A DNA stretch of 64,000 nucleotides from Verrucomicrobiota bacterium (GTDB lineage Bacteria > Verrucomicrobiota > Verrucomicrobiia > Chthoniobacterales > UBA10450): positions 18,294 through 82,293 of the forward strand of contig QHQA01000007.1 in assembly GCA_003219695.1 (NCBI GenBank), read 5' to 3'. The position numbers were made by a program, and so were the translations under genes. Below are positions 1 to 64,000 of this stretch, one piece after another (positions within the stretch are counted from its first letter, which is position 1; each line of letters begins with the position of its first letter). The notes under the pieces are model-generated. The model did no database searches. It had not been told where the DNA came from and was given only the letters and a program-made list of their open reading frames with translations.

Positions 1-1572
1 AGCGGCCTCGCGATCGAGCCCGCCGGCGTCCATGAAATATTTTACTGCTTGCTCGAAACTCCATCGGCCAGTGTGAAGGTTTACATCGACGCCGATTCGC
101 GCCGCGCGGTAGCGCGACAATCGCAGGATTTGTCCCTGCGCTGGCGAGTTCTTCGGATAAAGCCCGGTTCGCAGCAGCATCTCTTCGCCATAGAGGGCCC
201 AGCCTTCGACAAACACGGTGTCCTCGTGCTGCCGCCAGATTTCGTCGCTTAGGTGATTTGCAATTGAGAGCTGAAGAAAATGCCCGGGAATGCCTTCGTG
301 TCCGAGAATCGGCCGCGGGTCTTCAATCGCCGCGCGAATATAAAAATTTTTCGACTCCGGATTGTAAGTCGGAATGAAATAGAAACCGGTTGGGTCCTTG
401 TCATAGACGCCGGGCGGATTCATGAAGCCGCCGGGGCTAGTAGGTTTGAACGCTTCAGGCAACTGTCGAATTTCAAAGCGACCAAGATAATCCGGCAGGG
501 TCACAAGATTGTGTCCCTTCAAGAAGCTAATTATTTCTGCTTCGCGGCTTTCGTATGCTTTCAGGAAGGATTCCTGATCGGGCGGAATATGCGCTGCGCG
601 TTTCGGGTTGGGATCAGCTAGTTTCGGATCGGGAAGAAGCGCTTCCAGCGCGCGGTAACGCGCGAGCTCAGCGCGGCCAATCATATCCACCTCCGTGGCG
701 TTAAGCGGCAGAAGCAAGATGTGCTTGAGATAGTAATTGTAGTTCGCTTCGCCCATCGGCGCGAAATCGACCATTTTGGCCAGGCGTTTTTCCAGTTCAT
801 CGGCGTAGCTGTGCAAGCCAGCTAACGCTGAATCGCGCGCTTTGGTCAGGTCATCGTGCTCGTTAGGCGCGAGACCGACGTCGAGCGCCATTAAGCTCTT
901 GTTCAACAGCGGATCGATCGAGCGCGCCGACTGGATCGCAAGTTGCGCATAAAGTTTTACGGGGCTTTGCAAATTGCTCAGGCCCTGCTTTAACAAGGCC
1001 GGCATTTGTTTGAGGCGCGCAGTAGCGGCTAGCGCCCGTTTCCGTGGAGTATCATAATCTTTCTTTAGCAGAGAGAAGATGGCGTTCGTGCATTCGCCCG
1101 TGTAAACCTGCGGATTTGTGCGCTCGAATTTCAGGACGCGATCACCGAACTCGACGTTCTCAAGCTGCGCTCGAAAGAGAATCCAATCGATACGCTCATC
1201 CTTCGGCCAGTTGTCGGTCTTCATCGCGCGCACTTTTTCCAGAAGGGAATGGACATGCTGCGCGCGCTCAGCGATTTTTGCGGGCGAATAATCGGTGAGC
1301 CGATCGTCCCATGTGTGAAGCCCAATGTCGCTGCTGCGGACAGGATAGTTTTCATTTCGCCAGGCGTAATAATCGTCCGCCAGTTTGTGCAGCACGATTG
1401 TTGCCGCGTTCACGCTTTGATTTTTAAAAGTGTCTGCATTAATGCTGGGCGTTGATTTTGTGATCAACGCCTTGTTCGAAACATCTGGGTTACGTTGAGA
1501 AGGTGACTGCGCGATGGCGATGGCTGGTGCACCCAACAGCAATGCAACGAGGAAAAGATCGGCTGGCTTCAC
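1..1572 (-). CDS. DUF885 family protein with signal peptide (C-terminus truncated by window edge)
   Basis: Reverse strand 300->241 reads HEGIPGHFLQLSIANHLSDE, the DUF885 HEGxPGH motif. The frame runs back to a GTG at 1572 followed by a signal-peptide-like MKPADLFLVALLLGAPAIAIAQS. Absent from the ORF track, probably because no stop lies in the window. Confidence 0.85.
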   Translation of the reverse strand, partial: MKPADLFLVALLLGAPAIAIAQSPSQRNPDVSNKALITKSTPSINADTFKNQSVNAATIVLHKLADDYYAWRNENYPVRSSDIGLHTWDDRLTDYSPAKIAERAQHVHSLLEKVRAMKTDNWPKDERIDWILFRAQLENVEFGDRVLKFERTNPQVYTGECTNAIFSLLKKDYDTPRKRALAATARLKQMPALLKQGLSNLQSPVKLYAQLAIQSARSIDPLLNKSLMALDVGLAPNEHDDLTKARDSALAGLHSYADELEKRLAKMVDFAPMGEANYNYYLKHILLLPLNATEVDMIGRAELARYRALEALLPDPKLADPNPKRAAHIPPDQESFLKAYESREAEIISFLKGHNLVTLPDYLGRFEIRQLPEAFKPTSPGGFMNPPGVYDKDPTGFYFIPTYNPESKNFYIRAAIEDPRPILGHEGIPGHFLQLSIANHLSDEIWRQHEDTVFVEGWALYGEEMLLRTGLYPKNSPAQGQILRLSRYRAARIGVDVNLHTGRWSFEQAVKYFMDAGGLDREAA

Positions 1573-1625
1573 CCGCCCAATCGTAATGTGACTATGTCAA
1601 TTGGGAAAGCTGCAAAGCTCGTCCC

Positions 1626-1672
1626 GTAGCCGCCGCCCTGCGGGCGGCGCTTCGCACGAGCGAAGCGGCTAC
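1626..1672. repeat. Intergenic palindromic element (gtagccgc...gcggctac)
   Basis: Terminal inverted repeat plus internal hairpins cgccctgcgggcg and gcttcgcacgagcgaagc. Confidence 0.7.
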
Positions 1673-1697
1673 AACAACAGCAGCGTGTTCATGGCCT

Positions 1698-1904
1698 TCA
1701 TTCGTTCTCTTCCAGTTCGTCGAGCAGTTGTTGTTTCAGATGGTGGCGCGCTGCCTTTTTTATCGCGCGTCGCTCTGCTGCTACTGCTTGCTTTTCCGCC
1801 TGGCGTTCTCGACGTGTCCGTGGTTCGACAGAATGCGACACGTGGCGGATTTTCGGTCGTCGAGCGCCGACCTTTCGTTCTTTTGATTTTGCGTACGGAT
1901 CCAT
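1698..1904 (-). CDS. Small highly basic hypothetical protein
   Basis: 68 aa, K/R/E-rich coherent composition; only an ORF call. Confidence 0.35.
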   Translation of the reverse strand: MDPYAKSKERKVGARRPKIRHVSHSVEPRTRRERQAEKQAVAAERRAIKKAARHHLKQQLLDELEENE

Positions 1905-2057
1905 GAGACGTTTAACGCTGCTTATTGGCGATGAAAAGAACAGCGACCGGCAAGCTGAAGAACGATGGAAAAAATGGCCACAGCCACAACCGATTCGTCA
2001 TTCGGATTTCATCATCGTAATAGTTCGTGTTCATTCGTGTCTATTCGTGGTTAAAAG

Positions 2058-2753
2058 ATGAAGACTCTGGGGATCATCGGTGGTCTCGGACCGGAAAGCA
2101 CGGTTGACTATTATCAAAAGATCATTGCGCTTTATCGCGAGCGCACTGGCGACGGCAGTTATCCGGAGTTTATCATCAACAGCGTTAATTTGCGCAAGGG
2201 ACTCGACTTCATGGACGCAAACAATCTGAGCGGCATGGCTGATTACTTGCTCAAGGGAATCAGCAAACTTGCGCGTGCAGGCGCCGATTTCGGTCTGATT
2301 TCGGCAAACACTCCTCATATTGTTTTTGATGAGGTCGCGTCCGTCTCACCAATTCCACTGATCAGCATCGTAGAAGCGACATGCGCGGCTGCCAAAACGC
2401 GGAATCTAAGACGGCTCGCTTTGTTTGGGACGCGCTACACCATGCAGGCGAATTTTTATCCAAAAGTTTTCTCGCGCGAACAAATCGAGCTTCTGGTGCC
2501 CGAGCGCGAGGACCAGGATTACCTCCATGAGAAATACTTTAGCGAACTTGTGCCGGGAAAATTCTTGCCGGAGACGCGCGCTGGTTTGCTTGCCATCGTA
2601 GATCGGATGAAAGCAAAGAACGACATCGACGGTGTGATTCTGGCCGGAACAGAACTGCGGCTGCTTCTGCGCGGTCCCGAGCACGACGGGATTCCGTTTC
2701 TTGATACGACAAAGATTCACGTCGAAGCGGCAGTAACTGAAATGCTCTCGTGA
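2058..2753 (+). CDS. Aspartate/glutamate racemase family protein
   Basis: N-terminal MKTLGIIGGLGPESTVDYYQKI is typical of the Asp/Glu racemase family. Confidence 0.9.
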   Translation: MKTLGIIGGLGPESTVDYYQKIIALYRERTGDGSYPEFIINSVNLRKGLDFMDANNLSGMADYLLKGISKLARAGADFGLISANTPHIVFDEVASVSPIPLISIVEATCAAAKTRNLRRLALFGTRYTMQANFYPKVFSREQIELLVPEREDQDYLHEKYFSELVPGKFLPETRAGLLAIVDRMKAKNDIDGVILAGTELRLLLRGPEHDGIPFLDTTKIHVEAAVTEMLS

Positions 2754-2925
2754 GCGAAGCCCTCACCAGCAACAAACAGTAATCAACACGAATCAACACG
2801 AAGACAAACCAGATTCGCCCCCGAATGACGCGAATTACGCGAATCCGCCTTGCCGATACTTGTGGCTAAGAAATGATCAGCACTCACGATTCACCATTCA
2901 CCAATCACTTCTCACTAAACAAAAA

Positions 2926-2997
2926 TGGGCGGTGAAGGGTTCGAACCTCCGACCCTCTCGGTGTAAACGAGACGCTCTACCGCTGAGCTAACCGCCC
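2926..2997 (-). tRNA. tRNA-Val (anticodon TAC), CCA not encoded
   Basis: Reverse strand GGGCGGTTAGCTCAGCGGTAGAGCGTCTCGTTTACACCGAGAGGGTCGGAGGTTCGAACCCTTCACCGCCCA folds as a cloverleaf with anticodon loop TTTACAC. Confidence 0.95.
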
Positions 2998-3640
2998 GTC
3001 TCGGGAAATGATAAGTGATTGGTGAACGGTGATCAGTCAAACAAAGCATCTTTCCCGTGCTCGAGCGACAATGCGAAGGTGTGTTCTTCCGCATTGTGGC
3101 GACAGATAGCATTTCGTCGCGCGTTGCCTGGAAGCTTAAATGCCGTGCTGGAACTTGAAGCCGAGCCGCTCCACCGCCATCAATGTTTCCAGCCGAATGC
3201 GGCGGCGAGTACGGGCAGCGGCCGAGCGACGCGATAATTTCGCGCATCAGCAATGCATGACTTTCTGGCCTGGAGCCGATGCTTTGTGGTCCGCTGCTCG
3301 ACGAGCCGCCGTTCCTCTCGCCGCTGTTCGCGAATCTTGCGATCGACGAGAGTTTTGAAGCTGTGTTCAATCCAACCTCGACTGAATAAGTTAAGCTTCG
3401 GCCATTTCATTGCTTCTACCGCCGGTGCGAAGTGTCCGTTTGGCACTGTCTCTGATCTCAAAGCACAGAGACTTCGGATTGGGCTAGGCATCTGGATGTG
3501 CCGCATATGGCGGCGGAGCAGGCCGAAAAGCGGTCCCTTTCGTAGTACGTGAGCGTTCAGGATGGGTGGGCTGTAAAGTCACTTCCGCATTGCTCAATTC
3601 TTAGTGATGGCGCATGAATGTGGTTCCGCCATTCTCAAGA

Positions 3641-4084
3641 ATGAAAGAACGTTACTTCGATGATTTTAAAGTGCGTGATCGCTTCAAATCCGAGCCGCTT
3701 AGAGTGACAGAGAAGCAGGTAATCGAGTTCGCCCACAAATTTGATCCGCAGATGTTTCATCTCAATCGCAGAAGCGCCGAGCGAACAATTTTTAAAGGTT
3801 TGATTGCGAGCGGTTGGCATACAGCGGCAATGACGATGCACTTGTTTGTGCAAACATTGAATCTCGCCGAGGGCGCCATCGGTCTGGGCATTGACAAACT
3901 GCGCTGGCCTAATGTGGTGCGGCCGGGCGATGTGCTCACGGTTGAGACTAAGATTGTCCATCTGCGGCCGTCACGCTCAAGGCCCAAATACGGGATCATT
4001 CGCGTGCGGGAGGTGACGAAAAATCAGCGCGGCGAAATTGTGCAAACCATGCTGGCCAGCGTCATGGTGCCGCGGCGCGGCTGA
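3641..4084 (+). CDS. MaoC family dehydratase
   Basis: MKERYFDDFKVRDRFKSEPLRVTEKQVIEFAHKFDPQMFHLN...GLIASGWHTAAM matches the MaoC hotdog pattern. Confidence 0.85.
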   Translation: MKERYFDDFKVRDRFKSEPLRVTEKQVIEFAHKFDPQMFHLNRRSAERTIFKGLIASGWHTAAMTMHLFVQTLNLAEGAIGLGIDKLRWPNVVRPGDVLTVETKIVHLRPSRSRPKYGIIRVREVTKNQRGEIVQTMLASVMVPRRG

Positions 4085-4177
4085 CGGCAAGGAGCTTAAG
4101 CGCAAAGAGCTAAGCGGGAAGAGGAGAGGAAAGAGCGCTTTGCGCCGCGCGTTTCTTGAGGCAACGTCGGACAAACT

Positions 4178-4606
4178 ATGAGAAACTACATGAAAGACAA
4201 CAGCAAAGAGCAAAAAGCGAAGGGCCAAGACATGGGTCGCACGCGACAGCGGCGACCGCACTGGCGTTTTGAGGACTTGGAAATCTGGAACAAGGCGGCA
4301 GACCTCGCGGTTAAGTTCCATCGAATTGCTGAACGCCTCGATAGACGTCGGCTTTACCGCTATGCCGAACAACTGCGTGCGGCAGGCCTGTCGATTTCCA
4401 ACAACATAGCGGAAGGATCAGGCAGCATACACAAACAGGAATTCATCCAATTCCTAAATATCACCAGACGATCGTTGTTCGAGGATGCATGGATGCTGCT
4501 GGTGCTTGAAAGGCTCGGCTTGCTCGAAAGCACAGAAGTTGATGAACTGCTCTGGGACTGTGACGAAGAGAGCCGCAAAATCACCAGCTTCTCTCGCAAA
4601 CTCTGA
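4178..4606 (+). CDS. Four-helix bundle protein (S23 / 23S rRNA intervening-sequence protein family)
   Basis: FEDLEIWNKAADLAVKFHRIAE...QLRAAGLSISNNIAEGSGSIHKQEFIQFLNITRRSLFED matches the IVP family pattern. Confidence 0.9.
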   Translation: MRNYMKDNSKEQKAKGQDMGRTRQRRPHWRFEDLEIWNKAADLAVKFHRIAERLDRRRLYRYAEQLRAAGLSISNNIAEGSGSIHKQEFIQFLNITRRSLFEDAWMLLVLERLGLLESTEVDELLWDCDEESRKITSFSRKL

Positions 4607-4654
4607 CGGGGATGCGCCTTGCGAGCTTTGCGCTTTCCTCTGTGCGCTTTGCGC

Positions 4655-5644
<990 letters not shown>

Positions 5645-5691
5645 AATAACGGAAGAGGATCAAAGGCTCGCCTTAAAATGCCGCGGGTTTT

Positions 5692-5845
5692 TGTCATGTC
5701 GAGCGAAGTCGAGACATCTCTGGTCTTATTAGCGAGAGACTTGATTTGCTCACTTCCCGTTTGCTCAACCTCCGGTTTCCCGTCCATGTTGCGGCTTTCC
5801 CAGTCGCTCCATTCTCGACTTCACTGCGCTCCGCTCGAAATGACA
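5692..5845. repeat. Inverted-repeat element of the TGTCATTCCGAGCGAAGTCGAG family
   Basis: Left arm tgtcatgtcgagcgaagtcgagacatctctgg; right arm tcgacttcactgcgctccgctcgaaatgaca. Confidence 0.75.
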
Positions 5846-5851
5846 AGGCCA

Positions 5852-6781
5852 TCATGACTTTTGAGATTCGATTGTCAGTTTTATTGCGGTTGCGAAATCG
5901 TCGGGCAAAGGGGCCTCAAAGCTTTTCCATTCGCCGGTGCGCGGATGCCGGAAGCCAAGCTTCCACGCGTGCAACATTTGGCGCGTGAAATTTTTTGCAA
6001 GGCGCGGCGCATAGACTTTATCGCCGAGCACCGGGTGACCGAGATGATGCAGATGCACGCGAATTTGATGAGTTCGCCCGCTATGCAGCCGGCACTCAAT
6101 TAAGCTGGCCTGATCGCTCGAGCGAGTAACGCGGTATTCGGTTTTGGCTGCGCGCCCACGGAGGGAAGTCACCCGCATTCGATGGCGATGGACTGGATGC
6201 CGTCCGATCTGCTCTTCAATTACGCCAGCCGCTTTGCGCAATTTTCCGGCGACCAGCGCGAGATAAATCTTTTCCACTGTGCGCGCGGCGAACTGTTTGG
6301 ATAATTCCCGATGCGCCAGATCATTTTTAGCGACCACGAGGCAGCCGCTTGTTTCCTTATCGAGACGGTGAACGATGCCGGGGCGTTCTTTCCCGCCGAT
6401 GCCTGACAATGTAGTGCAGTGACTGAGCAGGGCGTTGACCAAGGTGTGTTCGCGTTGACCGGCGCCAGGGTGAACGGTTAGTCCGGGCGGCTTGTTAATA
6501 ACGATGAGATCGTCGTCTTCAAAAAGAATCTCGAGCGGAATCGGTTCTGGCCGGATCTCGATCTTCTCCGGCGAGGGCTCGATGACATCAATCTTGTCAC
6601 CGCCTCGGACAATCTGCCGCGGCCGGGTGGTTTGCTCATTGAGCCGAACAAACCCGCCACGGATCAATTGCTGAAGCCGCGACCGGGAAAATTCCGGAAG
6701 TCGCTTCGCCAGAAACTGATCAAGGCGCAGCTTCGCGTCGTTTTCTGACACGACAAACTCGATCGGCGTCGAATTTTTCAA
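5852..6781 (-). CDS. RluA family pseudouridine synthase
   Basis: S4 domain (LDQFLAKRLPEFSRSRLQQLIRGGFVRLN) plus NKPPGLTVHPGAG and IVHRLDKETSGCLVVAKND. ORF is open to 6970; a TTG at 6781 is a likelier start. Confidence 0.92.
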   Translation of the reverse strand: MKNSTPIEFVVSENDAKLRLDQFLAKRLPEFSRSRLQQLIRGGFVRLNEQTTRPRQIVRGGDKIDVIEPSPEKIEIRPEPIPLEILFEDDDLIVINKPPGLTVHPGAGQREHTLVNALLSHCTTLSGIGGKERPGIVHRLDKETSGCLVVAKNDLAHRELSKQFAARTVEKIYLALVAGKLRKAAGVIEEQIGRHPVHRHRMRVTSLRGRAAKTEYRVTRSSDQASLIECRLHSGRTHQIRVHLHHLGHPVLGDKVYAPRLAKNFTRQMLHAWKLGFRHPRTGEWKSFEAPLPDDFATAIKLTIESQKS

Positions 6782-6924
6782 TGTTTCGAAATAGATCAGA
6801 GCATGAATATGAGCAAGAGTAAGAGCAGGGAACAAACCGAGGATGAACGAATCTCGCAGCTGAGAGTCAGATTTTAGACGAATCGTTGCCAGGGAGCTTC
6901 TTTGGCGCGATGTTTTTCCTGCAC

Positions 6925-8532
6925 ATGGCACAACAAAACCCACCACCACCGCCACCGCCATTTCCGTCACCGGAAGAGCTGAAGGCCAAGATCACCGAGT
7001 TCATGAAACAGAACTTCGGCGATCGGGTCTCGGTCGCGACCATTACCGAGCCCGAGCCGGCGGTTGCAGAGGAGGATGAAAAGGCGGAAAAAGCCGAGCA
7101 CGAGGAATTCGAATTCAACCTACTTCCGCGCGATATCAAAGCGCATCTCGACCGATTCGTAATCAAACAAGAAGAAGCAAAGAAGGTCCTCGCGATTGCC
7201 GTTTGCGATCATTACAACCATGCCAATTACCTGCGCCGACTTGAAAAAGAAGATGCCAGGCGCGCCCAAGAGATCGAGTACATCAAGCAAAACGTAATTT
7301 TGGTCGGGCCGACCGGCGTGGGTAAAACTTATCTCATCAAACACATCGCCGACCTGATCAAAGTGCCGTTTGTAAAAGCGGACGCGACGAAGTTCAGCGA
7401 GACCGGTTACGTCGGCGGCGACGTGGAAGATTTGGTGCGCGAACTGGTGCACAAAGCCGATGGCGACGTGAACCTCGCGCAGTTCGGAATCATTTACATT
7501 GATGAGATCGACAAGATCGCTTCGGCGGGAAATTTGATCGGCCGGGATGTGAGCGGGCGCGGCGTGCAGACCACGCTGCTGAAGTTAATGGAGGAAACAG
7601 AAGTGCCGGTGCGCAGCATGAACGATCTCCAGGCGCAATTACAGGCCGCGTTCGAATTTCAACGACGCGGCAAGGCGAAACGCGAGACGATTAACACACG
7701 CCACATTCTCTTTGTGGTGAGCGGCGCATTTGAGAAGTTGAAGGAACAGGTGGCGCGGCGCGTCCGGCAGGGACAGATCGGGTTTAGCGCGCAACCGGTT
7801 CACGTAATGGACAACGAATTGTTCCGGCACGTCACGACCCAGGATTTTATCGAATACGGGTTCGAGCCGGAATTCATCGGCCGCTTGCCTGTGCGCGTGG
7901 TTTGTGAGGACCTGGACGCCGATGATCTTTTCAACATCATGAAGTATTCCGAGGGCAGTTTGCTCCGGCAATACGAGCGCGCCTTTCGCGCCTACGGGAT
8001 TGAGATCAGTTTCGAGGACCAAGCGCTGCGGCTGCTGGCAGAAGCTGCTGCGAAGGAAAAGACCGGCGCGCGTGGATTGCTCACGGTGTTTGAAAAGTTG
8101 TTCCGCGATTATAAATATTATCTCGCCGGATCAGGCCTGACACAGTTGCGTGTCACTGCGGCGCTGGTGCGCGAGCCGCAGCGTGTGCTTGATCGGTTAA
8201 TGGTGGAGGGACACAAGCTAGAGGCGCAAATGCTCGAAGCCGACGCGCGTCAGTTTGCCGAAAAATTCAGCAACGAGCATGAGCTGGAAATTGTTTTCGA
8301 TGAGAGCGCGATTCGGCGCCTGGTCGAGCGCGCGCAGACTGAGCGGATGAACATGAGCGATCTGTGCGCTCATTTATTTAAGGATTACCAGTTCGGGTTG
8401 AACCTGATCAAAAAAAATACGGGCCAGACGAAGTTTGTTCTGAACGCCGCGGCAATCGATGCACCGGACAAATTCCTGAGCGAACTTGTGGTGCAATCCT
8501 ATTACCCGGCTGCAATGACACAAAAAGCCTGA
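6925..8532 (+). CDS. ClpX-like AAA+ ATPase lacking the N-terminal zinc finger
   Basis: Walker A GPTGVGKT, pore loop GYVG, Walker [15 protein letters not shown] motif. N-terminus is proline-rich instead of a Cys4 domain. Confidence 0.88.
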
Positions 8533-8535
8533 TCG

Positions 8536-9822
8536 TTGATGAAGCGATTGTTGATCACAACGCTCGTAATTGGAATCGCGGTCGCTGTTGGCGTCGGCGC
8601 GCTGCACGCGAGCAAGTTCCTGGCAGGTTTCGAAGCGGCCGCTGCGCAGCTTGTCTCCGACTATGCCGGCGCGGCGCGCATCATCAGTGAAAAATGGCAA
8701 TACGTCTTTGTTCTGCTGATCGCGCTTGGTGTCTCGTGGCTCAGCCTGAGCAACGTCCCACGGTGGGGTAGCCGTCTGCTATTTAGTCTCTTGTTGCTGG
8801 AGCTGTTCGGCCTTTCATGGGTTTGCTCGCTTTACCGGGTGTTCTTTCAGCCGATTCCCTCGGCTCTTGCCTTGGTATTCGCATTTGGAGCAGCCGAGGG
8901 CTGGTCGGCTTTTTTACGGAGAGATCGCTCGCATATGGTGCGAACGTTCTTTGCTGATCGTCTTTCGAAAAAGGAATTTCGCCGTCTAAAGGACGCCACA
9001 ACTTCGTTCGATGCGCACCCGAAAGCGTACGAAGTAAGCGTGGTGGTGTGCGATATCGGTAACAAGTTCGCCACGGGACGAATCCGCAGTGGCGGACTTG
9101 CCTTCGCAAAAGGTTCGGAGCCTGCGGCGTTCGCTGAAGCTGCAGCAAAATTTATTCGCGAGACCGCTGCGCGTCTGACCGATGAAGGCGCTTACTTGCA
9201 GGCTGCTGATGGTGAAGGTGTCGTTGGCATTTTCGGGTTTCCCGCGTCGGACCCCGAGCACGCGCAAAAAGCAGTGCGTGTTATCCTCGACATGATAAAG
9301 AATTCTCGCGAGCGCCGGAGAGACAGCGAAGAAGCGCTTGGCGACTTGGACCTGTGCGCGGGGATTAGTTCCGGCATGATCATTGCCGGTGCACTGAAAG
9401 ACGGACGCCGGCCTCTGCTCCTGGCCAGCGGTGAACCCATTGAGCTGGCCCGCAGGTTCTGCGCCTTAAATCATTTCTATGGATCCAAAGCATTGATGGA
9501 CACGCAGACTTTTGATCGAGTGAGTGAGGCAGTTGTCGCGCGCCCGATTGATTTTGTGAGTGGGCTGAATTCGCACGATCAGCTTGAAATTTACGAGCCG
9601 CTCTGGCTCGCCGCAGATGCCACGCCGGAACACATCGCGCGCCGAGATTCGTTCTGGAGCGGAGTAGTCCTCTACCGGGAAAGGCGATGGGCGGAAGCGT
9701 ACAATGAATTTCAGAAGGCGCGCGGTCCTGGGGATGAAGATGATCCTCCATTGGAATTTTATTTGCGCAGGCTGGAGCCGCTTGTCCTGCAGTTGACGGA
9801 GCCGCCCTTCGAATCAATCTGA
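8536..9822 (+). CDS. Membrane protein with adenylate/guanylate cyclase-like (class III) domain
   Basis: Two N-terminal TM segments, then VSVVVCDIGNKF, ADGEGVVGIFG and AGISSGMIIAG, which align with class III cyclase motifs. Confidence 0.7.
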   Translation: MMKRLLITTLVIGIAVAVGVGALHASKFLAGFEAAAAQLVSDYAGAARIISEKWQYVFVLLIALGVSWLSLSNVPRWGSRLLFSLLLLELFGLSWVCSLYRVFFQPIPSALALVFAFGAAEGWSAFLRRDRSHMVRTFFADRLSKKEFRRLKDATTSFDAHPKAYEVSVVVCDIGNKFATGRIRSGGLAFAKGSEPAAFAEAAAKFIRETAARLTDEGAYLQAADGEGVVGIFGFPASDPEHAQKAVRVILDMIKNSRERRRDSEEALGDLDLCAGISSGMIIAGALKDGRRPLLLASGEPIELARRFCALNHFYGSKALMDTQTFDRVSEAVVARPIDFVSGLNSHDQLEIYEPLWLAADATPEHIARRDSFWSGVVLYRERRWAEAYNEFQKARGPGDEDDPPLEFYLRRLEPLVLQLTEPPFESI

Positions 9823-9826
9823 GCGC

Positions 9827-10435
9827 GTGTTGAAACGGACGGAATATCCGGCAGCCATCCGGAATCTGATTGCGCAACTGCGGCAAATGCCGGGAGTCGG
9901 CCCTCGCTCGGCGGAGCGAATCGCGCTCTGGATGGTGCGGGCGCGCAACGGCCAGCCGGAGCAAATTGCGCGCGCGATCGCGGACACGCGCCGGTCTATT
10001 CGCGCCTGCAATCTTTGCGGATTTTTTGCAGCGAGCGAAATCTGCGAAATATGCGTCGACTCCTCGCGCGCTACAGACTTGCTTTGCCTTGTAGAACAGC
10101 CGACCGATATTCTCCCCTTGGAAAAAACCGGTGCCTTTCGCGGCCGATACCATTCGCTTGGCGGGAAAATTTCGCCGCTGGATCATGTAGGCCCCGAAGA
10201 TTTGCGCATCAAAGAATTGTTGGATCGCGTCGATCGAGAAAAAATCTCGGAGATCATTTTCGCGCTACCCGCCGACGTGGAAGGCGAGGCGACAACAAAT
10301 TACATTGTCGATCTGTTGAAGAGCAAACCGGTCGCGCTCACGCGCATCGCCCGCGGTATTCCAGCCGGCGGCGGCCTTGAATCGGCCGATGAATTGACGC
10401 TCGCAGCCGCGCTGTCAGGCAGGACGAAGCTGTAA
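9827..10435 (+). CDS. recR: Recombination protein RecR
   Basis: LIAQLRQMPGVGPRSAERIALWM, CNLCGFFAASEICEIC zinc finger, TOPRIM region and C-terminal GIPAGGGLESADELTLAAALSGR. Confidence 0.96.
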   Translation: MLKRTEYPAAIRNLIAQLRQMPGVGPRSAERIALWMVRARNGQPEQIARAIADTRRSIRACNLCGFFAASEICEICVDSSRATDLLCLVEQPTDILPLEKTGAFRGRYHSLGGKISPLDHVGPEDLRIKELLDRVDREKISEIIFALPADVEGEATTNYIVDLLKSKPVALTRIARGIPAGGGLESADELTLAAALSGRTKL

Positions 10436-10526
10436 TCGAGTTTTAAGTTTTAAGTGTTAAGTTTTAAGGGCAGATTTGAGCAATGAGCGCTCAAAACTTA
10501 GAGCTTAAGACTTAAAACTTTCTCTC

Positions 10527-11417
10527 ATGTCCTGCGCGAAGATTGATCCCGCCCTGCACCAGGCGCACAAGCCGCCTTGGATCAAGGTGCGGCTGCCGTC
10601 GAATCCGGTTTTCTTTTCAACAAAGGTGCTCATTTCGGATTTACGGTTGCACACGGTCTGCGAGAGCGCGCAGTGCCCGAACCGGTGGGAATGCTGGAGC
10701 CACGGTACAGCCACGTTCATGATCGCAGGAGACCGTTGCACGCGCGCGTGCGGATTTTGCGCCGTGACAACGGCAAAACCTTTTGCGCTGGAAGAAGACG
10801 AACCGCAGCGTGTCGCCGAAGCGGTGCAACGCATGAAACTAAAACATGTCGTGATTACGGCAGTTGCGCGCGACGATCTCAAGGACGGCGGCGCGAAGCA
10901 TTTCGCGCGCACGATCACAGCGATACGCGAAATGGATCCTTCGATCATCGTCGAAGCGCTGGTTCCCGATTTTCACGCGCAGGATTGGTGCATCCAGATT
11001 GTGCTCGACGCCGGACCGGACATTTACAATCACAACATGGAAACGGTGGAGCGCCTCACGCCGCTGGTACGCTCGCGCGCCAAATACCGGACGTCGTTGC
11101 AAGTTTTGCGTCGGGCAAAAGAACTAGGGCCCAATGTTGTGACCAAAAGCGGCGTGATGCTCGGGCTCGGCGAGAAGGAAACCGAACTTTTTCAGACGAT
11201 GGACGATTTGCGCGAGGTCGGTTGTGAAGTGCTGACCATGGGCCAGTATCTGCGGCCAAGTCCGAAACATTTGCCGGTCGTTGAATACATCACGCCTGAG
11301 CAATTCAATTACTACAGCGACATCGCGCGTCGAAAGGGTTTTCTCTACATCGCCTCCGGTCCGCTGGTTCGCAGCTCGTATCACGCGGCCGACTTTCATC
11401 CGGTCGTACGGCGATGA
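10527..11417 (+). CDS. lipA: Lipoyl synthase
   Basis: CESAQCPNRWECW, TFMIAGDRCTRACGFCAV, HNMETVERLTPLVRSRAKY, SGVMLGLGE. Confidence 0.97.
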   Translation: MSCAKIDPALHQAHKPPWIKVRLPSNPVFFSTKVLISDLRLHTVCESAQCPNRWECWSHGTATFMIAGDRCTRACGFCAVTTAKPFALEEDEPQRVAEAVQRMKLKHVVITAVARDDLKDGGAKHFARTITAIREMDPSIIVEALVPDFHAQDWCIQIVLDAGPDIYNHNMETVERLTPLVRSRAKYRTSLQVLRRAKELGPNVVTKSGVMLGLGEKETELFQTMDDLREVGCEVLTMGQYLRPSPKHLPVVEYITPEQFNYYSDIARRKGFLYIASGPLVRSSYHAADFHPVVRR

Positions 11418-11456
11418 CGAACGCATGCGCGCTGCTGCGGGTTCGCTTCTAGTTCT

Positions 11457-11527
11457 TGTCATTCCGAGCGAAGTCGAGGAATCTCTGGATTCAAATTTGA
11501 GATGTCTCGACTGCGCTCGGCATGACA
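11457..11527. repeat. Inverted-repeat element of the TGTCATTCCGAGCGAAGTCGAG family
   Basis: tgtcattccgagcgaagtcgaggaatctctgg...gagatgtctcgactgcgctcggcatgaca, a 71 bp near-palindrome. Confidence 0.85.
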
Positions 11528-12250
11528 GAAATGGAAATTAGATCGCAAACCGCCGCTGTCATTCCTGCGTATCAGGACGAAAAACATATCGGGGATATCG
11601 TTCGCCGAACGCGTGAACGACTCGATCGCGTTCTGGTGGTTGATGATGGCTCGACCGATCAAACCGCACAACGCGCGCGGGAAGCCGGCGCGGAAGTTGT
11701 TGTTCATGGTCAAAACCGCGGTAAGGGCGAAGCGATCAAGACAGGGCTTGGGCACTGGTTCGCCATGGCGAATTCGTCCAGCGACGGATTGGGTCGAGAA
11801 GTTGCGTGGGTGATTCTTCTCGATTCCGACGGCCAACATCTTCCCGAAGAGATCGATTCCTTCCTGGTAGCGGCGATGTCTGCGACGCAGCCCGCGTTTT
11901 TTATCGGCAATCGAATGAACAATCTTGCCGGAATGCCGTTTATCCGGCGCGTCGTCAACCGCTGTATGAGTAGGCGGATTAGTCGCCTTTGCGGACAAAC
12001 AATTCCCGACACGCAGTGTGGTTTCCGCATGTTGCCTCGACAGCTGATTCCAGAGTTGCTTAGGCCCGAAAGCGTTCGGGGTTTCGATTACGAAACTGAA
12101 GTGCTCATCATTGCCAGCCGCAAAGGTTACCGGATCGACTCACTCCCAATCACGACTGTTTACACCGATCAAGTGAGCAAGATTCGTCCCGTGCGCGACG
12201 CGCTTCGCTTTTTCAAATTGATGTGGCGCTATCGAGCCATTGGCAGCTGA
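11522..12250 (+). CDS. Glycosyltransferase family 2
   Basis: AAVIPAYQDEKHIGDIVRRTRERLDRVLVVDDGSTDQT...VILLDSDGQHLPEEI. Confidence 0.92.
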   Translation: MTEMEIRSQTAAVIPAYQDEKHIGDIVRRTRERLDRVLVVDDGSTDQTAQRAREAGAEVVVHGQNRGKGEAIKTGLGHWFAMANSSSDGLGREVAWVILLDSDGQHLPEEIDSFLVAAMSATQPAFFIGNRMNNLAGMPFIRRVVNRCMSRRISRLCGQTIPDTQCGFRMLPRQLIPELLRPESVRGFDYETEVLIIASRKGYRIDSLPITTVYTDQVSKIRPVRDALRFFKLMWRYRAIGS

Positions 12251-12377
12251 CATGATCCCTGCAAATCGCGGCTCCTTCTACAATCCAAAAATAAAAGCCA
12301 AGAGTTAAAAAAATAGGGCCGCCTAGCCGTGATTCTGCGTTTTCAGGTTTGAAAGGAATTCTTCCAAGCTTCATCCC

Positions 12378-14393
12378 ATGAAAACAAAATCTACTTCTCA
12401 GTCGTCATCTGCCCGCCGTAGCTTTTGCGAAGGTGGGTTTTTTAATGTTCGGGTCTTAATCGGTCTCTTTGTTTTCCTGACCGGTGTTCTTCTGGCGCTG
12501 CTGGGCTTTGGCGCGTTCTCCGCTGTGAGCAACGCACAAGCGCAGCAAAATTACAGTATCAGCCAGTCCATCGATCCGCTCTTACCTCCCGGATTTGACT
12601 GTTCCAAGATTCAAGAACTGGGCATCGACAAGCAGGAGAACATGCGGGCCGGGGCGATCATGATCGCGTGCGGCGTCGCAGAAGGGGGTTCAGCTTCCGT
12701 TGGCGGCACATTAGGCAGCACCACATTCTCCAGATTGATCAACAATCTGCTGCCGGCACCCTTGTTCATCGGCGGCTCCGACGTTGATGTCATCCTCCCG
12801 GACGGCAGCTATCCCAAAGTGACCCAGTCGGAGACCATGGAATGGGGAGGCCCGAACAACACCTGGGTCGTCAGCTACAACGACAGCCGCACATCGAGCG
12901 GCTGCTACGCCGGTCTTTCTTATTCGACCGATAACGGCGCGACCTGGCACGCTGGCCAGCCCCTCTGCTCCGGCCACGGCACCAACTACGGCGACCCGAT
13001 CGTGGTGCACAACGCGCGCTTGGGCATGTGGTTCGCCGGCGATCTGGCGACTGGCTGTGGCGGGCAAGGCATCGGCCTCTGGACCTCCGCCAACGGCATC
13101 ACTTGGACCACCGGGGCGTGCGCGCATAACGGCGGCAGTGATGACCGCGAGAGCATGTGGGTCGATAACAACCCGGTCAGCCCCTTCTACGGGCGGATGT
13201 ATATCTCCTATAACGACTTCAACATTGGGGGCGGCGCTCTCTACGTCACCTACTCCGATAACGGCACCGCATGGACGCAGGTGCAACTCAATCCCGGCTT
13301 CATCCGCGACATCCAGGTCACTGGCGACTTGCAAGGCAGTGGCCGGGTTTACGTGGCGACGATGAACGAGGGTGGCGGCGGCCTAACCACCCGGCAGAAC
13401 GTCATGTACCGCTCGACGGATGGCGGTGTTACTTGGACGAGCGTCAACGCCGGGCCGAGCTTCCAAGGGCCGGGGCGGTCCACCAGCGGCTATTTCGCGC
13501 TGGTCTTTTCGACCATCTGGCGGCACATGGGCTGGGGCGAGCCAGCGGCCAGCGGCAGCGTGGTCAGCCTCGACTACGCGGCCTGCGGTCAGAACGTCGT
13601 TTGCAGCGGCGCGACCGACCACGGCAATGTCTACTACATCCGGTCGACCGATGCCGGCCTAACTTGGGGCACCCCGGTAAAGTTGAACACCGACACAGGC
13701 ACCGCCATGCAGTGGCAGCCCTCGCTCACGGCGACGCAAGGCGGGGCGCTCTTCGCCAGCTGGTACGACGAGCGCGAAGCGAACGGCGGAGCCGACCTGA
13801 ACTGCACGGTCGGTTCGTCCTCGCAGCCCTGCTATCGGCGCTGGGGGCGGGTCTCGCTGGACAACGGCGCGACTTGGCAGACCGATGACCAAGTCGGGCG
13901 GGCACTAAGCCCGTTGCCGGCCCAGCCCGATTCGGCGGTGCAGGCAACTTACGAGGGCGACTACGACTACCACAGCTCCTTCGGGACGACGGCCATCGGC
14001 GCTTGGACCGACGGGCGGGTGATCATCAGCGGTAACTCACAACAAGATGTCTTCGTCAACTTCGTGCCGCTGATCCAAGGCACGCCGACCCCGACACCAA
14101 CAGCTACCCCAACGCCAACAGCTACGCCGACGGCGACTCCTACGCCGAGTCAGATCACGCTCACGGCGTCCGGCCGCAAGGTGCACGGTATTGACACAGT
14201 GAATCTCTCCTGGAGCGGGGCGACTTCGGCGAATGTCGATATTTACCGCAATGGGGTGATCATTGCGACAGTCCCCAATACGCCGAGCAGCTATACCGAT
14301 AGCACAGGCCAAAGGGGCCACGCCACCTTCACATATAAGGTGTGCGAAGCAGGAACGCAGAACTGCTCCAATCAGGTTACGGTGACGTTTTAG
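12378..14393 (+). CDS. Secreted BNR/sialidase-like protein with TP-repeat linker and C-terminal Fn3-like module
   Basis: N-terminal TM/signal segment; SYSTDNGATWHAG, YRSTDGGVTWTSV, RSTDAGLTWGTP Asp-box repeats; PTPTPTATPTPTATPTATPTPS linker; LTASGRKVHGIDTVNLSWSGATSANVDIYRNG module. Confidence 0.85.
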   Translation: MKTKSTSQSSSARRSFCEGGFFNVRVLIGLFVFLTGVLLALLGFGAFSAVSNAQAQQNYSISQSIDPLLPPGFDCSKIQELGIDKQENMRAGAIMIACGVAEGGSASVGGTLGSTTFSRLINNLLPAPLFIGGSDVDVILPDGSYPKVTQSETMEWGGPNNTWVVSYNDSRTSSGCYAGLSYSTDNGATWHAGQPLCSGHGTNYGDPIVVHNARLGMWFAGDLATGCGGQGIGLWTSANGITWTTGACAHNGGSDDRESMWVDNNPVSPFYGRMYISYNDFNIGGGALYVTYSDNGTAWTQVQLNPGFIRDIQVTGDLQGSGRVYVATMNEGGGGLTTRQNVMYRSTDGGVTWTSVNAGPSFQGPGRSTSGYFALVFSTIWRHMGWGEPAASGSVVSLDYAACGQNVVCSGATDHGNVYYIRSTDAGLTWGTPVKLNTDTGTAMQWQPSLTATQGGALFASWYDEREANGGADLNCTVGSSSQPCYRRWGRVSLDNGATWQTDDQVGRALSPLPAQPDSAVQATYEGDYDYHSSFGTTAIGAWTDGRVIISGNSQQDVFVNFVPLIQGTPTPTPTATPTPTATPTATPTPSQITLTASGRKVHGIDTVNLSWSGATSANVDIYRNGVIIATVPNTPSSYTDSTGQRGHATFTYKVCEAGTQNCSNQVTVTF

Positions 14394-14548
14394 CGGCGGG
14401 TAAGAAGATAGAGTAGCTATCAATTTAGCTCGGCACGTCTTTCCATCTGCGCTATGCTAGCTGGGTCGCGTTCCAACGAACGAACGTTGGCGCGTCCCCA
14501 AGGCTCAGATCAGCCATGTGCCTTTGGTGCTAATACGGCCAGATAACG

Positions 14549-15430
14549 TCACGGTTTTTTTGCGGGCAGAGGCTTTGAGCTTTTCAGAATTTCGGCCTCG
14601 GGTGTCAGCTTGGCCGGTTTGCCGCTGAAAATAACGCGGTTCGGTTTTTCGGCGAGTGTTTCGACCAGCGCCTTGGCGTATGTGGTGACCACCTTGAGGT
14701 TCAAGAGCGTAACGTGCAGCTGTTTCAGTTGTTCCTGAAGCTGCTTGTCTGTCGTACTGATGAAGTGGTCGGCTGTTCCGAGCACTGAGTCTGCACCTTT
14801 GGCAAGACTGTCCAAGTTTGTGACCACGTTTTGTAAATTGTCCACATCTGCCTTAAGCGAGTCGGCCAATGGCCCGAGTTTTGGCGTGAACTGGTCGAGG
14901 TCTTTCTTCAAACCCGTGACCGTGACATTGAGATTATCGAGTAATTTATTTGCGTTATCGAACAACGGGCCGGCCGCCGCGGTGATTTGCTCGAGCCCGT
15001 ACGCGGGATGGCCTTCGATCGCTGCGTTGTTTGCCAGCGTCTCACTGCCGGGTGTCCCCGCGGAGAGCGCCACAAACTTTGGCGAGAGCAATGTGTCGGA
15101 GCTGAGTGTGGCCGTGACATCTGCGGGCAACCGCGGAATGCTTTCATCCAAGCTGACCGTCACGCGAACGGCGTCCTTCTTGTTTACGCAACCTTCACGC
15201 TCTTGCGCGGTGAGATGCCGCATCGCGATCACGCGCCCAGCGGGTGCGCCTGCGTAACGTACTTCCGAGTGCACTTTGATCCCGGTCACATCTTCGTAGT
15301 TGATCTGCAGGGTGCGCGTCGGCTTCTTGAGGTGATATCCTGAGAGCGCGAAAGTAAGCGCGGCCAGCAGGACAATGCTGCACGCGATTACAAAAAGTGC
15401 GACGAGGTAATCGGAGAGATTGCGCTTCAT
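14549..15430 (-). CDS. MlaD/MCE family protein
   Basis: N-terminal TM then YEDVTGIKVHSEVRYAGAPAGRVIAM, MCE-domain pattern; overlaps the upstream ATPase gene by 4 bp. Confidence 0.9.
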   Translation of the reverse strand: MKRNLSDYLVALFVIACSIVLLAALTFALSGYHLKKPTRTLQINYEDVTGIKVHSEVRYAGAPAGRVIAMRHLTAQEREGCVNKKDAVRVTVSLDESIPRLPADVTATLSSDTLLSPKFVALSAGTPGSETLANNAAIEGHPAYGLEQITAAAGPLFDNANKLLDNLNVTVTGLKKDLDQFTPKLGPLADSLKADVDNLQNVVTNLDSLAKGADSVLGTADHFISTTDKQLQEQLKQLHVTLLNLKVVTTYAKALVETLAEKPNRVIFSGKPAKLTPEAEILKSSKPLPAKKP

Positions 15431-16278
15431 GGACGCTTGTGATGAAAACGGAACCGCGCGCCTAGGAACGGGCGGGGCCGAACATGCTGATGGTCTTTAT
15501 GCTCTTCCTGCGAAAGGTTCAACGGAATCGGGCCGTCGGGTTCGCCGTGGATAAATTGCTGGACTTCGGGATTTGAACTGTTCCGAATTTCGTCCGGCGT
15601 GCCTTGCGCCACAATCGAGCCATGTCCAAGCATAATCATGCGCGTGGCGATGCGGAAGGCGCTGGTCATATCGTGCGATACGACGACTGCGGTCATGTGG
15701 GTGCCTTGAGCCAACTTCAGCGTTAGCTGGTCCACCACGGCGGTCATGATTGGATCGAGACCTGAGGTCGGCTCGTCGCTAAATAGCAATTCCGGGTCGA
15801 GAGCCAGCGCGCGGGCAAGTCCTACGCGCTTCTTCATTCCTCCGCTAATTTCATCTGGTTTAAGGTCTTCAAACCCGGTCAGCCCAACCATCTCAAGCTT
15901 TCGTTTTACGATTTGTTCGATCTCGTCCGGCGACTTTTTAGTGTGTTGCACCAATGGCAGCGCAACATTTTCGTCCACCGTAAGAGACGCCAGTAGCGCG
16001 CCGGATTGGAACAGCATCCCGAGTCGCAAACGCACCCGTTCGACCTGACGTTCCTTCATTGCTGTAATCTCTTCGCCAAAAATCCTTACTGACCCTGAAG
16101 TCGGTTTCATTGACCCGATCATGTGCCGCAGCAGAGTGCTTTTGCCGCAACCGCTGCCCCCCATGATCACCAGGGTCTCGCCTCGATGGACGTTGAATGA
16201 GATATCGTCGAGCACCGCGCGATCGCCGAATCTCCGGACGAGGTTGTTTACCTCGATGATGGTTGAGTCAGTGGACAT
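15427..16278 (-). CDS. ABC transporter ATP-binding protein, MlaF type
   Basis: MGGSGCGKSTLLRHMIG, ISGGMKKRVGLARALALDPELLFSDEPTSGLDP. Start set at ATG 16278 (MSTDSTIIEVNNLV). Confidence 0.93.
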   Translation of the reverse strand: MSTDSTIIEVNNLVRRFGDRAVLDDISFNVHRGETLVIMGGSGCGKSTLLRHMIGSMKPTSGSVRIFGEEITAMKERQVERVRLRLGMLFQSGALLASLTVDENVALPLVQHTKKSPDEIEQIVKRKLEMVGLTGFEDLKPDEISGGMKKRVGLARALALDPELLFSDEPTSGLDPIMTAVVDQLTLKLAQGTHMTAVVVSHDMTSAFRIATRMIMLGHGSIVAQGTPDEIRNSSNPEVQQFIHGEPDGPIPLNLSQEEHKDHQHVRPRPFLGARFRFHHKRP

Positions 16279-16284
16279 GGTTGA

Positions 16285-16368
16285 AATGACGAACGAACGA
16301 GTGTCCAAAAAATGACGAAATCCTAATGACGAATGACGAAAGAATGACGAAGCCCGAATGACGAAAGC
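16285..16368. repeat. Phrase array of AATGACGAA units (left arm)
   Basis: aaatgacgaacgaacgagtgtccaaaaaatgacgaaatcctaatgacgaatgacgaaagaatgacgaagcccgaatgacgaaa. Confidence 0.85.
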
Positions 16369-16410
16369 GTCGGCTACGCAGACGTATAGAGCTTCGCATG
16401 GGGTCAACCT

Positions 16411-16878
16411 TTACTTATTTCTCCAGATCTTGGAGAAGATCAGATGCGGTTCCTTGGCTTCAAGCCAGAGCGTCCGAGCCCGTGGTTTTAATTCGGGCAC
16501 TGCCTTCACAATCATCCGAAGGAAATGCTTGGTTTCGCGCGCTTCCTTCCGGCACGTTCCAATGATTTTCAGAAATTCCTTTTTGGAAACTGCGTCGTCG
16601 GCTTCGACGTAGTTGGCGCCGACGCTTGTTGCAGCGCCGACGAGTGGGCTAATGATACGGTTTGTCACCGAATCTTGCGGAATTGCTTTTGCAAAATCAA
16701 TAACCGCTTCTCCAAATCGCGCCGTGCGTTCTTCTAAATCGTAAACACGGTTCTCGCTTGCCTCTTCGCGAATCATCGGCGCGTTGCCGTCATCCCAGAA
16801 CGCTTCCTCAGAATCGTAGGTCTTCCTTTCGGATTTCGTCATTCCTTCGTCATTCGACATTCGGGCTTTGTCATTCAT
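16411..16878 (-). CDS. Four-helix bundle protein (S23/IVP-like)
   Basis: FGEAVIDFAKAIPQ...ATSVGANYVEADDAVSKKEFLKIIGTCRKEARETKHFLRMI matches the four-helix-bundle family. Start may be ATG 16842. Confidence 0.85.
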   Translation of the reverse strand: MNDKARMSNDEGMTKSERKTYDSEEAFWDDGNAPMIREEASENRVYDLEERTARFGEAVIDFAKAIPQDSVTNRIISPLVGAATSVGANYVEADDAVSKKEFLKIIGTCRKEARETKHFLRMIVKAVPELKPRARTLWLEAKEPHLIFSKIWRNK

Positions 16879-16916
16879 ATCATTCCTTCGTCATTCGAGC
16901 TTCGTCATTCGTATCA
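16836..16916. repeat. Phrase array of TTCGTCATT units (right arm, inverted relative to 16285-16368)
   Basis: tcgtcattccttcgtcattcgacattcgggctttgtcattcatatcattccttcgtcattcgagcttcgtcattcg. Confidence 0.85.
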
Positions 16917-17690
16917 TCCCGCAAAGAAGAAGATTCCAGTAAGCACCGCGTTCATGACAAGCATTGCAAGCAAAGCTTGCACGACCGACGCCGTAGTCGC
17001 CTGGCCGACGCCCTCGGCGCCACCTTCGACGTTCAGCCCGGCGTTGCACGAGATTGTGATAATAATCCAGGCAAAAACCGCGCTCTTAATCATTCCTGAA
17101 TACAAATCCCAGGTGTCCGCGCTTTCCAGCGCACGCATTATATAGCCTGCGGTGTTGAAATTCAGAGCGAAGCGGCACACAGCCCACCCGCCGACAATGC
17201 CGATGTAATTTCCAAAGATGGTGAGCGCCGGCAACATCACCATCATGGCCAGGAAACGCGGCACCACCAGATATTGAACCGGATTGATCGCCATCACTTC
17301 CAGTGCCTCGATTTCTTCGGACACTTTCATCGTGCCCAACTCAGCTGCAACAGCAGAGCCGCTGCGTCCAATCACAATCACCGCGATCAACACCGGCCCC
17401 ATTTCGCGCAGCAGCGTGAGCATCACCAAGTCCGGAATGTACATCTGCGCCCCGAGGCTTTCGAGAGAATGTGCGGCCTGCATCGCCAGAGTGACTCCTA
17501 CGCTGAATGCCGTCAGCGCCACCATCGGCGCCGCGCGAACACCGACGAATACCATCTGCCGGAAGATCGGCGCGATTTTGAAAAATTGCCCGGTAAACGG
17601 CGCAATCAAAATCCAGTAGAGCAAACTAAGATTAAGCTGGAGATAGTTTTTCACTTGCCGCTTGAGCGCGCAGAATGCCAAGACGCCCAC
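16914..17690 (-). CDS. MlaE family ABC transporter permease
   Basis: LTLLREMGPVLIAVIVIGRSGSAVAAELGTMKVSEEIEALEVMAINPVQYLVVPR is diagnostic for MlaE permeases. Confidence 0.95.
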   Translation of the reverse strand: MGVLAFCALKRQVKNYLQLNLSLLYWILIAPFTGQFFKIAPIFRQMVFVGVRAAPMVALTAFSVGVTLAMQAAHSLESLGAQMYIPDLVMLTLLREMGPVLIAVIVIGRSGSAVAAELGTMKVSEEIEALEVMAINPVQYLVVPRFLAMMVMLPALTIFGNYIGIVGGWAVCRFALNFNTAGYIMRALESADTWDLYSGMIKSAVFAWIIITISCNAGLNVEGGAEGVGQATTASVVQALLAMLVMNAVLTGIFFFAG

Positions 17691-17744
17691 AACGAAGAAA
17701 GCTGAAAGTTTGGTGGGTGGCTAAAGCGGCGAATCCCAGATTCC

Positions 17745-17917
17745 GGGTAGCGCATGCGTCTCGCGTGCTGGTGTAGCCTGCCCTGAGCGAAGTCGAAGGG
17801 GCGTCGCGCCGAAACAGGCTTTCTTTGAATTGGTGCCTCCAGCGTCGTGGGGAACTGATAAGAAAGTTCGCGATTGCGAGGACGCGCTCGCCAACATGCG
17901 AGAGGCGTGCGCTACCC
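17745..17917. repeat. MITE-like element with ~28 bp imperfect terminal inverted repeats (gggtagcgcatgcgtctcgcgtgctgg / ccaacatgcgagaggcgtgcgctaccc)
   Basis: Ends are mutually inverted; interior carries further gtagcctgccctgagcgaagtcgaagg sequence. Confidence 0.75.
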
Positions 17918-18436
17918 AATCAAACCGCGCTTTCGAAAATCGCCGAGATTGTTGCCTGCGGAGCGTTCGACCATGTCGATTGTAAATTTGAGCAGGCAGA
18001 CTTCCCACGCGTCGTCCACGCCCTGAATGATCGCGCTGAGTGGTTCGTTTGCGCTCTCGACGCGTCGCTTTGTGCGATTGATCACCGCGTCGATTGAGTC
18101 GCGAAGGGTCTGTTCGCTCAGATCGGTTTTGCGGAACTGAAATCCGTAACGAAGCACTGCGACATTCCGGGCGTGCTCGCGCAGTTGCTCAACGTATCGC
18201 TCTGCCTTTTCGCCGAACCCCTCCAGCAATAGCCGGGTATAATGCTCCGGCGTCAGAATCCGCGGACGTTCGGCGTGGATTTTCCCGTTGCGAACCCGGA
18301 CCTGATCGACACGGTCCATGAACTCCGAGATCAGATAAAAGTTGAAACTGGTGTTGCCAAACGTCTCGATCTGCCGCTGCGGCGCGACGATCACGTGCGT
18401 GTTTTCAATTGCGTAATCGAAATCGTCCCTGGTCAT
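17912..18436 (-). CDS. Conserved hypothetical protein
   Basis: 174 aa with coherent coding composition; no family recognised. Confidence 0.65.
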   Translation of the reverse strand: MTRDDFDYAIENTHVIVAPQRQIETFGNTSFNFYLISEFMDRVDQVRVRNGKIHAERPRILTPEHYTRLLLEGFGEKAERYVEQLREHARNVAVLRYGFQFRKTDLSEQTLRDSIDAVINRTKRRVESANEPLSAIIQGVDDAWEVCLLKFTIDMVERSAGNNLGDFRKRGLIG

Positions 18437-18586
18437 GATCAGCGAAATAAGTTAGCGCGGCGGATATGAGAGTTCAAAACGAGTCAGGTCCGTTTTCGCC
18501 TGAACGACTCCGGCATCCCGTCGATGCAGGGCACACGTGCGGCGGTCGCGAATGCGGGAGGCGCGCGCACCTGACGGTTTTCCCTG

Positions 18587-19198
18587 TTAACTCTGCGGCT
18601 GCTGGCTGCTCTGTTGTGACTGGAAGAGCGAGAGATACTGGCCGTAGCCTTCCTCCTTCATTTTCTCAACCGGGATAAAACGTAGCGCAGCGGAATTCAC
18701 GCAAAAGCGTTCTCCGGTCGGCGCTGGACCGTCGTCGAAAACGTGGCCGACATGCGAATCGCTCGATTTTGAGCGGACCTCCGTGCGCTCCATTCCAAAT
18801 GAAGAATCCCGTTTTTCCACAACGTTGTCCGGCGCGATCGGCTTGGTAAAACTGGGCCAGCCCGTGCCGCTGTCGAATTTGTCGGTCGAACTGAAGAGCG
18901 GTTCGCCAGTAATGACATCGACGTAAATCCCGGGCTTTTTATTGTCCCAGTAGGCATTGTGAAACGGCGTTTCGGTGCCGCCTTCCCGGACAATGTGGTA
19001 CTGTTCCTTGGTCAGTTGCCTTTGCAATTCAGCCTCGCTGGGAACGGGTTTTGTCGGATTCATTGCTTTCTCGGCTTCTTTTTTCTGTGTTTGAGCATAG
19101 CCAAATAAGATCGAGCCGACAACCACAATGAGTGCACCGGCCAGACCAAACCACAGAGTTTTGTGCGAATGTTTGTAGGTTAATCGCATCGTGTTCAT
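18587..19198 (-). CDS. msrB: Peptide-methionine (R)-S-oxide reductase with N-terminal membrane anchor
   Basis: [73 protein letters not shown]. Confidence 0.95.
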
Positions 19199-19413
19199 CC
19201 CTGATTTGTCGCGTGAGAAGCGCCCCTTTTAGCAGAGCTTTATTGTACGCGCAATGGTCGTCTCCGGCAAATGCGCGAAGCTTTCCTCCTCTGATTAAGA
19301 TTCGAATAAAAGACGCAAAATGGCTGGGCAGGGTTTTCAATTCGCAGCGCAAGTTCGATTCAGAAATTCTATATTTGGCGTTCGATTTGGGATCTCTGGC
19401 GTTTCGCGGTAGT

Positions 19414-20922
19414 TCAATCCTGCCGGCCGGCTTCGGGAACGCGAATGTAGCGACGGAGTGCAACCAATCCCACCGGAGCAACTGACGCGGCCAGCGCGAA
19501 GATCAGCCACATCGTGGCGGGATGCCGCGGGCCGTGCTCCGGACAGAACGCAGCCAGCAGCCAGCCGCCTGTGCCGACAAGCAGTTTACCTACGAGAAAT
19601 GGAAGATAGGCGAGCGAGCCGTACGAGGCTTCTTGTCCTGGCGGGGCAATCGCCGCGGCATACTCGTATACGCGCGGTGAATAGAAAGCTTCCCCGATCG
19701 AGAAAACGAAAAGGTAAAGCGCAGCCATGATGTAATAGGGGTGAATGCTTCCGTGCAATCCCAGATACCCGTATCCCAGCCAGCGTCCTGGCAGGCTGTT
19801 GGCAGCAGACTGAAACCATTGCGTCGGCAGCGCCATGATGAATACTCCTGCGGCACAGATCGCTGCGCCGATTACCACCATCCGATATGCCGCGGACTTT
19901 TGCGTCAGCGCGCCCACGACCGGCACTAGGAGAATGATGATGATCGCGTTGATCGCGGCAAGTTTCCCCACAGGCGCGTTTACTCCGAGTTCGCGAATTC
20001 CGAATTTTGGAAAGACATAATCCATCTGTAAAAAGATGGCTTTGAGAAATCCGATTAAGAGGAAGAAAACAAGCAGGCGGTAGAAACCGGATTGACCAAT
20101 CAGCCGCCCGAAAATGCGGGCCGTGGCGATCGCGCTTTGTCGCACGGTCTCTACAATTCTTTTCCAGAAACCAGACGCAGTCCCGGGGTCGCGAGAAGAT
20201 TTTTCGATCACGGGGCCTCCATTGCGGGCTTCCGCTCCTCGCCGGATAAAATAGATCACCGGGAACAGCACGATCTCGAACGCGAGGCTGACCGCGAACA
20301 GTTGCTGGTACGAGCTTGGCTCAAATCCGAAGAGACTGACGCGCAAGTGCAGTTGGCGCACATAATCGAATATCCATCCCGCGGCGATGTAGCCGACGTT
20401 CATTATCATGTAGATGATTGAGAATGAGATGGACCGCTGAGCTGTTGTGGAATAGCGCCGCGTTGCCGCGAGCAGCACCGGTGTCCCGAGAGCTTCGCCG
20501 ACTGCCAACGGAAGAACGCCGCACGCGAATGCCAGCGACGGAATCGTGGTGACGACCATGACGCTGCGCGCGACCGTGCAGATGGCGACGCCCAGAAAAA
20601 AAGTGCGGCGCAATCCGATCGCATCGGTGATCGAGCCGGCCAGCAATGTGAAAATTGTCATCGCCGGCGCCCACACCCAGCCAACCAATGCGCCCGCGGC
20701 TTGATCGCTAAAGCCGAGGTCCTTCGACAGCCACAGCACCATGGTCTTGTTCGTGACTGAGTACGCCGTGTAAATGAGGAACTTGATCAGGAACGTCAGC
20801 CACAACTCGCGTTGCGCGCCTTTGAGCACGGTGAATTTCGCGATGAAACCGCCAAGGCCTGTCGCTACCACCGCAGGCACAGTTTCTTCCGGCGCGACTG
20901 TTGCTTTGATTGCTTGGGCCAC
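19414..20922 (-). CDS. MFS/POT-like transporter
   Basis: Roughly 12 hydrophobic segments; TNKTMVLWLSKDLGFSDQAAGALVGWVWAPAMTIFTLLAGSITDAIGLRRTFFLGV. Confidence 0.85.
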   Translation of the reverse strand: MAQAIKATVAPEETVPAVVATGLGGFIAKFTVLKGAQRELWLTFLIKFLIYTAYSVTNKTMVLWLSKDLGFSDQAAGALVGWVWAPAMTIFTLLAGSITDAIGLRRTFFLGVAICTVARSVMVVTTIPSLAFACGVLPLAVGEALGTPVLLAATRRYSTTAQRSISFSIIYMIMNVGYIAAGWIFDYVRQLHLRVSLFGFEPSSYQQLFAVSLAFEIVLFPVIYFIRRGAEARNGGPVIEKSSRDPGTASGFWKRIVETVRQSAIATARIFGRLIGQSGFYRLLVFFLLIGFLKAIFLQMDYVFPKFGIRELGVNAPVGKLAAINAIIIILLVPVVGALTQKSAAYRMVVIGAAICAAGVFIMALPTQWFQSAANSLPGRWLGYGYLGLHGSIHPYYIMAALYLFVFSIGEAFYSPRVYEYAAAIAPPGQEASYGSLAYLPFLVGKLLVGTGGWLLAAFCPEHGPRHPATMWLIFALAASVAPVGLVALRRYIRVPEAGRQD

Positions 20923-20940
20923 GCTGTTTGGAATTATTCC

Positions 20941-21032
20941 GTCATTCCGAACGAAGTCGAGGAATCCCGTGGAATTACTTTACGGCAGCGCCACGGGATC
21001 TTTTGAATTCGCTTCGCTCCGCTCAAGATGAC
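20941..21032. repeat. Inverted-repeat element of the TCATTCCGA(G/A)CGAAGTCGAGGAATCCC family
   Basis: gtcattccgaacgaagtcgaggaatcccgtgg...ccacgggatc...ttcgcttcgctccgctcaagatgac. Confidence 0.8.
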
Positions 21033-21037
21033 GATCA

Positions 21038-21970
21038 TCACAACAAATTGTCGAGATACGTCTGCCTGTCGAACGGCGCGAAATCTTCAAGCTGTTCACC
21101 GGTGCCGACGAATCGCGTGGGAATTCCAAGCTCATCCTCAATCGCAACGACGATGCCGCCCTTGCCGCTGCCATCGAGTTTTGTAACGATGAGGCCGGTG
21201 AGTCCAAGCGCGTTGTGGAATTCGCGCGCCTGACTGAGCGCGTTGCTGCCGGTGGTCGCATCGACGACGAGCAACGTATCGTGCGGCGCGGTTGGATCCA
21301 GCTTGCCAAGGGCGCGTTTTACCTTTTGCAGTTCAGCCATCAGGTTCGTTTTGGTATGTTGGCGACCAGCCGTATCGCAGAGCAAAAAGTCAATGTCGCC
21401 CTTGGCGGCCACCTGATACGCTTCGTAGCAAAGCGCAGCCGGATCGGCGCCGTATTTGCCGCGGACTATTTCAACGCCGAGTCTTTTGGCCCAAATATCA
21501 AGCTGCTCAATCGCCGCTGCGCGAAAAGTGTCCGCTGCCGCCAGCATCACGCGGGTAGCGCTCGCTTCCAGCGGGCTGCGTTCGGCATCCTGCCGAACGC
21601 CGAATGTTCGCGGCAAGACGCCGCGAACTGCACGGTGGAAGCGCGCGCTACCCAAATAATGCGCGAACTTTGCCGTGGATGTTGTCTTGCCGGTCCCGTT
21701 CACGCCGACGATCAAAATCACTGTTGGTTTTCCAATCGCTCGTCGGATGGGCGCTGGATCATGCGGCAAAATTCGCGCAATCTCCGTGCGCACCGCTTTG
21801 ATCACATCGCCAATCCCAAGCAAAGCCCAAGCTTCGCGTTCCTGGAGCGTTTTGATGATTCGCATTGTCATCGGCACGCCGAGATCGGCACGGATGAGCG
21901 CTTCTTCCAGCTCATCCCAATCGATGGGTTTGCCAGCAAATTGTTGCGCGAGGGATTGAAGGAAATTCAT
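21038..21970 (-). CDS. ftsY: Signal recognition particle receptor FtsY (GTPase NG domain) with in-frame insertion
   Basis: GVNGTGKTTSTAKFAHYL, VMLAAADTFRAAAIEQL, DTAGRQHTKTNLMAEL, TKLDGSGKGG. Confidence 0.95.
   Translation of the reverse strand: MNFLQSLAQQFAGKPIDWDELEEALIRADLGVPMTMRIIKTLQEREAWALLGIGDVIKAVRTEIARILPHDPAPIRRAIGKPTVILIVGVNGTGKTTSTAKFAHYLGSARFHRAVRGVLPRTFGVRQDAERSPLEASATRVMLAAADTFRAAAIEQLDIWAKRLGVEIVRGKYGADPAALCYEAYQVAAKGDIDFLLCDTAGRQHTKTNLMAELQKVKRALGKLDPTAPHDTLLVVDATTGSNALSQAREFHNALGLTGLIVTKLDGSGKGGIVVAIEDELGIPTRFVGTGEQLEDFAPFDRQTYLDNLL
21553..21653. repeat. 101 bp palindromic element inserted in frame in ftsY
   Basis: 18 bp terminal inverted repeats (gggtagcgctcgcttcca / tggaagcgcgcgctaccc, one mismatch) plus internal hairpins ttcggcatcctgccgaa and gttcgcggcaagacgccgcgaac. 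Confidence 0.92.
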
Positions 21971-22014
21971 GTTGCAGGATCAACCAAGCTGAAGAGTTAA
22001 AGCGTTTCAAAACA

Positions 22015-22107
22015 TGTCATTCCGAGCAAAGTCGAGGAATCCCGTAATGAAACCAAAACGTGACGCCACGGGGTCCTTCGACTCCGCTTCGCTCCGCTCA
22101 GGATGAC
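22015..22107. repeat. Inverted-repeat element of the TGTCATTCCGAGC family
   Basis: tgtcattccgagcaaagtcgaggaatcccg...cacggggtccttcgactccgcttcgctccgctcaggatgac. Confidence 0.8.
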
Positions 22108-22137
22108 TCTGCTTCAACGAATCAACGCTTCAACAAA

Positions 22138-22581
22138 TCACGACTCCTTCTTCACCGCTTCGCGCGCGGGCCGGTCCAAATCTTTGCGCACCCGGTCGAG
22201 AATTCCGTTTACAAACCGGCCCGATTCGGCGCCGCCGTATATTTTGGCCAGTTCGATCGCTTCATTGATCGAAACCACCGGCGGAATATCGTCGCGATAA
22301 AGCATTTCATAGATGGCAAGGCGCAGAATATTGCGATCGACCGCAGAGATGCGCCGGAATTCGTAATTCTCGCAATAGCGTGTGATGCGTTCGTCTATCT
22401 CCGGAAGATGCGCCATCATCCCTTCGATGAGCGGCTGTCCAAACTCGCGCACGCGCGGCTTGGCCGGACAAAATTCCCAGAAATCCTCGATCTTCTCCGG
22501 TCCTTCGCCGCGCTGGAGATCGCGCCAGAAATGGTATTGGATTGCTGCTTCGCGAGCGCGCCGTCGCTTGCCCATAAGCAT
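22138..22581 (-). CDS. nusB: Transcription antitermination factor NusB
   Basis: KRRRAREAAIQYHFWRDL...VDRNILRLAIYEMLYRDDIPPVVSINEAIELAKIYGGAESGRFVNGILDRV. Confidence 0.96.
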   Translation of the reverse strand: MLMGKRRRAREAAIQYHFWRDLQRGEGPEKIEDFWEFCPAKPRVREFGQPLIEGMMAHLPEIDERITRYCENYEFRRISAVDRNILRLAIYEMLYRDDIPPVVSINEAIELAKIYGGAESGRFVNGILDRVRKDLDRPAREAVKKES

Positions 22582-23057
22582 TACCCTCCACGAAGCTGCG
22601 ACAAAACACTGGCGATTTCCACCGCTGCGCGTGCGGCTTCGGTGCCACGGTTAATCTTGTTTTCAAGACAGCGCTCGCGCGCTTGAGTTTCGTTGTCAAA
22701 ACTGAGCACCACGTTGATCACTGGCACGGCGTGATCGACTGCGATCCGTTGCAGCGCGTCCGTGACGGAGCGGCTTAGATTTTGTGCATGATTGGTTTCA
22801 CCCTGCATAATCACGCCGCAGGCAATGATGGCATCGGCTTTCTCCTTGTGCGCCAACTCGCGCACAACCACGGGAATTTCGAATGAACCTGGCACGCGGT
22901 GGACAGAAATCGTCGCGTCCGGTGCAAGGGCACGCAGCTCTTGCGTGGCGTGATTAACGAGTCCGTCCACGTATTGCGCATTAAATCGGCTCGCAACGAT
23001 ACAGAACGTGCGCCTGGTTTTGGTGATTGGCGGACGACGCGGCGATTCCTTCGTCAT
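22581..23057 (-). CDS. ribH: 6,7-dimethyl-8-ribityllumazine synthase
   Basis: IVASRFNAQYVDGLVNHA, VHRVPGSFEIPVVVREL, ADAIIACGVIMQGETNHAQNL. Confidence 0.96.
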   Translation of the reverse strand: MTKESPRRPPITKTRRTFCIVASRFNAQYVDGLVNHATQELRALAPDATISVHRVPGSFEIPVVVRELAHKEKADAIIACGVIMQGETNHAQNLSRSVTDALQRIAVDHAVPVINVVLSFDNETQARERCLENKINRGTEAARAAVEIASVLSQLRGG

Positions 23058-23096
23058 TCGTCATTCGTCACTCGGATTTCGGCATTCGCAAACGCC

Positions 23097-24320
23097 CTAA
23101 AGCATGTGGCCCAGCTTGTTCCTCTTTGTCTCGAGATATTTGGCGTTATGCGGATTGGCTTGGGTACGGATCGGCACTTGCTCGATCATTTCGAGACCGT
23201 ATCCCTCCAGGCCGACCACTTTCTTCGGGTTATTTGTCAGAAACCGGAACTGGCGCACGCCGAGATCGAACAGAATCTGCGCGCCAAGACCGTAATCGCG
23301 CAGATCGCTCGGGTAACCGAGCCTCGCATTTGCCTCTACCGTGTCGAGCCCTTCCTCTTGCAACTTGTAAGCGTGGATTTTCGCCGCGAGCCCGATGCCG
23401 CGTCCTTCCTGGCGCATATAAACCAAAACGCCGTTACCTTCCTCTGCGATTTGCCGCAGCGCGGCGTGCAACTGATTTCCGCAGTCGCATCGGCGCGAGC
23501 CGAAAACATCGCCCGTAAGACATTGGCTGTGCACGCGGACGAGCGTCGGCCTGCTTTTGTCGATCTTGCCTTTCACGAGCGCGAGATGATGTTGGCCGTC
23601 GAGCTTCGAGCGATACAAGTGCAAATCGAAATCGCCGTATTCTGTCGGCATTTTCACGATCTGTTCCAGCTCCACCAGCTTTTCGCGAACACGCCGATAG
23701 GCGATCAAACTTTGGATCGTGCAAATGCGCAAGCTGTGTTTTTTGCGAAACTCCATCAGTTCCGGCAACCGCGCCATGGTGCCGTCGTCGTGTAAAATTT
23801 CGCAAAGCACACCGGCCGGTTGGAGCCCCGCCATTCTCGCCAGATCGACCGCGGCTTCGGTGTGACCCGCACGGCGCAGCACACCGCCGTCTTTCGCGCG
23901 CAGCGGGAATACGTGCCCCGGCTGGTTCAGGTCTTCCGGCGATGATTTCGGGTTGGCAATTGCCAGGATGGTTGTGGCCCGATCATAAGCGCTGACACCC
24001 GTGGTCACGCCGCGGGCCGCGTCCACGGAAACGGTGAAATCGGTCCGCTGCTTCTCGCGGTTTTGCGCGACCATCCGTTGCAGACCGAGCTGCTCAGCGC
24101 GCTCGTTCGGAATCGGCACGCAAATCAAGCCGCGCCCATGCGTGGCCATGAAATTAACCGCTTCCGGCGTTACCTTTTCGGCTGCCATCACCAGATCGCC
24201 TTCGTTCTCGCGATCCGCGTCGTCGGTCACGATCACCATGCGCCCTTTGGCGATATCGCTCAGCACATCGTCGATGGTATCGAACTGAAATGTCTCGGCC
24301 GGTTTTGCAATCATCAGCAT
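23097..24320 (-). CDS. ribBA: Bifunctional 3,4-dihydroxy-2-butanone-4-phosphate synthase / GTP cyclohydrolase II
   Basis: VTDDADRENEGDLVMAAE, VSAYDRATTI, GHVFPLRAKDGGVLRRAGHTEAAVDL, HSQCLTGDVFGSRRCDCGNQL, QEGRGIGLAAKIHAY. Confidence 0.97.
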   Translation of the reverse strand: MLMIAKPAETFQFDTIDDVLSDIAKGRMVIVTDDADRENEGDLVMAAEKVTPEAVNFMATHGRGLICVPIPNERAEQLGLQRMVAQNREKQRTDFTVSVDAARGVTTGVSAYDRATTILAIANPKSSPEDLNQPGHVFPLRAKDGGVLRRAGHTEAAVDLARMAGLQPAGVLCEILHDDGTMARLPELMEFRKKHSLRICTIQSLIAYRRVREKLVELEQIVKMPTEYGDFDLHLYRSKLDGQHHLALVKGKIDKSRPTLVRVHSQCLTGDVFGSRRCDCGNQLHAALRQIAEEGNGVLVYMRQEGRGIGLAAKIHAYKLQEEGLDTVEANARLGYPSDLRDYGLGAQILFDLGVRQFRFLTNNPKKVVGLEGYGLEMIEQVPIRTQANPHNAKYLETKRNKLGHML

Positions 24321-24350
24321 AATACCATTACGTCCGGCGCCGCTCTCAGC

Positions 24351-24434
24351 AACTCTTACTCTTGCTCATGCTCGTATCCGTAATCGAAATCAGAATGTCG
24401 AGCACGAGCAGGATTACGAGCAGGAGCACGAGTT
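24351..24434. repeat. Inverted array of (GAGCAN)-type hexamers
   Basis: aactcttactcttgctcatgctcg...cgagcacgagcaggattacgagcaggagcacgagtt. Confidence 0.85.
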
Positions 24435-24737
24435 AAATTACTTCCCGCTGGTCGCCACAATCGCCTCGGGCCGGTACATGTCCTGGTTGCTTGCCTGAAA
24501 TTCCGCTTTCAGCTTTACTCTGAACTGCGAAAGATCGACAAGATCCCAGCGCGTGAATTTCGACACCGCCTTCCCCGCCTCCGCACTGCTACGGCATGCC
24601 AGGGAAGGACGCGATCCACCTTCGCACGGTTTATCCTTCGCTTCGCTCAGGACAACGAAGGAAAAGCAAAGCCAAACTTGTACAGACACTGCGCCCTTGA
24701 TCTTGCCTGTTGGACGAATCGTGACTACAGTGACTAC

Positions 24738-24992
24738 ATGACGACAACGCTTCGCGAAGCTAAAGCCCGACTTTCTGAAATGGTGAAGCACGCCAGCCGC
24801 GGCGAAGAAGTGGTGATCACCGTCCACGGAAAGGAAACAGCCAAGCTTGTCGCGGTGCCGACGCGCAGAAAAAAACGCGACAAGGAAAAGTGGTTGGCTG
24901 AACTGGATGAGCTGCGCCGGAAATACAGCACGGGCAGAATCGGCATAAGCGCGCAACAAATCCAGGACTGGGACCGCGAGGATCGTTTCTAA
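24738..24992 (+). CDS. Type II toxin-antitoxin antitoxin, Phd/YefM family
   Basis: MTTTLREAKARLSEMVKHASRGEEVVITVHGKETAKLVAV. Confidence 0.9.
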   Translation: MTTTLREAKARLSEMVKHASRGEEVVITVHGKETAKLVAVPTRRKKRDKEKWLAELDELRRKYSTGRIGISAQQIQDWDREDRF

Positions 24993-24996
24993 GCCG

Positions 24997-25434
24997 ATGC
25001 GTTTCTGGGACAGCTCTGCGCTGGTTAAACTGTACGTCGCGGAACCAGACTCGACGACATTTAAGCGGTTCGCCGATGATCCCGAGGTGCCCCTGATTTC
25101 AAGTTTCACAATACATGAGGTGCAGTGTGCATTTTGGCGAAAGGAAATCTCGGGCGGAGTAAAGCGGGGTGCGGCCGAGATCCTGTTTCAAAGTTTCCTG
25201 CGGCAAATCGAGAGGGGGAATTTTAAGCTGATTCCTTACGATCCCAGGGTGAAAAGCCGCGCGATTGGAGTGGTGCGCCATTGCTACGGTGCATCAAGGC
25301 CAGTCATGATTCGCAGCCTCGACGCACTTCAAATCGCGAGCGCACTGGAGGGCGGAGCAACCGAAATGGTGTCGGCCGATTCCCGGATGCGAGGTAGTGG
25401 AATTCTTTTTGGACTACGAATGATGCCCGAGTGA
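24997..25434 (+). CDS. PIN domain toxin (VapC-like)
   Basis: MRFWDSSALVKLYVAEPDS...SLDALQIASALEGGATEMVSADSRM. Confidence 0.92.
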   Translation: MRFWDSSALVKLYVAEPDSTTFKRFADDPEVPLISSFTIHEVQCAFWRKEISGGVKRGAAEILFQSFLRQIERGNFKLIPYDPRVKSRAIGVVRHCYGASRPVMIRSLDALQIASALEGGATEMVSADSRMRGSGILFGLRMMPE

Positions 25435-25439
25435 ACCTC

Positions 25440-26375
25440 ATGAATAAATCCGACAAGATTTTCGTTGCCGGTCATAGGGGGATGGTCGGCAGCGCGTTGC
25501 TTCGGCGGCTCAAATCAGAAGAGTTCAAGAATTTGCTGACGCGCGACCGAGCGCAGCTTGATCTTTCAGATGAAAATGCGGTGGCGAATTTTTTTGCGCA
25601 AGAGACACCACCCATCGTGGTCGTCGCGGCGGCGAAGGTCGGCGGAATCAAAGCCAACAACGATTATCCCGTCGAATTTCTCCTCGAGAATCTGCGGATT
25701 CAAAACAACGTCATCCGCGCGGCGTACGAGAATTGCGCGCGCAAACTGCTTTTTCTCGGAAGCTCCTGCATTTACCCGAAGTTTGCGCCGCAACCCATCT
25801 CTGAAAGCGCGTTGCTCAGCGGGCCGCTGGAGCCAACGAACGAAGCGTACGCAATTGCCAAGATCGCCGGCATCAAGCTTTGCCAGGCGTACGCTCGCGA
25901 ACACGGTGCGAATTTCATCTCGGCGATGCCGACGAATCTTTACGGCCCGAACGACAATTTCGATCTTGAAACCTCGCACGTGCTGGCTGCGCTCCTGCGC
26001 AAAGCACACGAAGCAAAAACACGGAGGGACCCAAAGTTAGTCGTGTGGGGAACTAGCAAGCCGCGCCGTGAATTTTTGCACGTGGACGATCTCGCTGCGG
26101 CCTGCGTTTTACTGCTGGAGAAATACGATTCCCCCGAAATCATCAACGTCGGTTGCGGCGAGGACATTTCGATCCACGAACTGGCCGAGCTAATCTGTGA
26201 GGTTGTGGGTTTCGACGGCGAACTTGCCTGGGACACCACTAAACCCGATGGCACACCGCGAAAGCTTTTGGACGTGACCAAGCTTCGCGTTCTTGGTTGG
26301 AAGCCGATGATTCCGCTACGCGAGGGCATCGCACAAACATACCAATGGTTTCTTGCGAATTATGCGGAAGGGTAG
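25440..26375 (+). CDS. fcl: GDP-L-fucose synthase
   Basis: KIFVAGHRGMVGSALLRRL, VVVAAAKVGGIKANNDYP, LLFLGSSCIYPKFAPQPI, YAIAKIAGIKLCQAY. ORF is also open from a GTG at 25431. Confidence 0.96.
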   Translation: MNKSDKIFVAGHRGMVGSALLRRLKSEEFKNLLTRDRAQLDLSDENAVANFFAQETPPIVVVAAAKVGGIKANNDYPVEFLLENLRIQNNVIRAAYENCARKLLFLGSSCIYPKFAPQPISESALLSGPLEPTNEAYAIAKIAGIKLCQAYAREHGANFISAMPTNLYGPNDNFDLETSHVLAALLRKAHEAKTRRDPKLVVWGTSKPRREFLHVDDLAAACVLLLEKYDSPEIINVGCGEDISIHELAELICEVVGFDGELAWDTTKPDGTPRKLLDVTKLRVLGWKPMIPLREGIAQTYQWFLANYAEG

Positions 26376-26422
26376 GGACGCCGCGCCGCGGCGTGCGGTC
26401 GGCGCAGCACGCCGACCGTACC
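26371..26422. repeat. Palindromic element overlapping the fcl stop codon
   Basis: ggtagggacgccgcgccgcggcgtgcggtcggcgcagcacgccgaccgtacc; ends ggta/tacc and two internal hairpins. Confidence 0.75.
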
Positions 26423-26479
26423 GTTGGCAACCATGTCATTTGACCCCGAAAACTTTCGCGCGTTGACTGGTCTTAAGGG

Positions 26480-27400
26480 ATGAAAAATTTGCGCGTAGGT
26501 GTTGCCGGGGTTGGCCATATCGGAAGCAATCATGCGCGCCTGTATGCGGAGACGCCGTCGGTTGAGTTCACTGCAGTCTATGACGCGGATCCCATTATAA
26601 ACCGGACAATTGCGACCAAGTTCCGCGCGACCCCTGCCAGGTCTCTCGATGAATTCATTGGGATGGTTGACGCCGCTTCCGTAGCCACGCCCACTAACAC
26701 GCACTACGAGGTTGCAAGGTCTCTTCTTGCAAAGGGTAAACATGTGCTGGTAGAAAAGCCGATCACTGACAACACTGCGCACGCTGCTGCACTGGCGGAT
26801 TTGGCCGCGCGCAACGGTCTGATTTTGCAGGTCGGCCACGTAGAACGTTTCAACCCAGTCTTGGGCGCTCTCGAAAAACATCTGACGCATCCGCGGTTCA
26901 TCGAAGCGCATCGACTCAGACCCTATTCCGAACGCGGTACCGACATCGGTGTCGTTCTCGATTTGATGATCCATGATCTGGAAGTCATTTTGCATTTCGT
27001 GCGTTCGCCTCTGTGGAGTATTGACGCAGTGGGCGTGCCCGTGCTTAGCCGGAGTGAAGACATCGCCAATGTGCGATTGCATTTCGAAGACGGATGCGTG
27101 GCAAACGTGACCGCAAGCCGCATCAGTCCCGAGCGCATGCGCAAGATTCGGATTTTTCAGGAGGACGCCTACATCTCGCTTGATTATCAAAATCAAACCG
27201 GCGAAATCTATCGGCGTGTCGGAAAGCACATTTGGCGTGACCGAGTCAGCGTTGAACACGAAGAACCGCTGAAACTTCAACTCACTTCGTTTATCGAATG
27301 CGCAAGCACGGGACGCCAGCCGCGCGTTTCGGGTTCGCAAGCCACAGTGGCTCTGGAGTCGGCGGTCAAAATCACCAAGCAAATCGCTGGGAGTGCTTAG
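26480..27400 (+). CDS. Gfo/Idh/MocA family oxidoreductase
   Basis: LRVGVAGVGHIGSNHARLY...VATPTNTHYEVARSLLAKGKHVLVEKPIT. Confidence 0.95.
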   Translation: MKNLRVGVAGVGHIGSNHARLYAETPSVEFTAVYDADPIINRTIATKFRATPARSLDEFIGMVDAASVATPTNTHYEVARSLLAKGKHVLVEKPITDNTAHAAALADLAARNGLILQVGHVERFNPVLGALEKHLTHPRFIEAHRLRPYSERGTDIGVVLDLMIHDLEVILHFVRSPLWSIDAVGVPVLSRSEDIANVRLHFEDGCVANVTASRISPERMRKIRIFQEDAYISLDYQNQTGEIYRRVGKHIWRDRVSVEHEEPLKLQLTSFIECASTGRQPRVSGSQATVALESAVKITKQIAGSA

Positions 27401-27493
27401 GACAATCTCACCTGGCAAGTCTTACTGTAGAGGCAGGCGTGTCGCCTGCGTGGCGCTCGACTTCGCAGCCGGCACGCCCGCCACGGCAGAAGA

Positions 27494-28621
27494 ATGATCA
27501 TCTATTTCGTAGCCGGGGAGGTAAGCGCCGACAATCACGGGGCGGCATTGATGCGCGCGCTGCGCGAGTTGGATCCCGGGCTGAAGTTCACGGGGCGCGG
27601 CGGTCCGCAAATGCAGCAGGTCGCCGGCAAACAACTCAAAAATTGGATTGGCGATGCCGCAGTTCTCGGTTTGTGGGAAGTGATCAGAAAGTACGGTTAT
27701 TTTCGGGAACAATTTCGCGAAACGCTCAAAGAAATTCTCGAGCGCAAGCCCGACGCGGTCGTCCTGATCGATTACCCGGGATTCAATTTGCGCCTTGCCC
27801 GGGCACTCCAAATGCAATCACAGCGGCAAAAGATAATCTACTACATCAGCCCGCAGGTGTGGGCATGGAACCGTGGTCGGATCAAAAGCATGGCGCACTC
27901 GATTGATCTGGTGCTCTGCATTTTTCCGTTTGAAACCGATCTCTACTACCAATCGGGCCTGCGCGCGGTGTTTGTCGGGCATCCGATGATCGAAAGATTA
28001 CAGGCCCAAAAGATCGATGTTGAGCGTGATCCCAATTTGATGGGACTTTTCCCAGGCAGTCGTTCGCGCGAAGTACGAAAAATTTTTCCGGTAATGATCG
28101 AGACAGCGCACCTACTTTTAAAAGCCAGGCCCACGTCGCAGTTTCAAGTCGCGGCCGCATCCGAGACGCTGGCGCAGGAACTGACCAAAATGCTGACCCG
28201 GCAGGATCGACAGGTCATTCAAATTGCAATGGGCCAGACAGCAAACATCATGCAGCGGGCTTGGGCGGGAATTATTGCATCGGGAAGCGCCACGCTGGAA
28301 GCTGCTTATTTCCGCCTGCCGTTTGTGCTCGTTTACAAGGTGGCTTGGCCGACGTACCTCGCAGGACGACTCGTCGTGAACGTGGAATATCTTGGCATGC
28401 CTAATCTGCTTGGCGACAAAGAAGTGGTTCCGGAATTTATTCAGCACAAGGCCAAACCAAATGTGATCGTCAAGGCTGTGCGGCTATTACTCGAAGATGC
28501 AAACGCACGCGTACGGATGCTCTCCGCATTCAACGCTATCATTAATGAATTGGGCAGCGGCGGAGCCAGTGAAAAAGCAGCGCAAGCAATTATTCAAGAA
28601 CTCAAGGAGCGGCGGTCTTGA
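27494..28621 (+). CDS. lpxB: Lipid-A-disaccharide synthase
   Basis: YFVAGEVSADNHGAALMRAL, VLIDYPGFNLRLA, YYISPQVWAWNRGRI, FVGHPMIE, GLFPGSRSREV. Confidence 0.96.
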   Translation: MIIYFVAGEVSADNHGAALMRALRELDPGLKFTGRGGPQMQQVAGKQLKNWIGDAAVLGLWEVIRKYGYFREQFRETLKEILERKPDAVVLIDYPGFNLRLARALQMQSQRQKIIYYISPQVWAWNRGRIKSMAHSIDLVLCIFPFETDLYYQSGLRAVFVGHPMIERLQAQKIDVERDPNLMGLFPGSRSREVRKIFPVMIETAHLLLKARPTSQFQVAAASETLAQELTKMLTRQDRQVIQIAMGQTANIMQRAWAGIIASGSATLEAAYFRLPFVLVYKVAWPTYLAGRLVVNVEYLGMPNLLGDKEVVPEFIQHKAKPNVIVKAVRLLLEDANARVRMLSAFNAIINELGSGGASEKAAQAIIQELKERRS

Positions 28622-28662
28622 GATTGCTTTAATGAACACCACAGGATTCAACTGAGCACACG

Positions 28663-29310
28663 ATGAAAATTTGGGATATTTCACGAACACTTTCGAATGA
28701 CTTCGCGGAATGGCCCGGTGACGAGCCGTTTCATTATCGCCTAACGAGAGAGATCGCCAAAGGCGCGAGCCTAAATCTGGGCGCCGTCACGATGAGCGTG
28801 CACAACGGCACCCACGCTGATGCGCGATTTCATTTCGACTCGAAGGGCGAATCGATCGAGAACGCGCCGCTCGACATTTATTTCGGCTGCGCAACCGTGG
28901 TCGATCTCGCACTGGCTTTTTCGCGCTCCAAGCAAAAGCATCTGATCACGCTAGAAGATCTCCAGCCGCACGCCGAGCAAATCGCTGCGACCTCGCGCCT
29001 GCTCGTCAAGACCGGTCGCTGGAGCGACTCGACAATTTTTCCAAATCAGATTCCTGTGATCGCGGCCGATGTCCCCGCGTGGTTGCAAAAAAATGGCGTG
29101 AAGCTGCTCGGCGTTGACCTGCCATCGGCGGATGAAATCGATTCCAAATCGTTGCAGAACCATCACGCGCTCGCTCGCGCCGGCGTTGCCATCGTTGAAT
29201 CGCTGGATCTCAGCGATGTTCCGCCTGGGATTTATAATTTCGCTGCGCTTCCTCTGAAAATCGCCGGCGCCGATGGCGCGCCCATGCGCGCGATACTCTG
29301 GCGCGATTGA
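28663..29310 (+). CDS. Cyclase family protein / arylformamidase (KynB-like)
   Basis: WDISRTLSNDFAEWPGDEPF, MSVHNGTHADARFHFDSKGESIENAPLDIYFG. Confidence 0.88.
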   Translation: MKIWDISRTLSNDFAEWPGDEPFHYRLTREIAKGASLNLGAVTMSVHNGTHADARFHFDSKGESIENAPLDIYFGCATVVDLALAFSRSKQKHLITLEDLQPHAEQIAATSRLLVKTGRWSDSTIFPNQIPVIAADVPAWLQKNGVKLLGVDLPSADEIDSKSLQNHHALARAGVAIVESLDLSDVPPGIYNFAALPLKIAGADGAPMRAILWRD

Positions 29311-29321
29311 GACCATATGAG

Positions 29322-29438
29322 TGTCATTCCGAGCGGAGCGCAGCGTAGTCGAGGAATCTCTGGACCCTGACAATTGGAGATGTCTCCAGCCCTTCGCATA
29401 AAGCTACGGCTTGGCAGGCGACTTCGCTCGACATGACA
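29322..29438. repeat. Inverted-repeat element of the TGTCATTCCGAGCG family
   Basis: tgtcattccgagcggagcgcagcgtagtcgaggaatctctgg...gcgacttcgctcgacatgaca. Confidence 0.8.
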
Positions 29439-30998
29439 AAAAATGACGTGCTGCAAGACCGGCGCACCTTGTGGATCGTCGTGGCGACGACGTTCCTGCT
29501 TTTCGCAATCGCGAATTTGCCGTGGCATCTGGATGATTACGATCAGGCCAAGCAAGCGTTCACCTCCTTCGAAATGGTCAAGGAGGGTCACTGGCTTTAC
29601 CAGCACACGCCACATGAGCGTATAGCAACCAAACCGCCGCTCATTGGATGGGTGTCGGCTGCGCTTTTTGCATTGACGCGATCATGGGATGTGGCGTGGC
29701 GGTTACCATCGTTTCTCGCTGCCGTTGTCCTCGCGCTGTTGTTGTGTCGCGCTGCGAGCTCTGCTTGTGGATCATTCGTCGGCTTAATTGCCATGAGCGC
29801 ATTTGGATTAAATCTGCTGAGCCCGCGCTTGGCCGCGCTCGTGCGTACAGATATGCCGCTCGCATTCGTGATTTTTCTGATCGGGTTGCTGATTTGGAAG
29901 AAAACCCGGGAACGGACGGAGTGGCAATCGCGTGATCGAATTTGCCTCTTTGCGTTGCTCACAGTAGCGATGCTAATCAAGGGGCCGATAGTCTATGCGT
30001 TCTTGCTGCCTGGAATTGCGTTGTTTCAATGGCGGCGTGGTAGGGCGCGACCGCCGGGCGCGCCGCTCGGAAACGGTTATGCCGCCTGGTCTGGCTGGTG
30101 GCCGTGGATCGCGTCTCTCGCAATTTTTCTCGTATGGGTAATCGGTGGGACCGTGTTTCAACCCGGGTTTTTTGATGAAGTTGTGATGCGCGAATTTGTT
30201 GGGCGATTTGGCGAAACAATTCATCGGCCGCAGCCGCTGTATTTTTATTTGCCGCATCTGTTGCACAAATTTGCCCCTTGGAGCGTGCTGATAATAGCTC
30301 TAGGCGTTTTTGATCTTGCGTCGCGTCGATGGAGGATCGGCGCTGCATTTCGCGAAATGCCGCCGGAAACTTTCTGGCTGATTTGCTGGAGCATCGGCGG
30401 GCTGATCGTGATGTCACTGATTCCATCCAAACGGGTTGACCGGATTTTCCCGATTATTCCGCCGCTCTGTTTGCTGCTCGCGGCTCAAGTCGCGAACCGC
30501 AGTTCCTGTAGCCACGGCTCTGTGAGCCGTGCCGCGGCTAGCGGAAATGGTGATCTGACCGGCCACACGCCGGTGGCTACAACGAAGCAAAAGACGCGTG
30601 CCAGCATTGATAAATGGAGCGCTGTTGCGCTCATCATCGCAATCCTTTTCACCGGTGGCTACACAGTTTTCAAAGTCCTCTCCGGCTTTCGCGATCATCG
30701 CGACGCTCTCGTCGTCTTTGGACGAGAGGTTCGCCGCGAAGCCGAGGCGCATCGCTGGCGTTACGAAGTCGTTTCCACGAAAGATGAAGGGCTGCTTCTT
30801 TACCTGCGCAAAACGCACTTCATCGAGCCGAACCGCGCTGTCGCCGAATGGAACGACGGAAATCTCGACGCGCTGGTTGCGTCAACGGGCAAAGCGCCAG
30901 GCCTGCTGCGCCAGCTTCGAGGTGCTGCGCTCTCTAACTTGAAATCCGCTGCAAGAAAAGGAGAAGCGGAAAATGGCTACGTTTTGATCGCGCGATGA
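29433..30998 (+). CDS. ArnT-like glycosyltransferase family 39 membrane protein
   Basis: LPWHLDDYDQAKQAFTSFEMVKEGHWLYQHTPHERIATKPPLIGWVSAALFAL plus many TM helices. Confidence 0.88.
   Translation: MTKNDVLQDRRTLWIVVATTFLLFAIANLPWHLDDYDQAKQAFTSFEMVKEGHWLYQHTPHERIATKPPLIGWVSAALFALTRSWDVAWRLPSFLAAVVLALLLCRAASSACGSFVGLIAMSAFGLNLLSPRLAALVRTDMPLAFVIFLIGLLIWKKTRERTEWQSRDRICLFALLTVAMLIKGPIVYAFLLPGIALFQWRRGRARPPGAPLGNGYAAWSGWWPWIASLAIFLVWVIGGTVFQPGFFDEVVMREFVGRFGETIHRPQPLYFYLPHLLHKFAPWSVLIIALGVFDLASRRWRIGAAFREMPPETFWLICWSIGGLIVMSLIPSKRVDRIFPIIPPLCLLLAAQVANRSSCSHGSVSRAAASGNGDLTGHTPVATTKQKTRASIDKWSAVALIIAILFTGGYTVFKVLSGFRDHRDALVVFGREVRREAEAHRWRYEVVSTKDEGLLLYLRKTHFIEPNRAVAEWNDGNLDALVASTGKAPGLLRQLRGAALSNLKSAARKGEAENGYVLIAR
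30040..30067. repeat. 28 bp repeat inside the GT39 gene, identical to 35233-35260
   Basis: ggtagggcgcgaccgccgggcgcgccgc at both sites. Confidence 0.85.
30507..30581. repeat. 75 bp palindromic element inserted in frame in the GT39 gene
   Basis: tgtagccacggctctgtgagccgtg...ccggccacacgccggtggctaca; 9 bp perfect terminal IR; length divisible by 3. Confidence 0.88.
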
Positions 30999-31060
30999 GA
31001 GCCAGCTCGACTTTGCCAAACATACCCGATTTTAGTCTCGTCGAAGTTCGCATGTTAGTC

Positions 31061-31184
31061 GTCTAACGAGAAAAAGCTCAGCTGCGCCTAGCGAGAGCGA
31101 GCTTTGCTAACCGTGGAAGTGTTGTAATCATGAAAAAGGAAGGAATCGCGCCGGCTAGGCGTCGGCTGCAGCGCTTGGTTAGAC
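31061..31184 (-). other. attC-like integron recombination site
   Basis: Reverse strand GTCTAAC...GTTAGAC ends, inner GCCTAGC/GCTAGGC pairing, starting just after the upstream ORF's stop. Confidence 0.6.
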
Positions 31185-31185
31185 C

Positions 31186-31706
31186 TCAGTGGCTGAACTC
31201 CAGCACGGCACGTTCTTCTTGGAACTCTCCTGACGCCACAATCCTTTTGACGAGCTTGGCATTCCGTATGACAAAGGTCGCGGTGTAGCCGGCCGCTGCA
31301 TCTGAGGCCGATAGAAAAAGGTGCAGGTCGCCATCGTGCTGCTCCAAACGCAATTGCGGGGGATAAAGCATGTCGCCAAGGTCTTCGTATGCTTGTAGCG
31401 GAAATGCGACGGAAGCCCTCCAATCTTAAACGAAATCCGTTTGACGAGCAGCGGCGGTTTGGGCCCGTCGGCACCCCACCATCTCTTAACGGAAGCGCGC
31501 TGGTTCGCCAACTCTTGCGCCGGCACTTCCTCCACAATGAATTCGAAAGCGTCGGCAGCCTTTGCATCGTAAGTCTCGCGAGCCGCAACGTTCCCGTACA
31601 GCCGTGCGACACCCCAGCCATCGATAATTCGGATCGGTTCCTTTTCTGCGGCCAACGCGGGGATCGTCGTGAAGACGCAACCTAGAATGACGAACATGCG
31701 GCGCAT
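31186..31706 (-). pseudogene. Cassette-borne secreted hypothetical protein, apparently frameshifted
   Basis: Signal peptide MRRMFVILGCVFTTIPALAAE. Coherent coding switches frame near 31420 into ...LQAYEDLGDMLYPPQLRLEQHDGDLHLFLSASDAAAGYTATFVIRNAKLVKRIVASGEFQEERAVLEFSH*. Confidence 0.6.
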
Positions 31707-31809
31707 TAGGTCTAACTATGATTCGACGAAAGATTGTTTCGCCTATTTCGGCTTTTACTTAGGAGAAAGTCTCGATAAGGCGAACCATCCGTTCTCCATT
31801 ATCACCTGG

Positions 31810-32262
31810 TTACTCCTTCTTCTTCCGCTCCCAGACTTGAAGGATGTAGCCGCTTCCGGGGTTGGAGACGAATTCGCTCGGGCGTGGCTTACCGGTCGGG
31901 GCGAAGCAGACCTTGTAATTGTCGCCGTTCAGTTCGTAGATGCCGAGCATGACTTCTCCCTTGGTCGAGATGGCATCCATGTGCTTCGGTTGTTTCGTGG
32001 CGTCGATCTTGACCGTTCCAGATCTGCTGGTGGCGTACTCGGCTGACTCGGGGAAGCGGAAGGTGTCATGCTTAAAGACGATGGTAGTTTTCTTCACCTT
32101 GTCGTCGGGCAACGCCTTACCGTCTTGCGTCGCCGAAACCAGCTTCCAAGTCCCCTGTAGCCCCTCCAGATCCTTTGCGGATGCCGGGTCCTGAGGCTTG
32201 ACCGCCCCGAGCAACAGGCCGAGGGCCGCGATCATCAGTAATCGCGATATACGCGCAATCAT
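31810..32262 (-). CDS. TIGR03067-domain secreted protein
   Basis: LEGLQGTWKLVSATQDGKALPDDKVKKTTIVFKHDTFRF...PKHMDAISTKGEVMLGIYELNGDNYKVCFAPTGKPRPSEF. Confidence 0.88.
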   Translation of the reverse strand: MIARISRLLMIAALGLLLGAVKPQDPASAKDLEGLQGTWKLVSATQDGKALPDDKVKKTTIVFKHDTFRFPESAEYATSRSGTVKIDATKQPKHMDAISTKGEVMLGIYELNGDNYKVCFAPTGKPRPSEFVSNPGSGYILQVWERKKKE

Positions 32263-32478
32263 GCGTACGGTGTATCTGTCGTCGCGACTAAGAGCAAGCC
32301 AAAAAGAAACTGCTCGATCGGGTCGTTCGTGACATCCGCGGAAGCCGTGGTGGTCGGACTTGGAATGTTTTTGGGACAGCACAGAAATGGTGGCTCGACT
32401 TTGGGACGGATGAAATTACCCTCGGTAAAGCGGGAAGCTGACAGCTTCCCGTACAGAAGAAACGAATTCTGAACATCC

Positions 32479-32997
32479 ATGGAAGAATTTCCGAAGAAAG
32501 ACTTGGAGGCGCTCTGGGCGCCGTGGCGCGTGCAGTATTTCGAGAAGGAACCGCGTGACCGCGATTTTCTCGAGGCGGCGGCCCGGGCGAGCGATGACGC
32601 CGAGCACTTGGTGATCACCCGGCGAAAAAACGCGTTTCTGATGATGAATCGATATCCCTACGCGGTTGGGCACTTAATGGTGGTGCCGTATCGCAAGGTT
32701 GCTGAACTTTCCGCTCTAGGCGACAACGAGATCTTTGAGCTTTGGAATTTGGTGGTGCACGCGCAGGCGCTTTTGCGCGCTGCGACAAAGGCGCAGGGAT
32801 TCAACATCGGCATCAACCTCAGCGAATGCGCGGGCGCGGGTGTGCCCGATCATTTGCATATCCACATCGTCCCGCGCTGGAGTGGCGACACGAACTTCAT
32901 GCCGATGCTCGCAGGCACGCGCGTGCTCTCGGAGGGATTGCGCGCGCTTTATGACAAGTTGATGGAAGCGCAGGCGAAAATGGCTTCGCCACGTTAA
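32479..32997 (+). CDS. HIT family protein
   Basis: LWAPWRVQYFE...VITRRKNAFLMMNRYPYAVGHLMVVPYRKVAEL...VPDHLHIHIVPRWSGDTNFMP. Confidence 0.95.
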   Translation: MEEFPKKDLEALWAPWRVQYFEKEPRDRDFLEAAARASDDAEHLVITRRKNAFLMMNRYPYAVGHLMVVPYRKVAELSALGDNEIFELWNLVVHAQALLRAATKAQGFNIGINLSECAGAGVPDHLHIHIVPRWSGDTNFMPMLAGTRVLSEGLRALYDKLMEAQAKMASPR

Positions 32998-33076
32998 ATA
33001 GTTAAAAGAGTTACAAGGGTTACAAGAGAACCAATGTAACGGTGTAACGTTGTAACGAAGTAACGAATCGCTCTCT

Positions 33077-33754
33077 TTGATGAACACCTGGGTCGAGGCG
33101 CCGCCAAAAAGGAAAGGCTTGGGTTGTTTCGCGCGAGGCTGCCTTATCCTGGTCGTGTTTGCAATCGTGCTGGCGATTGCTTGTTTCGCGGGTGTGTATT
33201 GGGGACTGCATCGCTACTCGGCGCTTTTCTATGGTAGCTATTGGGTAGCCAAAACGCATTCGATCGCGGAAGCGCCAGTGCCGTTGCCTGAATCCAGCGC
33301 TTCGGACCAACAAATTCAGGCTGCGCTGGAACGGTGGCATGATTTCGAACAGAAGACGCGCGCTGCTCAACCTGCGGAGATCGAGCTGACCACGGATGAC
33401 GTCAACAGTTTGATTGCCACAAACCCCGAAAGCATTCGGGGCAAAGTCTTCGTGTCGATCGAGGGCAACCAACTCCGTCTTCAGACGAGTGTTCCTCTTG
33501 GAGAACTTCTCGGCCGGCCGGGTTATTATTTTAACGGCGATATCACGCTCGAATTCAAAGGCGCGCAATCGCTGGATAATCCGCGGCTGGACAAGATCGT
33601 TGTGAACGGAGAACAAGTGCCGCGCGATCTGTTGAATTGGAAATACCGTTCGCGGCGATTGCGCGATTATCTCGCCGATTTTCAAGCCACTCACAACATC
33701 GGCACGATCGAAGTGCGCGACGGCAAAGTGATTCTCCGGTCGCGCACCGAGTAA
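33077..33754 (+). CDS. Conserved hypothetical membrane-anchored protein
   Basis: Single N-terminal TM (CLILVVFAIVLAIACFAGVYWGL), coherent coding. Confidence 0.75.
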   Translation: MMNTWVEAPPKRKGLGCFARGCLILVVFAIVLAIACFAGVYWGLHRYSALFYGSYWVAKTHSIAEAPVPLPESSASDQQIQAALERWHDFEQKTRAAQPAEIELTTDDVNSLIATNPESIRGKVFVSIEGNQLRLQTSVPLGELLGRPGYYFNGDITLEFKGAQSLDNPRLDKIVVNGEQVPRDLLNWKYRSRRLRDYLADFQATHNIGTIEVRDGKVILRSRTE

Positions 33755-33763
33755 GCTGCGCAG

Positions 33764-35164
33764 CTATACGCTTGGTGACGCATCAGCCGCCGGAGACGTG
33801 GGCAGCTCACTTGTAGGCGCCGCCGGGGCTGTAGCATCCAGATTATCGTTCCAGAGATACTGGCGTGTTTCCGCGACAATGACTCCACTAAGCACGATGA
33901 GAGAAATAAGATTGGGAATTGCCATGAGACCGTTAGTGACATCTGCAAACGACCAGACCGTGGGCAGAGAAAGGACGGAGCCGACGATGACCGCCGCAAC
34001 CCATAGCCAGCGGTAGGGCTTGATCACTTTTGGTCCGAGAAGGTATTCGGCGGCTTTTTCCCCGTAGTACGACCATCCAAGAATCGTGGAAAAAACAAAG
34101 GTCAATAAACCGACAGTCAGAATGATCCAGCCCACGATACCGAGATCGAGGAACGCGGCCTTGGTGAGTGCCGCTCCTTTGAGACCTTTCGCCCATTCCC
34201 CGGAGTTGACCAACACAAGTCCCGTCATCGCGCAAACAACTACCGTGTCCCAAAACGTTCCCGTAGAAGAAACCAGCGCCTGGCGGACGGGATTTTTTGT
34301 TTGTGCAGCGGCGGCGACAATCGGCGCGCTGCCTAGCCCGGATTCGTTTGAAAAAAGCCCGCGCGCCACGCCGAAGCGGATTGCTTCCTTCATCGTTGCA
34401 CCGGCGAAGCCTCCCAGCATTGAATGACCGGTAAAGGCACTTTTGAAAATGAGTTCAAGCGTTGCCGGGACCGTCGAAGCATTCATGATCAGAAGGACGA
34501 TGCACCCGCCCACATAGAAAATTGCCATGAACGGCACCAGCCCTTCGCAGACCCTCGCTATCGACTTAATTCCGCCGAGAATCACGAAGGCTGTCAGCAC
34601 AGCCATCACGATGCCTGTGATCCACGGAGTGATGCGGAATGTTTCGTTCACCATCGAGGAAATGGAGTTTGCCTGCACCATGTTCCCAATGCCGAACGCG
34701 GAGACGGCGGTGAGTATGGCGAAGATGACGCCGAGCCATTTCTGTTTCATGCCGCGCTCGAGGACATACATCGGCCCGCCTGCCATTCGCCCTCTTTCCG
34801 TTTTGATGCGGTACTTCACCGAAAGAAGCGCTTCGGAATATTTGGTGGCGATGCCAAAGACTCCTGTCAGCCACATCCAGAGCACAGCTCCCGGACCGCC
34901 GGCGGCGATAGCCGTCGCGACACCAACGATGTTGCCGGTGCCGATGGTGGCGGCCAACGCAGTGGTCAGCGCCCCGAATTGACTGATGTCACCTCGTCCC
35001 TCGGGTGATTTCTGAACGGACAACTTGATCGCCTTCCCGAGGTATCGTTGGATAAAACGAAGGCGGAACGTGAGGAAAATGTGGGTGCCCAAAAGAAGAA
35101 TCAGCAATGGCGGGCCCCAGACGAAATCGCTGAGCTGTCCTATGAGTTTTTCAAATTCTTGCAT
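33764..35164 (-). CDS. Amino acid carrier protein, alanine/glycine:cation symporter (AGCS) family
   Basis: GDISQFGALTTALAATIGTGNIVGVATAIAAGGPGAVLWMWLTGVFGIATKYSEALLSVKYR; FSNESGLGSAPIVAAAAQT. Confidence 0.95.
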   Translation of the reverse strand: MQEFEKLIGQLSDFVWGPPLLILLLGTHIFLTFRLRFIQRYLGKAIKLSVQKSPEGRGDISQFGALTTALAATIGTGNIVGVATAIAAGGPGAVLWMWLTGVFGIATKYSEALLSVKYRIKTERGRMAGGPMYVLERGMKQKWLGVIFAILTAVSAFGIGNMVQANSISSMVNETFRITPWITGIVMAVLTAFVILGGIKSIARVCEGLVPFMAIFYVGGCIVLLIMNASTVPATLELIFKSAFTGHSMLGGFAGATMKEAIRFGVARGLFSNESGLGSAPIVAAAAQTKNPVRQALVSSTGTFWDTVVVCAMTGLVLVNSGEWAKGLKGAALTKAAFLDLGIVGWIILTVGLLTFVFSTILGWSYYGEKAAEYLLGPKVIKPYRWLWVAAVIVGSVLSLPTVWSFADVTNGLMAIPNLISLIVLSGVIVAETRQYLWNDNLDATAPAAPTSELPTSPAADASPSV

Positions 35165-35307
35165 GCAGTTCCTTTGCAAAAAACAAGGCAATTAGAGATT
35201 CGTTTTGGAGAAAGCGAGAGAAAACAAAATCTGGTAGGGCGCGACCGCCGGGCGCGCCGCACCCAGCCGGATGGCCTTGCGCACTACGGGATTTCTACAC
35301 GCATCCG

Positions 35308-36951
35308 TTAATTCGGTTGCATGATCTCACGCACAAAAACGTTCAGCTGTCCATCGTCGTCTTTGCGCACTTCCGTGATTTCGTAAGGCCGCATTTCATC
35401 CCGGCTTACCGTCGCGCCTTGGGGTGGAGGAGTGTACCCGCGCGGAAATTCCACAATGATGCGCGTAGATGAACCGCCGCCGAAGTGCAGCACTTTGTCC
35501 GTCAGTTTTGTGCGGGGACGCAGCACCGCCTTGTTCGCGTCGGAAAAATTCACTACGAATTGTCCCTTCAAATAGACGCGTTCGCCAGCGAGTCCGTGCT
35601 CGGCGACGTCTCGCAGATCGCCTGTTCCGATAAGCCGTCCGAGCGGCATCCTGCCGGGTGGAAATGTTTTCCAACTGCCGCCGCCTGCGTTCGATGCAAG
35701 CGCTACATTGGAACCCTCAGCTGGAGCGGGCTGGGCCGGAAGAACCGGTACGGGCGTAGCGGTTGGAACAGACAGAGCCTGGGCGACGGCTGGAGGTTCG
35801 GCGCCCGAAGGCTTTGAGACTGGCGCCGGCGTTGCAGCAGGAAGATTCGGAAACCTCGACGGACTAGGTGCGGACGCTACTGCAAACGGTGTAGCTGTCG
35901 GCGCGGCTTGCTTCTGAGCGACGACTGGCTGTGCAGGGGTCGATGCCGGCACGGGAGATTCAAGTCTTTGCTTTTTTCCTTTTTTACCTTTGGGCAACGG
36001 CGTGGGCTTGGCGAGCTTCTCATTCTTTACCAACGCTCGTGGCGGCAGGGCAACTGGTTCAACAGGTTTGGCTTGTTCGACGCGCACCAACTGGTTCTGG
36101 GCAGGCGGCGGAGTCGCGCTTTGGCTCACTCCAGGTATGGAGACCTGACTGCCCTGGGCTGTTGCCATCTTCTCCCGGTAATCGGCCACGTGTTGCTCAA
36201 TAGCAGCGCGTTCCTCTGCTTTAAACAACGGCCATCCTGCGGGCAGGTTCAGAGCAAGCGGCGGCTCAAGACGAAACGTGCCCAGGCCACGCGTGACCGT
36301 GTAGCTTCCGTAAAGAAGCGGAACAGCCGTGATCATGATCCGGCCATCAGCCAATCGCTCTGCGTGGATCACGGCAGAAATGTCGTGTGTGCGCTCCAGT
36401 TTGATTTCCAATCCAACCGTGAGCGTCTGTTTCATTAAAGGCAGGGCTTCCGGAGGCGCAGGATAAACATGCTCCATGAGCAGCTCGCCGTTGTCGATGG
36501 CAGTAGTGAGTGCTACCACGCCGGAGGTAAACACATCTCCGGGACCGAGCTGGCGCGTGGCAACGATGCTGTAGCGGCCCACGACATAAGGCACCAGGCC
36601 GCGCACCTGTTGATAATTTCGGATGTAATTGCGGACCAGTTCAGCGTTCGCCCGGGCAAGTTCGGCAGCGCCCATCCCTACGTAGCGCTCGTACAGCTGT
36701 TGCGGGTTTAGAAATTCGCCTGCCGGCGCGGCGGTCAGCTCAAAACGCTTCGGCGGTTCAATCTTGTGCAGTTTTTGTAAGATCCGGTAGCTGTCAGGCC
36801 GTTCCGGTTGATCGAAGATATAAAAACTGCCCAGCCACGCTGCCAGCGCAAAACCGGTCAACAGCAAAATCGCAACTGTCCAAGCAAAATGATTGATGCG
36901 CCGCCGTGGTCGGACATACGGCTCGTCGTACGGATAAGTTCCATAGTCCAT
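35308..36951 (-). CDS. Hypothetical membrane-anchored proline-rich protein
   Basis: N-terminal TM, VGRYSIVATRQLGPGDVFTSGVVAL region, long P/A/T/V-rich segment. Confidence 0.7.
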   Translation of the reverse strand: MDYGTYPYDEPYVRPRRRINHFAWTVAILLLTGFALAAWLGSFYIFDQPERPDSYRILQKLHKIEPPKRFELTAAPAGEFLNPQQLYERYVGMGAAELARANAELVRNYIRNYQQVRGLVPYVVGRYSIVATRQLGPGDVFTSGVVALTTAIDNGELLMEHVYPAPPEALPLMKQTLTVGLEIKLERTHDISAVIHAERLADGRIMITAVPLLYGSYTVTRGLGTFRLEPPLALNLPAGWPLFKAEERAAIEQHVADYREKMATAQGSQVSIPGVSQSATPPPAQNQLVRVEQAKPVEPVALPPRALVKNEKLAKPTPLPKGKKGKKQRLESPVPASTPAQPVVAQKQAAPTATPFAVASAPSPSRFPNLPAATPAPVSKPSGAEPPAVAQALSVPTATPVPVLPAQPAPAEGSNVALASNAGGGSWKTFPPGRMPLGRLIGTGDLRDVAEHGLAGERVYLKGQFVVNFSDANKAVLRPRTKLTDKVLHFGGGSSTRIIVEFPRGYTPPPQGATVSRDEMRPYEITEVRKDDDGQLNVFVREIMQPN

Positions 36952-36979
36952 CACTGCAGCGTGCGAAGATTCTCTGGTT

Positions 36980-37315
36980 TCAAGCTGACTGCGGTGCTTC
37001 AAATGACGAACCGCATCCGCATGTTCGCGACGCGTTTGGATTAACGATTCGGAAACCGGCGGCGGTCAAACCGTCGCTGAAATCCAGGGTCGCGCCACGC
37101 AGGTAGGGGACGCTCTCGTCATCGATAAAAAATTGCATCCCATCGCGCTCCACTACTGCGTCGCCGTCTTTTCTTTCGTCGAGCGTCATTTCATAATGCA
37201 GACCTGAGCAGCCGCCCTTCGCGACCTGCACCCGCAGGCCTTTGCGCGAATTTTCCGTCCGCTGTGAAAGCAAGCTCTGAAGCTGTCGAACCGCGTTGTC
37301 CGTGACGTTAATCAT
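36980..37315 (-). CDS. Iron-sulfur cluster assembly accessory protein (HesB/IscA/ErpA family)
   Basis: MINVTDNAVRQLQSLL...LRVQVAKGGCSGLHYEMTLDE...TCGCGSSF. Confidence 0.95.
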   Translation of the reverse strand: MINVTDNAVRQLQSLLSQRTENSRKGLRVQVAKGGCSGLHYEMTLDERKDGDAVVERDGMQFFIDDESVPYLRGATLDFSDGLTAAGFRIVNPNASRTCGCGSSFEAPQSA

Positions 37316-37628
37316 CGATAAAAAATACGGCTACTGCGCATCAAGTCAAAATGCGCCGATCGCGTTTCCGCTACCCTTCGTGGAACTCCTAGATTCGTGG
37401 TAAGGCTCACTTTTTAGCTGTGATCAGCATCAAAATCGGAATGACGAGAATTCAAAGCAAACCGAAAATCCGCTTCGCGAAGGATTGAGCATTTCGATTT
37501 TTCAATTTCGCGCTTGTTTCGGATTTCGATATTCGGATTTCGAATTTCCTTCAGTGTTGTTTTTTCAAATCCGAATCCAGAATGTTCTGGATTTTGCAAG
37601 CGGGACGCATGCACTACCTTGTTCATAA

Positions 37629-39509
37629 ATGGGCCGGATTCGATTGTTATCGGAGACTGTGGCCAGCCAGGTGGCGGCGGGCGAAGTGGTGGAACGCCCC
37701 GCATCGGTGGTGAAAGAACTAATCGAAAACAGCATCGACGCAGGCGCGCGCAAAATCGACATCATAATTCGTCGCGGGGGAATTTCCATCGTTCGGGTAA
37801 TCGATGATGGCTGCGGCATGGATCGAGATGACGCGCTGCTTTCGCTGGAGCGACATGCCACTAGCAAGATTCGCTCGACCGCCGATCTTCAAGCAGTCGC
37901 CACGCTGGGATTTCGGGGTGAAGCTCTGCCGAGCATCGCCAGCGTGTCGCGATTCCGCCTGACCACACGCGAGGCGCGCGCTTTCGCAGGAACCGAGATC
38001 ATTGTCAATGGCGGCAAGCTCGAAGTTGTGCGCGATGGAGGTGAAGCTCCTGGAACGCAAGTCGAGGTGCGCTCGCTTTTTTATAACCTGCCCGCGCGTC
38101 GCAAATTTCTTCGTTCTGAAAACACCGAGAGCCGCAACATCGAACACCAGATTCATTTGCAAGCCATCAGCCATCCTCAGATCGGCTTCTCCTTGTTGCG
38201 AGATGACCGCATGTTATTTCAGTTACCAGCGGCGGCAACGCTCAGTGATCGTATTCGAGATTTGTATGGCGTTGAGCTGTTGCAGCGACTCGTTGAGGTA
38301 AACGGCACTGCTTCGCGCAAGATTCGAATCAGCGGCTTTATCGGGCAGGCAGGTCTGAGCCGGCAAGCGCGGACGCAACAGCTCGTTTTTGTAAACGGCC
38401 GGGCGATTGAAAGCGGTCTCATCACAGCCGCTCTCCGCGAAGGCTACCATACCGCTCTCATGAAAGGGCAGTATCCGGTTACGTTCCTTTTTCTTGAGCT
38501 TGATCCCGCGGCGGTGGATGTAAATGTCCACCCGGCAAAGCGCGAAGTGCGTTTCCGCGATCCGAACGGAGTCCGTGAAGCGCTCGTTCGCTGCATTCAA
38601 CAGACATTGGAAGGCAGCCGGGCCGCGTGGCAGGAAAAATTTCGCGCGCCGATCAATTTGCCCGCCGCTGTTTCGGGAAAAGCGGCTCCCGACCCGAGAC
38701 TGCGGCCCGAGGTATCCACTCCCGAGGAATCACATCGCGAGTTACCACACTTTGGTACGACTGTAGCCGGGGTCGGCCTGTCCGCCGTAGCCTTGCCGAA
38801 GGCGGATGACCCTGGCAGGGCAACACAATCGCAGGCTGTAGGGCAGGCGCATCGCCTGCCAAATACGCGCGCCGATTCGGCAGGCGATGCGCCTGCCCTA
38901 CAACAACGGCATGCTAACAAAGCTGCTCAACAAGAATTCCAGATCATCGGCGTCCTAAGCAAACTTTATGTGCTGATGGAAAGTGCGTGCGGTCTTGTGC
39001 TGGTTGATCAGCACGCGGCGCACGAGCGGATTCTCTTCGAAGAATTGCGGCGAAGAATGGAAGAGCAGGGAGTCCCAACGCAAAAGCTGCTGCTTCCGCA
39101 GATGTTCGATGTGCCGCCGCGGGATGCTGACTGGATTGAGCGCAACATGTCGATTCTGCAACGGATGGGAATCGGGATTGAGAGTTTCGGGCCAGACACG
39201 TTCAAAATCGACAGTCTCCCCAGTTTTTTGAATGTGTCCGACCCGGCGCAGTTCATGCGCAAAGTGATCGATGATCTAAAGAGCGCTGGCAACAGCGCTT
39301 CAACGATGCGACTGGGTGAAGAGATGATCGCCAAGAGCGTTTGTCGTCACGCCGTCAAAGCCAATGATCCGTTGCGTTATCCCGAAGTAGAAAAACTGAT
39401 TCGCGATTTGCTCGATTGCGACTTGCCCTATTGCTGCCCTCATGGCCGGCCAACCATGATCCAGATTTCGCTGGCCGAACTGGAAAAAAAATTCGGACGC
39501 AAAATCTGA
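37629..39509 (+). CDS. mutL: DNA mismatch repair protein MutL
   Basis: IRLLSETVASQVAAGEVVERPASVVKELIENSIDAGA, GFRGEALPSIASVS, C-terminal LVDQHAAHERILFEELRRR and CPHGRPTMIQI. Confidence 0.97.
   Translation: MGRIRLLSETVASQVAAGEVVERPASVVKELIENSIDAGARKIDIIIRRGGISIVRVIDDGCGMDRDDALLSLERHATSKIRSTADLQAVATLGFRGEALPSIASVSRFRLTTREARAFAGTEIIVNGGKLEVVRDGGEAPGTQVEVRSLFYNLPARRKFLRSENTESRNIEHQIHLQAISHPQIGFSLLRDDRMLFQLPAAATLSDRIRDLYGVELLQRLVEVNGTASRKIRISGFIGQAGLSRQARTQQLVFVNGRAIESGLITAALREGYHTALMKGQYPVTFLFLELDPAAVDVNVHPAKREVRFRDPNGVREALVRCIQQTLEGSRAAWQEKFRAPINLPAAVSGKAAPDPRLRPEVSTPEESHRELPHFGTTVAGVGLSAVALPKADDPGRATQSQAVGQAHRLPNTRADSAGDAPALQQRHANKAAQQEFQIIGVLSKLYVLMESACGLVLVDQHAAHERILFEELRRRMEEQGVPTQKLLLPQMFDVPPRDADWIERNMSILQRMGIGIESFGPDTFKIDSLPSFLNVSDPAQFMRKVIDDLKSAGNSASTMRLGEEMIAKSVCRHAVKANDPLRYPEVEKLIRDLLDCDLPYCCPHGRPTMIQISLAELEKKFGRKI
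38762..38902. repeat. Two palindromic elements inside the mutL inter-domain linker
   Basis: 38762-38823 nested palindrome gggtc..tccgcc..ggcgga..gaccc; 38837-38902 perfect 24 bp inverted repeat tgtagggcaggcgcatcgcctgcc / ggcaggcgatgcgcctgccctaca. Confidence 0.9.
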
Positions 39510-39902
<393 letters not shown>

Positions 39903-39976
39903 ATCAGAGGTCAGAAGTCAGAAATCGGACGTCAGCTTAGTCTCTTCAACGCTTTAACGCGTCAACCCGATAACCG

Positions 39977-40837
39977 ATGCACGATTATTTGCTGTCGCTC
40001 TTTCTCGGCGTCGTCGAAGGACTGACCGAATTTCTCCCGGTAAGCTCGACCGCGCATTTACGCATCTGCGAAGGGCTGCTGCATATCAATCTTCAAGACG
40101 GGTTTTGGAAAATGTACACGATCGTTATCCAACTCGGCGCCATTCTGGCGTTGCCGGTTTATTTTCGAGAGCGCATCCTCAAGTTCCTTCGCACGTTCCC
40201 GAGAGGCGAACGCGGCAACCGCAACATCTTTACGCATCCGCTGAGTCTCACGCTCATTGCGTTTGTTGTGACCGCGGTTCCAGCGTGGCTCTTAACGAAA
40301 CAGATCGGCAAAAACCTGGAGAATCTCTGGGTTATGGCGCTGGCGCTCCTCATCGGGGGAATCATCATGTGGATCGTTGATGCCGTTTTTCGGCGATCGC
40401 GCACTACGCACATGGAAGAGATGACCCTGCCGCAGGCGGTCTGGATCGGCGCGGCGCAAATTCTTTCCGCTGTTTTTCCCGGCACTTCGCGCTCGATGTC
40501 CACCATTGCCGCAGGAGAGATCGCCGGCATGTCGCGTCCGGCCGCGCTTGAGTTTTCTTTTTTCCTTTCGATGCCGACGATGTTCGTGGCGACCGCATAC
40601 GATTTTCTGAAGACAGCGATGCCGCGTCATCACCAAGCGGAGATTGCACCGCTAACGATGAATCCCCATAAATGGATCGTGCTCGCGATCGGGTTTGTGG
40701 TTTCATTTTTCGTGGCGCTGGTCGTGGTCGCATGGTTTATGAACTGGGTGCGCTCGCGCGGATTTGCACCGTTTGCTCTTTACCGGATTGTGCTTGGCAT
40801 TGGATTATTGATGGTGCTGGTGCGCGGCGTGATGTGA
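39977..40837 (+). CDS. uppP: Undecaprenyl-diphosphatase
   Basis: LSLFLGVVEGLTEFLPVSSTAHL and GAAQILSAVFPGTSRSMSTIAAGEIAGMSRPAALEFSFFLSMP. Confidence 0.96.
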   Translation: MHDYLLSLFLGVVEGLTEFLPVSSTAHLRICEGLLHINLQDGFWKMYTIVIQLGAILALPVYFRERILKFLRTFPRGERGNRNIFTHPLSLTLIAFVVTAVPAWLLTKQIGKNLENLWVMALALLIGGIIMWIVDAVFRRSRTTHMEEMTLPQAVWIGAAQILSAVFPGTSRSMSTIAAGEIAGMSRPAALEFSFFLSMPTMFVATAYDFLKTAMPRHHQAEIAPLTMNPHKWIVLAIGFVVSFFVALVVVAWFMNWVRSRGFAPFALYRIVLGIGLLMVLVRGVM

Positions 40838-40847
40838 TCGATTACCG

Positions 40848-41255
40848 ATGGAAACAGACGTGATTCTTCCCGATCTTCAAAGCGCCGTTCTTTGCGAGGA
40901 CGTCCGCTGCGAAGTCAATGGGATGCAGACACTGGTGGGCGTGCTCAGTGTGATCCCGGCGCCATCGCTGCCGATTAATTACATGCGGCTGTGCATTTGG
41001 GCGCGTTGGTGCAGTGGCGCTGGAAAATTTCGGCAAAGATCGCGCATCATAGACGTAGATGAACAGCACGTAGTCGCGCAAGCAGATGTCGAGTTTGTGC
41101 TGAAGGAGATGGAGAGCCACGCGACCAACGTGCATTATTTTGGCGGTGTGCAGTTTCAGCAATATGGATTGCATCACGTGGAAATCTATCTGGAAAACGA
41201 ATTGCGCCTGCGCTTTCCGTTGCCGGTAATCCAAGTTCCCCGCCCAACTGGCTGA
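40848..41255 (+). CDS. Conserved hypothetical protein (DUF6941-like)
   Basis: METDVILPDLQSAVLCEDVRCEVNGMQTLVGVLSVI; family name from recall, unverified. Confidence 0.65.
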   Translation: METDVILPDLQSAVLCEDVRCEVNGMQTLVGVLSVIPAPSLPINYMRLCIWARWCSGAGKFRQRSRIIDVDEQHVVAQADVEFVLKEMESHATNVHYFGGVQFQQYGLHHVEIYLENELRLRFPLPVIQVPRPTG

Positions 41256-41270
41256 ACTCGGCAAGGTCCA

Positions 41271-41852
41271 ATGAGTGAGGGCTTGCCAATGGATCGGTTT
41301 TGCTTATCGGGATGCTTTGTGCTGAAGGGCTTTTTTGGGGTGCTACTTTGCAGTGTTGTCCTTGCGGGGCAAATGCACGCGCAGGAAGTCATCGTTGCGC
41401 GTGAAACCAAGCCCGCGGCTACCAAGCAACCAGAGGCGCCTTCCGAGCAAGTTCCTTCGGAATCGCCTACACCGGCGCCAGCGAAACCCAAATCGCGCAC
41501 GAAGAAATCCGCTTCCGAGGCGCCCACGATTGAGCAAATGCGAGAGGCGGGAGCGCTTGCTGCCGAGGGATTGGAGAACCGGGGTCCTTCACACCCGGCG
41601 AGAACACGCGTATCTGATGCGCAGCCCACGGCAACTGAAACCCCGCATGTACTTGAAACTGCCAAGCCGGTGAAAAGGGAAACACTGATAGAGCAAAGAA
41701 GCACGCCGCGCCCCTCGAAGCCACGAGGTACAAAGCTGGAGGCGATCGGCCCGGTCCGGCCGACCATGATTGAATCTGGAAGAGAGCAGCCCAGCGCTAC
41801 GCCCTCGGCAAAGGGAGTGGGAGCTCGCTTCGAGCAAACTCCCGCGCCGTAA
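41271..41852 (+). CDS. Hypothetical secreted Pro/Ala/Lys-rich protein
   Basis: Signal-like FFGVLLCSVVLAGQMHAQ then low-complexity region. Confidence 0.5.
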   Translation: MSEGLPMDRFCLSGCFVLKGFFGVLLCSVVLAGQMHAQEVIVARETKPAATKQPEAPSEQVPSESPTPAPAKPKSRTKKSASEAPTIEQMREAGALAAEGLENRGPSHPARTRVSDAQPTATETPHVLETAKPVKRETLIEQRSTPRPSKPRGTKLEAIGPVRPTMIESGREQPSATPSAKGVGARFEQTPAP

Positions 41853-41860
41853 TTTCCTCA

Positions 41861-41930
41861 ATTCTTTCTCGTGCTCTTCCTTTACGACCGTTCTCAAGAG
41901 TAAGAGCATGAGCAAGAACAAGAGCAAAAG
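41861..41930. repeat. Inverted array of (GAGCAN)-type hexamers
   Basis: ttctttctcgtgctcttcc...ctcaagagtaagagcatgagcaagaacaagagcaaaag. Confidence 0.75.
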
Positions 41931-42048
41931 GGGGCCGGGCTGCGCAAAATTTCTTGCGCGGCGGCGTTGCAAACGTATCATCTATAGGCAGTCCCGACTG
42001 TGTCCTGCCGGATGCATCGGGAAAATTTTTTGCCCATTTCTGATTTCA

Positions 42049-43323
42049 ATGGCGAACACAATTTTGATCGGGATGCAGTGGGGCGACGAAGGCAAGGGTA
42101 AGATCATCGACGTGCTTACCGCCAAGAGCGACATCGTTGTCCGCAGCCAGGGCGGCAACAACGCCGGGCACACGGTCTTCCATCGCGGCGTCAAATACGT
42201 GCTCCATCTAATCCCGTCTGGAATTCTCCGGCGCGGCAAAATGTGCGTCATTGGAAACGGCGTTGTGATCGATCCAGTCGCGCTGGTCGCCGAGGTGGAC
42301 GGTTTGCGCCAATTGGGAATCAAAATCGACAAGAAACTGCTCATAAGCGATTGCGCTCATCTTGTCCTGCCTTATCACCGCATCCTCGATGAGCAGCGCG
42401 AGCTGCGCCGAGGCCGGATTGGAACGACCAAGCGCGGGATCGGGCCGGCTTATGGCGACAAAGCGGCGCGCACGGGCCTGCGCATGTCCGATCTGATGCA
42501 GCCGATTGTGTTCTCGAAAAAACTGCAGGCGAAGATTATTGAAAATAACAGAATCCTTCAGGCGCTCGGTGCAAAGTCGATCAGTTTTCGCGAGGTCAAC
42601 GAGAGTTATCTGGCAGCCGGCGAAAAATTGCGCCCATACGTGGCGAACACGGTGGTCTATCTCCATCGCGCCATGGAGCGAGGCAAAAAAATATTGTTCG
42701 AAGGTGCGCAGGGAACATTCCTCGATATCGACCACGGCACGTATCCGTATGTGACTTCTTCCAATACGACCGCAGGCGGTGCATGCACTGGCACCGGCGT
42801 GCCGCCCCATCGGATGGATCGCGTGGTGGGCGTGATGAAGGCGTATTCGACGCGCGTAGGCGATGGAGCGTTGCCTACGGAAGACGCGCACTTGGCACAA
42901 ATGCTTCATAATCTCGGACGCGAATTTGGCGCGACTACCGGACGCAAACGCCGGTGCGGCTGGTTTGATGCCGTGGCGTCGCGTTACGCTGGGATGATCA
43001 ACGGGATCGACGAGATCGCCATCACCAATCTCGATGGACTTGATCACGTCGATCCCATTCGAGTTTGTGTTGCTTATCGGCTATATGGGAAACACCTGGA
43101 CGTTCCGCCGTGCGACGCCACTCAGCTGGCCAATTGCGAACCGGTCTATGAAGAAGTGTCCGGCTGGAACACGTCTATTCATGCGGTGCGAAAATTTTCG
43201 CAGCTTCCTGCGGCAGCGAGGAAATACGTCAGATACATCTCCGAATTAACGGGCGGAAAGTTGTCCATGGTTAGCGTCGGCCCCGCACGCGGTGAGACGA
43301 TCGTTCTCTCGCGCACCGGTTAG
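42049..43323 (+). CDS. purA: Adenylosuccinate synthase
   Basis: MANTILIGMQWGDEGKGKIIDVLTAKSDIVVRSQGGNNAGHTV...GTTKRGIGPAYGDKAARTGLRM. Confidence 0.97.
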   Translation: MANTILIGMQWGDEGKGKIIDVLTAKSDIVVRSQGGNNAGHTVFHRGVKYVLHLIPSGILRRGKMCVIGNGVVIDPVALVAEVDGLRQLGIKIDKKLLISDCAHLVLPYHRILDEQRELRRGRIGTTKRGIGPAYGDKAARTGLRMSDLMQPIVFSKKLQAKIIENNRILQALGAKSISFREVNESYLAAGEKLRPYVANTVVYLHRAMERGKKILFEGAQGTFLDIDHGTYPYVTSSNTTAGGACTGTGVPPHRMDRVVGVMKAYSTRVGDGALPTEDAHLAQMLHNLGREFGATTGRKRRCGWFDAVASRYAGMINGIDEIAITNLDGLDHVDPIRVCVAYRLYGKHLDVPPCDATQLANCEPVYEEVSGWNTSIHAVRKFSQLPAAARKYVRYISELTGGKLSMVSVGPARGETIVLSRTG

Positions 43324-43373
43324 ATGCTGCAAGAATGAATCAAAATACGGGTATCGAAGCAGATTCAACGCGC

Positions 43374-43500
43374 GAAAATGACGAAGCACGAATGTTGAAT
43401 GACGAAAGAAGTACGAAGCCCGAATGACGAAGAAGCGACGGACGAGTCCTTCGTCGTTTAACTTTTCGTCATTCCTTCGAGCTTCGGCATTCGGATTTTG
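43374..43500. repeat. Empty inverted array of AATGACGAA / TTCGTCATT units
   Basis: aaaatgacgaagcacgaatgttgaatgacgaaagaagtacgaagcccgaatgacgaag...tccttcgtcgtttaacttttcgtcattccttcgagcttcggcattcgg. Confidence 0.85.
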
Positions 43501-43580
43501 TTATTCCGCCTTTCGAAATCGACGGCGATCTCTCTCTCGCGCCGTTTGCCTCCTCAAGAAAAATTCCAGAAGTTAAGTGG

Positions 43581-44297
43581 ATGTCTGCGAACATCAAAAC
43601 TGTTCCCCGTCACATTGCGATTATCATGGATGGCAATGGCCGGTGGGCGAAGGCGCGTGGACTGCCGCGCATTAAGGGTCACGAAGCCGGCGCCAAAGCG
43701 GTACGCGAATGCGTAGAAGGCTGTGGCGAATTAAAGGTAGAATATCTGACGCTCTACGCGTTCTCCGCCGAAAACTGGCAGCGCCCGAAAAGCGAAGTCA
43801 TCGCGCTGATGCGTTTGCTGCAAAAGTTTTTGAAGGAGAAAACGCCGGAATTGATCGAGAAAAACGTGCGTCTTCAGGCGATTGGGCGATTGACTGATTT
43901 ACCCGAGAGCTCGCAGCAACAGCTGCACAAGACTATCGAGCAAACTGCTGGCAATACGGGACTCACCCTCATCCTTGCCCTGAGCTACGGCGGGCGGCTC
44001 GAAATCATCGACGGCATCAAGAGCTTGCTGCGCGCGATCGAGTTGGGTCATATCGATAAGGCCATGATCGACGTGGCGATGTTCAGCAAGCATCTTTACA
44101 CCCGCTACTATCCCGATCCAGACCTGCTTATTCGCACTTCAGGCGAAATGCGTCTGTCTAACTTCCTGCTCTGGCAAACGTCTTACACCGAACTGTACGT
44201 CACGCCAAAGCTCTGGCCCGACTTCACCAAGAAAGATCTCTTTGCCGCTGTGGAAGAATTCGGCCGCCGCCAGCGCCGTTACGGAGCTGTGGAGTAA
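43581..44297 (+). CDS. uppS: Isoprenyl transferase / undecaprenyl diphosphate synthase
   Basis: HIAIIMDGNGRWAKARGLPRIKGHEAGAKAVRE...YLTLYAFSAENWQRPKSEV. Confidence 0.97.
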   Translation: MSANIKTVPRHIAIIMDGNGRWAKARGLPRIKGHEAGAKAVRECVEGCGELKVEYLTLYAFSAENWQRPKSEVIALMRLLQKFLKEKTPELIEKNVRLQAIGRLTDLPESSQQQLHKTIEQTAGNTGLTLILALSYGGRLEIIDGIKSLLRAIELGHIDKAMIDVAMFSKHLYTRYYPDPDLLIRTSGEMRLSNFLLWQTSYTELYVTPKLWPDFTKKDLFAAVEEFGRRQRRYGAVE

Positions 44298-44567
44298 GTT
44301 GAAACATCAAATCTCAAAATCGTCCACTCGGCATGATCCCAACGGATGCGATCGCGATTGCCACGGTGATTTATATCATATCGGTACCTTGGAAAGCGTC
44401 GCAGCAGCGACGCACTCCAAAACGCAAAGCGCGTGATGCGTGAAAGCATTCAGGGTCGCGCTTTCTTCCTCCTCGAAACCTTTAGCATAGTTGGTCCGCC
44501 CCGAAAAGGCTGCCCTCGACACACCGCGAGGTGAATCGCTATTGTTCAGGCAACAGTCGGAAGTTAT

Positions 44568-45311
44568 ATGAGATTTGAAGGTCAAGTTGCCATCGTCACC
44601 GGAGCGGGACGGGGAATTGGACGTGCAATCGCTGTGCGCCTTGCAGGCGAAGGCGCGCGTGTGGCGTGCGTGAGTCGCACAGAAGCCAACGCGAAAACGA
44701 CCGCTGACGAAATCAATATCATTCGCGCGAATGCAGCGAGGCCCTACGCGGTGGACGTGGCCGATCACGCTGCGGTGCTGAAAGTCGGCGCGCGCATTCT
44801 CGAGGAATTCGTCAAGATCGATATCCTAGTTAACAACGCTGGCGTAGCGCGCGATGCGATCGCCATGCGGATGTCGCTGGAAGACTGGGATGCGGTCATT
44901 AACACGAACTTGCGCGGCGCGTTTAGTTTTACCCAGGCAATTGTTCGAGCCATGACCAAGCAACGCAGTGGCCGCATCATCAACATCAGCTCGGTGATCG
45001 GCCTCATGGGCAATGCCGGGCAAACAAATTATGCGGCGAGCAAGGCAGGCTTAATTGGGTTCACCAAGTCGCTCGCGCGCGAGCTGGCAAGCCGTAACAT
45101 CACTGTAAACGCAGTGGCGCCGGGCTTCGTTATGACCGATATGACCGCGGGGCTTTCCGATGAAATCAAGAACACCATTCACGCTAAAATCCCGCTAGCC
45201 AGAACTGGGACGCCGGAAGAGATCGCCAGCGCGGTGGCATTTCTCGCGTCCGCGGAAGCCGCATATATCACCGGGCAGGTGCTGTGCGTTGATGGCGGAA
45301 TCGTAATGTGA
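44568..45311 (+). CDS. fabG: 3-oxoacyl-ACP reductase
   Basis: AIVTGAGRGIGRAIAVRLAGEGA, NNAGVARD, INISSVIGLMGNAGQTNYAASKAG, GFVMTDMT. Confidence 0.94.
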   Translation: MRFEGQVAIVTGAGRGIGRAIAVRLAGEGARVACVSRTEANAKTTADEINIIRANAARPYAVDVADHAAVLKVGARILEEFVKIDILVNNAGVARDAIAMRMSLEDWDAVINTNLRGAFSFTQAIVRAMTKQRSGRIINISSVIGLMGNAGQTNYAASKAGLIGFTKSLARELASRNITVNAVAPGFVMTDMTAGLSDEIKNTIHAKIPLARTGTPEEIASAVAFLASAEAAYITGQVLCVDGGIVM

Positions 45312-45318
45312 GGGGTTC

Positions 45319-45397
45319 TGTAGCGGCGGTCTATGACCGCCGATGGAGCAGCGCGATGCTGCGGGAATGTTTTCGGCGCTCACAGAGCGCCGCTACA
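45319..45397. repeat. Intergenic palindromic element (tgtagcgg...ccgctaca)
   Basis: tgtagcggcggtctatgaccgccg...ggcgctcacagagcgccgctaca. Confidence 0.85.
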
Positions 45398-45401
45398 GTT
45401 A

Positions 45402-45845
45402 TCACGTGCGTTGCATGATGGTAACGCGCCCCTCGGCGATAAGAAAATCATCTGCCGAGACGCGAAATTTATACACGGTGTTGGCGTGATCGCCGAAGAG
45501 GTGATTCGCGCAGATCACCAGTGGCGTTGCAATGTCATCCAGGCGCGCGACGTGCAGGCGCGCGTCGCGCAGCGCGGCCAGGTACCCCGGTGGCGCGGTC
45601 GCGCCCGCCGCGCGCGCTCGCAATCCGCCATGCACAGCGGCGGCTTGTGCACCGTATTCAAAAGCGTGCACGGCGGACAAATGTCCGTTGCGCCGCAATG
45701 GATTAGCCGGATCGCGATGAGTGTGTGTGGTGCAGACAATCGATTGATCATCCCATTGAGTGACTTCGTCCAACAGGCACATCGAACCGGAGTGGGGGAT
45801 CAACGTGCGAATCTCAGCTTTGTTAATCTGTATGGCGTTAGCCAT
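45402..45845 (-). CDS. Hotdog-fold 3-hydroxyacyl-ACP dehydratase-like protein (ApeP-like)
   Basis: LIPHSGSMCLLDEVTQWDDQSIVCTTHTHRDPANPLRRNGHLSAVHAFEYGAQAAAVHGGL. Confidence 0.8.
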   Translation of the reverse strand: MANAIQINKAEIRTLIPHSGSMCLLDEVTQWDDQSIVCTTHTHRDPANPLRRNGHLSAVHAFEYGAQAAAVHGGLRARAAGATAPPGYLAALRDARLHVARLDDIATPLVICANHLFGDHANTVYKFRVSADDFLIAEGRVTIMQRT

Positions 45846-45857
45846 CGGGTTGGGTGT

Positions 45858-45945
45858 CGCTCCTGCTCCTGCTCGTACTCTTCATTATGTCCTTTTAAAG
45901 TGGGTCTTCGAATCATGAGCATGAGCACGAGCATGAGTAAGAAAG
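45858..45945. repeat. Inverted array of (GAGCAN)-type hexamers
   Basis: cgctcctgctcctgctcgtactcttc...catgagcatgagcacgagcatgagtaagaaag. Confidence 0.85.
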
Positions 45946-46011
45946 AATGCATTGAGCCAGAGCTTTGCTCGTCCGCCATTCGTGCTTCGTCATTTTCTCG
46001 CCGTGCGAAGC

Positions 46012-46932
46012 CTAATCCCAAAAGGAATAGAAGTTAAACCAGTTGTAAGGAGCAAACTGTGCATAATGCTCGAGGCGCTCAGCGTAGCGCTGCATCCAGA
46101 GCTGGATGTCCTCAGCGCGACGACCGCGATCCAAGACGATCTCATCGGCAAAAGGTTCGAAGTAAATTTCGTAGCGATTTCCGCCGCGGTAGAGTCCAAA
46201 AAACAATATCACCGGGCAACGCGTCATGGCGGCAAGCAAGACAGGGCCGCCTGGGAACGTGGCCGGCGTGCCGAGGAACTGACATTGCGTTGTCTTGTCG
46301 CCGCTGGAGACGCGGTCGCCTAACATGCCGATGAAACAGCCGGCATCCAAACTCTCCTTGACCCTTATCAGTGTATCCGGTTGGTCGGGCGCGATCACCG
46401 TGCTGGCAATCCTAGGATTAAGCGCGTCAAAAAAGCGTGTGATGTTTTGGTTGTGCACGACATCCATCAACACATTCAGCGGAAATTTTTTCTGCATTAC
46501 TCCCAACGCGCGTAAGACTTCGAAGCTGCCCAGGTGCGAGCCTAACAAGAGACTGCCTTTGCCAGTTTCAATCTGGCAGTCCAGGATTTCCTTTCCATAA
46601 ACCGTCACGTCAAAGCGCTCGAATTCACCGCGCAACAGGTAAACGCGATCCAGAATTGTCGCAGCGAAACAATGAAAATGCCGCAAGACGTGCCACCAGC
46701 GGGCTGACTCACCCCGCACACGCTTCAAGTATTGGTAAGATGTTCGACGCGCAGCGCGCGCAGTGATGACAAAATAAAGTGTGATCGGATACAGCAACAG
46801 GCTTGCTGCCCGGCGCCCGATGTGCAGCGCGATCCACGCGATTACTTGCAGTGACGCAGGCGTGCCGCGTTCCGGCAGCTGTGCCCAGTGGTCTGTCTCC
46901 GCGCCTTTAGCTCCCAGGACTTTCGCGGTCAT
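46012..46932 (-). CDS. LpxL/HtrB-like lysophospholipid acyltransferase family protein
   Basis: GKGSLLLGSHLGSFEVLRALG...FIGMLGDRVSSGDKTTQCQFLGTPATFPGGPVLLAAMTRCPVILFF. Confidence 0.9.
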   Translation of the reverse strand: MTAKVLGAKGAETDHWAQLPERGTPASLQVIAWIALHIGRRAASLLLYPITLYFVITARAARRTSYQYLKRVRGESARWWHVLRHFHCFAATILDRVYLLRGEFERFDVTVYGKEILDCQIETGKGSLLLGSHLGSFEVLRALGVMQKKFPLNVLMDVVHNQNITRFFDALNPRIASTVIAPDQPDTLIRVKESLDAGCFIGMLGDRVSSGDKTTQCQFLGTPATFPGGPVLLAAMTRCPVILFFGLYRGGNRYEIYFEPFADEIVLDRGRRAEDIQLWMQRYAERLEHYAQFAPYNWFNFYSFWD

Positions 46933-48170
46933 TTGTCAATTGCGTCGTTTTGTCCACAAATGGCGCCGGTGAAAAAATGCGGATAGATCTCGCGAATACT
47001 GTAGATGTCCGGCACTACTTTGGCGTGCCTGAGACCTGCGCGCAAAAAAGCGCGGCACCACTGCTCTGCAGTGAGAAAGCCAGGATTCGGACGAAATTCC
47101 GGGTCTGTTTGGATGTTTGTAAAGCTATCCAGAATCTGGAACATCAACTCCGGGTAGATTGGTTGATTATCGTAAGGCCGCAGGCATTCGCCGATCACAA
47201 GCCAGCCATCGCTAGTGAGGGCCGCGCGCGCCTCATTCAAGCTAAACAAAAGATTCTTGGAGATATGCATTACGTTCACGCCATATACGAGATCGAACTG
47301 CCCTGCCCTAACGCCTTGCTTGTCCCATGGCAAATCGAGGTCCAGCGGGGCCCATTCCAGCGGCAAATTTGGATGTCGCCCTGCCAGTTTGCGTTGGCTG
47401 TGGCGCCGGAAGTAGGCGTTCGGCTCTGTAATGAGGTAGCGCTTGACTCGTGGCAACAGCCCGCGTTCGGCAAGCACCTGTAGCAAAACTTCAGTGGCGC
47501 TGCCGCTACCCGCGCCAACTTCCAAAATCCGGAACGTCTGCTGTGCGGAAAGATGATCGGCAGCTAATATTGCGCCCACCCAATTATTCACCGCGTAGGT
47601 CAGGTTATCGTTGTGAAAATAATTCAGCCACAGCGGCACGCCTTCCGTTCCGAGCAGATTCTGATCACCGCTTTGCTGGCCGTTGGCAACGCCCGGATAA
47701 ACGCTTGCAGCGTGATCTAGCAAATCCAGTGTCGCCGCGTTGGCGGGATCAATAGCCAGACCCGCGGCGCGCAATCGTTTGAGATCAGGCGGCCACGGTG
47801 GGCGCCGCAGATGATAGGAGCGCGCCTGGCCGTCAGTCCGCGCCTCTGCGCAGCCGCTTTCGACCATACGTTCCAAGATCCAGGATAAAGCAAGCTTGAA
47901 ACGCGGCTGAAAAGACAGCATGCGACAAAGTTCATCTGCCGATCGCCACTCACCGAGTTGATCCACCAGATTTAACTGGCGGCAAAGATCAACGGCCAGT
48001 TCGATGCTGTATCGTTCCAGCAGTTCAATGCTTTGATACAGGCGTTCGCTGAATACCGCTGGCGGGAATTGCTGGAGCCATTGCGCTAGACGCGGGTCGC
48101 GCGGCCGGATTTCAAACTTGGGCGCGTCAGATGATGGCGCGTTCACGAAATCACTTTGTCCTTGCAACAA
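46929..48170 (-). CDS. Class I SAM-dependent methyltransferase (polyketide C-methyltransferase-like)
   Basis: ILEVGAGSGSATEVLLQVLAERG...FDLVYGVNVMHISKNLLFSLNEARAALTSDGWLVIGE. Confidence 0.85.
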   Translation of the reverse strand: MLQGQSDFVNAPSSDAPKFEIRPRDPRLAQWLQQFPPAVFSERLYQSIELLERYSIELAVDLCRQLNLVDQLGEWRSADELCRMLSFQPRFKLALSWILERMVESGCAEARTDGQARSYHLRRPPWPPDLKRLRAAGLAIDPANAATLDLLDHAASVYPGVANGQQSGDQNLLGTEGVPLWLNYFHNDNLTYAVNNWVGAILAADHLSAQQTFRILEVGAGSGSATEVLLQVLAERGLLPRVKRYLITEPNAYFRRHSQRKLAGRHPNLPLEWAPLDLDLPWDKQGVRAGQFDLVYGVNVMHISKNLLFSLNEARAALTSDGWLVIGECLRPYDNQPIYPELMFQILDSFTNIQTDPEFRPNPGFLTAEQWCRAFLRAGLRHAKVVPDIYSIREIYPHFFTGAICGQNDAIDK

Positions 48171-48463
48171 ACTTGAAGATGCCCTTCAACTAGTACGCGG
48201 CCTCCGGTGCGACAGCAAAAATTGACTTCGCCCGCGGCGTCACCGTTCGCGGAAAAACATATCGTGAACGTCTGCTCAGGCTTTAGCGGCGCGAGAAACT
48301 TTACCGTTCGGATGCCGGTAAGCTGACACTCTTTGCGCCACTCAAGCAACGCCGCGGCCACTTCGTCGAGGATAACCACTCCCGGAACGATCGGCGCGCC
48401 GGGAAAATGTCCGGCCAAGCTCGGGTGATTGGCAGGAATGGTGCGCCGCGCTTCAAAATTCAT
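48143..48463 (-). CDS. Hotdog dehydratase-like protein (ApeI/FabA-like)
   Basis: NHPSLAGHFPGAPIVPGVVILDEVAAALLEW. Confidence 0.82.
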   Translation of the reverse strand: MNFEARRTIPANHPSLAGHFPGAPIVPGVVILDEVAAALLEWRKECQLTGIRTVKFLAPLKPEQTFTICFSANGDAAGEVNFCCRTGGRVLVEGHLQVCCKDKVIS

Positions 48464-48539
48464 ATGGCGTAGTTTCACTCATCTGCTTGGCGCAGCAACA
48501 CCATAAGCCGCCATTGGCCGAAGTGTTTGCCAGGTTTCG

Positions 48540-48617
48540 GCTGTAGCGTACGCTGTCCTCAGCACAGCGGGAGTTGGCGCAGCAATGGGAATCCGTTGAG
48601 ACAGCGGACGCTACAGC
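48540..48617. repeat. Intergenic palindromic element (gctgtagcg...cgctacagc)
   Basis: gctgtagcgtacgctgt...acagcggacgctacagc. Confidence 0.85.
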
Positions 48618-48674
48618 CCTTCTTTTCAAGTGGTCAGGTTCGATGTCGAAGAACCTGGTTATCTGCGCACGCGG

Positions 48675-49994
48675 TTATTTCCCAACTGTGTTGTTTACCG
48701 CAGTGACTGCGATTGCATCGAGAACTCGCTGCGGCGCGTGCGGCGCGCCTTCATCTGGCAATGAAAAACCAAAACGCAGGCAGTAGGACGTGAACGCCCC
48801 GAGCACTTGATCGGGAGCAGCACCAAAGTCCGCCAGTTGATAGTGATGATTGCCACGTCCGTTCCCCGCGCGGCTTGCCATTAAAGCGCGCATGCGCCGC
48901 TCTGCCTGTGGCGACAACGACCAGCCAAAACGATCGTAGATTCGCCCGACCGCGGCGATGGGGTTCCGGCAGATCTGGTCATAATCGATGTCGCAGATGC
49001 GTCCGTTGAGCAGCCGGTCCCGGTCTTCCAGAAATTTCTCCATCGTTTTTGACCAGTACTGGACTGATTCGCGGCAGACGACGACCGGGTCAACGCCGTC
49101 GCTAAACGCGCTGCGAAGGATCGTGATAAGACTTGCTACCGAAGCCATGGCTTCGACCGGCGTCCGGTGCATCTGCACGAACAATGCGTCCGGATAAACT
49201 GAAAGCAGAGCTGGCAATGCAAACATGTGGGTAGGGGCTTTGAGGACCCACCGGCGACCGGCGCGCCGGAACTGGAGATGTTGAAGGAAACGGCGGTGAT
49301 ATTCGTATGCCGGCCGCAAATCTTGGCGAAAAAACCAGTCGCGATACGACGGCACGTAATACATCGTATCAAACTGGTCGCTCATAAACGTGGGGCTCAT
49401 TAACCCAACACATTCCTGAGGAACTTTCGCATCGACAGGGTGCACATGGCGAAAAGTAGGGGCGAGCCAGTTAAACCACTTGCAACTCCGCGTCGCGCGC
49501 TGAATTCGCCGCTTTTCATCGTTCGAAGTTGGCGGAGACGGGGTCATCACTTCCCACATGAGCGGCGAGCGGTGTTCCGGGTCCGCAGCGAGCAAACTAT
49601 GAAGCACGGTGGTGCCGCTGCGGGGCAGACCGATGATAAAGAGCGGTTCGCGAATTTCCTGGTGCGAGATCTCGGGATATAGTTGCCGGTCCCGTTCTAT
49701 CAACAGGCGCGTGCGCAGTATGTGCAACACGTCGAACCGAAGAGCGATTTTGCCGATCAGATTCAGCTGCGCCTCGGTCTGGCAGGATTCCAGCAAACGC
49801 GAGAGCGCCTCAAAAAAATCGCCGTCGCCAAAATCATCGAGGCCGCAGCGTCGCCTCGCGGTCTCGATCAAATCAACCGCTTGCACCCGGACAGATGGAC
49901 TCCGCTTTTTTTCCAGTAGCGCGCCGCATCTATTAAGGAGCCGCACGGGCAGGATCGGACGAGTCTGCCGAAGAGTAGTGGGAGAGGCGTTCAT
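48675..49994 (-). CDS. Sulfotransferase family protein
   Basis: REPLFIIGLPRSGTTVLHSLLAADPEHRSPLMWEVMTPSPPT...RWVLKAPTHMFALPALLSVYPDALFVQMHRTP. Confidence 0.92.
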   Translation of the reverse strand: MNASPTTLRQTRPILPVRLLNRCGALLEKKRSPSVRVQAVDLIETARRRCGLDDFGDGDFFEALSRLLESCQTEAQLNLIGKIALRFDVLHILRTRLLIERDRQLYPEISHQEIREPLFIIGLPRSGTTVLHSLLAADPEHRSPLMWEVMTPSPPTSNDEKRRIQRATRSCKWFNWLAPTFRHVHPVDAKVPQECVGLMSPTFMSDQFDTMYYVPSYRDWFFRQDLRPAYEYHRRFLQHLQFRRAGRRWVLKAPTHMFALPALLSVYPDALFVQMHRTPVEAMASVASLITILRSAFSDGVDPVVVCRESVQYWSKTMEKFLEDRDRLLNGRICDIDYDQICRNPIAAVGRIYDRFGWSLSPQAERRMRALMASRAGNGRGNHHYQLADFGAAPDQVLGAFTSYCLRFGFSLPDEGAPHAPQRVLDAIAVTAVNNTVGK

Positions 49995-50140
49995 TTGGTT
50001 AGGGCGTTCAATGTGGCGCAAGTCACCATGGATCGCTATTGGACTTTCGGGCTGTGCAAATGAGGCGCATGGCCGCAAGTCAAGCAGCGAATGAACAAAC
50101 CCTGGTTGCGCATCACGCGCAATCGCATCATCATCTTCAC

Positions 50141-50617
50141 ATGCAAACGGAGAAAGCCACATTCGGCGCGGGTTGTTTCTGGGGAGTGGAAGAAACTTTC
50201 CGCAATTTGAAGGGCGTCTTGTCCACGTCCGTCGCGTACGCAGGCGGAACGAAAGAGAATCCGACGTATCAAGATGTTTGTACGGATAGGACTGGACACG
50301 CCGAGGTGGTGGAGGTGGAGTTCGATCCGTCGCAGATCAGCTATGACGAACTTTTGAATGTTTTCTGGTCGAACCATAACCCGACCACCTTGAACCGGCA
50401 GGGCCCCGACGTGGGAACGCAATATCGCTCGGTGATTTTTTATCATTCGCAAGAACAAGAGGCGACCGCCAGGACTTCAAAGGAAAAGCTGGAAAAGAGC
50501 GGCCGCTTCAATCGGGCAATCGTGACGCAAATTGAACCTGCGCTGAAGTTCTGGCGCGCAGAAGAATATCATCAGCGTTACCTGCAAAAGCGCGGCCAGT
50601 CGCATTGCGAGATCTGA
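50141..50617 (+). CDS. msrA: Peptide-methionine (S)-S-oxide reductase
   Basis: [59 protein letters not shown]. Confidence 0.97.
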
Positions 50618-50649
50618 TGCCGGCCGTTTCAGCAGTTTGCATGATTCCG

Positions 50650-50755
50650 CCTCTCTCCTTGCGAAGGGGACAGGATCGAGGTGAGGGGATGTTAGGCGGC
50701 GGCATTTTGCCGATATTAAATCCTCACCCTGCCCTCTCCCCCGGGAAGGGAGAAG
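50650..50755. repeat. REP-like inverted repeat (cctctctccttgcgaaggggacagg..ggtgagg / cctcaccctgccctctcccccgggaagggagaag)
   Basis: Two arms in inverted orientation around a short spacer. Confidence 0.75.
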
Positions 50756-50771
50756 CGTAAGACGCGTGCTT

Positions 50772-51464
50772 ATGAATCGCGAAATCAATCGAACAACAAA
50801 TTTCGTCGCCGACGCCGCTGATTTCATTCTTGAACAGGCGCACAAGACGATCGGCGAACGCAATGAATTCCGGATTGCGCTCTCCGGGGGGAACACTCCG
50901 GCGCCAGTGTACGCCCGGCTTGCGACGATCGCGCACGATCTGCCGTGGGAGTTGGTTCATATCACCTTCGGCGACGAGCGTTGCGTTCCACCTGATGATC
51001 AACAGAGCAACTTCAGGATGGCTCGTGAAACTCTGCTGGCGCCTGCCGCCGTTCCCGAAAAATCAATCATGCGCATGCGGGGCGAAATCGATCCGCAAAT
51101 CGCGGCACAGGAATACCAGGATCACCTCGATCTGATGGCCACTCAGCGCGGCGAACCGATCTATCGGCATGACCTGATTCTGCTCGGCCTCGGCGATGAC
51201 GGTCATACGGCATCGCTTTTTCCCGGGACCGCCGCATTGGAAGAAATAACGCGTCGCGTCGCGGCAAATTTCGTTCCCAAGTTGAACGCCTGGCGATTGA
51301 CTTTCACCTTTTCGCTCATCAATCACGCGCGCCACATATTGTTCCTCGTGGGCGTCTCGAAAAGTCCGGAGTTAATCGAGCGCGTGTTAGAAGGCGACCA
51401 GCAGTTGCCTGTCGCGCGAGTGAATCCAACGGCAGGAGAACTGACATGGATGATCGAGGAGTAG
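50772..51464 (+). CDS. pgl: 6-phosphogluconolactonase
   Basis: RIALSGGNTPAPVYARLATIAHDLPWELVHITFGDERCVPPDDQQSNFRMARETLL...LILLGLGDDGHTASLFPGTAAL. Confidence 0.96.
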   Translation: MNREINRTTNFVADAADFILEQAHKTIGERNEFRIALSGGNTPAPVYARLATIAHDLPWELVHITFGDERCVPPDDQQSNFRMARETLLAPAAVPEKSIMRMRGEIDPQIAAQEYQDHLDLMATQRGEPIYRHDLILLGLGDDGHTASLFPGTAALEEITRRVAANFVPKLNAWRLTFTFSLINHARHILFLVGVSKSPELIERVLEGDQQLPVARVNPTAGELTWMIEE

Positions 51465-51485
51465 CACAGCCTGCGCTACTATAAT

Positions 51486-52544
51486 ATGATGCGCACGATC
51501 ATTGTCACAGGTTCTGCGGGTCTGATCGGATCGGAGACCGTGAGGCGCTTCGCAAACGAAGGGGCGCGCGTCATCGGAATGGATAACGACATGCGCGCGG
51601 AATTTTTCGGCACCGAAGCTTCCACGAAAAGAACGCGCGACGATTTAATCGCGAACGTTGGCGGTTACGAACATCACGACATGGATATTCGAGACGCCGC
51701 TGCGGTGATGGACCTGTTCAAACAGTATCGCGGCGCGATCGAAGCGATCGTGCACACCGCCTCGCAACCGTCACACGACTGGGCCGCTCGCGATCCGCAA
51801 ACCGATTTCACCGTAAACGCCAACGGCACGCTGAATCTGCTCGAAGCCGCGCGAAAGTTTTCTCCCGAAGCGCCGTTCATTTTTACTTCCACCAACAAAG
51901 TCTATGGCGACACGCCGAATCGTTTGCCGCTCCGCGAACTGGAGAAACGCTGGGAAATCGAGCCAGGCCACGAATACGAGCCGGGCATCTCGGAAACGAT
52001 GAGCATTGATTACACGAAACATTCGCTCTTTGGCGCGTCCAAGGCCGCCGCGGACATTCTCGTTCAGGAATACGGGCGCTATTTCGGAATGCCCACAGTC
52101 TCTTTCCGTGGCGGTTGTCTGACGGGGCCTGCACACGCGGGGACCGAGCTACACGGTTTCCTTTCTTATCTGATGATTTGCGCCGTCAGCGGCAGGCGTT
52201 ACCGCGTCTTTGGTTACAAAGGCAAACAGGTGCGCGACAACATCCACAGTTTCGACCTCGTCGAAGCGTTCGCGGAATTTATTCGGGCGCCGCGCGCCGG
52301 CGCTGTCTATAACATCGGCGGCAGCCGGCACAGCAACTGTTCCATGCTCGAAGCCATCGAGATGTGTGAGGAAATCAGCGGCAAAAAAATAAACTGGACC
52401 TACGAGGAAACCCACCGCGTCGGCGACCACATCTGGTGGATCAGCGACGTGCGCAGGTTTCAAGCGCATTATCCGAACTGGAAATTTCGCTACGGCATGC
52501 GCGAAATTCTCGACGAAATTCATCGCGCTGTCGCGGGATCGTGA
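51486..52544 (+). CDS. NAD-dependent epimerase (CDP-paratose 2-epimerase-like)
   Basis: [38 protein letters not shown]...[29 protein letters not shown]. Confidence 0.92.
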
Positions 52545-52858
52545 TTGGATAGCGCACTGCCCGCCCGTGTGCGGGCGTCTCGCGTGCTGGCCAAGACGTT
52601 GTGTCTGCTTAGCGCCAAAGGCGCTGTCTCATCTTAGCTTGGGGCACCGCCCCAGGAATCCTTCAATCGCGTGGATGTTTTCAATCCAATGGCACAGGTA
52701 ATGGTCGAACGCGTTCGGTGAAGTGAATCGCAGGCTACGGGTGAATGCTGCGCCTTTGGCGCGAATCACATACCTCGCATCACACGAGGATCCGGCGGCA
52801 ACCCTTCAACTGTTCAAGCGTTTAACCGCTAATCGTTAACCGTTAGCCGTCAGCGCTC

Positions 52859-53278
52859 TCAATACTCCTCCCCCTCATCCGGTCTCAGCGGCGCGACGCG
52901 ATCAACCACCGCGTACGCATGCAGCATCACTGCAGCGAGGTAAAAGAAAAACAGGCCCAGCCCCCATCCGGCAGAGGCGAATGCGGCCAGCACCACAAAG
53001 ATGCCCACAGGAATTGCGCCGGCCATCCAGAGAAAGCCCGCTAGGATATGTCCCTTGTAAATGTGTCCTAACCCCGGGATGATACTGAACAGAACCGCCA
53101 CTGCGTCGCTCGCTTTACCCTCGGCAGTTTGCGTCGCAGGGCGCGTCCAATCGCACTGGTCACAGCGTTCCGCGTCCTTTGGCAGGAGATGTCCGCAGTA
53201 TGGGCAGGGCATTTTATCTCCCGCGCTCGGTTCAGGCCGAGTTGCCGGCGCATCGGTGTACTCCACGTTCGTTGCCAT
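52859..53278 (-). CDS. Zinc-ribbon-containing small membrane protein
   Basis: MPCPYCGHLLPKDAERCDQCDW followed by hydrophobic segments. Confidence 0.7.
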   Translation of the reverse strand: MATNVEYTDAPATRPEPSAGDKMPCPYCGHLLPKDAERCDQCDWTRPATQTAEGKASDAVAVLFSIIPGLGHIYKGHILAGFLWMAGAIPVGIFVVLAAFASAGWGLGLFFFYLAAVMLHAYAVVDRVAPLRPDEGEEY

Positions 53279-53472
53279 CGTTTCATCTGAAGGTCACAAG
53301 ACGCGCGGAATTCGTCAAGCTTTTGTAGGCCGTTCGCCGAGGCGAACGCCAACCCGCAATCCCTGCGAAAATTTTCTTCCATAGCGGTACGGATTCGTGG
53401 ATGAAAAGCATTCCTTCTTCCTAATCCGTGCCATCCGCGTTATGCGTGGTTCATCAACCTTGAATATTTGGA

Positions 53473-54288
53473 ATGATATCGCTTTCTGAAATTGTCGCTT
53501 ACACGGACAAATATCTGCGCATCCGCGAGGTGGGCGACTGGGACAACGCGCTCAACGGTCTGCAAATTGAAAACTCAGGGCGCGTTACGCGGGTTGGCGC
53601 GGCGGTGGATGTTTCGACGCGCGTTTTCACCGAGGCCGCTAGGAAGAAGATCGATCTTTTGATCGTGCACCACGGCTTGTTCTGGCCCGGCTTGCAACCG
53701 GTGAGAAGCGCCTTGCGTAGGCAATTGCAAATCGCCTTTGCAAACGACATCGCGCTTTACAGCGCGCACCTCCCTCTGGATATCCATCGCAAGGTCGGCA
53801 ATAACGCAGAGCTTGCCCGCGCGCTTGGTCTGCCTCTTGGAGTGCGCGGACATGTCCGCGCTTTCAAAAGCGGCGACATGTCGCCGCAGTCCAAATCGGC
53901 GCGGCCGTTTCTGGAAGAAAAAGGCCAGCCGATCGGACTCAAAGTGGACGCGTCAATGCCGCGCAGCGAACTTGTTCGTAAATTGCGAATAGCATTGAAC
54001 GGCCCGGTAAAAGTTTTCGATTCCGGCCCGAAACGAACACGCCTGGTCGGCATTGTGACCGGTGGTGGTGGCTCGGAAATCTACCGGGTCGCACAGGAAA
54101 ACATCGATACCTTCATCACCGGCGAAGCGCCGCACTGGGCCGCCGTTGCCGCTGAAGAGCTCGGCATGAATCTTCTGCTTGGCGGCCATTACGCCACGGA
54201 AGTGTTCGGCGTAAAAGCGCTGGCCGCGCATTTGTCCAAACGATTCAAAATCCCGTGGACATTCATTAATCGCCCAACGGGATTGTAA
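53473..54288 (+). CDS. Nif3-like dinuclear metal center hexameric protein
   Basis: GDWDNALNGLQIENSGRVTRVGAAVDVSTRVFTEAARKKIDLLIVHHGLFWPG; FITGEAPHWAAVAAEELGMNLLLGGHYATEVFGV. Confidence 0.93.
   Translation: MISLSEIVAYTDKYLRIREVGDWDNALNGLQIENSGRVTRVGAAVDVSTRVFTEAARKKIDLLIVHHGLFWPGLQPVRSALRRQLQIAFANDIALYSAHLPLDIHRKVGNNAELARALGLPLGVRGHVRAFKSGDMSPQSKSARPFLEEKGQPIGLKVDASMPRSELVRKLRIALNGPVKVFDSGPKRTRLVGIVTGGGGSEIYRVAQENIDTFITGEAPHWAAVAAEELGMNLLLGGHYATEVFGVKALAAHLSKRFKIPWTFINRPTGL
53844..53887. repeat. Twin 18 bp perfect palindromes inside the Nif3-family gene
   Basis: GCGCGGACATGTCCGCGC and GCGGCGACATGTCGCCGC separated by 8 bp; encodes the atypical GVRGHVRAFKSGDMSPQSK segment. Confidence 0.92.
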
Positions 54289-54350
54289 GGGGAGGCGGAC
54301 GGAGGCCACCACGGATTACGCGGATTTGACGGATGTTGTAGCAACCGTGT

Positions 54351-54904
54351 TTAGCTGGCTCGCAAAAAAGAAGGATTTCGGAGCAGTTGGTTCAAGAGGA
54401 TGGTGAGTTTTCTGATGACCGCGACCAGGGTGACTTCGGGTGGTTTGTTGCGCTGACGCAGTTGCCGGTAAAAGCCGCGCAAGGTTGGGTTTGAGCGGAT
54501 GGCGCTGATGGCGGCCATGTGCAGGGCACGGCGTAATTTGGGGCGGCCGCCTGCGATATGGCGCCAGCTTCTACGCGCTCCGCTATCGTCGTCGTAGGGA
54601 GCCACGCCGACCAGAGCTGCTGTTTGGCGTCTGGAGAGTAAGCCGAGCTCTGGACAGAGAGCGACGCAGGTGACAGCGGTGATCAAGCCGACGCCTTTGA
54701 CTTGTTGCATGCGCTCTACTTTTTGCTTCAGCGCAGATTGTTCTTCCAAGATGGAGTCGATGCCAGCTTCAGTTGTGTGATGTGCCGCTGGAGCAGTTAA
54801 GTCAGGCGCGATCGAGTCTGCGCACGATGCTGCTCAGGTGCTGAGCCTTCTGTTGCCAGGCTGTCTTTACACACATCCACAGCAAAATAGATTTTTTCCG
54901 ACAT
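54351..54904 (-). mobile_element. IS110-family transposase relic with internal deletion
   Basis: C-terminal IS116/IS110/IS902 domain (VKGVGLITAVTCVALCPELGLLSRRQTAALVGVAPYDDDSGARRSWRHIAGGRPKLRRALHMAAISAIRSNPTLRGFYRQL) and separate N-terminal MSEKIYFAVDVCKDSLA; the middle is missing. Confidence 0.85.
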
Positions 54905-55614
54905 AAAAATTGGATTTAACTCTGCCTTGTTCGTTGCGAGCTCGCGCCGCGGCGGCAAAACCGCGACGTGGCTCTGGCGACTGTTCGAGTTACCCAAATG
55001 GCATGCCAAGGATCCAGCTACACTCGGACTGCAAAGCGGTCCTTGGGCGTCTACGATCTCATCGCTGCCGGGGAGGGGCGGGAGTTAACTTCTCGCTACT
55101 CAGCCCTCGAGCAGAGCGACCGCACCCACGGCCCATCCACCCAAGCAAGCCAACACTACACCAACCCGAATAAACAAGGGCGCCTGCCGCGGCGGATGCC
55201 ACGGTCATTTGATCGGCGTTTCACAGAAACGCCCTACAATAACCGCCACAAATTTTGTAGAGCATCTGTGTCAGACGCCAATCCTCTGGTGGGATCAGCG
55301 AGATAGAAGGTAGAGCGGCGAGCGAGTTGGGAAAGGAGCAAGTTTCAAATCCGTGGTTTCTCAGGTTCGTGTCCATTGGGCTGCCACGCCATAACCGCCT
55401 GCTCCGCTGAAGCCGTGCGAAGGGATTGGCGAAGGCGGGACACCTTCGCCAACACGCGCGACGCGTATGTCCCTCTCCGAGAAAATGCGTGATTTTTTGC
55501 TTTACATTTAATTTGCGGCGAACGAAAAAACAGCGCGCGATGGGAAGCACCGATGCGCGAACGGCCTAACCAATTTACAGACGGATACTTCTTGACCTAC
55601 GCGATCCTTTCCTG

Positions 55615-56391
55615 ATGGAGACGCCCAAAACACACGCCTCAGCGAAAATCTCGCCCGCACGACACATCGCGAAAAAGCGCGTCCTGGTGTTGGAAGAGCA
55701 CCCGCTGCTTCGCTACGGGATCGCAGATTGCCTCAATTCGCAGCCGGACTTGATGGTGTGCGGCGAAACCGACTGCATGCGGGATGCGCGCCATAAGATC
55801 GCTGAGTGCAAACCGCATTTGCTGCTCACTGCGCTGCGGCTCGGGCCCGGCGACAGCTTGGAATTTGTTAAGTGCCTCAAGAAAGAACGGCCTGCTCTGC
55901 TGGTCCTGGTGTATTCGGCCTTTGAGGAAATCCTGTTTGCAGAGCGCGCCCTCCGCGCGGGCGCGGATGGGTACGTGATGAAAAAAGCGCCCAAGGAAGA
56001 ATTGCTGACCGCCATTCACGAAATCTTAAGCGGCAACATTTACGTCAGCCGCGAGGTGGCCCTACGCGCGTTCAAGAGATCGCTCGAGGCGCGCTCTGCT
56101 GAGTACCATTCGCCCCGCGCTTCCGGTGCAATTGAAAATCTGTCCGATCGCGAGATGCACATCTTCCATTTGCTTGGCTCGGGACTCGCCAACAAACAAA
56201 TCGCGCATTCGCTCAATCTGAGTGTGAAAACGATTGAGAGCCATCGCGAGAACATCAAACACAAGCTCGGCCTTGGCAGCGGCCGGGAGCTGGTCGCCCG
56301 CGCCACCAAATACATGGAGGAAACTTTTTTGCCGCCCAAGCCAATCATTGGCGGGAGCAAAAAGAAGGTGGTCCGTTTCCCCGCGGCGTGA
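55615..56391 (+). CDS. LuxR-type (NarL/FixJ) response regulator with atypical receiver domain
   Basis: RVLVLEEHPLLRYGIADCLNSQPDLMVCGE...RAGADGYVMKKAPKEEL; HTH LSDREMHIFHLLGSGLANKQIAHSLNLSVKTIESHRENIKHKLGL. Confidence 0.93.
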   Translation: METPKTHASAKISPARHIAKKRVLVLEEHPLLRYGIADCLNSQPDLMVCGETDCMRDARHKIAECKPHLLLTALRLGPGDSLEFVKCLKKERPALLVLVYSAFEEILFAERALRAGADGYVMKKAPKEELLTAIHEILSGNIYVSREVALRAFKRSLEARSAEYHSPRASGAIENLSDREMHIFHLLGSGLANKQIAHSLNLSVKTIESHRENIKHKLGLGSGRELVARATKYMEETFLPPKPIIGGSKKKVVRFPAA

Positions 56392-57233
56392 GGAGGCGGA
56401 GCCTCGGGTGGGGTGGCCGAAGGGTTAAAGGGTTGAAGGGCGACCACGGATTTTGCGGATAAGAATTTGGAGTGCGGCGACTGTCGCCGCACTCCATAAC
56501 CCTTCAACATTTCAACTCCGGAGAAGCCCACCTAGGGACCTTTTTCCGACAACAAAGCCGACCTGTTCACCGCTGTTCACACCATCCCCTAGGGGAATTC
56601 CCGCCAAAAAAATCAGGAGATACTCCCTACCAAAAACGTCGATTTCTTCTTCGTGAGCGGTCCTAGACTAACGAGACTCCGCACCAATTTATAACCCATG
56701 GGACCCGAGCTAGGCAGGCAATTTGGTCGAATTTTTGGCAGAAACAGAAATTTCTTCGGAACTTCGCCCAGCCATTTCCGGATAGGAAGGTGAGAATGTA
56801 TATCGCGATGCCCCCCAGAGCGGTGCCCGATAGCGCTTCCTCGCACCGGGCGCCAGATCTTATGCTGTGCCGCCTTCTCCTTCTCCTACCGAGGTCAACG
56901 CGCACACCGCGCTCGAGCGCGGCTAGTGACGAAGAGGTGGAACCGCAGTCGCGGCCACCCCGGCGCTGCAGTGTAATCAATTCCCCAACACCCCCAGGCC
57001 CCCCACAACGATCTTTCAGACGCAGACCCAACATTGTAGGGCGTCTGTGTCAGACGCCGCGCAAGCAAGCCTAACCAATCGATAGCAGATCCCTCCCCCC
57101 AGACACCCCTCAGATAGCAACTCCCCAGTAACCCCCCAGACAAGCCTCCTCGCAAAGCAGGTCCAGTGGGACCGTCTTACCGCTACGCCCCAGGAACCCC
57201 CAGACAAGCCTCATCGCAAAGAAAACCCTCAAA

Positions 57234-60200
57234 ATGCAAACAACTCCGAAAACAAACAAAACCGTCAGGCAATTATTCGCGTTTCTAGCCGCCGGCGCCA
57301 CGCTGGCGATAGGAACACTGGTAGTCGCCTCAACTTCGCATCAGGTCGAGCAGCTCGATTCGCTCGTTGTTCCGCGCACAGCTCACGTCGCGACCGCGCT
57401 CTCCGATGGCCGCGTGCTGATCACCGGCGGACGCGACAGCGCCGGGAACCTCGTTGCCCTCTCCGAAATTTTCGATCCGGAAACGCAAACCTCCATTGCC
57501 AGCGCAACGCTCACCACCGCGCGCGTGGATCACACCGCCACAGTGCTGGCTGACGGCCGCGTGCTGGTCGCCGGCGGCACAGGCGATAGCGGGCCATTAA
57601 CGTCCGCGGAAATTTTCGATCCCGCAAATCCTGATCTCGGATTCCAAGTCGTCGCTTCACCCATGACCGCGGCGCGTACGCATCAGACTGCTACGTTGCT
57701 GAACAACGGCACCGTCCTCATCGCCGGGGGTGAAACCGGTGGCACCGCGGAAATTTTTGATCCGACCACGCAATCGTTTACCCCGACGCTTTGGAACCTG
57801 AGCCTAGCACGCAGCGGTCATACCGCCACTTTGTTTACCGACGACAGCGTGTTGCTCGCCGGTGGTAACACCGCTTCGATGGAGATGTTCACTCCGCTTG
57901 ATCAACGGTTTACACTCGATCAGGCGACGTTGTCGGTCGTGCGCACCGGCCACTGGGCGTTCGAGCTGAGTGATACCCGACTGCTCCTGTTTCAGGGCGA
58001 CACAGGCAACAGCATAGACGAGTTCAATCCTACCACTGACACCATCACGCCCAAGGGCAGCCTGGATTTCCATGCGTCGAGCTCCTCGCTCCTAGCGAAC
58101 GGAAAAGTGCTCGTCCTCGGCACCGATGTAGCTGGGCTTTACAATCCGGACGCCGTTCCGCCAGCTCCCGATTTCACCGCGTTCGATGAAACGTCGGTAC
58201 CCGGCAGCAGCATCCTGCCCCGCAACGGCCAGAGCGCCGTCGAACTTCCCGGCGACAAGAAGATCCTGATCACCGGCGGCGTGGACGCCAACAACCTCCT
58301 GCTAGGCCAGGCGCTGTTTAACCCGGCTAAGATCTGGACCGACAAGGACGATTACCAGCCGGATGAGCCAGTGATACTGAGCGGGTCCGGCTGGAAATCG
58401 AGCGAAAACATTTACCTATACGCGGTTGATAACGAGACGGAGCAATGGACTTACGAGATGACTGTCCCGGCGGACGCAAACGGCGGGTTCGTTCTTGACC
58501 CGTACTTCATCGTCGAACTGCGCCACCTCGGCGTGCAGTTCCATGTGACTGCTCTCGGTGCCCAATCCACCATGCAAGCGGATGTTTACTTTACCGATGC
58601 GAGCAACATCACAGCAGCAACTGTAACAACAAAGGAATCGACTTGCACGACTACCACGACCACTTTTACGCAGGGCCAAACGGTTTGCGGGAATGTCAAT
58701 GTGACCGGCATAAGCGGCAGCGGCGGCGGGAACTTTTTCGTCGTTTGGTTCAACCCTTCTAATGTCATCGATCATGCGACAACCGAGACAGTACCTGCCA
58801 CGACTCCGACCTTGTTCAGCGATACTTTCAATACCACAGGTAAACCCACAGGAGCGTGGAGTGTACACGCGTGCAAGAACAATACTTGTAGCGGTGGTAA
58901 CGATGTCGCGAGCGCGCCGTTCACCCTGAACGCCTGCACTGCGCCCAGCGTCACGACGCAGCCAACCGGTCAGACAGTGACATACGGAGCGGCGAGCGCC
59001 AGCTTCACCGCAGCCGCCAGCGGCACACCAGCGCCCACTGTCCAGTGGCAGGTGAACACTGGCTCGGGCTTCACCAACATCGGAGGCGCAACCAGTACCA
59101 CTCTGAACATCAGCAATCCGACAGTGGCCAACAGCGGCTATCAATATCGGGCCGTGTTCACGAACTCGTGCGGGACGGCTACCTCCAACGCAGCCACGCT
59201 GACAGTCAACAAAGCCAATGCCACGGTCGTAGTCACGCCGTACAACGTGGCGTATGACGGCAACCCGCATACGGCGACCGTCACGTCGATTACCGGTGTA
59301 AATGGTGAGACGGGGGCGACCGTCGGCACCGTTACGCTGAACACCACGCACACGAGCGCCGGGACTTATAGTAGCGACACCTGGACTTTCACGGGCACCG
59401 CTAACTACAACAACATCGCCGCCACGACGATCACCGATATCATCGGCAAGGCGAACGCAACTGTGGTGGTCACGCCGTACACTGTCACCTACAACGGCCA
59501 GTCGCACACCGCCACTATCACGTCAATCACCGGCGTGAACGGCGAAACGGGGGCCACCGTCGGCACCGTTGACGTAAGCGGCACAACACACATCATTGCA
59601 GGGACCTACACCGACACCTGGACCTTCACGGGCACCGCGAACTACAACAATACAAGCGGCCAAGTCCCCGATACCATTAATGCCAAGCATATCACCGGCA
59701 GTTTCACGGCCGGCAACAAGTTGTATGACGGCGATAACTCGGCGACGGTGCTGACGCGGTCACTGGTTGGTGTGGTCAGTCCGGACGTTGTCAACCTGAC
59801 GAACGGCACGGCGACTTTCGCCGACAAGAACGTGGGAATGGGCAAGGTAGTAACGCTCACAGGCGCGACGTTGAGCGGGGCCGATGCGCCCAACTACGTG
59901 CTGGACTCTGTGTCGACCACGACGGCGAACATTACTGCCAAGCACATCACGGGCAGTTTTACGGCGGACAACAAACAGTATGACGGCAACAACAGCGCGA
60001 CGGTGCTGACGCGGTCGCTGGTCGGAGCAATCAGCGGGGACGCGGTCAGCCTGGCGGGCGGCACGGCCACCTTCAGCGACAAGACCGTGGCCAACGGCAA
60101 GACGGTGACGCTGACGGGCGCGAGCCTGGCCGGGGCCGATGCCGGTAACTACGTGCTGGACTCTGTGGCGACGACCACCGCGAACATCACTGCCAAGCAC

Positions 60201-63200
60201 ATCACCGGCAGTTTCACGGCGGACAACAAAGAGTATGACGGCAATAACTCGGCGACGGCGCTGACGCGTAGTCTTAGCGGCATGATTGGTGGCGACGCCG
60301 TGAATCTGACGGGGGGCACGGCGACGTTTGCTGACAAGTACGTGGGCACGGGCAAAGTCGTGACACTGACAGGCGCGACCCTGAGCGGCCTTGATGCTGG
60401 CAACTACGTGCTGGACTCGGTTGCCACGACCGTGGCGAATATCACTGCCAAGCACATCACGGGCAGCTTCACGGCGGACAACAAGGAGTACGACGGCAAC
60501 AACAGCGCCACGGTGCTGACGCGCTCTTTGAATGGCACGATCATGGGTGACGCCGTGAGTCTGACGGGGGGCACTGCGACTTTCGACAATAAGAACGTGG
60601 GCATGGGAAAGACGGTGACGCTGACGGGCGCGAGCCTGAGCGGCCTTGATGCTGGCAACTACGTGCTGGACTCGGTGGCCACGACCGTGGCCAATATCAG
60701 TGCCAAGCATATCACGGGCAGCTTCACAGCGGACAACAAGGTCTATGACGGCAATAACTCAGCGACGGTGCTGACGCGGTCGGTAGTCGGCGCCATCAGC
60801 GGGGACGCGGTCAGTCTGACGGGGGGCACTGCCACCTTTGCTGACAAGAATGCGAGCAATGGCAAGATCGTGACGCTGACAGGCGCGAGCCTGAGCGGAG
60901 TTGACGCTGGCAACTACGTGCTGGACTCGGTTGCGACGACCACCGCGAACATCTTAAAGGCCGATGCCACGGTGGTGGTGGACGCATACACGGTGACTTA
61001 CGATGGGCACGCGCACCTGGCGACGGTGGTCTCCATCACGGGTGTGAATGGCGAGACAGGCGTCACGGTAGGCGCGGTGGACGTGAGTCACACTGATCAC
61101 ACCGCCGCGGGAACCTATGCCGCCGATTACTGGTTCTTCACAGCGACGGCCAATTACAACCACATCGGCAACACGACGATCACGGATACCATCAACAAGG
61201 CCAACGCGACTGTGGTGGTGGACGCGTACACGGTGACTTACGATGGTCACGCGCACCTGGCGAGCGTGGTGTCGATCACAGGTGTGAACGGCGAGAGTGG
61301 CGCGACGGTAGGCACGGTGGACGTGAGTCACACTGATCACACCGCCGCGGGAACCTATGCCGCCGATTACTGGTTCTTCACTGCGACAGCCAATTACAAC
61401 GACATCGGCAACACGACGATCACGGATACGATCAACAAGGCGAACGCGACTGTGGTGGTCGATCCATACACGGTGACTTATGACGGTCACGCGCACCTGG
61501 CGAGCGTGGTGTCGATCACAGGTGTGAACGGTGAGACAGGCGTCACGGTAGGCGCGGTGGACGTGAGTCACACTAATCACACCGCCGCTGGCACGTATGC
61601 CGCGGACTACTGGTTCTTCACAGCGACAGCGAACTACAACGACATCGGTAACACCACCATTACCGACACGATTAATAAGGCGAACGCGACTGTGGTGGTT
61701 AACGCGTACACACTGACCTACGACGGTCATTCGCATACGGCGGAGCTAGTCTCGATCACGGGCGTAAACAGCGAAGTGGGAGCCACGGTCGGCGTGGTTG
61801 ATCTGAGTCACACGGTGCACACGAATGCCGGGACGTATGCCAGTGACTACTGGACCTTCACAGGCACAGCCAACTACAATGACATCGGTAACACCACCAT
61901 CACAGATGCGGTCAACAAGGCCGACGCGATGGTGGTAGTCACGGCGTACACTGTGACCTATGATGGGAATGCGCACACGGCCACCGTCACTTCTATCGCC
62001 GGTGTGAACGGTGAAAGTGGAACCATGGTTGGCACGGTTGACGTGAGCCACACGACGCACACCAGCGCCGGGACATACGCCAGCGACTACTGGACCTTCA
62101 CTGGGGCGGCCAACTACAATGACATCGGCAACACGACGATTACTGATACAATTAACCAGAAGGCGCTGGATGTAACGGCCAATGACCAGAGCAAGACCTA
62201 CGGTGCTACGTTCACCTTCGCAGGTACAGAGTTTACCACTGGTGCCGGGCAGCTAGTTATGGGCGATGCCGTGGCAAGCGTGACTTTGACCAGCACGGGC
62301 GCGGCGGCGACGGCGACCGTCAGTGGATCGCCGTATGACATCGCGGCAAGTAACGCGGTAGGCACCGGATTGGGCAATTACGCGATCACCTATCACGTTG
62401 GGCATCTGACGGTCAACGCGAAGGCGCTGGACATCACAGCCACCGACCAGAGCAAGACTTACGGTGCCACGTTTAGCTTTACAGGTGCGGAGTTCACTAC
62501 CGCTGCCGGACAGCTGGTCAACGGGGACACCGTGACAAGCGTGGCACTGATGAGCGCGGGGTCGACGGCGACCGCGACAGTTGCAGGCTCGCCCTATGAC
62601 ATCACCCCGAGCGCGGCGACAGGCACCGGGCTGGGCAATTACACCATCACGTATCACGTTGGTCATCTAACGGTGGACGCGAAGGGGCTGGATATCACGG
62701 CCAATGACCGGACCAAGACCTACGGAGACATGGTGATCTTTGCGGGGACGGAGTCTGGCAGTGCGGGGCTAGTCAACGGCGACACGGTGACCAGTGTAAC
62801 CTTAACCAGTGCAGGTGCGGCGGCGACAGCGGGAGTGGGTGGGTCGCCGTATGACATTACGCCAAGCGCGGCGATAGGCACCGGATTGGGCAATTACACG
62901 ATCGCATATCACGTCGGGCATCTCACGGTTAACCGAAAGGATGCGACGGTGGCTGCTGACAATAAGACTAAGACCTACGGCGACGATAATCCGACGCTGA
63001 CGGCGACGGTGACAGGCACAGTAAACGGGGACACGTTGAACTACACGCTGGCGACCACAGCGGTGAAGTTCTCAGGTGTGGGTGATTACGCGATCACGGT
63101 GGCTCTGGGCTCGAACCCCAACTACAATGCGAGCAAGACTGACGGGAATCTACATATCAACCCGAAGACTGCTTCGGTGGCTGCTGACAATAAGAGCAAG

Positions 63201-63806
63201 ACCTATGGGGACCCTAACCCTGCGCTGACGGCGACGGTGACAGGCACGGTAAACGGGGACACGTTGAACTACACGCTGGCGACCACGGCCGTGCAGTGTT
63301 CAAACGTGGGCCCGTACCCGATCACGGTGACGCTTGGCTCGAACGCCAACTACACCGTTACCTCCACCAATGGAACGCTCACGATCATCAAGAAGCACCT
63401 GACAGTGACGGCCGCTAACAAGTCCAAGGCTTACGATGGTAATCCGTTTACCGCCTTCACGGTAACGATCACTGGTTTCACCTGTGGAGACACGGTGGCG
63501 GTCGTGAGCAACAGCGCTACTTACACTGGCAACGCAGTCGGCGCTACTCTTCCCGGGACCTACACGATTACCCCGCAACAGGGCACCCTGAGCGCGACGA
63601 ACTACGACTTCACACCGTTCGTTAACGGGACGCTGACCATCGGGTATGGCACCTGCACTGGGCCGACCCCGGGCGGCGTGATTTTGCCCCCAATCAACCA
63701 GCACGGTTTGCGGCGCCGATGGCCAACCGATCGCCGACCCAAATGCGGTGTTTGCGAGCGGCTACGGCTCGATAACCCTGATCAACACGGTGCGGGGCAC
63801 GGTTAA
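57234..63806 (+). CDS. Giant secreted Kelch / Ig-like / MBG / YDG repeat protein (C-terminus frameshifted)
   Basis: Signal/TM near N-terminus; Kelch repeats (DGRVLVAGGTGDSGPLTSAEIFDP); Ig-like VTTQPTGQTVTYG; seven ATVVV.YTVTYDGHAH units; five AKHITGSFTADNK.YDGNNSATVLTRSL units; KTYGDDNP units. Confidence 0.9.
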   Translation: MQTTPKTNKTVRQLFAFLAAGATLAIGTLVVASTSHQVEQLDSLVVPRTAHVATALSDGRVLITGGRDSAGNLVALSEIFDPETQTSIASATLTTARVDHTATVLADGRVLVAGGTGDSGPLTSAEIFDPANPDLGFQVVASPMTAARTHQTATLLNNGTVLIAGGETGGTAEIFDPTTQSFTPTLWNLSLARSGHTATLFTDDSVLLAGGNTASMEMFTPLDQRFTLDQATLSVVRTGHWAFELSDTRLLLFQGDTGNSIDEFNPTTDTITPKGSLDFHASSSSLLANGKVLVLGTDVAGLYNPDAVPPAPDFTAFDETSVPGSSILPRNGQSAVELPGDKKILITGGVDANNLLLGQALFNPAKIWTDKDDYQPDEPVILSGSGWKSSENIYLYAVDNETEQWTYEMTVPADANGGFVLDPYFIVELRHLGVQFHVTALGAQSTMQADVYFTDASNITAATVTTKESTCTTTTTTFTQGQTVCGNVNVTGISGSGGGNFFVVWFNPSNVIDHATTETVPATTPTLFSDTFNTTGKPTGAWSVHACKNNTCSGGNDVASAPFTLNACTAPSVTTQPTGQTVTYGAASASFTAAASGTPAPTVQWQVNTGSGFTNIGGATSTTLNISNPTVANSGYQYRAVFTNSCGTATSNAATLTVNKANATVVVTPYNVAYDGNPHTATVTSITGVNGETGATVGTVTLNTTHTSAGTYSSDTWTFTGTANYNNIAATTITDIIGKANATVVVTPYTVTYNGQSHTATITSITGVNGETGATVGTVDVSGTTHIIAGTYTDTWTFTGTANYNNTSGQVPDTINAKHITGSFTAGNKLYDGDNSATVLTRSLVGVVSPDVVNLTNGTATFADKNVGMGKVVTLTGATLSGADAPNYVLDSVSTTTANITAKHITGSFTADNKQYDGNNSATVLTRSLVGAISGDAVSLAGGTATFSDKTVANGKTVTLTGASLAGADAGNYVLDSVATTTANITAKHITGSFTADNKEYDGNNSATALTRSLSGMIGGDAVNLTGGTATFADKYVGTGKVVTLTGATLSGLDAGNYVLDSVATTVANITAKHITGSFTADNKEYDGNNSATVLTRSLNGTIMGDAVSLTGGTATFDNKNVGMGKTVTLTGASLSGLDAGNYVLDSVATTVANISAKHITGSFTADNKVYDGNNSATVLTRSVVGAISGDAVSLTGGTATFADKNASNGKIVTLTGASLSGVDAGNYVLDSVATTTANILKADATVVVDAYTVTYDGHAHLATVVSITGVNGETGVTVGAVDVSHTDHTAAGTYAADYWFFTATANYNHIGNTTITDTINKANATVVVDAYTVTYDGHAHLASVVSITGVNGESGATVGTVDVSHTDHTAAGTYAADYWFFTATANYNDIGNTTITDTINKANATVVVDPYTVTYDGHAHLASVVSITGVNGETGVTVGAVDVSHTNHTAAGTYAADYWFFTATANYNDIGNTTITDTINKANATVVVNAYTLTYDGHSHTAELVSITGVNSEVGATVGVVDLSHTVHTNAGTYASDYWTFTGTANYNDIGNTTITDAVNKADAMVVVTAYTVTYDGNAHTATVTSIAGVNGESGTMVGTVDVSHTTHTSAGTYASDYWTFTGAANYNDIGNTTITDTINQKALDVTANDQSKTYGATFTFAGTEFTTGAGQLVMGDAVASVTLTSTGAAATATVSGSPYDIAASNAVGTGLGNYAITYHVGHLTVNAKALDITATDQSKTYGATFSFTGAEFTTAAGQLVNGDTVTSVALMSAGSTATATVAGSPYDITPSAATGTGLGNYTITYHVGHLTVDAKGLDITANDRTKTYGDMVIFAGTESGSAGLVNGDTVTSVTLTSAGAAATAGVGGSPYDITPSAAIGTGLGNYTIAYHVGHLTVNRKDATVAADNKTKTYGDDNPTLTATVTGTVNGDTLNYTLATTAVKFSGVGDYAITVALGSNPNYNASKTDGNLHINPKTASVAADNKSKTYGDPNPALTATVTGTVNGDTLNYTLATTAVQCSNVGPYPITVTLGSNANYTVTSTNGTLTIIKKHLTVTAANKSKAYDGNPFTAFTVTITGFTCGDTVAVVSNSATYTGNAVGATLPGTYTITPQQGTLSATNYDFTPFVNGTLTIGYGTCTGPTPGGVILPPINQHGLRRRWPTDRRPKCGVCERLRLDNPDQHGAGHG
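59685..60955 (+). repeat. Tandem YDG-domain repeats, about five units of ~255 bp
   Basis: gccaagcacatcac(g/c)ggcag recurs; antisense ORFs at 60149-60403 and 60404-60658 have identical 255 bp length, confirming the period. Confidence 0.9.
60957..62155 (+). repeat. Tandem MBG-type repeats, five units of 240 bp
   Basis: Unit starts near 60960, 61200, 61440, 61680 and 61920 (ggcc/gaacgcgactgtggtggt), exact 240 bp spacing. Confidence 0.92.
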
Positions 63807-64000
63807 CAACGTAAATGAAACTACTTACAACGATATCCCGGACAGTGCGTTCCGCTGGAGCGGTGGGCAGTGGATCTTCAACATGGCCACCGGCAACCTG
63901 CAAAAGAACAACACCTACCAGTACCGCATCGCCCTGAAGAACGGCGATTTCGTCTACTTTACGGCCGGCACGAAGTAACGCCTAGAGACAATTCGCTCCA

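Follow-up and report, generated by a model that had tools for sequence, protein, structure and literature searches.

A REPIN-like palindrome read in frame within ftsY, and recurrent repeat-derived inserts at the same FtsY loop in related Verrucomicrobiota

The stretch of DNA analyzed here (the window, 64,000 nucleotides of a draft Verrucomicrobiota genome) carries the gene for FtsY, the signal recognition particle (SRP) receptor, a protein-targeting GTPase that is normally essential. The encoded protein scores 293 bits against the NCBIfam FtsY model TIGR00064 (cut-off 261), while its PF00448 match is broken in two by an insert. It is the single FtsY match in its own genome, the other true match being the paralogue Ffh. 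GTPase motif columns are invariant over 67 aligned FtsYs and, together with the TIGR00064 score and the fold matches described below, they show that the window protein has the NG domain of an SRP receptor and that its GTPase motifs are intact. The features of the locus, and the families of inserts found at the same loop in other genomes (handles G002 to G072), are collected in Table 1.

Table 1. Features of the window and insert families found at the FtsY loop
Feature	Position or genomes	Strand	Remarks
ftsY, SRP receptor GTPase, host of the insert	21038..21970	-	310 aa; ORF + TIGR00064 + PF00448
REPIN-like palindromic element	21553..21653	-	101 bp; read in frame as GSARFHRAVRGVLPRTFGVRQDAERSPLEASAT
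End REP, coding side	21636..21653	-	GGGTAGCGCGCGCTTCCA; GTAG tag
Opposite end REP	21553..21570	+	GGGTAGCGCTCGCTTCCA; GTAG tag; inverted relative to coding-side REP
Inner hairpin	21578..21600	.	perfect 10-bp stem, 3-nt loop
Inner hairpin	21606..21628	.	perfect 9-bp stem, 5-nt loop
Second REPIN-like inverted pair of GTAGCGC REPs	17744-17917		body with CCTGAGCGAAGTCGAAGGG-type repeat
TCATTCCGAGCGAAGTCGAGGAATC-type repeat, three copies	11459-11483, 20942-20966, 22017-22041		
E1	window, G004		REPIN type
E2	G017, G018		TTGTAGGGCGTCTGTG...
E3	G006, G025, G034		GGTAGGGGCGGTTCAC...
E4	G002, G008, G009		single hairpin resembling half of E3
E5	G010		looks like fragment of another repeat; less certain
E6	G011, G033		looks like fragment of another repeat; less certain
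E7	G072 (L115), another genus		different palindrome, GGAGGGACGACC...

A sequence-only reading of this DNA had claimed that a palindromic element lies in frame inside ftsY, and its length proved to be exactly 101 bp. The 18-bp ends (GGGTAGCGCTCGCTTCCA and TGGAAGCGCGCGCTACCC), described in that reading as terminal inverted repeats, are complementary at 17 of 18 positions; such repeats are also a feature of MITEs. Moreover, a short palindrome closed by a GTAG tag (GGGTAGCGC...) stands in inverted orientation at both ends, as in GTAG REPs, and the two inverted REPs flank a body, which is the layout of a REPIN; the same plan was found in L002, L005, L163, L271 and L274. Two internal hairpins had also been described, and both are present with perfect stems, but the better stem is of 10 bp and not of 9 bp. 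The minimum free energy of the element is -74.3 kcal/mol, versus -44.1 +/- 3.4 for shuffled sequences (z = -9.0; none of 200 as low), and on both strands it folds far better than shuffled sequence (z of about -9).

The loop of canonical FtsY had been described as short, and insert-free proteins of the lineages examined indeed have a near-constant spacer of 16-17 residues there. The window FtsY is longer, although not by the approximately 33 residues initially counted: relative to sister proteins that lack an insert it has gained 28 residues net (84 bp), the element having taken the place of about six canonical loop codons (approximately QKDRHS). Among the genus ftsY loci compared, none offered a closely related empty counterpart of the window insertion. 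In an AlphaFold2 model the core has pLDDT values mostly above 90, while residues 111-129 fall below 50, the low-confidence stretch lying between a helix (95-114) and a strand (141-146). The top PDB matches of the model are nearly all FtsY, the best one included, and the remainder are the paralogue Ffh. The prediction shows the insert as a disordered loop following helix alpha-1 of a confidently modelled FtsY core, in a turn that, in this Ras-like fold, presumably faces away from the nucleotide.

Outside the insert region, ftsY displays a dN of 0.07-0.10 and a dS of about 0.95 (dN/dS of approximately 0.1), whereas the insert codons of the window and of G004, the other genome with an E1 insert, differ with a dN of 0.22 (0.216) and a dS of 0.23 (0.231), noisy estimates from 35 codons only. 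Based on this contrast, FtsY is under purifying selection, while the sequence of the insert peptide looks unconstrained. Purifying selection and motif conservation also support the earlier proposal that this FtsY still works, and the insert-bearing protein is probably fully functional as judged from its sequence. At silent sites, however, the insert has diverged much less than its flanks, a gap that neutral inheritance in its simple form does not account for; related copies may have inserted separately and recently, or the palindromic DNA itself may be constrained. Compensatory changes were uninformative on RNA function, because 36 of 41 base pairs are unchanged between the two copies, one is altered on both sides and four are broken.

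Related copies of the element are present both in the window's own genome and across the genus, and G004, with similar FtsY residues, also has inverted-repeat DNA at the site; neither of the two outcomes that the sequence-only reading had named as refuting it was obtained. REP ends of the type GGTAGCGCNNGCNTC occur at 138 sites in the own genome with at most one mismatch, versus 43 for a reversed-pattern control, and many of them form inverted pairs approximately 115-150 bp apart. The many dispersed copies typical of REPs and REPINs are seen at the level of the REP ends, the exact body of the FtsY copy having diverged from other own-genome copies: when the 105-bp element was searched against that genome, all matches were weak and covered it in part, and GCTTCC-type ends, as on the FtsY copy, are rare there. 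Similar two-hairpin elements do lie elsewhere in it (L002, L005). Among the 35 genus genomes searched, all of which appear to be drafts or MAGs, 24 contain matches to the element, with full-length copies in G005, G002, G032 and G024. Two 101-bp copies are in frame within genes of the error-prone DNA polymerase DnaE2 (G005 and G002), at different protein positions; together with the two FtsY copies, all four clearly intragenic copies of the E1 type are read in the same frame, giving a GSARF...DACAP-like peptide.

The own genome also contains a RAYT transposase gene (G000:C113; NF047646, 82.5 bits, cut-off 80), with inverted GTAGCGC REPs on both sides at a distance of approximately 0.2 kb, as expected of a RAYT. 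Its neighbouring REP ends are of the GCGTC type, while those of the FtsY copy are of the rare GCTTCC type; since the end types differ, this RAYT is a candidate, rather than an established, mobiliser of the FtsY copy. None of the searched repeats was found near six other fetched Y1_Tnp genes of this genome, except for a CTGAGCGAAG repeat at one of them. The tail of the RAYT frame (L237:1025-1837) enters the flanking REP (..RRDAETSTRDACATQ), as if the REP encoded the end of its own transposase. Further repeats populate the window (Table 1): of the three TCATTCCGAGCGAAGTCGAGGAATC-type copies, where none is expected by chance, two flank ftsY, and repeats of this type are apparently translated within UvrA of the own and other species (ERSREIPSRN..).

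Close FtsY relatives bear the names Candidatus Udaeobacter, Spartobacteria and Chthoniobacterales, from which we infer that the genus is Candidatus Udaeobacter (Verrucomicrobiota), a globally abundant genus of soil bacteria. In FtsYs of the genus that lack an insert, the P-loop and the DTFR motif are separated by 17 residues throughout. Loop inserts were found in 13 of 31 genus FtsYs (approximately 40%), as compared to 2 of 38 FtsYs from the family's other genera, the latter being a count of length-departing FtsYs from the search match table (Fisher p = 3e-4). E2 and E3 are dispersed repeats in their own right, E2 with matches in 35 of 35 genus genomes (up to 31 per genome) and E3 in 34 of 35 (up to 33 per genome). 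From lineage to lineage the exact point of insertion shifts by several codons. Occupied by unrelated repeats in about 40% of related species, the loop is a natural landing site, one where inserts are tolerated and that several unrelated repeat families use.

A DNA tree of FtsY was built with the loop left out, and the insert states require 13 changes on it. Approximately unbiased (AU) tests rejected a single clade for E2 (5e-12), for E3 (5e-32) and for all inserts together (2e-65); for E1 (window and G004) the result was borderline (p = 0.026), and one clade for E4 was not rejected. The two E1 copies are equally long, have the same boundaries in the gene and match at 81% identity. Moreover, the sisters G006, occupied by E3, and G013, which is empty, have flanks 93-95% identical over most of 6.8 kb, and the G006 insertion, unrelated to the window copy, measures 62 bp with ATCG on both sides. 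On the evidence of the tree and of this sister pair, the FtsY loop has been entered repeatedly and independently.

Other proteins host similar inserts. A spacer of UvrA has 15 residues in 10 readable genomes of the genus and 36-79 in 10 others, where several families are represented. UvrA of the own genome (L333, G000:C98:18500-25500) is a long frame of approximately 2038 aa with repeat-encoded stretches, e.g., SATVPVASLRGKLAAGRVRPTGGPEACAT and GSARASRAVFGAPPKT. In PurL of the own genome (L053, G000:C66) an insert with REP ends lies in frame close to the C-terminal part (..EEDRKRDACATLFNESQSR), and other hosts of E2 or E3 include a GH3 enzyme, a Methyltransf_28 protein, an Fe-S/FAD oxidoreductase and an amidohydrolase. 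In the paralogue Ffh the alpha-1 turn was free of inserts in the six fetched loci readable there, and it is constant in the genus (L326-L332); length varies just before DTAGR, with repeat-like residues (GGRNSSDAARVPGLAGARPS), which makes Ffh only a partly clean control.

We consider it very probable that these observations share one explanation, in which the window insert is a GTAG-tagged REPIN of RAYT origin retained in a tolerance-filtered loop. This non-autonomous mobile palindrome, with two inverted REPs around a two-hairpin body, would have been mobilised as single-stranded DNA, most likely by a RAYT (Y1/HUH) transposase of the same genome, and would have entered the FtsY GTPase domain at the short turn that joins helix alpha-1 to the next strand. 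Approximately six host codons would have been lost while the frame was kept; as there is also no in-frame stop, translation would turn the element into a disordered loop, about 33 residues long, that leaves the fold undisturbed. Unrelated palindromes would have invaded the same turn repeatedly in sister species because few places survive in-frame inserts, so that the hotspot would be mainly a filter by protein tolerance acting on a genome with heavy repeat traffic. Tolerance, rather than benefit, is in our judgement the probable reason for the hotspot. We also lean, with less assurance, towards regarding the alpha-1 turn as a natural insertion port that is invaded, emptied and re-invaded by unrelated palindromes, with the length of a core GTPase varying between sisters as a result.

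A hotspot could also arise from a DNA target preference of the transposition machinery instead of protein tolerance, and the presence of several families within a few codons in FtsY, and within one spacer of UvrA, would fit such a preference. Nevertheless, insertion points lie several codons apart between lineages, the site is used by different families presumably served by different machinery, and the corresponding turn of Ffh is free in the six readable loci; we regard this alternative as unlikely. It seems less probable still that the insert is a useful, selected extension, in which the loop or the mRNA hairpin modulates FtsY through membrane or ribosome contact, or through a translation pause during folding. 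Recurrent occupation in 13 of 31 species and the low silent divergence of the insert relative to its flanks could reflect selection, but the occupants are unrelated, add from 6 to 28 net residues and are missing from many species, the model contains no folded unit in the loop, the amino acids of the insert change as fast as its silent sites, and similar inserts occur in functionally unrelated proteins.

Tolerance of repeated insertion also has to be set against a single ancestral insertion followed by vertical inheritance, many losses and sequence replacement. The shared length, boundaries and 81% identity of the window and G004 copies, together with the borderline AU result for E1, make this possible for that pair alone. 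As a general account it is improbable, as unrelated families share the site, the AU tests strongly reject one origin for E2 and one for E3, and the occupied and empty sisters differ by a clean insertion. An assembly artefact or pseudogene, that is, a chimeric MAG contig or a decaying ftsY, might be suspected in a draft genome of 224 contigs; nevertheless, independent assemblies of other species have inserts in the same loop, and the gene, the sole FtsY match in its genome, retains a 310-aa open frame with conserved GTPase motifs under strong purifying selection, which renders this hardly credible.

Preferring an in-frame REPIN at a tolerant loop, we suggest that in this genus core proteins have been lengthened time and again by mobile palindromes, with one structural loop as the common site of unrelated families. 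Series of occupied and empty orthologs may serve as natural replicated experiments on the tolerance of proteins to insertion, and on the shaping of proteins by mobile DNA that is read in frame. There is also a warning for annotation, as peptides such as GSARF..DACAP and GGSPEPP..WGQSPLP are repeat-encoded and not domains. In the open-access literature searched, we found no FtsY hotspot that several families share and that an occupied and an empty sister document, no relevant link between REPs and FtsY, and none between palindromes and Udaeobacter.

REPs read in frame are already known from Verrucomicrobia, and Rickettsia palindromic elements (RPEs) were described earlier still; the FtsY element adds to a known phenomenon. 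RPEs, palindromes of approximately 100-150 bp found in frame in core genes and adding an extra peptide (PMC10969869), had been named as the nearest parallel. The notion of a mobile-like, protein-tolerated element held, but the likeness to RPEs considered here is one of layout, namely an in-frame palindromic insert in the gene of a core protein, whereas the present element belongs to a soil Verrucomicrobiota and is of the GTAG/RAYT type. Enterobacterial RUs, reported to be MITE-like small mobile sequences that carry ORFs and occur inside genes (PMC2759123), share the MITE-like, intragenic character; the element and the lineage are different here. The closest kind is the GTAG REP/REPIN with its RAYT (PMC3733652; PMC3116915), with which our element has in common that its palindromes are imperfect and carry GTAG tags, that they pair in inverted orientation around a body, that copies are numerous, and that a RAYT gene lies between inverted REPs. 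GTAG REPs are known in Verrucomicrobia and inside ORFs, DNA-repair genes among them, and in Opitutus terrae both uvrA genes contain them (PMC3733652, 2013); REPs also lie within dnaE2 genes of some species, and in two Xanthomonas species recB is occupied at nearly the same site by different REPs (PMC3733652). Compared with these known GTAG REPs, the host described here is ftsY, the inner body has two further hairpins, and several unrelated palindrome families occupy the same loop within one genus.
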